Below, in pieces: positions 1 to 64,000 of a stretch of 64,000 nt of DNA. How positions within the stretch are numbered: position 1 is the stretch's first letter; every line of letters starts with the position of its first letter. The stretch is taken from the NCBI GenBank assembly GCA_942159475.1, contig OW804096.1, forward strand, positions 130,438,941 through 130,502,940, read 5' to 3'. The notes beneath the pieces were generated by a model. It was given only the letters and a program-made list of their open reading frames with translations. It was not told the DNA's origin and made no database searches. Source of the stretch: Sthenelais limicola. Its lineage: Eukaryota; Annelida; Polychaeta; Phyllodocida; Sigalionidae. Made by a program: the position numbers and the translations under genes.

Positions 1-509
1 ATCATAAAACAATGAAATTGCTTGTTATGGTTAACAAAAATTATTGTTTCCAATATCAATTACCTTTTTAATGTTAATCGCATTTCTCAGGAAATCTAAT
101 ACCAACTAATGGGATGGTATCATAAATACAATGAACATACATTGTCATTGTCATTGCGACATGATTATATTTCCAAGGAATTGCTTTTCATTCATTCCTA
201 TTATTGTTGCTGTCCCTTACTATTATCTTTTTTAATGGAATTGAATAAATATTATGTAAAATGGATATAAAATTAATTGCATCACATTAAGTAGTTGGAA
301 AGCTAAGGGAATACCATTGCTACATGAATTCAAACAAGATCTTAAGTTTCAACATTGCAATGGACTCCATTGACTTGTAGTCAAGCCATGGACAAACAAT
401 CGTGCTCGTACGCCCCTAGGATCGAGAGCAAGTGGTGGTATAGACCACCTGAAGACAGTATTTTAAGAGCGACGGCTTGTTGTGAAAACCTTCATACTAC
501 TGGATATAA

Positions 510-2245
510 TTCCTTTCCTCATATTTTCGGTTTTATTACATTTTATACCACATTATATCATAGCAATGTACCATTTTGACAGGAGTACGTATGTTGAGGG
601 AACCCACATGCAGCGCACTACTCACAGATGGTTTTAAATGTGCTGAGTTATCTTACACAACACCTTTGTTGAGCATCACTCAAAACTTGTACGTCAAAAT
701 ACATTCATACGTTCGGTCTCTGCATCCAGGTACCTTATATATTCACCTCACAATATTCCCCTGTTCTTATCACAGCTTCTACTACATTACATGATTACCC
801 AAGGTTGGCAATCGCACAGAAATAAAATACCCTTATTTCATATCGGCCTGATACTTTCGTCAGGTTAATTTTCTTGCTGGCAAGGCCTTCTTCTTGATGA
901 ATGCCCATTTGCTGATAACTAATAGCACGTTAATGTGATTCTCGGCAGGAGCTTATCATCTGATACGACATTTCCCCCAACACATAAAAAGAAGTATCCG
1001 GAGAATCAAGGAAACCCGCTTCACAACATAAGTTGAGATTTGTTCCGCTTTTGAGGCGCGTTTTGTTTCTATTGATAAATGGCTTTGTTGAGAACTAAGA
1101 TATTGTTTTTGCAATGGTAGACTGTATTCTAAATGAAAAATATTTGTTACCGCACAGCCTAAGAATTATTACAGAAGGACACAAATCAATAATTGATGCT
1201 TATTTCTCTTTGCAATGGTACACTGTAGAGAAACCCAATACATTGATTCAATTCATATTTCATATGTTACTGATGTGGAACAATATGAAAAATAAACAGC
1301 TCAAGTAATTATGATTATTAGCATAGTGCTGCGTTTCCCGTTGTGTGAGAAGACAATTGGGTCCTTAGCAAGGATCCCTCCTCGATTTTAAGAGAACCCA
1401 TAGGGTACTTCAGCGTTTGTGTATATTGTGACACCTTCCTATATCTTAGCTAAGTAGTTGATGCCGTGATGAAAGATGTCTTATATCCATACGGACGCAC
1501 AACATTCCTTTTTCACCGCACGGCCTAAGAACTGTTTTAAGGAGGGACACAGATAAACTTGTTTTATATACGTGTTTACAACTTTCACTATCAGCAGGAT
1601 ATATTGAATTGATGATTAGTCTGAAATTGAAATAAATCGTCTAATGCCAGAGTGGAGGTAATATAATCACAAAGTCAGTCTTTCAGACAGAAGCTACAAA
1701 ATAATGCATACGATATATAGGGTCCATGCAGCTTGATTGTACTTATCCATACTATCCTTAAAGTGAAACGTCTGCTAACAGACGATATCGAACTTCAATG
1801 AACAAAATTCCCTTCCTCATATTTTCGGTTTTATTACATTCTATACCACATTATATCATAGATATGTACAACTTTGACAGGAGTACGTGTGTCGAGAGAA
1901 CACACATGCAGATGGTTTTAAATATCCTGTATTAGTTATCAGAAGATTATGTTGTTATTATATAATTCGATCTCACATTGTCCTTAGAAACTGCAGCAAA
2001 ATCAATAAGACTTGTGTAAATATATATATATGCATGTTGGCATCGACGACACAATATATGTGTTAGCTCTAAGAATACATCAGAGGCCTTGAAAAACCTC
2101 TATCATATGTGACCGGAGAACACCCTCGAGTGCTTGGCTATCAACCAGCAATAAAGCATTATCGATCAATCAATTGTTGAGCATCACTCAATGCTTACAT
2201 TATGACAAAATACTTTTTTGCATTAAGTTTCTGCATCCAGGGGTA
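510..2245. repeat. Diverged segmental duplication, copies at 510-735 and 1805-2245
   Basis: TTCCTCATATTTTCGGTTTTATTACATT through GACAGGAGTACGT and CACATGCAG is shared by 513-612 and 1812-1908. The following GTTGAGCATCACTCAA and CTGCATCCAGG are shared at 668/720 and 2174/2232. The second copy has about 250 extra bases between these blocks. The short open frames over the first copy are not conserved in the second, which argues against coding. Confidence 0.8.
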
Positions 2246-2510
2246 TACGAAATCCTTACTTAAGATTATCCTTTATGGCTTAACCACTCTGTACTGTGGC
2301 TAATGTCCTCAGCGGAGACTGGACCTTGCCAACCAGATCTGCCGCTAAACGAACTGAACTGATTTTCCCTTCCTTAGCTGCTTTTCTATGCCTATAGGCA
2401 GCTGGTAAGGAGCCTTTAGGGAAGGAATTTGTTATACAAACAATGTTAATTGTTATTTCTACAGTAGAAATGTCCTACCTGAGAAAGGTCATTTCTTAGG
2501 AGAGACCATT

Positions 2511-2642
2511 TTTGAATTGAATTGAAATTGAATTGAAAAATACTTTATTTGTCTAGGTTTGTACATAAGCATACATAAGGAGAGTAGACAAATGGGTGAG
2601 CTCGACTTCTGGTTAAAATCCAGGTCTCCCAGTCGCCATCCT
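2511..2642 (-). mobile_element. Retroposon 3' end with AATTG-type tail
   Basis: Read on the minus strand, the sequence passes through GGATGGCGACTGGGAGACC... to GACAAATAAAGTATTTTTCA and then repeats of CAATT (plus-strand TTGAATTGAATTGAAATTGA at 2512-2531). An AATAAA followed by a short tandem tail is typical of LINE or SINE 3' ends. Only about 130 bases are recognisable. Confidence 0.5.
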
Positions 2643-5600
2643 TTTAAGTAAGGATTTCTTATGAATCTGCAGCTGGCTCCAATTTTAAGTACTTTCTTTT
2701 CGATATGTTATTCTTGTACTCTATTCCAATTGATGCATTTTTGCATCCATGGTCAATATTATCCATTTAAGCTATCATCCTAAAATAAGTTTCACTGTAC
2801 AATATGTACAAGGAAGAGTTCAAGCGACACCAGAAATGTTCAAAGGCTAGTTGATATGCCCGGTGGGAATGTAACGGACAGTTTATTTGATGATTCAAAC
2901 CGGTCGGTAATGGAATGGCAAACCTATTCCGAGCTTTTTACATGACCTTGGCCGTCTGTAGTCATGCAGAATGGTCGAACCAATAGCAAAGCACAGGAAT
3001 TCCCTCATTATCATTATCGTTGCCTCGTAATGCTCTACACAAACACATTTTATTAGTGAAAACTTGAGTTCAAACGATTAGCGTGCAGTCATTAGGCTAA
3101 GTGACCATGGCTCATATGTGTTCCATGGGGAGGTCTGTTCAAATGTGGTACTATGCAGGTGCAAAATGTAGACCGAATGTACGTGTATTGGTAGTATATT
3201 AATTATAATATTATAGCATAGCTGGATTCTTTAAACTGCTGTGTGAGAAAGATCTAAGTAGTGTATGGGTTTCTTAGAAACGAAAAACTAAAGGCATTTA
3301 CGTTGAATAAGAGGGCACCAGTAGGATATCGAGACGCCAAAACTTGATTTCAACAAGTAAGCTTAAGCATCCATGGACGGTACATTTAAACAGGCCATCT
3401 TTCTGCCTTCTATGGACCATAGAATCTGTTCAGGATTGCCCTCGGTGAATTTAAATTTTCATCTAATCATAATAACCAAAGAAAGAAACCTCTATTCACC
3501 GCACAAAGATTGTATGAAGTACAACCAGGAGTCAATATCTAACTTGGCAATAAAGTCTACTCCTAAAAGTAACTTTGAGGTAATCTCGTACCACTGGCAC
3601 ATTAGGCGACCTCCCCTACTCCCTTCCCCCACCGTGACCCCAACACTCACACAGCTGTTGACCAGGAATAATGCGGTTTATTCACACCAAAACCTTGGTA
3701 AAAATAAATGTAACAATGGCATGTAAAGAAATTCCAGATAAACTGCCATTTACAAGCTGTGTCCGTGACAAGGTCTCAATGGCCATTCTTGTATGGAACG
3801 TTTTGTTAATGGGAGAGGGCATGTCCCGAGCAGATGGGCGTTTCTTATTGGTCCTTAGAGAAGGTCCCCATGGTAATCTTGTAGCGTCCTTGGATACACC
3901 GTCGTGACTGTTTCTCATATCCCCAGGGTCAGTTGCTCAAAGTGGTGATGGTAAATAGATGAATAAAAGGGATGTAAGGGCGATACCTAACAACATGTCA
4001 AGCAAATGCAACATGTCGAGGTAAAGACGAGAAACACAGATGGATGTACCCACTGTCTATAACAGGAAATCCATGAACGTATACAACGACCAATGATGTA
4101 GGACAACAATTTAAAGAGGTGGAGAGGAGTCATTGACCTGGCATTTACGAATGTCAAGGCGTTCCTGATATTGCTATTCCTGCATAGGTTTTGAAGTACT
4201 TACAATCTCTTTCGTATTTTCATGAGCCACAATTTGCATAATCATGAATTACAATAGCCTTTGCATTGGGTGGTTTTATTTGCCTACAATGATTCAGAAA
4301 CCAGGGTGGAAATTAAGTAATTACTTTTGGTAATATAGATATTCATCGGGTGGCGTTGCATGTCATTTTGCGATTATCATTTCCCACTGACTGGGAGTAC
4401 TTTGAGCTAGGATGGATTAATGAGTGAGGAATCTATCCATCAAATCAAAAGCCACAGGGGTTGAATTGGGTTTCCATGAAACACCATGATGCTAATCAAA
4501 ACATGCATAACGTTTCCCATCTTTTTAGACACTAGTGTTCCTCTCCCAATAGGGCATTTGCATGTCCGCCATCTTGAATCTCGATTCGTATGGAATTATG
4601 GGCGTTGTGTGTCAGTGTAAAAGCTAAAGGAAACATGTTATGTTCCGCATGATATATTTAACAGTCAATAGCCATGTGTTATACATGTTTCCATAACACA
4701 AACCTCCATCTTTCCCATCATGCATTTGTACAAGCTGTAATATTAGTGAAACCATTCTTGCAATTTTAGTTAAAAATGGTGCTAAATATTTGTAAGTCAG
4801 ATTTGAACAGAACCCATCCCAGCATACACTGTAATATTTAGACATGCGCATTGAGACATGCAAGTCCCCAATTGGCTTGTACACACTACGTTCTGCACAA
4901 AATAGTAATGAAGACTAGATAGAGCGCTGCAAGGGGGCTGACAGTCCATGGTCCCATCGATATCAAGGATATAACGAAGTCGAATATTCTGTCACAGTAG
5001 CCAAGCTCATGGAAAGGAAATGTCTGATCCTAGGTTTGGAACTGCCTTTTGACGCGCCGACATCAGTCGTTTCTAAATGTGTTGTGGTAGAATATATATC
5101 TGACTGTGGATGTTCGGAGAATCATTAAAACATTTCCCTGATTCAATATGGCAGCTGATGGAGCTTCCATGGTGTCCACACATTTGCAGCAGCAATAGAT
5201 GGATTCCTTCATAGTAGGCCCCATTAAGAGTGACAGTACACATCAAGGATGCCATGGTATATTCCATTAATCCTACTCTTGCCTTGGGCCATCAAACAAT
5301 GCATACTCATCTCATGACTTAACCAGGGCTGCCTATTAGGGAATAATACTTCGCCCTGGGGCTACATTTGTGATCGAATTTCCATGGTCAGTTATTTACA
5401 TTGGGACGGGCCAAGGAACTTAAGATTGCGACTGGGCAAATGTAATTTTTTAGTATAATTGGTACTGTGAGGCTAGTGTTGATATTCGTATAAATACCCC
5501 TCTAATCAAGTACTGGCAATTATCTGCATGGATATATAAAATATATAAGTTTCTATTGAAATGATATCATTAAATCTTCAGGCATAACAACACCAGCCTT

Positions 5601-7014
5601 TACTTAAGCAAAACCGCCTGGTAGTCTAACCCCTAATTCATAGCTCCATGTGGGCGTAAATATAGCTAGCAGCAACTGGAAACTTGCCTAGCGTTTCCTA
5701 ATGAATCTGCAATGGACAGGCAATATTGTATGCCGTGAGCGTGAATGCCACTCCGGCTCTGCTAGGATCTAGATATGTATACAAATGGTATGCACTCCCT
5801 TTAGACATTAGATCTGGTTCACAGGCTCGGCTATTTTACTCACTAATACTTGGAGATGTTTTAATCCGATTACTATAGAATATTTATTACAGAAACAAAC
5901 TGAAACTTTAGATCACCATAAGAGAATGAATTAAGGGATGTCCATGTAATTTAGCCTCGACATTGAACATCCTGGTTCAAATTGAATCTGCATTTTTGAC
6001 AAAAATGTTTGCCTTCCAGGTATCCCGCTGAGAGCCAGTTCACCTAGCTGAGTAGTATATGGAAGTATTCCGTTCGGCCAAAACAAGTCAGAATGCCTCC
6101 ACTCCAATTTAATCCTATAGTTGAAATATCAGGACCTGAGGAACACCGTTCTCAGGAACGAGATGGTTTTGGTTGTAATTGCAATTACCTACTGAATAAA
6201 GATATTGGTAAAAAAAAAATAGAATAAATGAAAAAGGCTTACTGCATTTAAAATAAGTTTGCTACTGCTATCTTCCAACATAATACATTTACAAATTATG
6301 CTCTGTATGTTTCTCAGTGGGTTTGTGGCTTTGATTCTAAACCATTTTCTAATTATAGTAAAAACAAATGATATTATGTCATCGCATACATTCCATTTTC
6401 AGGGGGAGCTAGCATGCGCAGCTGTGATATTCCCATAGGTAAGCACATTCTTGCAATACGATAAGACGACGTAAAATAATGTTTAAGTTGGATCCCTTCG
6501 TACCTACAAAATGGGAAGTTTGCTTCTGGGAGGGCCATACAACATTTTCTTTGCAGATTTGCCCATCTGCGAACACTAAAAGATCAGGTAGAGTTTTCTA
6601 AACACTGACATGTACATCTGGTTGATAGACCAGATGCCTATTCATCTATGCTACATGGGTATTCAAAACTAATGAAACTTCAAATTTCTCCCAAAGTCTC
6701 GTCCATATAGTACAACATTTCATTATTAGCAATTTGTTTCAAATACACATGTTGAAGTATCCAAATTCCCTCATAAGTAGGTCCAACAGAGAACAGAATC
6801 CTATGGCTATTGATAGAAAACTAATGTTTTAATTCAAACCCTTTTAACTATAAATATTATAAAGAACTTTATATTAGCAAAATTCACACAAACATAGATA
6901 ATGATTTTTATAACAGACAGTACAAGTACCAACTGTTCCTAAGACATTTCAATATGTTTACTGGTAGATGAGCCTAAAGTGTCTCAAATAAGGGCAATTT
7001 CACCAAGTACTTAC

Positions 7015-7144
7015 CGCCTTTGTTCTTGCCTTTCCCACCGCCTGGATCAGGCCCTGGGTCTGGCTCGGGGTCGGGTTCTGCATTTACTGTAGACAGTATG
7101 AGAAGCGCAACGGAGAAGAGGCACACAATCCTAGCCACTCTCAT
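7015..7144 (-). CDS. First coding exon of an unknown secreted protein (signal peptide exon)
   Basis: ATG at 7144-7142 has A at -3. It opens a typical signal peptide: Met-Arg-Val-Ala-Arg, then a hydrophobic core (Ile6 to Val20), with likely cleavage after Ala22 (Val-Asn-Ala). The mature start is an acidic Pro-rich stretch (Glu-Pro-Asp-Pro repeats, 23-34) followed by Gly/Lys-rich residues to Gly43. A strong donor, G|GTAAGTACT, closes the exon in phase 1. Without splicing the frame would stop at 56 codons. The next exons were not found between 1 and 7014, so they are probably left of the window. Family unknown; an extracellular or secreted product is inferred from the signal peptide. Upstream, TTTGCCTAG just before the ATG could be an acceptor for a 5' UTR intron. 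Confidence 0.7.
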
Positions 7145-9529
7145 CTTGGCTTTTCTCTAGGCAAATGAGGGAAAACTCCAAAGGAAGCTATTTACTCAGG
7201 AGCTTATCACAGATTAGTTACAATGAATCCGAGTGTCAATGCATAAAATGAGAACACACATCCTTGTGAGTTGAAAGTGGTGAGAGGGTGGTGGTGCAGT
7301 GGTTGCTGTGGTGGTTGGGATGTTGGTGGCTGAAGGGGTAGGCAGCAGCCGTCCAGACATGCTGCTGGTACCCGTTCCTATCTACGACGAGGACCGTTGT
7401 ACGACCTCAAACTGCAATTCACCAACATACTTCCGCGATACATCCAAACTGAAGCTTGTTTACATGCACATCCTGGGACCTACTTGCCAGCAGGAGTCCC
7501 GCTGTAGATGTTTTCAGAGTGGATCATCGGCTCGTGGCTTCTTGCAAAACATTTACTCCCCGATGCAGTTTACCAAGATGTTTCAGTCACGGGGATGTCT
7601 GGAATAGTAAAAGAGGTTCTTAATGAAGCTTCCATGTACGGGCTTGACAAGATTCCAAATCTATTAAATTAGGAAGTCACTGACTCGGGTATATCTTTTC
7701 ATCAGGCAGATGAAAACTGAAGCAAAGAAATTGAAATTTCTGTCCGTGGCAAGGTATCCCAATTCAAATGATTAGTCAAATAATTTACCAGGCAACAAAA
7801 TGGCACCCATTTTATTCAAATACATATACATAATGCATCCGTCAGTCCTGTCTCTTCTATTTACACCTGTTGAATGCAGCAGCTCTAAAGCTTGAACCAT
7901 AAATGAACACGGAACTTTGTTATTTCAAAATTACAATCAATCGTCCCATAAAGGCCTATAGGGGACATGATATAACGACTCTATTCATAGTCATTCAGAC
8001 TCGAATTGCAAATGAGGAGAGCGCATGGATCTGGAAGTGATCTGAGGTGGTTATATGGGACTGGAATTTCTAAGAGATGAAATCAAGAATAGCTGAGCGT
8101 TTGTCGGCTCATGATTACTAATTAGGCCACTCGGTGCAGCTCCATGCCGGTGCATAATCCTACCGCCAATCTGTCTTTTACTCTTTCATTTATTTACCCA
8201 TTGTTTTACTAAGACACAATGCTTCCGTAGAATATGCATCGTTTCGAAACAATATGATTATGTTGATCGAATTTGCTCTTGACGCATTTTCATTAGGCTG
8301 ATGCTTTTTATATAACAAAATACCTCCCGTCAGCCGAGGAGACTTGGTTTCAATTTAGTCCCTATACTAGTATATATGTTCCTATTTAGTGGAATACAAA
8401 ATCAATGTCCAAATATATTGGAACCTGTCCTCGCTGTTCTATGATAGAGTATATGAGTATCTAACTTTAAAAACTATCCGGGGTTTATTTATTCAGATAG
8501 AAGCATTGGATCAATATCGATTTACTTTGGGGCCCAGTCAATGGCGGCAAGAAGACTTTGAGTATAGTACAAGTGAGTTATTTGATGATGGCCTGCATAT
8601 TTTTTGTCTGTGAATGGCCACCGCTTTGAAGGTAATATGGTCGTCATTTCTACTTGGAAATAATTGTCCAGATATTGGTGTCGGTATGAATTATTCCCAT
8701 ATCCATGTCTATAAACCTTACATCAAGGGGATCTTGGCATGTACCTTATACTATTCTAAGATGTCGAAAAATGATAAACCCGTGATATAGCCACGGATGC
8801 GTTGGAAATATAAATTAAGCAGCGTCAGAATCTGGATTTAACAATGCAGTACATTGATTTATAGCTTCAGAAGCTGGATTCTCTCGTAAAGACCCTAGTA
8901 ATATATGCACCATAGACTCTTACCGACCCATCTGAAAGTCATTTTACCAAAATTGAGAAGGATTTCACCCTGTTGTCTATGCGGGAGGCGATCGACGAAA
9001 ATATCGGTACACATATTGTGAAATGTCTGTATAAAATGCAAACATGCCACTATCGATATATTATATGAGACTTCATAGAGCCCTCATATTGTCTATCGTC
9101 ATACTTAGTTGTGGCAGATAAGCTATCCGCCAAACTGCGATTATACCCCCAGGATATATAAACAGACCATTTGGAAGCAGATCTCTAGAAATATAACACA
9201 CCATCCAAGACGTTTTTTTTCTATACTGTATGGCTGCCAGGAGTCAAGATATAACACATGTTACCAATTGTGCTATAAATACCACTAATTGCCTGGACTT
9301 CATGGGCACAAGTCCACGCAAATGCAGCACATTTACGCAGCATCATTCAACATTCTGTTCAACATTTATGATATGTTTCTCGCCATTTAAAGGCAAACGC
9401 TACTATTCACTGCCACGCCCCCCTTTTCCATATACCAAATATACGGACATTTTACGTACTATTCCTTTAGCATTGCAGTCTATGAGAAAATGGCGCATTT
9501 TTTCATGTTTTGTAGTTTAAAACAAACAA

Positions 9530-9910
9530 TTAATGGCTACTCCTACTGTCCCAAAATTTTCTACACATATAGTATAGGTTATATACTACATATAAAAAGA
9601 AAAAAAAACATATGTCATCGCGTTTAATTTTTTTTTATAGCTGTCTGAAATAGACATGTTTGGGAAACTGAGCTAGCTGTGGATACCCTCAGTTGTACCC
9701 ATTTAGTATGCAAGTCTATTGGGAAGTGCTGCATTTTTCTTTCACAGTTTTGGGAATAAAACAAAAATGAAAACTCCTAATGTCCCAAAATTGTCTACAC
9801 ATATAGTGCAGGTAATATTCTACACATATATAGGGAAAAAATGTATGTCATCACGTTGAAAAAATAATTGTAGCTGTTTGAAATAGACATGTTTAGGAAA
9901 CATAGAACAC
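9530..9910. repeat. About 234-bp-period diverged tandem duplication
   Basis: TGTCCCAAAATT(T/G)TCTACAC at 9547 and 9781, followed in both by ATATGTCATC / GTATGTCATC, TAGCTGT(C/T)TGAAATAGACATG and TTT(G/A)GGAAAC. The region is AT-rich with poly-A and poly-T runs and no gene. Confidence 0.75.
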
Positions 9911-9994
9911 ATTGCAAACAGCAGATTTTTGGGTTGTCAGCCATGTTTCAAAGCCCCATAATTCAGAAACTAGCACGGGGACCCATTATTTTTT

Positions 9995-10470
9995 TTCCAG
10001 TTTTATGAACACACATACTTCAAGAATCATATACTAAAGAATCAGAAAAATGACATTTAATTTCGATGAGAGAAAAATAAAATTGTTTTTATAAAATTAG
10101 TGAAAAATAGTGGGTTTTTTCGAGTTTTTAATTTAAAATTTGCATTACATATTTGTTGTTTTCAGAATGAAAATAGCCATGCATTCTATAAAAAAAGAGG
10201 AATAGAATTATTGGGCAAATAATACTCTCTCTAAAACTGTTAACCTTACTTAAATTGAGTGAATATAAATAGCAAATATGAACTATGAAGTCGAGGTACT
10301 CCAAAATGAGCCCCCCTTTTGGTCCTCATTGGTTCTTTTGAGATACCAACATTTGAAGCACTCTAATTCAAAATTGAGCACGGTGACCCATTGATTTTTT
10401 TCCATCTTTATGACCAGAAACACTTCAAGAATCAAATTTCAAAGTTTCAGAAAAATGACATTTATTTTCA
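9995..10470. repeat. Dispersed direct repeat of about 60 bp
   Basis: TTTATGA(A/C)C...CACTTCAAGAATCA(A/T)AT and TCAGAAAAATGACATTTA occur at about 10002-10053 and 10408-10463. With the preceding duplication this suggests a decayed transposon covering about 9530-10470. Confidence 0.6.
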
Positions 10471-11118
10471 TTTTCCACTAGATAGTAGCGTTTGCCTTTA
10501 ATGGAATGTCTCGCTATTTAACAAAGCCAACAGTCACACATTATCCGGCTTCTCGTGCCTGAATACCCACGGATACTTTGATTAATGCATGAATGCCTGC
10601 AATCTGGTTGGATTCGATATGCTATTTCTGCGTATACCATTACTATAGCCATAATAAGCCATGTAATGTCCCTTCAAGCATGGGGATATATGCAAGCATC
10701 CCAGTTATAGCAGGGTGTCTGTTATAAAACAGCTGTTTACTGATAGAACTGGGCCATATTTGGTACGCAATAGGTTTTTCGTAACCTTTGTTAGATATTC
10801 AACTAAAGACTATTCCCTCATTGCTGTCCACCTACACCCCCATCAGTTCTCCTCTCTCTCTTACTTTCACAGTTAATTGGTATCAATATATTCATATTAT
10901 ATATATACTACATATATAGTAAAATATGGTAATCTATACCACGACAACAATTGGACAACATGTAATATCAATATCTATGATAGTTAGATATTTCGCTTTG
11001 ATGCATTATTAATTAGAAATATAGGGAAATGGCGCTTTTCGTATCAAAGGCAAAAGGCTGTTTTGGGGGAGAAATACTTCCAACCATGCTCTGAATGCAT
11101 AATAATCTTGTGGTAAAT

Positions 11119-11353
11119 GGGTCAGATTTTTAGAAAATGTACAATTTACCTTCACCAATCCTCTCAAATAACCCACATTTAAAACAAAAATGAGCTTCAA
11201 AATGCAGTTTAACATAACAGAACTGATACTTTAAATCAATGCGATACCAAATATACTCAGATATACTCAGTATTCATCATAATTCAGCCAAGTTTAGCAG
11301 AATGTACTAAATGTGTAGAGCTGCCAATTGTACATTTTCTGAAAATCTGACCC
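11119..11353. mobile_element. MITE, 235 bp, same family as the copy at 50112
   Basis: The ends are GGGTCAGATTTTTAGAAAAT... and its inverted copy ...TCTGAAAATCTGACCC, about 28 bp with one or two mismatches. AAAT flanks both sides and may be a 4-bp target duplication. The short open frame over its left half is not a gene. Confidence 0.82.
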
Positions 11354-12477
11354 AAATATAAGTTCTATAGTACAGATACGTTTAAAAACAATGTTATCAA
11401 TAGCTGATATGGCAACTCGGTCAATGTTATGAGAGCTCGAAATTCACCATACCTGTCACTCATCATTTGGTATAATTATGACTTTAAATATTTATGACAT
11501 GTGTATATAATAAAAGTATTCACGTTCATGTGATGTTCACTGAGTGTAAAAAAATGCTTATTCACCTTAGTTAAATATTAGCATTTCCTTAATTCAAAAG
11601 ATATATATATCAAGCCGATAGCAGCCTTGAACTCGTGATTCATAGACAAATAATAAATCTAGCTATAACTCACCCTTACGTATGGCTGTTGCGGAGTGGT
11701 GTGAAGACTAACCTGATTTAGCATGGGAAATGTCAGTGCAGCGAGCAAAATCTACCTGACAACTAGCCTCCTGTCAAATACAGGCAAATATGTGGATGGG
11801 TGAGCAGGACAGTCCATACCCCCATGTGAGACCATCACTACGGCGTTAACCGTTCCAACCACCACACCACAGCTATCACTAGGAGCTCAGCAAATCTCGC
11901 CAGCACTACTTTGTTTGCATTGGAATTACAAGTATTCATAACAAACCCACTGTCGACATATTTATAACTGTCAAAGCCTCGTCCATTCATATACAGACAG
12001 ACAGATAAGGACCATTGGTAAAGGAGCACCCCATTGAGCCCCGGCAATTGCTAATAACTCACATATCAGACACAAAATTCCATTTGTCCTACGACTTGGT
12101 GTTTCCTCGTAGATATATATATTTGCATTGGCTGCCTAAACCCAGTAATGATTATTGAATGGGTGCTTACCAAATAAAAACACCAGACTAGAACTGTATA
12201 ACCAATAGCACCGTCCTTGTGGAGAACATGGTGCTGGAAGAACCAATGTTCCAACGTTCAGGCGTTAACTACTCCGACCATTCAGATTTCACCAAGAATG
12301 ATCATTCGCGATCTGCAGTTTAGACAAACTGTCCCTGGCCTCAAGGCCAAACAGGTACTGAAAGCCTGAAGTTAATTGATTTAGTCCGCAGTGATGGGGT
12401 TAGTAGAGAAAACGACCATGTGCAAGTATGTCCTACTGTTCTGGCCTTCTTGTTGTTCGGTAATACTAGGATATCAA

Positions 12478-12560
12478 CTGTGGCTCAGCTGGAGTACCAG
12501 CACCCGCATGCAGGCAGCAAACGCTGGCAATAATCCCGTCCCCCGAGCGGCGCATACTAG
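12478..12560 (+). mobile_element. Possible tRNA-like SINE or tRNA pseudogene fragment
   Basis: TGTGGCTCAGCTGGAGTACC resembles an A box, followed by a CCCGCATGCAGG arm and a decayed TAATCCCGTCCCC segment where a B box would end. It does not fold into a full cloverleaf as written. Confidence 0.3.
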
Positions 12561-12837
12561 CCATTCCACACTCCAGTTCATGCCCTAGCCTCACATCCCT
12601 GCATCTCTGCAGTACCAGTCGCACATACATATGACATAATTATATTATTTTTTTGTCTGAAATTACTTTATGGCATAATCTCATAACAGCCGCCCTTGAT
12701 TTTTGCTGATTTAAAGCTCCAGGGGCCTGAAGAAGAAGAAGGCAGACGCTTGGTCAGTAATAGGATTCCATACGTATGCTTGCCTTTACCCACGTGCACA
12801 GTTTGGGAGGAGTTCACTGGTGGCAACTACTTCCATT

Positions 12838-12881
12838 TCAGCTAATACTGCTACTTCTGCCACTACAACTACTACTACTTG
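12838..12881. repeat. Short imperfect CTA/ACT triplet repeat
   Basis: Repeated ACT/CTA/CTG triplets around 12846-12881 keep several frames open and partly explain the overlapping open frames here. Confidence 0.6.
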
Positions 12882-12966
12882 AACTACACACACAGGCCCT
12901 ATTGCTGCCAGATGTCCTGATGTGTAGAGAGAACGTGGCTTTGTATACCTCACCCACAGACTTCTG

Positions 12967-13280
12967 TTGTCCTCATTTGATAACCGAGTAGGAACTCCTT
13001 TCCACGTTGCCACAACCTCTCTTCCATATTCGGCAGGAAATCCAGCGCCAAATTGTCTCCTGACAGGAGATGCTTCATGTGTTAACGTTTCTGGTGTGAT
13101 CCACGGTGGAGGCACGGTCTACGTATTGTACCCATTGTGTGTTCAGCTGGATTGCAGCAATTGCGGCACGAATGGATGGACGAGGTGCCAAAATTATCAA
13201 TCCCTGAGTCACCCTCATCATGGTAATGTCACCAGGATAATTCTTTCAAGCTACCTATCGGATCACAAAGTCCGTTCGTC
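12967..13280 (+). CDS. Possible exon of a Cys-rich extracellular protein, or its decayed copy
   Basis: The open frame is richer in G+C than its surroundings. From about 13050 it reads protein-like, with six cysteines spaced Asn-Cys-Leu, Ser-Cys-Val, Leu-Cys-Val, Asp-Cys-Ser-Asn-Cys-Gly and Arg-Cys-Gln over about 50 residues, plus Gly-Gly-Gly and Asn-Val-Ser. A possible donor is CATG|GTAATG at 13221. Beyond it the frame runs into AT-rich DNA. The minus strand is also open across 12786-13115 and reads plausibly, so strand is uncertain. No family recognised. Confidence 0.25.
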
Positions 13281-16200
13281 TGTTGTTAGACCAATTACAC
13301 TTAAGTGTGTTGTTTATTTTCGACTTTCGTTAGATATTGAGAATCTTTTTCGTTACAATATTTATAATTTTCATTTTAAAAATGTGTTGTTTATTTTAAA
13401 CTTTCGTTAGATATTGGAGATCTTTTTCGTTACAATATTTATAGTTTATATTTTACAATGTTCACGTTCTTTCCAAAATTCCTTGGATTGTATAGCACTA
13501 CCCACTGAATATCTATAATCATTCATAACCATCCTCTATACTACTCCTTTTAAGAGGTACACATTGATGGCTTATTTCGCAAGGAGGCAGAAATACGGTG
13601 TATCAATTATTTTGTTTTGCTTATTCGGGATCAAAGTATCAAACTCCTAGAGTGTGGAAATGAGGGTTGATTCTAACTTCATGACATTTGGGTTAGAAGC
13701 TACACCTATTTTCCATCAAAGCTCATCCCCTCGGCTGAAATGGATCTAATCAAAGTCCCGATTGATATCTATATAAACAGGTTTTCTAGTGAACTGTAAG
13801 CAGTGCATAATGTTCTTGTGACATAGCAGGAACGAACGGGTCGACATGGCATGGTTGATTCATTTTGGATGTGAAATATAATTAATTGAATTGAATGAAA
13901 TTAACAGTTAGATAGAAAAAGGCGAAAAATAATATAACCACAAATGTCGATTCCATCAGCCTAAACTACAATTGTCAATCAATTATTCTTGGTTTTAAAA
14001 GATGGAACTTTAAAAGTATGGGGTCAAATATTTGTTTGTTAATTTTTTTAAAGAGTAGTGTTATTATTGACTGCTATTCGTGTAGCGCAGATACGATTAA
14101 TTAAACAGTTATCTTCATGCACAGTGAACGTTGATACATGATAATATTATATGTTAAATGAACTACAAAGAGCAATTTTGGCGAACATCACTCACTGCGA
14201 TGCATAATCCCACGACATACATGTCATGTCATGTATATTCTCTATTCTTATCTTGTTTTAGAATATTTTCTGTGGTTTGACGAACGAGCTATTTTTATGA
14301 CACCAACTAGCCGATCAGACTTCCCTTTCGCCATAGTGCTTTCGAGCCTGCCCTGTTAAAATAGAGGATGTGGAATCGATTCTACCTCGCATGATCTGCA
14401 CTATTACTTTTGATTCTCGGACAGCATTGCGATCTGAGACCACCAAGGCTTATGCTGCACCTTGCCTTGTAGAGTAGGAGATACGAAGTGCATCCAACTG
14501 TGAAATAGAGTCAAACCATTAGAGAACAACAAAACCCCAGCCCTTCTCTCAGGCTCTCTGTCCCCACACACAAGGGGATTCCATTACCCGATGGTGTTTC
14601 CTCGGCGAATATTACCCATAGGTTCACGGGAATTAGTTCCACATCTTTCAATTCAGATATTCTTCTATGGGGTTCTGTGATCAGGTCTTCCTATTGTGTT
14701 CTGTTTTTAAAGAGAGAATACTAAATCGATGAAAGGACTAAAATTGTCACATTGGATTTAATTCCGTATGAGCGCATCAATTCTTTGGACAATTCTCTTT
14801 CCCTTGATAATATTTTAGTAGATCCGTTTCCCGTTGTAAATAGTTCCAGCGCGGTAGGTTTCTGTCACATGAGACTCTTTTTCTCATAAAAGTTTCATTG
14901 GTAGTTAAAATACACGACAAACTCTTGTTAACATTGAATTCCATTGTACACTTTAAATTGATGGGGTTTAGCCAAAGTTTGAACTAGCCAGAACGCTTTG
15001 TTTTCATGTAAATAAAGTCTAGAGTCAAGATCATCAGGTACAAATCCTCACGTGTTAAATTCCTCATTTATAAATAAATTTATACTGACCCAAAGTCATA
15101 ATATCGATCTGGACGAACAAATGACCACCTACCAATCAACCGAGGTCGGTACAGTAGTAGCCACTAATCTGTTTCAAAGATTCTTGCCTTGAATGAGTTT
15201 GGACTTCGGCGGTGGATCATTATTACTAGAATTCCTAATAACTGAAAGTATCCCTTTCAGTTAACATCAACGTTAACGATTTCAGATTCTTGTATAAACA
15301 TAATAAAAGCCGCAGAATATTGATAAATTCAGTCATATAATTATGTGCAAATTGGATAAGATTTTGTTTGTTGTAATAGCTGAGAATGCAGCTTTAACCT
15401 AGAGAGTTCTCAAGTAGGTCTATACTTTTATTGATGGATGAACGGAATGTAATATATTCTTAAAGCATGACCTCCACACTACTGAGCTATCTCAGGTTTC
15501 AGTTGTAATAGAAGATGTTACAAAACTTTTTCATAATGACTTCATTCTCTTTTCAGGATGAGAGTGCTAAGCCCTGGTAAATTCTCTCTCCTCACTGTCT
15601 GATCCTCATTTATATAAAAGAAACTAACTCTACACCTGAGGATTACAACCCTTTTGGGACTTCTTGGCTTATGTATGTCTAGTTCTTAAGTTTCAGCTTG
15701 CTTCACAGTCTGTCGTTTCCATAGCCATCAAGCCTGTTACCAAGGAATTATAACTGTCCTCCGACGCTCCTGAAAAACAGTCTTCTGAGCGACCTTCTAC
15801 CAGCAGAAGAAGGCACCTAAACGATCTCAATGTCAGAAAGGACTACTATCTCAATGTTCCAGGGCTATGTCTGGAGGCTTTAGTTATTCCACTGCTATCC
15901 TGGGGTGGATTTGTAGTCGGAAGGATAAAGACCTTGGATGGCCCTCCCACAACGTTGTCCAAGCTAAGAGTATACTGACCTTGGTCAATTTATAGCAAAC
16001 AAAACGGTTCTCCTACGCATGTGGGCGGATTAGAGACAGAGGCCATAGCCCCCCGTATTTTTTAAGAGATAAAACTATTTAATAACAAATTAATAGATAA
16101 AAGCCATAGATAGGTCGGTCGCAACCAGTGGTAATTAAGGAAACGTTGGAATGGAATAAACATCCTATACCCACTGTTGTCTTAAAAATGTATGGAGTCT

Positions 16201-16604
16201 TAGGTCCCAAATTGGCCTATACCGTAAATCCTATTAAAGAGCCTATATAAGGTCACCACTGTCTTCAATTCCAAACAGAATGCAAAACCATCAACATGTA
16301 TTGATTTGACGCTGCAAAAGCCTAGAAATTGTCTACGATCTCATCAGAACCTGGATTGATAAATATATTTCTCACATGAAGAAGGCTTCGGCCTTGAAAT
16401 TCTTAATTTAGATATACCCAGATATGTGATGGAATGTATCGCTGGCACTAGAGATATCCTAAATGAAGATTTACCACATACCTTCTTCAAGCATTCTTTT
16501 TCTGCCAATTTCTATCATTTATTCGGTCTCTTAAAGCCTTTCAAATGTTGATATCTCACTATAATGTGATTGATGCGAAGGGTTGCACAACCCAGTCTAT
16601 TTCG

Positions 16605-16720
16605 ATCTCCTGCATGGCGTAGTGGTAAAGGTTCTCCGAATGTCTCGGGCAGAGATTTACTGTGACTGTCAAAGTGAAAGAAGAGACAGGAAGGTCGGTT
16701 GGACGGTTAGATTCTTCCTC
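16605..16720 (+). mobile_element. tRNA-derived SINE fragment
   Basis: TGGCGTAGTGGTAAAGG at 16615-16631 is a good RNA polymerase III A box. It is followed by CGGGCAGAGATTTACTGTGA (16648-16667), which resembles a B-box region and early body of tRNA SINEs. The B box is degenerate. The open frame across it is not a gene. Confidence 0.5.
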
Positions 16721-18124
16721 ATCCATACGCTTTCCTGCCCACTTTGCGTTCTATGCACTTTGGTGACTTATATTAGAGGTAATGGAAAGTGGCAAACTTT
16801 TGACATTAGGTCGAATCTACCATAAAATATTCCTCTAGTCTGAACTCGATGCCCCAACCGTATAGCTATTCTGCATTGAGTAATGGTTAATATATCAATG
16901 AAGACGCAAAATAAAGACATGGCATTTTCCACTTGTTTACTAGACTCATTTAATCAGTAGGATTAATCTCAGCTTCTGGATAGAAGGAAAGCCCCCAGGG
17001 CTGGTATAGATATACAGTTGCTTAGATGGCATCATAGATCCATTATGGATGACTGGGAACTCTGATTAGCATCATTTCAGATTTAGGCGGCGTTGGAACA
17101 TTCATAATTGGAAACGACCCTCTAGTGAGCTAGTATTGGGCCATAGGCAATCTCTTCCTGCCTGTCCTAATGGCAGCCATCTGGTGCCTATTCAGGAAAA
17201 GGCACCCTTCCCTTCTGTTGCCGTTATATTAATGGAATCATTAAATCCTATGATCTTCATAAACCTTTGTTTTATCAACGTTTGGGTTTTCTCAAAGGCT
17301 TAGGTGGTGTTTAAGCTACCCGTAGATCAAGTGCCACAAAGTCGAGTATCTCATTTTTCATTAATCGGGAATACTAGTTTCTTGCTGGGAAAAACGATAT
17401 ATGTATGTACACGTCTTTAAGCTATATGCAGGATTGTTTCGTTCATCTCCCAATATGCCTGTAGTCTATATATTAACTCAATTATAAAATAAATGACCAC
17501 ACGTCAATAACGAAGACGTGGGGATCATGAAGGGCATTTTCACGAGTTAAATTGTTTAATGTTTGTTACCTATTCATTAGCTTAGCCTACACCTGTCATT
17601 GCTCGACAATTAAACGAAAGATTAGAAATGCCAAATTGAAATCTTCTTCAGCAACATCAAACTATTCTTAATTACTTGAAACTTTTTAATACGGCCTCAA
17701 CCCTGCTTTCAATTCATGAAAAGTGCAGACAAGGAAATAATTTCTTCACACCCTGTCAGATTGAAATTTGTAATAAAACACATTTCTCATCATCCTATCA
17801 ATTGTTTAGTTCTATCCCATCTTGGCGCCAGGAAGTATGCATTCATTTTTTGTCCGACTTTTTTCCAATCCGGGAGATTTGACAGGCGAATCTTCCACGT
17901 CTCCGTTCAGCTGTCGAACTCCAAAATATAAAACTGTCTTTTCTTGCTTTACTTGTTAATAACGCAACTGAACAATGGTTGCCAGGCAAAGAATCTCAAA
18001 GGCTTCATGAATGAAGAATCAGAAGAATATATAGGAAATCAATATATTTCGTGAATTATTTGTATAAGTATTTATTATGGCATTTTTATGGTATTCCAGC
18101 ACTGGGAAAAAACGCGTTTAAACT

Positions 18125-18310
18125 ATGAGTATCTGCGTCGGAAATCTGGTGTATCCGCAACCACACTGTGTGAGTATCTTCATGTATCTCCAATTGGGTT
18201 TAATTGTGTATCTGCGTGTATACAAATTGCAGTGGTGTATCTGTACGTATGACTTTCCTCATGTATCCTCAAACGACTGGTGTATAGATCTGCGTGTATC
18301 CACAGTGCTG
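18125..18310. repeat. Left subterminal repeats of the CACTA-like element
   Basis: GTATCTGCGTGTAT-type words recur about every 20-30 bases (for example near 18129, 18203, 18235, 18285), in inverted orientation to the minisatellite at the right end. The short open frame through them is an artefact of the repeat. Confidence 0.65.
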
Positions 18311-19332
18311 CTACTTAATTACTAAATAAACATCCACTGACTGGGGTGGGCTTATAGTACATTAGGGATGCATGGAGGTTACCACGCCCTCTAGTATCAC
18401 AGCTATTATTCTGAATGTCCATGTACATTATTCTGAGACCCAATGACACAATTATCAATCCTGTCCAGTGACTTCACCCCTCTGTTATGAGATCACTCTC
18501 CTCCTGCTCTCTCCTGTTTCTCCCCCTCCTTTTTTAATGACAACTTTACAACTGTGTATCATTCCAATAATAAAGCAGGTCATCTTCATTCAAGTTTTAA
18601 ACAACAACCCAGCACAATTTCAGCATATAGATAAAAATTCTGCGTTTTTTTCAATTGTTCCAAGTGCAATATTGTAGTTGTACAGGACTGAAAATATCTT
18701 TCCTTCCTTCGGCGCTAAGAATATACGTGATGTGTTACAGGAAAATGAGTTACAAAATTGATATATTTGCAAAGTGATTTATTCACAAGACTTCTTTGGT
18801 GGAGTGTTCTCATCTTTGGGATACTTAGAGCTACTAGTCGCATGAATACATTTACTATACATATTTCTGTATATTGCATATATATATATATCAATGCTGT
18901 GTTCTATATATATCATATCAATGCATATCTGAGGTTATCCTAAGGAGTGCATTTAATTACTTTACTATAGTGAAAGATTAATATGTGGGCCAAGGTACAA
19001 CGTTTGTGCCGCTGTTGTCTGTGGATAGGAGGAGGTGAGGACTGGAGTGGGGAGAGAGAGGCATCTACCTTGCTGAAATAAACAGGAATTATAACTATGA
19101 ATTTTACTATTCATAGTAACCATTGAAGAAACATTTATCTAATTTAATTCCTGTGATATGACTAGTACCAAAGTCATAAATAGATTAGTTATCTACTTCC
19201 AGAAAGACTTAACCGCCAAATACTTATAAATCCATTGAAAGTTGGAATATTTCTAACCGAAATAACTCAGTTACCAATACTTCAAACTAAGTTTCTCAGA
19301 TGAATTTCTTAGAAGAATACCTCTCAGAAGAA

Positions 19333-20525
19333 TAGCGGGTTCTTTACAATACACAATAGTAAGATATAATCTTGACATATCCATTCATAGCATGAACTAG
19401 TAATGTGACCAGCCAAGCAGAAAGGGGACTCCAGGGCCATATTTTCGAATTTGGGTGTATTATAGATTCTGAATCTGCATGTCCTCCTGAGTCAGTAACC
19501 GAAAAAAATAGTTGAAAATTCCCAGAATTTGCCGAGATATGGGCTTTTTTGTAAAGTTATGTCAGTGTTGCACTGAAGCTGTATTACCTCGCGAGTAGGC
19601 CCATGTGAAAAGTAATAAGAGATGATGACAAATAGTGTAAGATTGTAAAAGCTATAATTTAACGAGGTATGGAATATTCAATGGTCAGTATGTAAGAGCA
19701 CGACGCGGAACATTGTGTAATTGTTAATTGTTGTTTTTATTTTGTACTACTGTTTTTAAGAAATTAGCCTGATCTAATTTAGAACTATCTGTATGCTAAT
19801 CAGATATGTACCCATTTGTATCACTGTACTACTATTAGAAGTAACAGTAAACTAGAATAGTTTGATCAGTCGCTAAGCAGGTATAATGATTAATTTAAAA
19901 ATTCAGTGTTGTAAAACTAGTTTAGACTCAGTTTTTCGTTCTTACTTCTTATTTCTTATTTCTTATCCCTTTTTTGTGTACTAAATTTATGAGTTAACTT
20001 AGAAATATCTTGATGTAATTTAAAAATAAATTTAAAAATCAGGCTATTCTGGGAATATTCATACTGTCGTATGGAAATGTCTGTGTCCTGAATAAAAAAT
20101 TTCAAAAATCAAAAATCAAAAGTGTTCAGTAGATGATCTCAAATAGGTTGGGGAGTGACTCATTTTCCTGTGACACATCATATGTACAAAAAAATATAAA
20201 TTTTTAAAAAAAAATAAAAAAAATGACAAGGATGTACAGAAGGGGAAATGAGCGTTATAAAACTGAAAGAATTTTGTTGGTACTCCAAAAATTAGTGAGG
20301 TTACAGACTTTCAAAGTTACCTGCCTCTCAGAATTACTAATATAAACATTTGTGACAGTGACGTCGTGAATATGATGTGACTCCTAGCGGGAATAGCAGG
20401 AACTATAACTCCCGTGGGAAGGTCCCTTTCCGGGACGCTAGGGATGCTAGAGAGAGAGGAAGTATATCTGGTTCTTTACAGTAACAAGATATAATCTCGA
20501 CACATCCATACCTAGCATGAACTAA
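19333..20525. repeat. Direct duplication inside the CACTA-like element
   Basis: The segment at 19333-19400 (GGTTCTTTACAATACACAAT ... TAGCATGAACTA) recurs at 20468-20525 with small indels. A related pair, GACTGGGGTGGGCTTATAGT at 18338 and GACTGAGGTGGGTTTATAAT at 20732, suggests an older internal duplication. Confidence 0.6.
19690..20125 (+). mobile_element. Possible LINE 3' tail nested in the CACTA-like element
   Basis: An AT-rich stretch without an open frame ends in AATAAA (20093) followed by a short tandem tail TTTCAAAAATCAAAAATCAA at about 20100-20119. An AATAAA plus short tandem tail is how CR1/L2-like retroposons often end. No protein remains, so the call is tentative. Confidence 0.3.
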
Positions 20526-20801
20526 TTTCGGGACAATGAGCCCTCACTAAATACCAAAAATATCAATTTGGAAATGTTCAACGAACGTCGTCGTCACTTT
20601 TTGAACACGTTTTTATTGAGATATTGTTATGTTTATATGCACATAATCTTTATATTTGTTTCTATAGACTAGTAGGCTATAAGTATGGATCATTTGTTAA
20701 GCCAATTAATTACTGTATAAAAATAAGTAGTGACTGAGGTGGGTTTATAATATTATTACATCATTATACCTAGGGATGGGAGGCAAACTTGCTGAAAATT
20801 G

Positions 20802-20930
20802 TCTCTCCCTCACTTCCTCCTCTATCTCTCTCTACCCCCGCTCTCTTTTCCATGCTCACTCTCCATTCTCTCCCCGTTCTCTTCTCCTTCTCTTACCCAT
20901 TCCCCTCTCTCCCCATTCCCCACGTCATCA
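20802..20930. repeat. CT-rich tract inside the CACTA-like element
   Basis: About 130 bases dominated by CTC/TCC. It opens a spurious Ser/Leu/Pro-rich frame on the plus strand. Confidence 0.8.
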
Positions 20931-21494
20931 CCTCACTTTAAACGTAGAACATGTGTTATGCTATAGGGGTGGAGTGGGAGTGTGTAGCTCTAGGGATGAT
21001 GCACATACCCTGTATATCAGCGGTGGTCAGTACAAGTCTGACCAGTGGCTATCGGGGGTTAGTGAACTGTGAATAAAGCTGAAAGAATCAGTTATTGTGT
21101 TTTGAATGGTTTCCCTACCATAATGACCATCAAGAATTAGTTGTGTTATATGAGTAGTATATAGCCAAACTATCAACCCTATGCCTTGCTACTATGTACG
21201 CTTAAATAGCCAAACCAGTCACTTGAATGGGTCGTATACATGTACATGTACAGCTAGGATTATATAATGCTGGACATGCATAGTACATAACGAGGAGAAT
21301 CAATTTCTCTAGACAGACAAACCAACTTTATACACCCACATCAAGCACAGGCAGTTTGTGTTTATTCAATAATGGGATTAGTTCTGACCCAATTATTTCA
21401 CTGGGGTTTGCTGCCTTACACCAGCGTCTGTATCATATACTTTTAGGTTTGGTCCCGGTTCACTGAACACATGTATCTGCAGTAGGAGACCACA

Positions 21495-21634
21495 GCAGAT
21501 ATGCGGGGATACTCCCACTGCAGATACACAGGGATACTCCCACTGCAGATACACAGGGATACTCCCACTGCAGATACACGGGTATACTCATTACTGCATA
21601 TACACAGGGATACTCACTAGTGCAGATACTCATG
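21495..21634. repeat. 25-bp minisatellite at the right end of the CACTA-like element
   Basis: Five units of GCAGATACACAGGGATACTC-CCACT type plus a partial sixth. Two adjacent units are identical, and the outer ones diverge and change length by one base. It abuts the right terminal inverted repeat. Confidence 0.88.
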
Positions 21635-24100
21635 GTGTAAACGCATTTTTTTCCAGTGCAGCTTTTGTCCTAGGTTTATTTCACCAGATGTCCCCAAAGG
21701 ATCCCTGTAGTATTATGAGTAAATAGAAAGTGCCATATTTGAAAAAGCACATTGATGTGGAATAATAAAAAAAATTACCATCATCCTTCCTCGGTATCCT
21801 AAAGATCTATCTGAAGCCTGTAATAAAATTGTTGCACTTTTGTAGATTGGGGTCAGCTGCCAGGCAAGTAAACCATCGATTCTGCTCAATAAATAACTAT
21901 TTCCTATTTTTTCTCAACCTAGTGTACCTATGGAAAAAATACCTGGGGATATTGGATGCAATGCACTACAACCATACTGAAATGCCATTTTAAATGCCAC
22001 AAGGGCAGGTTAGAAGGAGAGGGAGGGGCAAGCAGTAGTGGTTGGCAGGTGTGGAGAAAAGGGGGCCAACAGTTGGTATCATAGCTAAATAGGAATAAAT
22101 ATGGCACCTTTAGTATTTCTCCAATTAATATAACATAGTCGGAGCTGGAGGTGATGCCATTTGTGTATATATGTATATTACAGTATTCAACCTCATATAA
22201 TTACACAAACGTATACATATCAATTTGTTCATAAATGTGAAGCCTTATTTTAACTTCATCAATCTATACTCCCACAGTAACTGTCAAGAGGCTCAGGCAG
22301 AGGTAACCCAGTTTCACCTAAAACCGTAAGCATCGTTTGGGAAATATTGATTTATTTCTCCTGCCATACAACCGAGGATTGACTGGAATTTGGCCAACTG
22401 TCCCAAATGTTAACTTTCTGTCTCGGAATTAAGATGTACACACTTCATATATCCTTGCAAGGATCCTAGATTAAGCCATGGTGTAAGTTGCTGGGTCCTC
22501 CGAGGACGCTCGCTGAGTAGAATATTTTCCTAAAATCTCCCAGTTTTTCCATTGAAAGGCGTATATAATTTAAAGAAGAAGAAATTGTGCCATGTAGAAA
22601 AAAGTTAAGAGATTCTCCTATATATATGCGAAATTCAACTGATATTTTCTGGTTTTGTGCTGTTCATCATGATTCCTATCCAAAAAGGGACCATCAAACG
22701 AACAAGTTTTGACATATTTCCAAGTACAACCTCACGTAGTCAAACTTGGGTGGGGGATCCTATACCGTTTCTGTCTTTAACTTAAAAATCCTACATTAGA
22801 ATGGCTTCTCTTGAGATGAAAAAAAATTGAGCTTGCATCAGGAGCCCATACACTTCAAATAGTGGGCGTGCTACCGACAAACAAAAAGCCAATGTAGCAA
22901 GGAGATTGTGAACGCCCTGCATGAAAAATGTTCCATGTAAAAGTGAGTTGTGACATCACCTTGGCTCTCGTTAGCTCAGCCCCGTTATATCTAATGCGGC
23001 ATTAACAGTTGCACAGCATACCCCGCAGAATAGAGACGAGGAATATATTTGTACATTTTGTGCACAATGCTAGCCGTGTAGAGATTTCTCCCTGATGCCA
23101 CCAGACACACCCATTAGAATAGGCCCAAACATATTATTTCTGTAAATACAAAGTTCCCAACTATTTACGCTCGCTTTAGAGATTAACATTAAATTTGATA
23201 ATCCAAGAGACAAGCAGCTATTTAGGTACAATTAATTTGATTTAAATATTAATGATATATTGATATTTGATTGAGTATGATTAAATAAGAACCGACAACT
23301 ACTATGAAATTGTAGCTATAGACGCCAATATTTTGACCCGATTTCAGAGTTTATAATAAGTCTAAATGTAATAAGTCTTAATATCTAGTAGCATAGTGTA
23401 TTATCAATCCAAGCCGTGAACAAGCTAAAGGTTATTTTGAAGTGTTGTATATCAAAGTAAAAGACTATGAACTTTTATGAGATGACAGGTATCTTAAATT
23501 TTGAAATGAGAATGATATAGTAAAGGTCAGTAAAGTCAGTAAAGGTTATTATAAATGTTATATGGGTAAGTTTTTAGTAACATGTTGGAAGTATCCTGTC
23601 ATTACTTCCTTTTGTCATCTTTTCTACTATTATTATCAGTATAAATCATGCAGGTTAGCTTTACATGGTTAATCCCGAAGCTGAAGTATCTGTTTATCCC
23701 GAGATTAAGAGCTTATAAATCCATACTCCTCATCTAAATAGAGTGTCTGTTTATACATAGTGTATTTCCGTTGATGAATTAGAATCCTTAGGAGGAAATG
23801 TCAGAATATCCGAAACTCACGCAAGCTTGTATCGTAGATTGGAAGCAACTTTCCACAACTTGGTGGCATCAATGGGAACTCATCATCTGTTATCATTTAT
23901 TTCTGGCAACAATCTATAAAGCCTTTGCACTCCACTGTCCTTTCAGCAATCGATTCTGATGAGTGGATACCAAGTTGATAGGAGAACTGCCACCGGTTGG
24001 AATACACTGTGTCCTTAGTGATAAGACAACAATAGGCTCTTCGTTCTAATGGATAACTTAGTAGATAGACGTCTCCTTAAACCGCACCAGACATAGGAAA

Positions 24101-24335
24101 TTACTCAAATCTTCCCCGATACATCAAATGAGAAGAAACAGTCAAATAGATCTATATAATAGCTTATCAGCCATATCGAAGGTGCTTTCTTAAAATGAAT
24201 GAGGAGCTTATTTATTTCCACTAAATAATTATTCAAATCTTTGCCAATACATCTAATGGAAAGAAGCAGAGTCAAGTCGGTATAATAGCTTATCAACCAT
24301 ATAAAAGATATGATTCTGATATGAATGAGGATATA
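24101..24335. repeat. About 128-bp tandem duplication
   Basis: TTACTCAAATCTTCCCCGAT (24101) and TTATTCAAATCTTTGCCAAT (24229) start two diverged copies. Each contains ATAATAGCTTATCA(G/A)CCATAT and ends at AATGAATGAGGA / TATGAATGAGGA. The 63-residue minus open frame spanning both is itself repetitive and not a gene. Confidence 0.8.
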
Positions 24336-24666
24336 ATATGTATGTCACAACTAGCTTAACTGTTACCAACCATGCAACTAACTGATCCACGCTATGCGTA
24401 ATGTTTTGGAAAACCACATGTGATTTCTGCAGAGTGACGTCACTACATGCTTCACGGAGACGTGAATTAAGGCATTGTTAATTTCATAGTTTCATGTTGG
24501 CATAAATATGTTTCATATCGGGGACGATCGCACAAGGTAATTTCACCGTTTAAACTTCATTTAAACACTTCGCCACTCTCGATGATACATACATTTTCAC
24601 TTCTCGTGTGTTTGATGCACTATTTCAGAACAACCGCGAGGTTGGTCCTGGGTAAGACCTTAAAGT

Positions 24667-24740
24667 GCCTTTCTGTCTCTCCTTCTCTTTCTCTCTCTCC
24701 TTCTCTTTCTCTCTCTCCTTTCTTCTCTATCTCTATTTCC
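24667..24740. repeat. CT-rich simple repeat
   Basis: Imperfect TCTCTCCTTCTCTTTCTCTC units. Confidence 0.85.
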
Positions 24741-25494
24741 TTGGTATGATCATAAACTGCCTGCCTCTCAGCTCTCCCTCTCTTGACATAACCATATTAA
24801 ATGTGTTGATAAGGGTATAAAGCAACCAATTTCACTCACTCACCCACAACCGCGATGTGCATTCTATCTAAATCGCCACTTTTCCCAGTTATTATTCTTT
24901 AACAATATCTCATATTGCATACTGCAATGAAATTATGATTTTCCTATCAAACCACGCTAGATACCATTTTGCCACTCTCTATAACATTGTTACAGCTGAT
25001 TTGAGGACACTATTATTGCCCAATGGCTTATAGTATAGATCGAAATGGATTATGGAACTCTCATGATGCTAAAAACCAAGTCATTGGCGTAATTTGATCA
25101 GTCTGAATGGAGCCAGAATAGTCGGAAGCGCATGTAGCTCATCTAAGATTTCTTCCCTATGCTCCCCCGTATGAGGGGATAATGCAGAAAGAGCAGACCC
25201 TTCATAGCCTGTTTCCAGAGTCAAACCTGTGTTGACAGCCATCTTCTTGCCTTTATCACACTACCAGGCTATTAGTGTTAAAAACGGGTCCAATATAAGG
25301 CAGCCATCTACCTGTCATCGCATCTGAAAATTGCTATCCTCATTTCTAGTGGAATATCACTTCTAATATCGAGTACCTCCTCCGTAACAAAGTTGTCGTG
25401 ATGTGTATAGTAAATTGATATGCAAATTAAGCTTAGATTGTCAGGGGTATTTCTCTTCAGACATCACGGCAGACATAGGGCAAGGAGGTGGGGC

Positions 25495-25508
25495 GGGGGG
25501 GGGGGGGG
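25495..25508. repeat. G14 homopolymer
   Basis: Fourteen consecutive G preceded by GGTGGGGC. No gene adjoins it. Confidence 0.9.
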
Positions 25509-28500
25509 ACAGAACAGGCGCTCGCCCACTCGCAATTGTGAGTTGGTTTAATATGCTGGACGAGTACTGTTGAGAGTGCGCTGGTCAGTCTTCTCGAGTA
25601 CCAAGAATCGGTCAAAAATATTTTGGCTACACCCTTTAATTAAATAAGTAAAACGCAGGATTTCCACATAAATCACCAACAAAGGGAGCCAATCAACTGC
25701 CGAAAGAGCACTTAACTTGACAAGTGTAAGATAATAACCAAAGAAACTTTTGCGACTGTTCTACAAATCTACAAATCATACCATTTGATCTGATACTGAC
25801 TTGTATTAGTTAATATCTAATAGACTAATTTGAAAGAACGAGTTTTTAGTTTGTTGTTAATTTGCATGAATTGTGCAAATAATGCATAATTATGAGCACA
25901 GCCCAAATTTGGCCGTGTCGCTATAAAAGGTGTCTTATAATATTAGAACATGAATAAATAAACACAAGTGAGTTTTGCATACATGTACGAACGAGCCTCT
26001 AGGGCAGATATCCCGCTCATTGGTAGGACTGCATGAAATTGCGTCCAAGCGCATTGATATTGTGCGAAAGTACCTTTATTCATTAAACTGTGATTGTCAT
26101 AGGAAAGATGGGAAAAGGTTAATATCAGTGAGTGCTGCATACTTATACATTATTGTTTCTGACGCTATTTCTGACGCTATTTTGATTGGTTACGTAAATC
26201 TAGTTCTAGATCCTATCCGTCCTATATCCACCAACACTTACTTATACTTGGTGAAATTATTGGACTATATATGATCAAACTACTACTTCAATGCTTAATG
26301 AAATTTATGACAGGTATTTGATAAAATGTCGCCGGTAAAAAACACAATTGCCCTAGACAAGCTCCATGAAATACATTATGCAATTGACTAAAAGAGTTTA
26401 ACATCGGGAGCTTATGTTTATCATCAACGTAAATGCCTTGACTGTAACATCTAGCATAGGTCGGGATAAATTACCCAACGTCACGATTCCTGCTTCCTCT
26501 ATACTTATCTATTAGGAAGATTCAATTAGTTTGCACTGTAGTGCACCTCTAGAAACCAGTATCTGAGTAGCTGTTGCTTATGGCGTCATACAGAACATTT
26601 TATTTTACTAATACAGTCCACATTTCCAAGCAACAACTATCTTGTGATCCACACAATTTCAAATAATCCTCGAATTATCTTTGATATTTAACCAAGAGAA
26701 GTTCAATATTTATTCCATCTTCTCCCCCATAATCAGGCGGTATGTAAAGATCAGAGACAGGTTCACAATTTGAATTTGGTGATTGATTTGTCCTGACTAC
26801 CCAAACGGTGTTCCCCTTTCATTCTCTCTGGTGCTATAGAACAGAATGATGGCAGCATAATATGGGAGCGTAGAATACCAACTTGCAGTGATGCTCATTT
26901 ATTCTGCTGGGGAAGCAGGATAATGGGTGATCAGGACGGATCCTTTGGCATCAGATGAACAAAGCCCCATTGCTGACACTCGGCACACGAAGCGCATTCA
27001 TTAAATCTTCATATCGGCCAAAAGTCTCGAGAACAATGCATACTAGATATATGATCAATTCTCCCGTGTAAATATGTCCCTGGACCTCCATCAGCCGGTT
27101 GGACACTGAACGGATGTGTGTATTATTCCATAATTCTTTTCCTATTAATCCTAATCAATGTATGCGAAGAATGTTATATGACTTACAATTCTTGACCGAG
27201 CAGGATTGCAATTTAATCAATCGTAATTATGAGATCCAATGCATTTTAAGAATGTAAAGAAATTTCAACCAGCCAACATGGTTTATATTCACCATGTGTT
27301 AGGCTTTTTTGCGTAGTAATGGTGTGGCCCTGTTAATTTTTACGATGTGCTTACTTTATCACCTGTCCACGACTAAGAGGTTTTAACAAACCACATTTTG
27401 CTATACATAACACTTACATGTACACATTTATATATCAATACATGTATTAAAGTAAAAAAATAAAACCATATATATGCCATCCATCTTTTTTTCAGCGAAG
27501 AAAGGAAGTTAACCCGTCGATACGTAGATCTAGAACTGTCCCATCAAATAACCCTATATTGCCACCATCTAATGGTGTGACGAAAGCTCTTTGGCCCCAC
27601 TCCTCAATGTGTGAGGCCCCACTCCTGGATGTGTGAAGCCCACTTAAAATGCGATATTTGTTTACCAGTTCCTCACGTACTGGCACTTTTAAAATGTGTT
27701 TGTGCTCATTGGCGGGAATTGTGTTAATAGCATTTAGGGATAAAGGAGAAATTTAAAAAATGCATGAGCATGATGGATTGGCTGCTTAATGCTTTAATGC
27801 ATGATTAAAGATGCATTCACTGCTAACTTTGATCAAAGAATAAAGGTTTCTTCTTTTTGCTTCATTCCTTCCCAACCTATGTGAGAGGTACGTACAAAGA
27901 ATATTTAAGCCTTTTGCTTATCACAATCTAGGCTCAGAACCGATCAGATGTGATAAGAATGGTGTCTCAATGGATTTCCCAATCCTGAAGTAGGTCCACC
28001 ACTACTGTCCTAATGAGATTCTAATGGAATTCTGCGGTTAGTTTTCCTCAGTTTGAAGGGATCTGATAGCCAAGACTGTACGGATCAAATGTGGAAGTTA
28101 TTGAGAAAATAATTTTGGGTCGACCATGGAGCTTTCATTATTCTTTGTCTCGTTGGAAATTATACCCCAGTCTATATTCTCCCACCTTTAGGGAGTTTCG
28201 TGCAATCACATACAGATATTAATTTACTGGCATTAAGACATTCCCCTTGTCCCAAGCGAATTGTAAGAGGTTTCTCGTTGACAACTTGCTGAACGATTCT
28301 AGTTGATGGGAAATATATATAAGGGAGTCTCCATTGAATCAATTGAAGTAGTTCATTTTCATCCTCCAAAGTATATAATATACCCCCTTTTTCATATATT
28401 TACTCATATTATATATATAATATGTTGTAAAAAATATATTCTTATTCTAGAATTTATATAACAACAACCATTTATTTCCCTCTTAATTAACTTTTCACCA

Positions 28501-28660
28501 CATCGATTATCAATGTCCCCAACGACTCACGAGCAACGAAGTCCAACTTGTGCAAAAATTAACACACCTAACGACACCTCAGCAACACCGTGCGCAACAC
28601 CGTGCAACACCCGAACTCATATAAATACTCTGTCACTACTGTAATCTGTATCATTCTCCC

Positions 28661-28687
28661 CTGATGAAGGCACCAACATGCCGAAAC
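28661..28687 (+). ncRNA. Hammerhead-ribozyme-like core, Penelope-like element motif
   Basis: CTGATGA (28661-28667) is followed by a short stem GGCA/TGCC (28669-28672 and 28679-28682) with loop CCAACA, then GAAAC (28683-28687) and GCGTTGG. These are the conserved core blocks of hammerhead ribozymes, known from Penelope-like retroelement terminal repeats. One extra A sits between CTGATGA and the stem, and the outer stems are not clear, so activity is doubtful. No Penelope reverse transcriptase was seen nearby; this is probably a solo remnant. Confidence 0.45.
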
Positions 28688-30110
28688 GCGTTGGGAATAA
28701 ACTAGAGAAAGAAACAACCCGTTTTATCATTTGTAGGCTACTTTTCAACCATCTGTATTATATAATATATATTATATGATTGTTGTAGAAGAACAGGGAT
28801 GGATTCAATGCAAGGGGGAAAGATGCGTTATTCCAGTCCATCCCTCGAACAAACATTGACTGAGACCTTGGTGATACGCTCAATGCAAAGTCAGATAGCT
28901 TAGAAAAATGATTCCCGCCCTACCGTACTTCTCCAAATCAATGATTATTGATGGCCTCAAGCCACCCGAGCTTTCTACATGTGTAATATCAGAGCGATGT
29001 CTTGCAGGGCATCGAGCCATGAGGTTTGGGAAGCGCTATCAGTCACCGCCTATCATCATCCATGCTATGATTATCAGGAAAGGTCACTAGTAGTCCCACC
29101 AAAAGGCAGCCAAAAGCCTCTACTCTGTGGTGCATTGTACACTTTCGATGGTGATAAGTGAACCGCATTGAGACTATCTTCAAAGGTTCATTGATTCGGA
29201 TGGCAGATGATGTGTCAAGGTCTGCAATGTACAGGTTTTAATCTTTACCACCTTCCGCAGCAATCTGAATCTGGAGGACCGGAAAGTAAGATCAAAGAGT
29301 ATATATGACTACCAATATGACCTCATAGATCAACCTCTGAACGAACCGAGAAGCGAGTGTTTCTCCTGCAGCAAAAAAGTCTTTCACGAATGCGTGGTTC
29401 AATCGCAGATTCCTGAGTGAACCACCTGCCATTTGTAACTATTAAAACGATCAACCAACAGCCAGGCCCGACCGTGAAAGCAATTGCTTGAAAACCTATA
29501 CATTCTACGGCTCTTGGGAAGCAGATTTATTATTGTAAATCTTAGCACAGATAGCAGACTCTGTTCAAGCCTGAGTGGCAGTGACTCCTTTAAAAGGGGA
29601 ATATATTCCTTTTGGTCCTCTTGTTTTCGACCGGTGCCTTGAATGATCTGCTAATATTTCTACCTCCCCATGTCAGGGGACTGTTCTGGGCTTGAGGTAG
29701 AGGCGTCTTAAGCATCCATCAAATTCACACGGGAATACTCAGTGAAGTCGGTATCTGAAATGGTTGGGTGCAGTCCATCATTGGGGGCCTGCTGATATGC
29801 AACCTGTGTTCGGGACCTGACCTCATCTATAACATAGACCTTCCATATTTCAGCCTGATTACTACACTGTCCTCTTACCCGACAATTGAACAAGCTCGTT
29901 TCCTCAAAATTGCCTCGCCTCAGGCTGTAACTTTCTGCCAGGGGTATTTGTATTGTTATCATTATTTTAGACGCATCCCCTGACCAGTATTCTTGCCTGT
30001 TATATGATCGATGGGTATACTACAGTTGTAAAATCATTTTTTGAACAGCTGCATTCGCAAATTGCGTACATGCGCTTATTATGGTTAGTTCTGCCTTGGT
30101 TAGTTCTACG

Positions 30111-30146
30111 CCCCAATCCCCAACCCCCAACCCCAACCCCAACCCC
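30111..30146. repeat. (CCCCAA)n-like tract
   Basis: Five or six imperfect CCCCAA units. This is not the animal telomere repeat (TTAGGG) and is treated as a simple repeat. Confidence 0.85.
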
Positions 30147-33100
30147 GAGCAAGAAGTAGAATGCTAATGAGGCTCCTGGCCAATTTGAAACAGCTGGGGA
30201 TTTGATCGTCAAGAGTTAACCGATCCAACAGACACACATTTGAGCTATGTCTCTCAATTTAGCCCAAAGTCGCCAAATTCTGTCAGAAATTAGACAGATG
30301 TCAGAATCAGAATATGAGCAGACCTATATTTTAAACGCTCTCAAATTTCTTGCAAAGTCTGTTATGCTAGATTCATACGAACTTTTCTGCCCCAGTTCTG
30401 TTCACCTGTAATTTGTATTCGCAAAGATGCGGTCTATTTATACAGTGCGTCCACGTACGTACTGACCCAGTTGGTCTACTTCAAACCTCACGTAAAACCA
30501 CTATAGCTGTGTGCAGCAGGGAATTAATCTAGGAGACATTTCACTTATATCTAGCCTTTACATTAAGCTAATCAGTCGATAGTTACCTTGGCAAGGTCTT
30601 TCGTATGTGTCCCCCCACTCCAGTTAATAGTTTCATTACTTGCTTCTGTGCAACACCGCTGAGCTGAGGGTGAAGGGGAAGTTGGATGGGAATGGAGGCG
30701 AGTAAGACCTCAGCTGGTTCCTCACAACCATGTGTCAATAAATCTTACACCATGATCACCAGTATATCATCAAGGATCAGAGTCCCCAAAAAAACAGGCG
30801 CCCACTTCCAACACTGCCCTGAAATACCTGGTGTAAATTTACATATGCTCGGTAGGATAACCCACTGCGCTTGGCGGGCGGAACCTACGAGGTCATATAT
30901 GCTGACATGTCTGCAGTGTTTGAAGTGTTCTCTAAATCGTGATATATAACCCTTGGTTGGACACCTTGCTCGGGGATCATATACCTGGTTGCCATTATTC
31001 GCCCATAATCACGCCTCCTGGTCATAATGTATTACGGGCGTTGGAAAAGAGAGATACCATTTACAATATACAATACATATAATCACCTAAGAGGTAAATG
31101 ATTTTGAGCCGGGGTGGTCCACAACTACTGATATTCGGCCCCTCTGTGTCCCCATATAATATGTGGTAAACAAATCAAGAGTTGTTGTCTTTTAAAATGT
31201 GGTATTTAATAATATTATGTCTATAGATACACAATTCTAAAAGCTTCTATCCTTGACCGCTTACCTTGAAGGTATCTTGAATTACTTCTATCATACAATT
31301 TTATATTCGACAGAGTATGGCGCCGTGTGCCCGTGTTCTATTGCACCACCTAGGAATTTCAAATGGGTACGACGTGACGAACTCTGTATTGCCTGATGAA
31401 AGTCAAGGACTCGTCAGAATGAAAATCTCTTTATACAAGAATACGTGGGGACCTAATGCATCAATCGAGAAGTGGTGACATTCGTGGACACGCCTGGGGA
31501 ACCCGACGTGGCTTGCAAAAGATTGTAAGCCAATTAGAACGGTGATATACAACATGAGGAACGCAGGAAAATAAGTACATAGTGACTATCTCCTCCTCAA
31601 GTGAAGCAACCGAAAGTCTAATGTGATTGTATTCTTGTGAGGGATGTTGAGCACCTACGTTTTATCCTCAAGGGCATAATGCATACTCCCATAAGGGCGC
31701 TCGGCAACGCTTAAAACCTCATGTTTATTTGGTATTCAGGAGTGGACCCGGGATTCTTTGAGACAATAAGAGGCCTGATAATTGCATTAAACCATAACTT
31801 GAAAGCTTCTCAACAGTAATCAACAGAACGGCCCTGATATGAGATCCATGCCGACGCACTGCCGATCCACTGGCATCAAATGACTGTGTGTTGTTCAACT
31901 CTTCAATCAGTTTCATATTTTACAAAATAACGGTTTTGATAAATAATCTAAATGACGATGGAGCCCCTTTACTTACCAGTTATTCCCTGCCTTCTCATAA
32001 AATTGCCTTTTAATGTTTGTAAAATAATATAAATTGCAACTTTTGGATGGGATACTATAATGATAAAATACTAATGAATTTCTGGTGAGAGATCGAGAAA
32101 CAATTGACCATATTTAAAACCAGAAAGGAGGCGAGAGATTTAGGAATTGCTATTGACATATTTAGCATGAATTATTAAGATCATTATTTGATTTAGTATT
32201 TCAATTGGTATCCGATATAAATTATGTATTTCCATTTCAATGCAGACATTGCGATTCCTAGAAATACATGTGGATGAGTGTAGATGATAGAATAATGAGG
32301 ATTCGAAGTCCTGAGTAATGCCCAGATATTCGCACCTACTTACTGTGTCCGAACCGTCACCGCTCGCGTTAGGACGTCATTCAAAGGGGCATCCTTGGCT
32401 GCCCATTGATTGCCTCTATCCCTTCCCCGCCCACTGCAAAAAGCGTCCCACTCTCATCCCACTCAAACATCCATTAGCAGGAAACTGGTTGTATGGTACA
32501 GAATTAATGACCAACATTAATGACAGTTCTATCACGATATATTTTCTACTTTCCTGCACGATTTTGCAACTGGACAACTGCATATGCTTCATTTATTTCT
32601 ACCCATATTATTTCTGTGTAATTAACACCCAATACGATAGAAACTATAAGTATGCAGTCTGTTTTATGTAGTATTATATTATGGTATACGTGCTGCTGTA
32701 TGAAGCTCTGGTGGGCCATGTTTCAAAGCAGACAATATTCCTCTGTTTTGGAGATATTTTTTCCTCAATCAGGCACTGTACTGATTTATGGGGGTTGTCT
32801 TATCATTTATAATACTATATTATTTATCCTTCAGTATTCATCGAGGGTTGATGAAACATTGACTATTGAATTGCTCTTCTATACTGTTTTTGTTCTCTCG
32901 TGAAATTGGCAGAGCAAAGTCAACCTCCCAGCGGCCATCTCTCCGGGCGAGCTGTGTACTACTTCTGACTGCGATATCTATTCTGGATGCTGTTCAATAT
33001 TCATGCAAGCATACACAATGTAAAAACTGTTATTTCGCACAATCTTCCAGGCTCCTTATCAGCCATACAAGTGCCTGTCACCAATACCTTGGGGGAATAT

Positions 33101-36100
33101 GGGGAGATTAATTATCGCTTTTTATGTTCGATTTTTATGTTTGTCAACGGGCCAACTGAGCTGGAGAAAAAAGCAATGCCTAATAAACTTCACTCTAGAA
33201 CAGTCCCACAGGTATCGGTTAATCTATCAACTGTTTAGCTTAGCGATAGGTAGAAGCGGCTATCTGAAATTAGTATCAAACTCTATATGCACCTTTTTTA
33301 TCCATCTCTATAGGTTTTAATCTCTCATGACCATTTTACTGCTGAGGTTGATCGGCCTATCGACACATTACTTTATTTTGATATCCACCCCATTTCTGAT
33401 AGGAGTTTGGTCCCAAGTACCAACGAAAAAGAAATCTGATTATTTTTCTCGTTTACGGACCAAACGATGTTGTCAAGAAAAGCGTAAGATGAGCACATGA
33501 AGTCTCGATCGTCGCCTGATTTAATATATATAATACTTGTGGGCCCTTTTATTGCTTTCGGGGTTTCTGCAAAGCACACAGCTCTTCTATAGAAGCGACT
33601 AAAGTTAAAGGCTACTTTAATGATTATCATGTTTATTTCTAAAATGCATGATTATCCTGGCTTGTATGAACGACGAAATAAAAATAAAGAGGACCTTCCA
33701 TAAATTATATTATATCTAAGCACGCAGGGAGAGTAATCTTGTATCTTTTGAATATAGTATCGTGGAAACAACGACTGTATATCCAAGAACACTTAGAATT
33801 TCACCGGTTAGTTACAAGCATAGGGAGAATAGCATTAACCCCATGGTCATAATAGACCCCAAATACCTTATTATAAATCAATAGTTATTGCATCTGCAGG
33901 CACAACCCTCCGGAGAGTCAATGAAAGCGATTTTTCGGACGTAGCTAAGGTCAGACACCAACCTGATACTAATAAGCGTTGACTCCCGATGTGAGCAACC
34001 ACCCAGCCATCGTATCTTGATAATAGAGACAGCGGCAAATGGCTGTGCCTGTTTGATGTCTGGCGAGGAGCTTGATTAGCTCTGCCGATACATTTTGTGA
34101 TGGATATATCACTTGTATACATATAAGCATCATTTTCAGTTCAGCCTTGTAGTGACTGTACAGTAGATTCCCGAACGAACAACTGTGCCACGGGCATGTT
34201 AGAGAGTGAAGCAATCCCACGGTTAATTACCAATTTTATATTGGATGACATAGCCAAGTGCCTGTCCCTACGTTTTCTAATGTCTGTGTTTTCAAAGTGT
34301 CACCCGGGCCGAGCTTATTAGTAAAGACAGAGGATGATGGGTGACTTCAAAAGCACAAACATTGTGGCAGTAGCCAAAGGGAAGTGAAGAGTTAGTTAGA
34401 TTGTATTGGAAAATGTATTCCACCAAGCATCACTCGTTTCACCATTTACTTTGGATGACAAATATAAAATTATTCCAGCTTTGTGATTAATACTTCTGCT
34501 AGGCATGTTTTCTTACACCACTTTGATGAGTTAAGTGATGATGAAACGTGTATGAATATATCAAGGCGATGCTATGGGTTCTGCAAAGGTCGGAGAAGAT
34601 ATTGTATCTACTGGGGAACAATCTTAATGGTTGACTTTGACCAAGGAGAGGTGAGCTCCGTATTTTAATGAGATTGTTTACTCATTACCAATTGCTTTTT
34701 GCACCTTTTGATTGATAAATTGGGACTTATTTTCACATGGAAACAATCAGAACATAAAGGTATGTGAATCCCCTGACAGAAACATCTCTCTACAGCTTCG
34801 GTTTACTTCAAAACATGTCCATCGAAGTTACCTTTTGGCAGCACATTACTTACTCCTATGTGCACACATACAGTACAGTAATACATCATATCAATTCACT
34901 TGTCTAGACAAAAAATATATTGGGGCGACACAGATCACATGTTTGGCAAGGAAATATTCGTTACCAGCCATAGATGGCTAACCACCCATTTATCATGATC
35001 TTAACAACAAAGGAACTGTTTATCGCAAGTTATAGGTTCTAACCTCTGTTTTCTGGGTTAGGCTCTCGGTGGCAATTTATTTACAATAATATAATTTCTA
35101 TGAGGGCAACATGCTTATGAAATAATTATGTTCATTTCTGTTACAGCTGACAGTTGAGTCACAGTACTCAGTTTTTTCACATTTTCGCTTTCTGTTTGGC
35201 TGATAATGCAATAATTCTTCCCTATTGATTGAATTAAGTTTATAATCTGTATATTCTCCACATTTTGAAAATTTACTACTAAGGTCTTACGTGCTTTTAA
35301 AATGCATTAGGTCCTGTTTAGGTACTTAATATGGATGAGTTAATGATGAGTGAATTGGCATTGATCATATTTTGGATGCAAAATAAATGGATTTCCTTTG
35401 ACTTCGGGGTACGTCCGTTTTTCTGATGTGTCTCGATTAGTTCCAACCTTCCATCGTGCCATTTGCTATAAGAATTTTCATCTATTCTAAGCACTCTGTT
35501 TAATATAAGGGAGACTGAAGCGTTTATCAATAGGGTTAAAAACAGTAATGGAGATCCATCGATTTGAACTAACTGTCATGAGGTTCAAGTCAGTTTGTTT
35601 TACTTAGTCAGGTGGATTAAGACTTGAGTAACCGCGTCTTTACTATGGTAACCTTCGATTGTTTCTTCTCCAAGCATCTGGTGCTTGTCAGAAGTTGGTC
35701 TGGAGATTACATGAAGAGTCATGTTGGTTGGCAAAGGTGTAATGCGTAATATTACACCTACTTGGATTGCATCATTAATCGCTAGCAAACGGTTCACATT
35801 TCCGTCACTCAGTGCCTGAGTGAAGCCACATTTTAAGTTAAGTAAGAGCTAATGATTTCAAAATCTCTCATGCTGGATGTCATGGAATATGTAATGACTA
35901 AGCCGTTTAAGTGCAGCGCCAGTGTTTGTTGGCCATGGCAGGGGCTTTTATCCTCAGTCAAGGCGTGGGGAGAAGCAATAATTACGTTCACCAATGCCCT
36001 CTATTTTAGCCTGGGCAAACCAAAGGTAATTCCAAAATGATTCGCCTGAACGAGAGCAATAATTAACGGCGTGTATTCATCATGAATCACTCAACAGTGA

Positions 36101-36726
36101 TATGAATGAGTTATTAGCCAAAGAGCAGAAGCGGGCCATTGCAACTGCTATAAGTGAGCCCATTTGTGTGTTAAGTGGTGAGTTGAACCTTTCCTCACAG
36201 TTTTTCATTGGGTGGTCTTCATAAACCCATGACATATATCCTGAAAGACTTCTGAATGTATAATCCAGAGAGTATGAGTGTGAACAAACTTTTTTGCCCC
36301 CCGAATGACATGGAATTTGTTCTCATTATACAAAAGTAATGTATTCGCCATCACATTTCTACATATGTTTTAATTTCACCCATGAAATGTGGCATCTATC
36401 TTCATTAGGCACCCTGAATAATTTAATCAGGGAAATGGACGGATAAATGGGGATGTTCAATCGGCGGCCCAAATGTAATTTTGGAAGATTATGATATAAT
36501 AAGACTGGAAAAAGAGAACATATTGATATGATTTGATACCAAGTGTAATTCTTAAATCATGTTATTAGGACTCAGACTGAGAACAAGATGTTCTAAAACA
36601 GATTCCTGAATAGAGATATTTTAAATTTTAAAAAGTACATGGAGAAGATGAAAAGCTTCGGAACCTATTGTATGTGATATGTTATCTTAAAGTTATATAT
36701 ATCTGAACCTCTGTTTTATATGGTTT

Positions 36727-37251
36727 TTTAAAATTTTTATTACAAATTTGGCCAAACAGTTACATTCATCTTCAATTACAAAAATACGCGTGTCCACCCT
36801 GTGGATGTTTTCCTGCGTTGCCTACAACCTTTATCAATTATCTCTACGATTCTACACATTACTTTAATCATATACAACTCCACTACAAATTGACGTTTAC
36901 ACAATCTTCCTATAACTTGACCTCAATACGAATAACAAAACCTGCTTAGTACAATCATCATAATTCTATACATCATTCAGTTATATTTATATGCTAATAG
37001 ACTCCTCAAAGCTCTTTGTCTATGCTGTTCATACTTAATCGCCTAGCCCTAATAAGGGCTGTATATAAAATTAAGGGACTAATTAAAAACTGCTTTCTCG
37101 CAGCATCTAGACAATATTTTCTTCAAATCTCGACCAATACAGGTCCTTCAATTTTTCGCCCAAACCCCTTGGATCCTACACTAACTAACTTACACTTTAC
37201 TATACTAACATCTGTTTACCCTGCCAAGGGTAGCTTTGTCTATTTTTAGGC
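36727..37251 (-). mobile_element. Possible retroposed or LINE 3' sequence
   Basis: The stretch has strong strand asymmetry (G is rare on the plus strand) and, read on the minus strand, ends in TTGTAATAAAAATTTTAAAA, like a polyadenylated copy. It begins next to a G12 tract. No protein is recognised. Confidence 0.25.
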
Positions 37252-37263
37252 GGGGGGGGGGGG
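37252..37263. repeat. G12 homopolymer
   Basis: Twelve consecutive G at the edge of the possible retroposed sequence ending at 37251. Confidence 0.9.
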
Positions 37264-38924
37264 ATCACTAACCACTGGTCAAGGAGCAGTAGACTACCAG
37301 CCATTTCACTCATTGAACTGGTCTCAGCGAGGCAAGTTCCTTGATTTGTTTGTCTTTTATCTGTAACGACGTTCTTACAAATTATGTCATTTCTATTTTC
37401 CATTCTGCTTTGTAAGGGTTACTAAAAGGACAGCCTCAAAGAAGCCGAGGGAAACCAGTCGAGGCTTCTTGCTCGAAATGAAGATACCATAAGAACGAGA
37501 AAATAAGTACACAAGAAATCATGACAAGACCTCTATATTGTCGCAAAATCATGAATAAAGTATTGGCGCGCAAACTGTGAGACGGACTGGCGCCGAAAGA
37601 TATGGCCAAAATACGCCAGAACCTGTTAAATCTAAACATAAATACAGAATAATATGTATTTTCAACGTCAATTATCATGGTCAAAGTATTGTCTAAAAGA
37701 AATATTACAAAATTTAAATAATCATGATACAACGCAAGCAACTAGGGATGATATAAGATTCTTTGGACAAAACAAAATCATTGACTACTCAATAACAAGA
37801 ACACCACCTAGCTTATATACCAGAGAACTTCCTGCAATTGCTAAGCAGAGGGAATTATGTATAGGTCTTTTCCTAGGTCATTATTTAGAGAAAATAATGC
37901 GTATCTTTCATATGCACACACGTATATATATCATCGTCTTTGGAAATGGCATTTGATTTTTGGTTCACCCTCTTTTTATGGATAGAAATGGAAAGATATA
38001 TCAACCAGATGTGTGACTACATTACAACAATTTTGTGCAGTAATCAGATATGCAACAGTTAGGATACGTGTCCAATTCTACCGAAGAAAGATAATAAAAT
38101 AACAATAATGCGATTTTTATAATGCTATTGACTGATTGGAAGGCACCAGCATTTGGTGATGATCAAGAAAAAAACTTATAACGAAAATATTTGTATGAAA
38201 TGTAGAATTAATAGAAATAGAATTTATATTCGATATTCCAAGATATTCCGCCCATATTCCGACCATAGAGTGCCAGCATCTCACCACCATTTCATCAACC
38301 ATCTTTATTTTACAAAGACATTTCATGAGAAAAAAACCATTGTTGCAAATTAGATTGATCATTGTTTTTTAATTCGATTTTCACTGCACTCTACAAATAC
38401 CAACTGTACCTAGATCACCTGCCTAAAGTCATCCAAGTGACAGGGACAACAAACAAGGAGCCAACTCCGAAAGGTCAGTTTTTCCTCCTTGGTTCCCTAT
38501 AGATATGTCAGTATAATATTAGGTTAGAAGTTCAGTACACAAACCTATGCGTCATAGGATGACTCCGCATAGGTTGGACAAGGATCCCCCCTTTCCTGTC
38601 ATTCCCGGATGATCTGGTTTTAAGATTCGCATAACAGATAACTTACCTTTTTAAGACTCAAATATAGTAATTAACCTTATAGAGATGAATGTAGTGAATC
38701 TCAGATGTGGTCCTTCCTAGGAGGAAATCCAGCCTATCAGTATCATTGCCACTTTAGTAACCAGTCTGAACTCTGTCCTCAAAGCAGCTGCGGCGGATAG
38801 GGATGATGATGCGGGTTGCTTAGCTTTTGGCTGGGTTTGTGTTGTATGCGTTGGCATAAGAGTACAACTCAAATAGATGTTAGGTCGGCAGCCCTGCTGC
38901 TGGACCCCCTATCTCCGCTGTTAG

Positions 38925-39122
38925 CTGGGGTGCAGGCCGGGAGCAGGCAGCTCAGACTCCTTCACAGAGGAGAGGAGGAGGACATGGGTGGAGATCACCA
39001 TGGAGGATGTCTCCTCGGAGGAGTATAGCGATGGGAGTGGTAGCAGTAGTGGAGGAGGAGGTGGTGGCGGTGGTGGTGGTTGTGGTGGTGGTATATTGTT
39101 GCTCCTTGCCTACAAGTTGTGA
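38925..39122 (+). CDS. Possible terminal coding exon with Gly-rich end
   Basis: A pyrimidine-rich acceptor (CTATCTCCGCTGTTAG) precedes 38925. The frame then stays open for 65 codons to TGA at 39120-39122. The translation has a Ser/Glu/Asp-rich part (Ser-Asp-Ser-Phe-Thr-Glu-Glu-Arg and later Val-Ser-Ser-Glu-Glu-Tyr-Ser-Asp), a Gly-rich run from GGA/GGT triplets, and a hydrophobic end. AATAAA follows 4 bases after the stop. Upstream exons were not identified, and no domain is recognised. The triplet repeat could also keep frames open by chance: the opposite strand reads Thr-rich. Confidence 0.3.
   Translation: MGCRPGAGSSDSFTEERRRTWVEITMEDVSSEEYSDGSGSSSGGGGGGGGGGCGGGILLLLAYKL
39039..39095. repeat. 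GGA/GGT triplet repeat
   Basis: Imperfect GGT/GGA/AGT triplets within the candidate terminal exon. Confidence 0.9.
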
Positions 39123-39126
39123 GAGA

Positions 39127-39132
39127 AATAAA
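39127..39132 (+). promoter_or_regulatory. Candidate poly(A) signal AATAAA
   Basis: It lies just after the stop of the candidate terminal exon, in AGAGAAATAAAGACATATT. It would give a very short 3' UTR and is only as good as the exon call. Confidence 0.25.
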
Positions 39133-41250
39133 GACATATTGATGTAATATTTGTATTATTCAATATATATCTTTAATTACTCCGGAATTGTGGAGCCTAT
39201 ATAGCATTGCATGCATGAGACAGGTAGGTTATAAATATGATATCTATTACATCTATAATATAGGCTTAAATAATATAGGTGCATTTGATATCCATGGTAA
39301 GGGCTGGGGGTTCAAAGCTACTACTATCTCCTGCTACTATCCTTAAATAAACCCTGTTTGAGTGCGATAGAATTGATGTAGTAATACATCTTTTTATACT
39401 GATATTCCACATATCGTGTGTTTTAGATCAGTTTCAAAGTCATCCATACATAGTATGAGTGATGAATCACATCAATCGGGTGACCTGGGTTTGACGCAGA
39501 GAGAAGCAGTTGGCGATGAATGTTGGTGAGCCACTGTGTGGTGGACCTTATCCCCCTCTAAACAGGATGGATGTTGCAATGACGATAAGAGAAACCCCAA
39601 TATAATTATCAAATCTTAAGGAAGTAGTTGTCTGTGGGCTGGTAGCCATGCAAAGGCTCGCTTCCAAGTTGGTATCGACTGTTGTTCGTGAACGCAAGAC
39701 TTTCAATCATCATCCAAGTTTTTATTGATTGCAATTCACGAATGGAAGATTTCCAATCATCACCCACTGATCATTGAATGTCGACAGGATCTAGAGGGAG
39801 GAACGGACGAATGGTTCATCGGCTTGATCATTAAGTAATATGGTTATTCATCGCTAAACACCCCATTGAATAAAACACCTCATACAACTATAGTGTAGGA
39901 CCTCCCTATATTTGTCGTGCAGACACATTCATACGTGTGGTTTCAACAAACTGGGCACAAATGAGAACCAGAAACAAATAAGAGATAGCACGTAAGCTAT
40001 TAAAGACCAGTCCAACACGCCAATTGAGCATGCAATGTTATCGTTAGTTCGATTAGGACGACTGCTATATTTGACGTGATGGAAATGGATTGCCTTACAT
40101 GTTCAATCTCAAAAAATGATAGGCTGTGTCAAAAGTTAATGACAGAGTTCCTGTATCAATTAGATGCTTAACCCATCTAAAGCAATATCGATAGCAACAA
40201 GGGCTGCCTGCGCCCACTTTGAAATATATGAATAATGATCAAATTACCCCAATCAAATGAGAGTGCACTGTGAACATACATGGGCTGTTGTGGGGCCTGT
40301 CATCCAATTAATTACTGAAACACTCATCATGTGCATGGACGGAATTCTTTCTAGTGTTAATGACCCATTGCCTAAGTATTTGAAGACAGGGATGCCATAG
40401 GGACATTGTATGAAGAAGTACTTGTCTGGAAATGATTGACTAATAGGACAACACTCCATGGTGAAGAATGATGGATGGCTCTTCCCATCAAGGTGCACCA
40501 GAGACAGTGCCTTCCGGTGAAGATACCGCGCTTAGGACCGCAACGACCTAAAATCTCTGAAAATGTTATCAGAAAATTACCCATTGACAATATCTCAGGA
40601 GGCGAGCCAAGTCATGTTGACCTGCAGGTCGTGCCTGACCGATCACTCCCAGTTAGGGACGAAATGAATGAAACGCATATATCCTATTTTCCCATCAATA
40701 ATCCCTAAGTGAAAGTTCTCATCCTGCCACCCACTGCTATGGAATAAGGTTAGGACTTATGAGCGGGGAGAAAAACCAGAAACTCTTAAATGGATGTCTT
40801 TCTGTCCTGCCAAATGAATGTGATTTTTTATGAGTGCGCTTTCATTGAGGTCCAAATTGTGGCATGGGATTTCAAAGCCCTAGACGTTGCCCAGCCAACT
40901 CGGTCAATCGTAAAAGATCAATTGTTCTTATGACATGGAGAGATGTTTGCATTTTAACAGAATACTTTGCTTGCGATAGCCAGAAGCATTTCAGGGTTGA
41001 TGTACATTAATTCATTGGTGACTATGTTTGAGCATTTAAGTAAAATATCGCTCAATCTAAATTGACCTGTAAACATATTTTTCCACTCAGACCTAGTCCT
41101 CGACTCCTGTACAACACAGGTACGGCAAACCGACGATCGATGCATTCGAATATATTTTTAATGTAAGTCAAAAGGTCAGTGTTGCCTCGGCCAGCGCTTC
41201 TCCAGTCGGGTTTACGTTCCTGATTCTCCCCGGATACTTTATGTAAAGCC

Positions 41251-41362
41251 CCATTCACATTACAACGGCCGATTGGTGTACAGCTGCCGCACGGCAAAAA
41301 ACACAATGTTAAAGTATTACAGCCGGCAAGTATCGGCCGGCTGGTCGTGGTAATGTGAATGG
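41251..41362. mobile_element. MITE-like palindromic element, 112 bp
   Basis: CCATTCACATTAC at 41251-41263 is matched exactly by its inverted copy GTAATGTGAATGG at 41350-41362. The similarity extends inward (ACGGCCG against CGGCCGGCTGGTCGT). The interior is markedly G+C-richer than its surroundings. No target duplication could be fixed. Confidence 0.6.
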
Positions 41363-42715
41363 ACCTAGATGGTGAGAAGGCTGATGAACTAGCTCAACCA
41401 TTGACTTTAGAGGCAGTCATTCTATATGGTGTAATGATATATATTAGTTTCAACCAAGAGGGGGAGTATATATTTGCCTGGGGCTAAGCGCTACTGCACT
41501 GTGCCATATCAATCATAAGCGGTTATATTCCGCCTTGGAAAGTGGCCTCTGAGCTCAAAGGATTTCCAACCTATTCACCTCCCCAGAACGAAGGCACCTT
41601 ACACTGGCCAATATAGTCCCTAGGTGGTTGGTACGATGGCACTGTTTCTTTCACGAAGGCAAGTACAAACTTGTGCTCTAGGGGAGGAGATAGAAACACT
41701 GAAGTGTTATCTTGGCATGGAGGGCTGTGTTTCTTGGCCCCTGCCATTTTTGTCATACGTTTTCCTTAGGTTAAACAGAGAAATCGAATGTACACATCTA
41801 TCATTTCAACGACTTTAAATACACTTCACAGGGGGTCTACAATGGGACCTATATATCACAAGGTGTTCCCATGAATTATTCTGCTGGCATAGGCCCTCAT
41901 CGGGTAAGGATAGATTTGGACAAACTGTGTACAATTTTCAAAGTCAACCAATATTTTACGTGAGTCTGATTCTATTGATTGTATATCCACCTAATATGGC
42001 ACAGACTACGCCTCTGATATTCATTTCATTTCCACACGGAGCTATAACAACGAACGCTGAAACTACATTTCTTCCTACTTCCCCCAATAATAATGCTTCT
42101 CCCTAATTTGCTAATTCAGTGATTGTTACCCAAATAGTTTACAAACATTAAAGAGGCCCATATAATTTTTAGGTTTCCATGTCATGATAATTTGAAATCT
42201 TTCAATCTAATTGCCTTTTTTTCAATCCTATGTAAAAGCATTGGGGTTAGGGCACTATATTCCTCACACCAAACAACTTGAAAGTACTGACAGTTATTCT
42301 TAGATTAATTATGTGCCTCACTGATCATAATCCTCTAGTAGCAAAACCTGGAAACGAGAAACCAAAGGTAATTTCCTCATGAATCCCTTTGTTTACATTC
42401 ATTCTAAGGAACGTGAGTATCTTCGTAAACATATAGCGCACTTTTGTACATACGCGTATGTTAAGTATGTACAAGCATTTTGACTCGGAATGTAATTAAC
42501 CATTTCTTTACGATCCCAGAGATCACCTGCTTGACGATTCTTTGTCCGCTTAGTTGAAATATCTTAATTAACTGTTACTATCTTTTGCCTGCTGTCATCA
42601 GTTCCAACAGTTTCCTTTGTTTGTTTTTTCAAAATCATTAAATGATGACCAAATTTAATATGATGTCACATACGATATCTGTGTTAGTTAGGCAAATGAA
42701 TAGATCATTCTATAC

Positions 42716-42861
42716 CACTTGGTTATGTTCTATATTAGCAACGCATCGAAAGCATATCTAGACACATACCCCAGATAGGAATGACTGACACTTGGTTATG
42801 TTCTATAGTTGAAGCATATCTGAAGCATATCTAGACACATACCCTAGATAGGAATGACTGG
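42716..42861. repeat. 73-bp tandem duplication
   Basis: CACTTGGTTATGTTCTATA begins at 42716 and again at 42789. Both copies run to ACATACCC(C/T)AGATAGGAATGACTG with few differences. Confidence 0.85.
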
Positions 42862-42910
42862 CTGCCCTACGTGGGAATCAAACATCTGAGTTCGATATAA
42901 CCTGTCTAGT
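42826..42910 (-). mobile_element. tRNA-derived SINE fragment (B-box region)
   Basis: On the minus strand the sequence reads TTTGATTCCCACGTAGGGCA across about 42852-42871. This matches the GTTCGATTCCCAC-type B box and flank of tRNA SINEs. It adjoins the 73-bp tandem repeat at 42716. Confidence 0.4.
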
Positions 42911-45900
42911 GTAACGGGCCTATCATCCGAGTTTTAGACCCCTAAATTGCAGAGCATACAGAGACCGATTTATTTCTTTGGGATTTCTGTTAGACTACTA
43001 ACTATGATTTAATATGACGCGCGGCGCTGCAGTCGTGAAGACATTTTTTGTATTCTTTTAATCGTTTAACAAGATGACAAACATGTGTTGAAAAGTGTAT
43101 GAGGACAACGCAAGCTTTGATGTCATTTTGTAATGTATGTGATTAACATGAAATGTGCTTTATGATACACTAATAATTTGTAGCAGTAAAACAGGGGTTT
43201 TAATTTAACTATAAGGATTACATTTTTAGGATTTAGTATGGTATTGTCATTGGTCATTTTTATAGGGGGTTGGGGGGTCGGGGGGTTGGCAGCATTTCTG
43301 AGAATAATACGTGATTGTCTTTACTGTAATCAAATTTATTTAAAAGAGAAAAAAGTTACTACACTTCCCACTTCTAAGTCTGGACGAAAGTCCGCTGTTA
43401 TCCCATGTGAGCGCCTGGTAATTGTGTAGTGACGCTTGTAGAAACCTGTGTCTGATGCTCTGGGAGCTGCTTTGTTAAACTCCTTGTGTCTACCTACCCC
43501 AGGTAGCTCGGGACTACTATACATATATCTTGTTATGCCTTTTCAGTTTCAATATAATACAACTTTTACAAATCATAGAATAATAGAGTCTTGGATAACT
43601 GCATGTGTCATCGTAAATCACTAACTTAGGATTGTTTGATTTGTATAGCAAGTCATGTATGATTTCATGGACTGTGGGAGTCAGGTATTTACAAGATATA
43701 CTAAACATGTCACTTTCAATGTGCATGTGGTAACATACTGATTTTCCAATTGTATGCATCTGACTGGAGGTATGTATACGGCGTCTGAGCGGAGAGTGAT
43801 TTCTGGAGATGGTTAAGAGAAATCCACAGAGCTTTACCAGACCATACCAGAAATACCAGAATTTGGGAAACGTTCATTTATAGTTCCATTTACTATGTAT
43901 AGCCATACTACTTCATTGAATTCATGGGGAAACGGGACCAGGCTCGACAATGTTATTTCTCATTTGTTGTGGATTCTTTATTTCTATACAGCAATTGTAT
44001 ACATTTTAATTTGCTCATCAGAATGAAGGATGCATAAAAACTCATTGAAATGCGTACCGTTGAAACAATCACCGTGCTTGAAAGTAGCATGTTCTACGAA
44101 GCCCTGGATTTATTGTAAACGTTTCGAACTGCTTGCCGTTACTATACTAAGGGAGTACGGCCATTTCCAAGCAACCATTCCCAAGAATCTAGAAGGCATT
44201 TGGGTAAATAGCATCATGTTTCCCTGTTCCTAACAGTGGCCCCTTTAGTACCTCAGCCATAGATCCCTCTCCTTGGTGAACACATTCAACAAGGACATTT
44301 GGCTAGATGAATAGCATCATGCCGAGTGCACATTAACCGAATGACTCGCTAACTGGGGCCTATAGAAAGGTTTGATTCTAACCTGGAGTAACCGTCTATT
44401 TCCTCCAGGGTCTAAGGATGAAGCAGCAAAGTTGATGAATAAGTCGACTCTGACAGAATCAACCTAAGCAAACAAAACAGTTGTACTTTAATGATGACAT
44501 TGAATTGTAACGTAATTTGATCGATACATCAACTCATAAGTTCAGAAGATATATTTTAAAACATTGCAAGAAGGACTGATTTGGCGCTTAACAGCTAATG
44601 TAGAAAGGCAATCTCCTCTTATTTCCTACCCTTTAATAGTACCTTGCGGCAGGATAGTTAGTTCCGCGCCATTATTAATTGGAAAGCAAAAAGCTTATGT
44701 AGGACTAAATTGCAATGATGGATTCCTAAAATAAATATTATGAGCCGGGGAGCAAGGCTATCGAGAAATTGCATAGTCCTGGCCATGAGGGACTGATTGG
44801 GTGAAGGGAATTGACATCTGAGCAGATGGCCTATGCTTTAATGACCCAGATGGCACAGTTGGTATGCAGGGTTACCTGTTTGCTAGACATATCAGCATGA
44901 CTATTTAATGCACAGTCTTCCAGGGTCTACATTTACTGCAAAATGTGATGTTGGAACGTCCAACCGAGACCTTGGGACATCCCCATTGCCCATCTGGTCT
45001 TAATGCCCCTGTATAAATAGTGTAACCTCAGGAATAGTTGGGCAAAACTTGTCCCAAGACCAGCCTAGATTTTATATAGTATAAGACCATGCAGCGAAGA
45101 CCTGACTCTGCAAGGTATAGACTATATCCATTGAACTTGAAGTCTATGCTATTTGGGAAGCGTCTATTCTATGCAATACTGTAACTATTTATTTACTAGG
45201 TTCACTTAGGGGAACGTTTTGATAACAACATCGAGACCTTTCAACGTTTCCACTTCGCATGTCGTCTATTGTTCGGTTATATATTCTTTTTAAGTTTTTA
45301 CTTTTTACTTTTTAAGTATACCGTCTGCAACCAATCAAACCTGAAATTCCCCATGATTTGGTGAGAATGAAGGCAAACGTCACGGCGGTTCTAGTCAACA
45401 GTAGACTATATGATCTGACATAATACAGAATGTATAGAATAAAAAGGATAATCACCAGTGACTACTAATATCTTGTAAAATAATTTTGCAGAAGAATATC
45501 CACCGTCTTGCTTATGGTATCCAGAACGAGGGGAAAGAACACATCAAGTGAGCTTAAATTAAGACGAAAGATATATAATACTTTAAATTACTTTCACTTA
45601 TATGCACCTGTCAAATCGAACAATCTGTTTCTAATATAGTACTTGCTAGAAATGTAAAAAAAGGAAATACATCAATGAATGTGACACAAATTATTTTAGA
45701 GTCGATCCTTTACTCATAACGTTAAGGGTCTGGATAACTTATATTTTGCTTATTCATAGCCGTTTTATAACCGATTTTGCATGAATACGCATATATAAAC
45801 TTCCTTAAACCCAGTTTGATCATCTTAAATTAGTTTGAACAATGGAATTATTATGCAGACAATCCCAAATCACAATACAAATGCAATGTGCTTGAGGCAT

Positions 45901-46278
45901 TTTGATTAACGCATCTGCATCACCTAAACCCCGTGATGCTCCTGAAAAATGATTGATTTACTGGTTATACTGTTCAGGATGAGATCAAGTGGATGATGTT
46001 AACCTTTAAAGCTACATTCTCAGCTATTATGACAAACAAAGTCTTGCCTAATTTACTCACATTGTGACTTATAGGACTGAAGTTATCAATATAATATTCT
46101 GCTGCTGTTATATGTTTATACCAATATTTGAAGTCGAATCGGCCGATGAGCGATCATAAGTGACCAAAGGAAAGGATTTTGACGGGGCCCTGAAATATAA
46201 ATGTGGACTTTTATGTAGTCCTGCAGCAAAAACGTTAGCCACTGTCGAACTCAGAGAAAGACTCCAGCTATTAATATA

Positions 46279-46620
46279 TATAGAGCAGTGAGAATAGTCT
46301 ATTACAATGATCAAAGAAGTAAGCAAGAACTATGCAGAGATTGTCGAATCGACCCTCTTGAGAAAAGATTTAAAATTGCACTCTTGAACATAATGTATCG
46401 AAAACAGCTAGACAAAAATAACCTAAAGGATGTACCGGTAGCCACCAGACTTAACGAAGGCCCAGTGTTAAAAGTGATAATTCCTAAGCTTGAAAAAGTA
46501 AAATAATCTCCTCACTTTAACGGACCCATATTGTGGAACAAACTGCCAGCAATTATACGAAAAAGACCCTGGTCTGATATTAAATCGTATCTAAAGTCCC
46601 ATGAAGACTGGTACAAGTAA
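46279..46620 (+). pseudogene. C-terminal fossil of a LINE (non-LTR retrotransposon) ORF2
   Basis: In one plus frame the translation runs Arg-Ala-Val-Arg-Ile-Val ... through a Leu/Lys-rich helical part. It then has an in-frame stop at 46504-46506, then Phe-Asn-Gly-Pro-Ile-Leu-Trp-Asn-Lys-Leu-Pro ... Ile-Arg ... Ser-Tyr-Leu-Lys and a final stop at 46618-46620. The GP-x-LWN-x-LP ... IR ... FK-x-LK pattern is the usual C-terminus of CR1/L2/Jockey-type ORF2 proteins. No reverse transcriptase core remains upstream, consistent with 5' truncation and decay. Confidence 0.7.
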
Positions 46621-46985
46621 TCCCTGGTTATGTCTATCTGCTAGTTCAAGAACGGTCAATTCAAATGAAAAATGTTCATATTGTTTCTATGTGCCTCGTG
46701 TGTTTTATTAATCGAGTAGCGAATTTGTTTGTGTTTGAGGAAGAAAATCCAAAAAAATCAAAGTGTTTATTTTGTACATACTACTACCATATGTAGTTCA
46801 AAGATGTAACCGAACCGATTGAAAATCTGATCCTGTTCGTTGATAAAATGTGTTAAATTGACTTAAATTATCTCTACTATACTTGTATACTTGTAACTTA
46901 ACCTTTTTACTGGATTTCTATGAGATTATCATTGCATGGAAGTAGATCCAATGAAATTTATTTTTTAAAAAAACAGCCGTGCAAA
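46621..46985 (+). mobile_element. 3' UTR of the same LINE remnant
   Basis: About 360 bases of AT-rich sequence follow the ORF2 stop and end in TTTATTTTTTAAAAAAACAG, a plausible decayed tail. The boundary is approximate. Confidence 0.4.
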
Positions 46986-49281
46986 ATCCTCCACAACTTT
47001 AGTCAAATGACTTTTATATGGGTAGACAATCACTAGTAAAGTGGATAAATATGTACCCTTGGGATGGCCCTAGAAACACATAGATACATTCAGTACACAG
47101 TCTTGAAATTTGGTGCATGTATATATGACTAAGGGAGCTAAACACCCCAAGGATTAAACACATTTCTACAAAGAGTTCCTGTGTAGAAAATGTTTTTTTT
47201 GTGATTCTAGACTCATTTTTCAGTAACACATCATAAAATATATATGCCAATTCATGAATTTAGATCATCTATGGGAAGCCCAATGCGTCAACTGCAGTTC
47301 TCTTGAAAATTTCCCATTGTTGCATGTACTGACCAGAGGGGCACCAATGGTAAGAGGATCGATATCTGCCTTGCATGGTCTGTTCTTGATTTGAAATTCA
47401 TGTACCAGTCATTCTACCGGATCACTGACAATAAGTGATGTGTGACAGCTGGTCCACTCCCTCGGCGCAAATGAGAAAACCAACCCAAATCAGTTGCACA
47501 CCATTTCTTATTTGATGTCCACTAGTCACATCTCATTCAGTTCTCGTCAACAACTTCCACTAACATCTACCCCCGGTTGTTACGCAGAGGAAAGGCGTCA
47601 GATGGCGCCAGAGGGATCAATTATTGGACATTAGGTCCTTTACTAGACAGATCTGAAAGGATTGACTTAAAACGTTTTTTACCCCTGACCCAAGGCGCTA
47701 CTAGCTTTGCTACATAGCGAAGATTATTCAGGCCAGAAGGCAACACTTTCAGATCCAGATTTACTTGTTAATTTCGGGGAGGTCAAACGAAATTATTATA
47801 GCAAGCACATGGCATTACAATGCCATTTGGGTATGTCATGAAATCATGCTAAATAATTATATACTAATTCATGCTAAATAATTATCTCATAAGGTGTAAT
47901 GAGTGGGATACTTTTGTTAGTTAGTTAGTACTGAGTGCCTCTCCCTGTTTGTGATCATAGATGCTCTTGATAAAATCACCCACTATCTGAGAACGCACCC
48001 ATTATGCATTTACCTAACTAGATACATATGTATGTTAAACTTAACACTTAACAATTGGACCTCCAATTCTAGTACTCAGCATCTTTCGTTATGGAAGAGA
48101 ATCCCAAGGTTCATGATACGTTATGTACATAACGATTGCTATGATGTGTTACCCATGGTTACGCTTTGGGACCCATTCTACTTCACATGGCATGTTGCAG
48201 CCATCTCAATGAGGGCATTATCTACATCGCGATTGCCGTTAAATAATTGTGAAATAGCGTGGTAGTAACACTCTCGTCTCACGGGACTAGGCGCGTTAGA
48301 ATAGGGGAAATCTGTACACAAAATCTGATGATGGGTAATTGCATGCATAGAAAAATAAGGATCTCAGTATGTATACAAGATTAAAGATTTTATTCAGAAC
48401 TGAGCAACATACAGTGTTCGTATCATATGGCATGATTCGAAAAGAACAACAGAGATTTAATCGCAAGGCAAAGCAATCGTTCCAAACCTGAAGTGGCAGC
48501 ATAGTAAATATGAAGTATATTAACAAGATTAATAGCATCCTATCGCTTAAAGAAATTCTGGTTTTTATGATGCCCTGGAAGTACACAACGATTTCACCGA
48601 ACGTCCTAATGAGACTTTGGGAGAGTTTGTAGATTCTCCGTGTGCATGTTATGGTGCTACGTTCAAACCAATACTTCCATTCAGTTCAAACTTGGTGTGG
48701 GAAAGGCACATTTTTTTATATCCAAGTCAATATAAATTTCCCATGAGAACCAATAATTCAACCTCGAGAATATAGCGAGAATATCGAACAGAAATAAAAT
48801 ATTTCAACATTTAAAATGGAATGTAAAACTGCACTATGCGCAACAATTAACAATATAATATGTTGATTATAGCAACCATAACTTACAATTCCCTTTCTCC
48901 CATTCTCATTTGCAAGTCAAACATATTTTCAATTTGCGTTTTCAAGCATACCCGCCACCAGCAAAGATTGTAGCTGTTGTGGAATCCAAAATTGAATCAA
49001 CATATATAATTCACTTGTAACGGTCTGCCGTCCTTATACATGTACTCGTTTTATTGTTTATAAACTGTCACGGGGTACAATTTATGTTAATTAAATTGCC
49101 TACAGGGAATATTCATGATGGAAGATGTTTCAATAGAAACTGTTAACTGTCGCATTCATATCAGACTCATGGCAAGACGAAAATCTCCTAGGCTTCTGCG
49201 TAGAAAAACTAATTGCTCAATGTATGGCGTTTAGTATAATGGTATGCATATTATAATCTGTCGTACAACAAATCTAATTCC

Positions 49282-49307
49282 TTTATTACTTACACACCTT
49301 CTTTATT
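49282..49307 (-). promoter_or_regulatory. Possible poly(A) signals of the lectin-channel gene
   Basis: AATAAA occurs on the minus strand at 49307-49302 and again at 49287-49282, 17 and 37 bases past the stop codon. Either could serve, but that would give an unusually short 3' UTR, and AATAAA is frequent by chance in this AT-rich DNA. Confidence 0.3.
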
Positions 49308-49323
49308 TACATTTGCATTGTAA

Positions 49324-49844
49324 TCAATCGGATCCATGCATACCAGCATACCATGGCAAAAATAATATGAAGAAAGAACATAACAACATAGCTAGAAACA
49401 TGAACCCGAAAAACAATCGATCTAGTATAGTCACTATCTCCCTGCTTTCTTCCAGAAGCTGGGCCTCCGTACGTATACAAGAGATTTCAGTTTTGAGCGG
49501 CATCAGTGATGCCTCCTGCATATCAGAACTACTGTGGTCAATGGGGCTTGGCTCCTTGAACGACACTCCCGGTCGTTTTTTCATTGCTTCTCCAACTCGG
49601 ACATCTTTGATTACCCTCGCCTTCTCGAACAATACATCATTGTTAGCGTCAGAGGCACACATGTCGTTCGAGGAGCCACCCTTGTCATAGTTACGGTAGG
49701 AGTGCTTTCGTTTGCGCAGTAACAGGAACCTCCTCGTCCATCGTGGCAGTGGTTTTTCCTTACATCTGAAGTGGATGTTGATAATGAGCACTGTCCAGCA
49801 AATGGACAAGGCGACCAAGGTCATTATACACGTCAGGTACATGA
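49324..49844 (-). CDS. Exon: M3, cytoplasmic loop, M4 and stop of the nicotinic-like channel
   Basis: Acceptor TTATTTTCAG precedes 49844. The split Ile codon with the previous exon gives the expected Val-Leu-Ile junction before M3. M3 is residues 441-463 and ends Asn-Ile-His-Phe-Arg, a nicotinic signature. The cytoplasmic loop starts with basic residues, is rich in Ser/Asp/Lys, and ends in an amphipathic MA helix (Glu-Ala-x-Leu-Leu-Glu-Glu near 570) leading into M4 (583-603). The tail after M4 is nine residues. The preceding intron is 3.6 kb and full of repeats. Confidence 0.94.
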
Positions 49845-52800
49845 CTGAAAATAAATAGATGACAGACAATAAGAAACACATCTATGGAATCATTTAAGAC
49901 AGAACAGAGTATTAGGTATGTGTTGTAGGTCTATGCTCGCTTTGGTATTAGATAAAATACAGTAAATGGTGCAATATCGCTTTTGCCAAGTATCACTGCA
50001 CGAAAGTTGTACACAACTGTATGCGGATTGACAATTGTCTGGGAGTGCACCAAGTATAGCGGCACACTTTCTTCGGTTACTTCACGCCGTTAGCAACAGT
50101 CATAGTCATATGGGTCAGATTTTCAGAATATGTACAATTCAACTTCACCAATCCTCTCAAATAACCCCAATTACAGATGAAAATAAAGTTCAAAATACAG
50201 TTCAACCCAACCAGACAGATTGCTAGAATCAATGCAATGCTGGATGTATACTCGAATTTACCTAGTATTGACCAAATTGCAGCCTAATTTAGCACAATTT
50301 ACTAAATGTGTACAGCTGCCAATTGTACATTTTCTGAAAATCTGACCCTCATAAAGAGCAGATGAGGTGGGAGTTTTTGGAAGGCTTTTCACTGCACGAA
50401 AGTTGTACACAACTGTATGCGGATTGACAATTGGCTGGGAGTGCACCAAGTATAGCGGCACACTTTCTTTGGTTACTTCACGCCGTTAGCAACAGACATA
50501 GTCATATAAAGAGCAGATGAGGTGGGAGTTTTTGGAAGGCTTTTCCCTGCACGAAAGTTGTACACAACTGTATGCGGATTGACAATTGTCTGGGAGTGCA
50601 CCAAGTATAGCGGCACACTTTCTTTGGTTACTTCACGCCGTTAGCAACAGACATAGTCATATAAAGAGCAGATGAGGTGGGAGTTTTTGAAAGGCTGTTC
50701 ACTGCACGAAAATGGTTCACAACTGTATGCGTATTGACAATTTTCAGGGAGTGCACCAATGCACCAAGTATAGCGGCACACTTTCGTTGGTTGTTTCAAG
50801 CCGTTAGCAACAGTCATATTCATATCAGGAGCAGATGAGGTGGGAGTTTTTGAAAGGCTGCTCATTGCGGCACACTTAATGAATAGCCATAAACAACAAC
50901 ATTACGTATTTATAACCCAGATTGGGCGGTTCTATCTGGTTACAGGTTCTACAGTATCGTGTCATCTAACCATATCCTAATTAAAATAGCTTTGTGTAGT
51001 TTAAAGGGAATTAATTCAGAGTAGTGCTAGAAATCAGAATCGGTTAACAGATTATACTTAGTCACGTGACAAACATGTTCGGATATAGTTGCCTCTTACT
51101 AACGCCACTACAGGGCAGCACCTTATAGGGAGTTTTAGTCCATGTGGTTCAGTGAAGCGGCAGCAATACTAGATTGAAAATAATATACCCTGAAACATCA
51201 CTTAAGTCTTAGACTATTTGCTTTGTACTCACGTTATAAGAATAAGACAACTGTAAGGAGAATTAAGTGGCATGAAGTAGGCCTTTTAAATTTGGGGCAA
51301 GTTGTAATTTGTTGGTAGGAAATGACGTAATTTGATCAAAATATTATACATCAAAATAATCTATAATTATCTATATCCTCTAAATATAGTCCTGCACTAA
51401 GAGTGACACCCTTTTGGCCAATTGTTCAATTGAACGCCATCATTTGTTTTAAAATTCAAGAACGGTATCGGCTTTATGAACGGAACACGAATAGTTCTAC
51501 AGATCGGAAAAACAACTGTGAATGATCTATTATCACTTGGTGTCATTGAAAAATCAGATGAATCCTAAATCGAAAATTTTGGAAAAAGGAAGAGATTGTT
51601 TTAAGATGGATTTTTAACAGATTCTGTTATATGGGACTGGGAGCAGAACATGAGTAAACGTCAGCTGAAGAGGATAGCATACTGCGTATACATCCATATT
51701 CACGGTAGGGGGCACTGCAGTAGTTCTCAATCCTCCAAACACACTGTTGCCATTATATCCCCCAGATGGCCTTCACATGTGGGCTCAGACTGTGTCAGAC
51801 TGTATGATTGCAATATGAATAGAGATGTAAGAGTAAAATTTTAATCCACTGAACTCTTCCTTTGAACGCTTTGGAGGTGAAACATGGTTATAAGCTCACG
51901 AAGGCTTGCTATAGTATAGGGGTATATAATTTCTTATTATGTGGGACCCTTCCCAGGGACTTAAGTTATGGCCAGGCTAGACTGTTACTCACTGGGGTCA
52001 TGTCATCGAAGATACTTACTCAGAAAGGAAGCAAGAATATGTCAGAGTATAATTCATTAAATGCTTCAATCCTTTGGTCTGCTTTCCTTAACATATTTAT
52101 TGTGAATCACGTGAGGTACTTGAATTAGAGATGTATTGATAAATGATAAGTGTATTTGGTTTGCATCTTCATTCACCCTTTGAGGATCCCCATAAAGCAC
52201 ATATTCCATGGTTACTTCTCCATTCCACAGGTGCAAAACAGATAGAGATAAGAAGAAGAAGCATGAATTAGTTCTGAATGAAGTATTCTCCGCCAGAATG
52301 TTTACTTCAGAATGAACATTCTGCATATCGACTTCGTCTGTGCAAGATTTATATAAAAATGGAAGATTATATTATGTATAAAGGACAAAAATGTTACTGA
52401 ATGTGTTTTGCCTATACATCCTCAATGCAATTCCAAGCTGCAGCTTCGCTCATCTGTTACTTCTGTATACTCGGAATTAACACGATAAAACACTTGCTAA
52501 TTAAGTTTTCGCATTTTACTGAAACATTCGAGCCAAACACATCTGCAGCAAACGATTTAAATATTCCGAAAAAGGGGCAAAATAATAGGAATCATTTTGT
52601 AATAAATATTAAATGACACCATAATTTTATATTACATCAATTTAACTATAAAAATGAATTTTATGGAAATTATTTTTTTAAATGAATACATCAAGTTAAG
52701 AAGGATTGATGTCATGCTCAACGCATGGCAGCATTGCCAATTGGACTTTTTCAGATGAAATGCATGCCGAGCTCCAATAAAGGTAATGCAATCGTGGGAT

Positions 52801-55800
52801 TGCGTAGAACAAAACCTAATTTGGCACTTAACAGGTCTTAATACAATCCTTCTTTTACTTCTTTTATTGTTTTCGCTTAATGGATCTTCATCGCAAGAAA
52901 CCATATGCGATACAATTATTTTAAACAAATTCAACTGTGTTCTACGACTTCTGCGGATCCTTCAATTGGGAACTTAAAATCTTAAAGTTGCATTCCGAGC
53001 TAAATCGATCAAAATATATTTTTTCCATTCATTAATCATTTACCTTTCAGATAATTCAGTAATTTCAGTAATTCAGTAATTTCATCCTTTTGTCAAGAAT
53101 ATTTTATTTGGAAGTCCTGGTTAATTGACTTACGTAAGACAAGAGCATTTAAAGAACATGTGATGTACCATGTGAGCCGATTAACATCTTTTTAAAAAAA
53201 CATGCATCATTTACAAGAAAATACATAAATTGAAGCGGAGGAATATGGTAATTTAGGAATCCTGATTAATTTCCTCAGTTCTGAATGAGAAAACATAGAC
53301 AAATTTATTTAGGACTTCATCCTGGAAACTACAGATGGATGCTAACTATGAGGTATAACCGAGATAAATCTTTTTGGAGCGGAATTAGCAGGTGAAGCAG
53401 TTTTGATGGAAAGGAATCTGGGCTTTTTACATTCTTACTTAGAGGAAATGGGAGATTGTTTTACTTACTTAAGACAGGCACGTATAGAGATGTCCGTGGG
53501 ACTGTGTCAGCTATCATGATAAGGAATACTATGAATGATAAGAGTACTGATATCCCAGCTGATAGTCGTTCACCTTCGTCAGGCGGGACCCAGAATACAG
53601 CAAGCACCAACACAGATAGTAGCACGCATGGAGCTATGATATTCACAACGTAAAATACGTTTCTCCTCCGGATTTCAAAGGAAAACTTCACATGAGCATA
53701 ACTCGTCCCTGGGCAGCATGGCAGCTCTGCCTCCCCCCAACGCACAGATGTGCTCAAAAGTTCCCACTCTCCGTTCAGAGTATAATTGTCAGTGTTTACA
53801 TCACTGGAAATATTTGTCACATTCATCTTGGCCGAATGATACACCCAAGCACCGATGTTAATCTCACAATGTTGACGATCGAATGGGAAGTAATAAATAT
53901 TTATATCACAAGTTGTCCTGAAGTTGCCACCAGGCTCCCAATGCACTCTCCCATCGTAATAAACAACAGCACGAATTTTGGTAAAACCTTCCATTACTGT
54001 CTCTTCCGCCCTGTAAATAGAAACAGACTTATTAGAATCGTGGGCCTACGATACATATCTAATTAACATGCACATATCAATATTGGCTGAAAGGAAAGGG
54101 AGCTATTTTTATACCTTTGTTAAGTTGCGCCTATATAGATGTATACATAAATATGACGATTGTGTTGATTTATGTGGTGTTTAATTTAGTTTCCTTAAAC
54201 AACCGTTCGTCGTGACTGGAATAAAGCGTGACATGTGTATGTTTTTAACTGTATATTTTGCCACCCGTTATGCATTGCCATTATATTGAAATATGAAGGC
54301 ATAAATGCGACCCTTAACTCATACTGGGTTTTTTACCCTTACTGACGGGTAATATCAAGGATGCTTCATGGAATTGTGCTTCTGTTTTTAACAGAAATTC
54401 AGGTCTTTAACAGAAATTCAATTAGTCTTTATTTCAACGGAAATAAAATAAACCTTTATCATACCGGTTACACCAGGTAACACATTACTTGTTAAATAAA
54501 ACTTGAAAATAAGTATGTCCTCGTGTAAATGAAGAGTATACATACTCTTCATTTACACGAGGCCTACATCGAGAAGGTGATACATCCTTGTGACAATTCT
54601 CCCTACCATGAACCTGATTTTGTGCATTGTCCTCTGTGATCGAATAACGTTACAGGTCAGAGCCATTCTAGATGACACGTCATAATTATATGTATATTTT
54701 CTCCCATCAACATACTTTGCATACTACACATCAAAGATACTTAAGTATAGTATCTTTGTACACACATACTGGACCAAGTGCCTAAGATGTCCCCCCCCCC
54801 CCCACACACACACACACTGATAGCTTACCCGTTAATGACGGCTAATTCAGGCAACCACAAACGTTCAGCTCTAACAACGATTGATGTGACGTTATCGAAT
54901 TCAATGGGGTTCCACGTTAGGCGATCATCACGCCATTCCTGAAAGAAGATAGCAACATTCAGACGCCTTTCAACTGCCTTTAAAGGACAGGCTTGATAAT
55001 GTAAAAATAATTCTCATGAAGGTGTTACAACAGACCAGGCCAATGCCGAGACACATTTATAGGAATGCCTTCAATTATTCCGCGGTAACATCAGTTTCTA
55101 CTTATTTCACTTACCGCTATTACCATACCCATCGTAGTCAAGACCATGTTTTTCTCGTCCTAGACAGGGGGAGAAAAAGTAAAAGATGTCTTTTAACAGA
55201 TATTATGACTCAATCCATGAAATCGCATTATTCCGTTATATACGATGAAAGTGCTTTAATATGTTATTTCCTACTATACAGTGCTTCCTACTATATAATG
55301 CACTTGATTGCTGCACGCAACTGTATGTATCTGCGATACTTTGCAATGCGATACTTTGCAATTTAATGAGACAGAAGTAGACCTACCTGTCCTTAGTACA
55401 TCAATACACACATAAGTGAGGATGAAAGGGATGTAACTTTTATGAGGCAAATGACATTTGTATATATAAGCTTCCTTTAGCTAAGTAGCAACAAATATAA
55501 TATTATATTACTGTCAGTATCTGTTAGGATTATTCATAGGAACATTCATTTGATGGTAATGATAATCAAAGGATGAGTCTGGGGAAATAACAGGAAACAC
55601 AATGTAGTCTGTTTATAACCTTTACTCTACCTGTGTTGTTCCATTCTGGAATATTCAAAGTTCATCGGCTTTGATTATTATAGAAAAAGGAAATGCCAAA
55701 GGCCCACGCTCTATATACACGAGTTCTTCAGAATTAATGACCAATCTGCACATGTTGTCAAACGCATGCATCAATAGGGTAGATGAAATACTTCCCTACA

Positions 55801-58800
55801 GGGAGGGTGTAGGGTCTATGCCGGGAAAGGGACCATTCACATGTAGGCATGTTTTGTATAAATGATCCCTTGAGAATGGTCTCGCACTCACTAAGCTTCC
55901 ATGCGATTGGCATGACAGGGAATCAACATTATTGATAAATGAGTGCAAAATATGACTATTTGTCAACCCAACTGACCATGAAGGGAAGTCCTTGCGTATG
56001 ATATGAACGCCTTTTTGGCATGTTTTGGCAATGGAAAGCACTACCATGTCTACGTTATTCAGAACAATTTTCAATTTTCAATTGGAATTGGATTACTTTG
56101 TGACATCGAAATTCAATTACGCCAGGTACATGAACGTATTTTTTACTGTTAAATGCAGTTTCGCAACATAAGGAATTTATGTGATGAAATGGAAAGGAGT
56201 CACCACTAACTATAGATATGGGAAAGACACTGATATGGATTTTGAACTCATTGCACTCTGTTACCCTAAGACTACTCCTTAAACCTGAATTTAAAGAATA
56301 AACATTGGAAAAATTGATGAGATGTATAAAGGGCGTTTTGAACTAATTGCTATAAAGGTGTGAATCTACAGGCAAACTATTAGTTCCAATATCAATACAA
56401 TCAAGAATCAAGGATAAGCACAATTCTTGAGAAATTATTCATAGAACGGATGCATGGGTATACAATGACAGTTCTTGGAGGGTTATCTTCAAAATCTTCT
56501 CCATCACACCATTTAAACAACAGAGACGTGTTTGTCCAAAAACATATACCGATCTAGATTCACTGCTTACCTAAGATTTGACGCACTTTATCTTTTACCT
56601 TCTTTCTAACCACATACCCCCACTTACCAAATCTTGAATCCTGAGGAGGACGAACTGCAGCGTTACGGTGACTGTGGCATCCGACTTCCGGTTACCTCTT
56701 GCGTCAGGATCGTACTCCCGGAACAGGTTTTTGAGCATGCGCTCTTCGACCGGCCTGGCATTCGAATCAACGGCGGTGTCAGCTGACGGGTAGAGCACAG
56801 GGTATATCCCATTAGGATCGCCTGAAGGACGCGGTGACGTCACGTTACCAAGGGAAACAAACAGCGCACATCATAGGATAACTTATAAGACGGCACACAC
56901 ATGGTATAAAATATAATGGAGACCTAATCTATCTAAAGAAGGTATAATGATTATGATGCGGTACACTTATATGCGATGGATTTAGATGCAAAAATCATAT
57001 AAAAATAAATAAAGAAATCCTTTCATAAAGAAAAGAAAATAGATTAATAATGAGGTTAATAGGAAATTCATTAGACCAAAACATAACTGTTCCTCTTTCA
57101 TCAAACTTCGAAAAATGCAACCAGGAAGGAATATTTGGTAAAACAACTAAAGCTGCACTCTCATCTAAATTGACCAGAAATGTCTTGTCACAATTCCCAA
57201 AGTATTTGCAGTACTGGAAATGAGTAGATTTCGGTATTAAAAGTGAAAAAAAAAGATATTTGATCTTCCCAACATCCACTCCCCTTTCCTCTTTTTTGGG
57301 CATAGCTTTCCCGTTTTTTCTCAATAATCCCATACTTTAGATTATCCTACTTTCTTACACTAGTGATAGGTGAAAATGATTCTTAGCTTGTTCATAACAA
57401 CAGTCTTGATTTTATATGATAGACATCCTTACTTTGAGAAGAGGAAGATGAGTTACATGAACAAATATAGGATCTCGGTGTATGAACGAATTAGGTAACT
57501 AGAACAAGATTTCCTTTTAGACTAAGAAGGATAGGGCAGATTCTCCTGTGATATTTTACCCTCAGCTCTATGGGTATGGAAAGAATGGAACAAAATGTAG
57601 AAAAATATACTTTTGATCGTATTTATCTGAGAATGCAGCGTTAAAATGACTCAAATCAACGCATTAGAATGTCAATAAAATCGTAAAAATAACTCTCATG
57701 CCGTTATATGGTTAATCACACGTAGGTAAAATACATCGTGACAGTCATCTTAACTCAACATATTTTCATCTATACAAATATCTATGGAATCGGATGTGCG
57801 AGGACTAATGGATTACTTGATGGAACATGAAATAATGTGCATCGTGTTTTCCCAAACAACATAATTATTTATATATGATAAAATGTAACTCCAAAGTTCA
57901 GAACATACGTCAGTACACATGGGGACAAATCGTTAAGAATGTAACTTTAGCATACATGGACTGTTATTCGTGATGCTTAATGAAGCAAAGCTACCTTTTT
58001 CACAGATGTATCTGAGATAGTAGTTTTCAGGCAGGGTTCTTAGTTTCCACTGGGATGGTAAATGCTCAAGGACGAGATAGTGGCTGGTGTCACCATGACG
58101 TACTGGGGTGGCATCCATCTCTATCTCCATGGTAACCGGTTTTTCTCCAGCTGTGCACATAAAACGATATCACTTTATGAAATATAGACATGTTCCCACT
58201 AGGTTCGGGCATTAAACAAGATAGCATGAAGTGTTTAATGGTACTTTACTGGTTTTGACTTTGGGACTTGAGTTTATGCCTCGTCCCTATTGCTATGAAA
58301 GCCTTTTCTGAATAGCAATCTTTAGTGCGGAACAAATTCCGCCATTACTCTCCAATAGCTCACAATCAGAACTACCCGAGCGCTGGTTTATTTCATCACA
58401 TGCTAAAAGCTATGGCTATTAATATATGATGTTTCAGGATGAAAAGAAATATATGAATCGGCATCGAGTATATGGGACGGATTTGGGAACAAAAGCGAGG
58501 GTTCAAAGCAGGTGGTAATTAATTCAGGTAGAAGATTAGTTACAGTCGAAAGCATTAGATCACAATTGACATTTTGGGAAACATACTACAGATATATATC
58601 TAATGCAAAGTATCAGTCTGATTGTTGATTCCAGATAGAACCTGGCGTAAGTAGTGCATCTTTTACACACAATAACACTTCCTGATATAAAAGTCTCTTT
58701 TGGAGACAATATCGCACTGTTACTGTTTAAAGCATGCATAGAAATGCAAGTTGACGGGCCTTTGATGTATTTCGGACGAAGCACTTAGTTTTTTTGCGAT

Positions 58801-60500
58801 ATTCTGATCCCCTCACAATGACTGAAGCCATTTTCGAAAGTGAATAACCACAGTTATATCAATAGCAATTTACAATAGGCAGAATCCCAGCTCCTTAGTC
58901 TGAGAGACTCTCCTCTTTGCTTGGACTGCGTAATAACGTAACCATTAGAGCAGGCTAGACCAGGATTTATATGCAAATGTATCTGTCATTAATATAAGAT
59001 GATGGCAGTTTATTGAGCGGAGGCTTAAAGCTTTAAGGCATAGTATTCGCTGTTTCATGGGCTCCTATCGAAGACGGCCAAAAAGCAGATGGATAGCCAA
59101 TTTTAAAATTACCTTCGCGCTGGTGCAATCCCGCTGCTGAAAGTTTTTTGCATGTTCTTCTGCGAATTAACAACAGTGATGTATTTTCTTAATAATAACT
59201 TATTCAATATATCACATAAAGGATTTTATAAACAAGCTTAATCAAGTAATAATTGGGGCGGGCAATCCAGAATGACCTCCCTCTTGGATTCAGCGGATGG
59301 AAGAGTAACTGCATGCACCGGCTTCACAGATATGCTAGCTTTAGTTTCTAATTATTTCGAGGATATAATAGTGCCCCCGGAGACCTGTTCAAATTAAGTT
59401 TATGCAGAAAACATTACTAGACACTATTCTCACCTTCATCAGCCATTTCCCACACCCAAGTTCCATCTTTACGTCTGCCGCCAGTCCACCACTGCTCCTG
59501 GGCGAATTTCTGGCCCTGACTCTCGACGAGTGAGCGGATGCGTTCCTGAGAGTGTTATTGTCACCAAACATATAAATAATTCATGTTAGCCGTTGGTAAT
59601 GTTAGATAAAGATAAATGTTTATCGCTATGGCTGGGAAACATTATGCCTTTAATTCTATCTTCTCGGAAGGAAGGTTATTCTTAGCGCATGCTAATGGAC
59701 ACTCATTCACTAATACGCCCCCCTAATGCCAACATCTATTATGAGAAATGTTTGCTTTTTTCAGTCGAAATGGCAACACAATTATTAACAATGACAAGCA
59801 GTGGTGCAATATATCCCAATGCGATTTTTACTTTTCCGAAGTTATAATGATAGCCTTACATGTTTATTTTTAATACTGAAAAACAATTCCATATGGGACC
59901 ACACTCTTGAGTGATTATTCCCTTTTTTTTTAATATGAATTTTTGTGCCCCCCCCCCCCCCCCCACCACCATACTATATATCTTATTTCTTGTCAATTGT
60001 TATAATTTCTTTTTAAATAACTAGATGCAGGGCCACACTACTGTAAGTGATTATCCCTAGCATGAATTACTACCCGACATCATGTGTAATAGTTGGTGAA
60101 TCTATCTGGAGAGACTGGGTACTTTTAAAATCCTGGAGTAGCGGGAAGGATCTCCCCAGTATAAATAATATCAATTAAAAAAAAAGAAGAAAGTTTATCG
60201 TAGCAACATCCAGAACTTCCACAGCATAATAGATAAACAGTACTGTGTGATACGAGAAGTATCACAGCGACTATAATCAAGAATGATTGTTAAGCAGAGC
60301 GCATGCCTTCATACAAAATACACACATATTATATGTTCTTACCTTAAGAAAATTTAACTCCTCCTCCCCATTGATGGCCACCAGTGTTCCCCCCATCGAC
60401 CGACATATGACACTCGCAGCTGGCCTGGTGGTGTCCACCTCTCGGTCCGCGTCAATAGCAAAGAGATAAGCGGACCCTCCAAATCGCTCCCATTTATTCT
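49324..60500 (-). CDS. C-type lectin-like domain fused to a nicotinic-type Cys-loop channel subunit (8 exons, 5' end missing)
   Basis: Joined minus-strand exons: 60500-60343, 59545-59434, 58150-57995, 56821-56628, 55159-55115, 54938-54829, 54010-53469, 49844-49324. They total 1838 nt, giving 612 residues and a TGA stop at 49326-49324. All introns are GT-AG and phases match at every junction. Residues 1-142 form a C-type lectin-like domain, 143-165 a linker, 166-375 the extracellular ligand-binding domain, about 377-399 M1, 408-427 M2, 441-463 M3, then a cytoplasmic loop of roughly 115 residues and M4 at about 583-603 with a short outside tail. By family knowledge such subunits assemble as pentamers in the plasma membrane. 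Glu at M2 -1' (E406) and absence of the anion-channel Pro-Ala signature indicate a cation pore. A signal peptide is expected but its exon was not found. Ligand and partners are unknown. The alternative, two neighbouring genes, would need an unseen start exon in the 57994-56822 interval. Confidence 0.87.
49996..50866. repeat. 155-bp tandem repeat, four units, first unit split by a MITE
   Basis: Units begin with CTGCACGAAA at 49996, 50392, 50547 and 50702. Units 2 and 3 have an exact 155-bp period. Unit 1 is 241 bp longer because a MITE interrupts it. The last unit is the most diverged and has a small internal duplication (CACCAATGCACCAA). The repeat lies wholly within an intron and has no coding reading. 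Confidence 0.9.
50112..50348. mobile_element. MITE, 237 bp, with 28-bp terminal inverted repeats
   Basis: The left end GGGTCAGATTTTCAGAATAT... and the right end reverse-complement to the same 28-base sequence with one mismatch. The interior matches the element at 11119-11353, including CTTCACCAATCCTCTCAAAT and the AAATGTGTACAGCTGCCAAT region. It has no coding capacity. The intact neighbouring tandem units serve as empty sites. TCATA flanks both sides if the element is taken to start one base earlier, so the exact target duplication is unresolved. Confidence 0.85.
53041..53090. repeat. Short tandem AATTCAGT/AATTTCAGT repeat
   Basis: TAATTCAGTAATTTCAGTAA and a further unit, within the last intron of the lectin-channel gene. 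Confidence 0.7.
53469..54010 (-). CDS. Exon: Cys-loop, loops B and C, M1 and M2 of the nicotinic-like channel
   Basis: Acceptor TTCTATTTACAG precedes 54010 and donor GTAAGTAA follows 53469. The exon enters in phase 2 and leaves in phase 1. Residues 260-439 contain the 13-residue Cys-loop (Cys293 to Cys307, with Phe-Pro-Phe-Asp inside), loop B Trp314, loop C with vicinal Cys357-Cys358 and Tyr363, M1 (377-399, including Pro386) and M2. M2 has Glu406 at -1', Ser409 at 2', Ser413 at 6', Leu416 at 9' and Asp427 at 20', typical of cation channels. The vicinal cysteines mark an alpha-type principal face. Possible N-glycosylation sites are Asn322, Asn325 and Asn334. Confidence 0.95.
54519..54562. repeat. 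Perfect 21-bp inverted repeat with 2-base spacer
   Basis: The arm 54519-54539 (starting CCTCGTGTAAATGAAGAGTA) is exactly reverse-complementary to 54542-54562, with AC between. It lies in the intron between the 110-bp exon and the Cys-loop exon. Confidence 0.95.
54735..54761. repeat. Short inverted repeat AAAGATACT/AGTATCTTT
   Basis: Nine-base arms around a seven-base spacer, in the same intron as the perfect palindrome. Modest on its own in AT-rich DNA. Confidence 0.5.
54791..54818. repeat. C13 tract followed by (AC)n
   Basis: Thirteen C then about 15 bases of alternating AC. On the gene strand this is (GT)n followed by a G run, starting about 10 bases after the 5' splice site of the 110-bp exon. 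Confidence 0.95.
54829..54938 (-). CDS. Exon: 110-bp ligand-binding-domain exon (loops D and A)
   Basis: Acceptor TTCTTTCAG precedes 54938 and donor GG|GTAAGC ends the exon at 54829. It enters in phase 0 and leaves in phase 2. Residues 223-258 carry the loop D tryptophan (Trp224, in Trp-Arg-Asp-Asp-Arg-Leu-x-Trp) and the loop A motif Trp250-Leu-Pro-Glu. The 110-bp length equals the conserved exon 4 of vertebrate nicotinic genes. The position equivalent to Tyr93 of muscle alpha subunits is Ile257. Asn238-Val-Thr is a possible N-glycosylation site. Confidence 0.93.
55115..55159 (-). CDS. Exon: 45-bp ligand-binding-domain exon
   Basis: The short exon lies between acceptor CCTGTCTAG and donor GTAAGTG, phase 0 on both sides. 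It encodes residues 208-222, beginning Asp-Glu-Lys-Asn-x-Val-Leu-Thr-Thr. This is the strongly conserved stretch after strand 1 in nicotinic subunits. Vertebrate CHRN genes also carry a 45-bp exon here, which makes this recognition firm despite its size. Confidence 0.9.
56628..56821 (-). CDS. Exon: linker and start of the nicotinic ligand-binding domain
   Basis: Acceptor CGTCCTTCAG precedes 56821 and donor GTAAGTGG follows Leu207. The exon enters in phase 1, exactly as the preceding lectin exon leaves, and exits in phase 0. Residues 144-164 are a Pro/Asp/Ser linker. From Arg165 the sequence matches the N-terminal helix of Cys-loop subunits (Glu168-Glu-Arg-Met-Leu ... Phe176, Tyr179), followed by strand 1 (191-207, alternating Val/Thr/Leu). 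The frame has no ATG ahead of the helix. The first Met (171) lies inside it, so this exon cannot be a normal first exon. Confidence 0.92.
57995..58150 (-). CDS. Exon: end of the C-type lectin-like domain
   Basis: Acceptor TGTGCACAG precedes 58150 and donor AAAAAG|GTAGCT ends the exon at 57995. It enters and leaves in phase 1. Residues 91-142 hold the long-loop region and the closing strands; Tyr138-Ile-Cys140-Glu-Lys is the classical domain end. Two things are unusual. The inner disulfide cysteines (expected near Tyr115 and Leu130) are absent. There is also no EPN/QPD triplet, and the WND triplet reads Trp125-Lys-Leu, so canonical calcium-dependent sugar binding is unlikely. Read-through without splicing would stop after 20 more codons; that is the main alternative to the fusion. 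Confidence 0.86.
59434..59545 (-). CDS. Exon: middle of the C-type lectin-like domain (WxGG...WVW core)
   Basis: Acceptor ACTCTCAG precedes 59545 and donor GTGAGAAT follows 59434. The exon enters in phase 0 and leaves in phase 1. Residues 54-90 carry helix 2 (Ile56 to Phe67) and the hydrophobic core signature of the fold, the Trp-Trp-Thr-Gly-Gly run at 72-76 and Trp83-Val-Trp85. These correspond to the WIGL and WxW positions of C-type lectin domains. The visible long open frame over this region is a shadow; the true frame is set by the flanking splice phases. Confidence 0.88.
59948..59964. repeat. C17 homopolymer
   Basis: Seventeen consecutive C within the intron between the first two lectin exons. 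The exact length may be affected by sequencing. Confidence 0.9.
60343..60500 (-). CDS. Exon: first part of the C-type lectin-like domain
   Basis: Acceptor ...CTCTCCACAG precedes 60500 and donor GTAAGAAC follows 60343. The exon enters in phase 1 (its first two bases complete a Glu codon) and leaves in phase 0. Residues 1-53 show the opening of a C-type lectin fold: Trp4, the Phe-Gly-Gly-Ser-x-Tyr strand at 7-12, then helix 1 with Ala28-Ala29, Cys33, Gly37-Gly38, Leu40 and a Glu-rich end at 46-48 leading to Phe51-Leu52. Cys33 is the expected partner of Cys140 near the domain end. Phase-1 entry is the usual junction between a signal peptide or linker exon and an extracellular domain, so at least one coding exon lies upstream. 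Confidence 0.88.
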
Positions 60501-63500
60501 CTGTGGAGAGAGCAAAAATCAAAGGGGAATGTGTAAGCCTCACACAATTCTAGCTCATAGAAGAAACACTATTAGCTTGAGGCAATGCCGCAATCTGAAT
60601 CCATAATTGGTTGGCGCATACAATACACATATATGTGCATATATATAACTTATATGTTGTGAATTCAGAGGTTAATTCCTAAAAAAAAGATATTTAAGAG
60701 TATCAAGATGAAGTTATGATGAATACCTAGATATGCCTCACATACCATGGCGCTGTAATGTGATGTGATGTATAATTCAAACAACAACTACAATTCACTT
60801 GCATGATTAGGTTTTATGTGAATAAATGTATAATATTTCCAATATTACTTTGTAAAAGTACTGTGCTTTTCATCAATTGAGTCTGAGAAAATTACATACA
60901 TGTAAAATGATATGACTGAAAAACAATTTAAGATAATTAAATTGGAAACTGTGAATGTATTAACGTTTCAGATTTCATCATTGGTTGTGTGTGTTTTATG
61001 CCGTAAAATAGGGTCCAGCTACAGCTTCATTGTCTCTCACCTCGGTAATCACAACTATGAGGGCCCCAAATAGGATCAATTATAGATTACATCATATCCT
61101 ATCTCATCAATAATTCTAAACTATTGCATCTCAAAACCATGGTATTCGAAATATGAATACAATCAGAACATATGCTACATACATCTAGAGAAGAACTTCC
61201 TAACGAATGGATTCAGAATGAAAATGTCTGATTTATCCCAACCGAAATTCATTTTTTGTGGAGGAAAATCGCTTGTCGGAAAAACGATATTGATTTCCGC
61301 ATATAACTTGCTCATGATATATAAATATATATAGGCCCTAGAATAGTATCAATTGCTTGAAAGTTATGCTCCTAAAATAAGTCAAATACAGGAAGTTCAC
61401 ATCGTTCTTTCATCAGCACCATTGTCAGAGAAACGCAATCTAAGACTGCGTATAATCTACCTCCAAAACTGTCCTTGCCAAAAGGCTTGTCCCTCACAAT
61501 GTCTAATAATAGCATTATCTGCGACTTCAATGGAGTCAATAACAATTTACTATTCATCAGTTGCAGTTATGTCCCCCACTCTAATCCCTGTATGAACAGC
61601 CTCTGGCATCAGCAGCGGAAACATTTTCGGGGTATAACAGCACAGGGAATAGAATCCACGATATCGTAAAGACTCTCCTTTCAGAGGACTTCCCACCAAA
61701 TCAACGTCAACATGTTTTTGGTACTTTCATTCAATATTTTATCACTCCCTGTAGTTTTCAAAAAAAATAATAGCGGCACTAGCCATTAATTTAGTAAATG
61801 GTTTATTTCGATCCCATGCTGTTTTATGCGACAGGAGCTCTCATTACTTTCGTACTGTCCTCTCTACTAATGAGTACTCTTTACTACTTCATTTCCATAC
61901 CTTCTTTCTCATTTGTCAACCTTCTACGAGTTTGCCGCTTTCAATCTACCCTTACATACGCCAATTCTTCTTCAAATTCTCAAAAACATCATAGAGTATT
62001 CTTTTAGTATCCTTTCTATGGCTCAAAAAGAAATAAAACTTATATAGAATGACCATGAAACTCTTATTCACGTCAGTTATTAATTCCCCTTCTTTGTAAC
62101 ACCTTTTGTGATTAGCATTGATGTCAGTATATGTCAGTCATTTTAATGCTTTATTATACGTGGTTTCATTTAGGGCTTGTAATTAGATGCATATCTGACA
62201 TATCCGTATAATATGAAATTCATTTAGAAATACCAAACTGGCACACCCCACCCACCCCCAAATATGCATACTACTCGTAGGATATACAGGGTGTTCCACT
62301 GTAGAAAACCTAGCTCTGATGGCATATATTTATCATTCAAAGGACATTGACACTTCCCTTACCCAGTCTGCTGGCAGTCCAAACCTTGTAGATGCCAATA
62401 GTCACCTAAAGACATCATAGGTCGTAAAGTTGTTGCTTACCACACGCTTCTGACATTTTGCAAAATGCCTTGTTTACTAAAGAATAGTAATCAAGCCATA
62501 TGACAGTACTGGAATACAGTGTAGCCTGGAAAGCTGAAATGTGTGCGCATCGCCGTGGCAGCAATTGTTGCCCCCGCGGGTATCATAAGGGCATATTGGG
62601 TAGGAATGTAGACTGTCATTCGCGCTGGATATGTGGCGCGTTATCATGACACGTTTAGGATTCAAAAAGAGACCGCCAGGAGAGAATTCCCTGTTTCCAT
62701 TACACTGTATATATGTGTTCCTGTTCTCACAAACGGCCAGGCTCTGTTAACATAGCTTTGCTATCAGCCTTTTAGACAATAACAACACCTATTCTTCTGC
62801 TTCGAACAGTTTGTGATCCAATCATGTGCATTTATAAGGTTAAGAATATTGATTGATTTTACTTTTTTCTTCGTGAATTCTCTACATATTTTAAGAATAT
62901 TTGATTTTCAATGTTTAGATCCCAATGCAAACGTGATAACATTTGAAAATTATCATCTTACCCTAGGGAAAAACAAAAGCAATTCGAAATGTCCTTCTAC
63001 AAGCAGGACATCAAGTATTGAATGCGAGGGAAACATGTCTATCCGCTCCCTGAGTCATCATGCAGCGTACTAGCCGTCGTACTATGGTGGGAAATCTAAC
63101 CATGATGAATTCATGCGAAGTACATCCTTGTTTTTCGAATTTAATTTCCTTTTGAAGAAGAAAAAGAAAAACCTGCCTGTGTTTCATACTCAGTAGATCA
63201 GGTTCTGTGTAAGAAGCAAGTTCAAATCGAACAGAAATGTTATAATGGTTCATATGTTATTGCTGAAGCTTATCAAGACACCTTGAGGCCAAGCAATTGG
63301 TTAAAGGATTGACATCTCTTATTAGACCCTATTGTGGACATTGATTTGTACCGCAAGTCATAATTATAAAGCTAGTTAGATAGCACAATGTATGTCAAAA
63401 ACGGATATAGGATTCTTTTAAAGAGGGGGTGCATAAACTTGGGTTACCGAGTAAAAGACTATAAATGATATCTAATAAATATCATAATAATATTCAAACA

Positions 63501-64000
63501 ATAAAAAGTCAAAGATAACCAAATATATCATTTTCTCTATCCAAAATAGCAGTTAATTTGTCCACGTTTCAAGAGTGTGATTTCGGATGCGATTTTCGAT
63601 TTTTTTTATAGGAAAAGGGTGACATAATACAACTACCATGCGGAACCAGGGACATTTATACGTAAGGCAATACATATTTTACATACATATACCCACACGT
63701 GTGTATCTAGAAAGGGTAGCATATTTATTGTGTCTAGCCACTTTAATTATTATAAGAATACCCCAAAAGTTAACATAATTAATTCTACTACCATCGTTCC
63801 ACATTCCCTGCAAATCGCTTGTACAAAAAGAAATTGGTATTTATGAATATTTGAAGGCCTAATAATTATATCTGGCTTACTGGGGTCACTCTATAGCAGG
63901 TGATACTGAGAGAACCCAATGTGGCAATTGTGGTTTGAGAGTGGGGGAAACGTCCTCATAGGGAATAGAACAATTAAATATGGAAAGACTGTCGGCATCC
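60501..64000. other. Upstream region of the lectin-channel gene
   Basis: It should contain or lead to the missing 5' exon, which must end in phase 1. I found no convincing signal-peptide exon. The only phase-compatible candidate is 61557-61461 (minus), with a weak leader and weak donor (GTAGAT). A transposon-end-like sequence, TACAGGGTGTTCCACTG, lies near 62285. Confidence 0.4.

Follow-up and report, generated by a model that had tools for sequence, protein, structure and literature searches.

A C-type lectin domain predicted at the outer tip of a nicotinic-type Cys-loop channel subunit in the annelid Sthenelais limicola

The locus described here, called gene A, lies on chromosome 3 of Sthenelais limicola, within a window of 64,000 nucleotides, which is the whole stretch of DNA analysed. 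Three exons encoding a C-type lectin domain (CTLD) and five exons encoding a nicotinic-type channel follow one another on one strand (Table 1), with GT-AG sites at all seven junctions and compatible phases, the exon start phases being 1,0,1,1,0,0,2,1 from L1 to C5. This ordered set with matching phases had been proposed in a preliminary description, and was recovered at essentially the same positions. Once joined, the eight exons form a single open frame, as had also been proposed, although its length is 611 residues plus a stop, the earlier figure of 612 having included the stop. The predicted lectin-channel junction, at 57995 and 56821 of the window, falls at 130496935 and 130495761 of chromosome 3.

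Table 1. Features of gene A, in positions of the window
Feature	Position	Strand	Details
CTLD exon L1	60343..60500	-	phase 1 in, 0 out; GT-AG, open frame, within Lectin_C match
CTLD exon L2	59434..59545	-	phase 0 in, 1 out; WWTGG...DGTWVW core; GT-AG, open frame
CTLD exon L3	57995..58150	-	phase 1 in, 1 out; YICEK at end; donor AAG/GTAGCT
Lectin-to-channel intron	56822..57994	-	1173 bp
Channel exon 2 (C1)	56628..56821	-	phase 1 in, 0 out; linker then N-terminal helix
Channel exon 3 (C2)	55115..55159	-	45 nt, size equal to paralogues B and C
Channel exon 4 (C3)	54829..54938	-	110 nt, size equal to paralogues B and C
Channel exon 5 (C4)	53469..54010	-	Cys-loop C-13-C, vicinal CC, M1, M2 with GE
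Channel exon 6 (C5)	49324..49844	-	M3, cytoplasmic loop, M4, stop
AATAAA	49302..49307	-	about 20 nt past channel stop

The lectin exons look coding, since their in-frame codon scores (0.40, 0.31, and 0.20 for L1, L2, and L3) exceed 0.19, the 99th percentile of 3000 random stop-free 52-codon stretches taken upstream; L2 is however short (37 codons), with a second stop-free frame scoring 0.24 and a third scoring 0.38, above the coding frame but with three stops within. Because L1 starts in phase 1, the lectin 5′ end is incomplete and gene A needs a further upstream exon. On the channel side, a linker of about 25 residues (GDPNGIYPVLYPSADTAVDSNARPV) precedes the N-terminal helix in C1, and no in-frame ATG lies ahead of this helix, even when the open frame is followed back to 56870. 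The absence of this ATG had been noted before, together with the need for an upstream exon; a further exon is indeed required, the lectin block being itself incomplete at its 5′ end. Two other stretches were set aside: a 47-nt stretch between L2 and L3 (59159-59113), exon-like and bearing splice sites, which throws L3 into a frame with a stop after LEKNRLPWR, and an upstream open reading frame (62477-62746), cysteine-rich by eye and without Pfam match.

Three domains exceed the curated Pfam cut-offs in the joined protein: Neur_chan_LBD (PF02931) with 172.2 bits versus 26, Neur_chan_memb (PF02932) with 110 bits versus 28.1, and Lectin_C (PF00059) with 30.2 bits versus 22.6, over positions 7-107 of the 107 of the profile. 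The channel part carries the Cys-loop (CDINIYYFPFDRQHC) and, in loop C, the vicinal cysteines of alpha subunits (LPCCPGTSY). The acetylcholine pocket comprises five aromatic positions, named by loops A-D. In an alignment with alpha4, the loop B Trp and the second loop C Tyr are retained, whereas the loop A Tyr is replaced by Ile, the loop D Trp by Met, and the first loop C Tyr by Leu. Acetylcholine is thus probably not the main ligand of this channel, since three of the five pocket positions differ.

The lectin part had initially been assigned to an immune-lectin type. C-type lectin domains have two conserved disulphides, hence four cysteines, and those that bind sugars in a calcium-dependent manner carry an EPN or QPD motif plus a WND motif. 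The gene A domain departs from the four-cysteine pattern, with only the outer pair (C32 and C139), and neither EPN/QPD nor WND was found by reading its 141 residues, which leaves that assignment unsupported. When the domain was compared with the whole genome at E<=1, all three matches were its own exons, so that it seems not to have been copied recently from a lectin gene.

Two paralogues, B (575 aa) and C (481 aa), are intact on the same strand and start 42 and 151 kb downstream. Their channel exon phases are identical to those of gene A, the 45- and 110-nt exons are common to all three, and no CTLD was detected in either. In both, a predicted signal-peptide exon is joined in phase 1 to channel exon 2, from 12.2 kb (B) and 28.5 kb (C) away. 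Given this layout, the lectin block of gene A occupies the position of the first intron. It measures 426 nt, is divisible by three, and has phase 1 on both sides, and a phase 1-1 lectin cassette probably entered the first intron of a channel gene, as in exon shuffling. The phase match at the lectin-channel boundary, on which the preliminary description had insisted, is real but says little alone, because B and C use phase 1 there too.

Of the readings of the locus, that of a single fused gene has the best support, judging from the phases, the symmetric cassette and the empty gap between L3 and C1, although the arguments from phase and from the empty interval are weak. It was also the reading first proposed, and appears likely: gene A would be one gene, its lectin exons are predicted to be spliced to the channel exons, and its subunit would carry a CTLD at the outer tip of a cation channel of the nicotinic type. 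An upstream exon would supply the signal peptide. No usable ATG-started hydrophobic phase-1 exon was found between L3 and C1 (best donor score -3.5). A signal exon in this interval (57994-56822) had been named as the finding that would undo the fusion; the interval was too narrow for this purpose, and its emptiness is compatible with a nested or skipped lectin gene, because the signal exons of B and C lie so much further upstream.

The two-gene alternative deserves attention here, although it is judged unlikely. It supposes that a small gene for a secreted CTLD lies within a channel gene, or immediately upstream of it, that the signal exon of this channel gene is far upstream, and that the lectin message ends by read-through after 57995. 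First introns as long as those of B and C could house such a gene, the L3 donor scores lowest among the seven (2.1, the next being 2.6), and read-through past it would append only 19 residues (SFASLSITNNSPCMLKLHS) before a stop. On the other hand, neither AATAAA nor ATTAAA occurs in the 1173-bp gap, where about 2.2 are expected (the chance of such an absence, by composition, is about 12% under a Poisson model), two unfound first exons are required instead of one, and the lectin block has exact phase 1-1 borders and a length that is a multiple of three. In favour of two genes, chance neighbourhood has also to be considered: with at least 142 CTLD-exon and at least 152 channel-exon matches in the genome, a chance pair somewhere is not rare. 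Comparing the 142 CTLD places with the 150 channel places listed, of 152 matched, to look for another lectin-channel pair, gave at least 17 pairs within 150 kb, in a screen that is insensitive (150 of 522 and 150 of 400 candidates scored) and whose CTLD list omits the lectin exons of gene A itself. The lectin is upstream on the same strand in three of the listed pairs, at 22.6, 75.9, and 89.7 kb. In the closest one, the lectin exon ends in phase 0 ahead of the last motif of the domain, by reading, and the channel piece has about 90 open residues.

The first exon was searched for by scanning 294 kb of the minus strand for hydrophobic exons that begin with ATG and end in a phase-1 donor. The two top scores are the signal exons of B and C, which were themselves discovered by this same scan. 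For gene A, no first or signal exon was found within 123 kb upstream of L1. The phase-1 candidates at 62325-62256, 68234-68171, and 94104-94032 are not claimed, the best of them (9.9) falling below the best plus-strand control (11.0), which comes from a larger region. Two further candidates, 72692-72606 (phase 0) and 65639-65557 (phase 2), score 10.6 and would require an intermediate exon; none ending in phase 1 passed strict thresholds over about 54 kb. These results bear on the possibility, considered improbable, that the cassette is optional and that gene A yields both lectin-bearing and lectin-free channel subunits. Its length and its phase 1 borders would keep the frame with either inclusion or skipping, and the weak L3 donor would suit regulated splicing, but these 123 kb yielded no upstream exon that could join L1 as well as C1. 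That gene A is 5′-truncated and has ceased to produce a channel at the cell surface, with the lectin exons as bystanders, would fit the missing signal exon and its long branch (1.71 in the tree), but is very improbable in view of its poly(A) signal, the open frames and GT-AG sites of all eight exons, and the conservation of the Cys-loop and of M2.

The closest relatives of the channel among the proteins found are annelid orphan nAChR-like subunits, P0001 and P0004 of Helobdella, P0002 of Capitella, P0003 of Dimorphilus, and P0005 of Paralvinella, with 40-45% identity to gene A over the channel. They group with A, B, and C in a single clade (support 100/100), in which gene A is nearest to P0003, a placement that is not firm (support 89/87). 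Unlike gene A, none of the five has a detected CTLD; P0003 has a plain hydrophobic, signal-like start, whereas the others are uninformative on the N-terminus, P0002, P0004, and P0005 being labelled partial and P0001 starting at the helix. The combination of lectin and Neur_chan_LBD domains had been called unfamiliar, and no related protein with both CTLD and channel domains was indeed seen among the matches listed; nor was a CTLD-plus-nicotinic-channel pairing found in the literature or protein searches examined.

Partial parallels exist. The N-terminal domain of DeCLIC is not known to be a lectin domain, nor is the polycystin-1 channel fold known to be related to the nicotinic-type fold. Bacterial DeCLIC nevertheless resembles the predicted gene A product in that a pentameric channel bears an accessory N-terminal domain, said to be modulatory in the accessible parts of PMC9897478 and PMC12664993. 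In the polycystin-1 family, a channel subunit likewise contains a C-type lectin domain, together with many other ectodomains, and this lectin domain is required for activation of the channel, according to the available portion of PMC7728438. In the sections of PMC6896357 at hand, lophotrochozoan nAChRs are described as expanded with diverse domain combinations; as for gene A, the expansion concerns annelids and molluscs, with tandem arrays and extra domains in some, but the latter are exemplified by dynamin and GAIN, not CTLD, and the word lectin is absent from the main text as available. Receptors with other functional domains, unnamed in its table, number 0 of 129 in Capitella and 2 of 52 in Helobdella. 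Cephalopod chemotactile receptors, derived from nAChRs, are activated by molecules other than acetylcholine, this new specificity arising within the old pocket, with no added domain mentioned in the part of PMC11526382 available.

If gene A is indeed a single fused gene, its function could be to control an orphan cation channel from its apex. The CTLDs, five if the channel is homomeric, would stand on their linkers above the N-terminal helix and form a crown over the vestibule; a protein or matrix partner binding this crown would shift the extracellular domain, and the channel might in turn be opened, primed or anchored. Skipping of the cassette would give a lectin-free subunit with the frame preserved, because the cassette is divisible by three. 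An apical effect of this kind has a precedent in nanobodies bound at the alpha7 apex, which form a pentameric assembly, one of them driving an agonist-bound conformation (PMC10520083, in the part available). The full version of this idea is doubtful: a lectin-gated channel with a decayed acetylcholine pocket, whose opening would be governed by a five-CTLD crown sensing a partner protein, matrix or microbial surface, and whose in-frame cassette would be switched by splicing.

The usual depiction of an animal Cys-loop channel is a ligand-binding domain plus a membrane domain. This plain two-domain layout holds for all 28 zebrafish and 16 of 17 human nAChR genes, as given in the available part of PMC6896357. 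Within the same array, the neighbours B and C, with no lectin detected, are ready comparisons for gene A. If true, an exon-shuffled lectin domain on the outer tip would represent a new way to alter the sensing or anchoring of a channel.

With exon ends fixed by GT–AG and reading frame, the eight exons of gene A (window 60500–49324, minus strand) give a single open frame of 611 codons and a stop. Phases match at all seven junctions, including that between the last lectin exon, L3 (out phase 1), and the first channel exon, C1 (in phase 1). In the joined protein, Pfam recognizes Lectin_C (residues 27–141, 30.2 bits vs. a cut-off of 22.6), Neur_chan_LBD (residues 167–374, 172.2 bits) and Neur_chan_memb (residues 382–598, 110 bits). 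The three lectin and five channel exons of the preliminary description, on one strand and matched in phase, are thus confirmed by frame, splice sites and Pfam. Under a codon model built from the channel exons of gene A and its two paralogues, B and C, the lectin exons score 0.40, 0.31 and 0.20 in frame (99th percentile of random stop-free sequence, 0.19), the score not setting apart the frames of the short second exon, L2. Given the open frame, Pfam matches and codon scores, both parts look like coding sequence. A 47-nt exon-like stretch between L2 and L3 (59159–59113, minus strand) was rejected because it would break the frame; it has an acceptor and a donor (phase 1 to 0) and may be a cryptic exon or a regulatory one. 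A 155-bp tandem repeat (3.2 copies, window 50351–50859) lies within the long intron that precedes the last channel exon.

Coordinates of gene A and its paralogues (C3, chromosome 3 contig; the window is C3:130438941–130502940)
Feature	Coordinates	Strand	Description
Gene A, lectin exons L1–L3	window 60500–60343, 59545–59434, 58150–57995	minus	
Gene A, channel exons C1–C5	window 56821–56628, 55159–55115, 54938–54829, 54010–53469, 49844–49324	minus	C1 is channel exon 2
Gene B	C3:130446084–130418960	same as A	intact tandem nAChR-like paralogue, 575 aa
Gene C	C3:130337321–130292340	same as A	intact tandem nAChR-like paralogue, 481 aa
Predicted B signal-peptide exon	C3:130446084–130445955 (window 7144–7015)	minus	ends phase 1
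Predicted C signal-peptide exon	C3:130337321–130337252	same as A	ends phase 1

The paralogues were found by tblastn of the joined A protein over 264 kb and start 42 kb (B) and 151 kb (C) downstream of the gene A stop. Each has six exons; the phases and the 45- and 110-nt exons 3 and 4 are common to all three genes. Since B and C both have a predicted phase-1 signal exon at a distance (12.2 and 28.5 kb upstream of exon 2), the ancestral plan of the array was likely a signal exon, a long phase-1 intron and exon 2. The lectin exons of A occupy the first-intron position of this plan and form a block of 426 nt with phase 1 at both ends, the arrangement expected of exons shuffled as a cassette. No CTLD (C-type lectin domain) was detected in B or C by tblastn of the A lectin up to E 50, although a much diverged one could escape such a search. 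The predicted B signal exon encodes MRVARIVCLFSVALLILSTVNA..., the remaining B exons lying outside the window, and a strikingly basic stretch, KGKNKGGKKKGERKKGNRERGNRPRKNRNRGK, is found in B between the signal exon part and the channel. Of the 150 channel exon places listed across the genome, 68 have a neighbor 3–150 kb away on the same strand, some perhaps being exons of one gene.

The phase match at L3–C1 holds, but as evidence of fusion it is weak by itself, because the B/C plan already predicts phase 1 at that boundary. Lectin and channel could instead be two separate genes. The L3–C1 donor (AAG|GTAGCT) scores 2.1, the lowest of the seven gene A donors (2.1 to 6.5), which counts against fusion, as does the search for a first exon: nothing comparable to the B and C signal exons was found in the ~83 kb upstream of L1 or in the next 40 kb. 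The scan, by which the C and B signal exons had originally been found, ranks them as its top two on 294 kb of minus strand; weaker candidates upstream of gene A occur in all three phases. On the other side, the 1173-bp interval separating L3 from C1 (57994–56822) was scanned for an exon that starts with ATG, encodes a hydrophobic stretch and has a phase-1 donor; no such exon had a donor score above −3.5. The same interval has no AATAAA or ATTAAA (~2.2 expected by composition, chance of none ~12%); an AATAAA lies ~20 nt after the channel stop. Furthermore, two genes require two unfound first exons, whereas one gene requires one. The exon observation therefore stands and its interpretation as a fusion is partly supported: a transcribed lectin–channel fusion appears reasonably probable. 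A poly(A) RNA-seq run, ERR10123685, exists for Sthenelais limicola (PMC10352628).

Within 123 kb upstream of L1, no other conserved gene was recognized by reading before an LTR retroelement at ~111 kb, and 10 upstream ORFs gave no Pfam match over cut-off. This element, which by reading has two long open frames, spans C3:130610556–130617208 (minus strand, loci L034–L035); ankyrin-like repeats, also identified by reading, follow on the opposite (plus) strand ~120 kb upstream of L1, from C3:130619160 onward.

The best relatives listed for gene A are annelid nAChR-like proteins (P0001–P0005, 40–45% identity), which form one clade with A, B and C (support 100/100, tree of 11 rows). In this tree, A lies on a long branch and pairs with Dimorphilus P0003, not firmly (89/87). 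P0003 lacks a lectin and begins with a plain hydrophobic segment; should this pairing be correct, either the Sthenelais side acquired the lectin or Dimorphilus lost it. The suggested search for other proteins joining a CTLD (PF00059) to a channel returned none among the relatives listed from 5.8 billion proteins: precomputed domains lack PF00059 in the 14 and 17 proteins listed, and with scoring on residues 1–165 of the joined protein none of 483 candidates reached E ≤ 1. In the searches that listed the 14 and 17 proteins, scoring was limited to the 7996 candidates with the most shared words, which might leave a distant fusion undetected. In its own genome, the lectin has no other match at E ≤ 1, all three hits being its own exons. 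Its best matches among solved structures are multi-lectin receptors, namely the yolk sac IgY receptor (E 2.7e-7) and the PLA2 receptor (8.7e-5).

A nAChR survey of lophotrochozoans and other animals lists 33 domain combinations, the extra domains including dynamin and GAIN; lectin is mentioned neither in its main text (PMC6896357) nor in two papers on Alvinella Cys-loop receptors (PMC10338036, PMC4801368). No literature linking lectin to Cys-loop, pentameric-channel, nicotinic or Neur_chan_LBD was found, and none of the papers listed by a looser search concerned such a link by its title, most subscription papers and InterPro being outside the scope. The CTLD–channel architecture is undescribed within the literature searched; the channel family itself is known.

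The gene A channel retains the Cys-loop, the vicinal CC and a GE at the M2 border, which we take to indicate cation selectivity. It is probably an orphan receptor, since three of the five aromatic-box positions for acetylcholine are changed in the alignment to alpha4 (Ile, Met, Leu). Of the conserved cysteines, the lectin has kept just the outer pair (C32, C139) and, by reading, it lacks calcium/sugar motifs, so that a protein or matrix partner seems likelier than calcium-dependent sugar binding. A linker of ~25 residues separates it from the apical N-terminal helix. Domains acting on channels in a comparable way are known: nanobodies placed at the alpha7 apex yield symmetric pentameric assemblies, one of the two nanobodies driving an agonist-bound conformation (PMC10520083), and polycystin-1 depends on its CTL domain for activation of its channel (PMC7728438). 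By analogy with both, and with less confidence than for the fusion itself, an apical crown of lectin domains may gate, prime or anchor the gene A channel.
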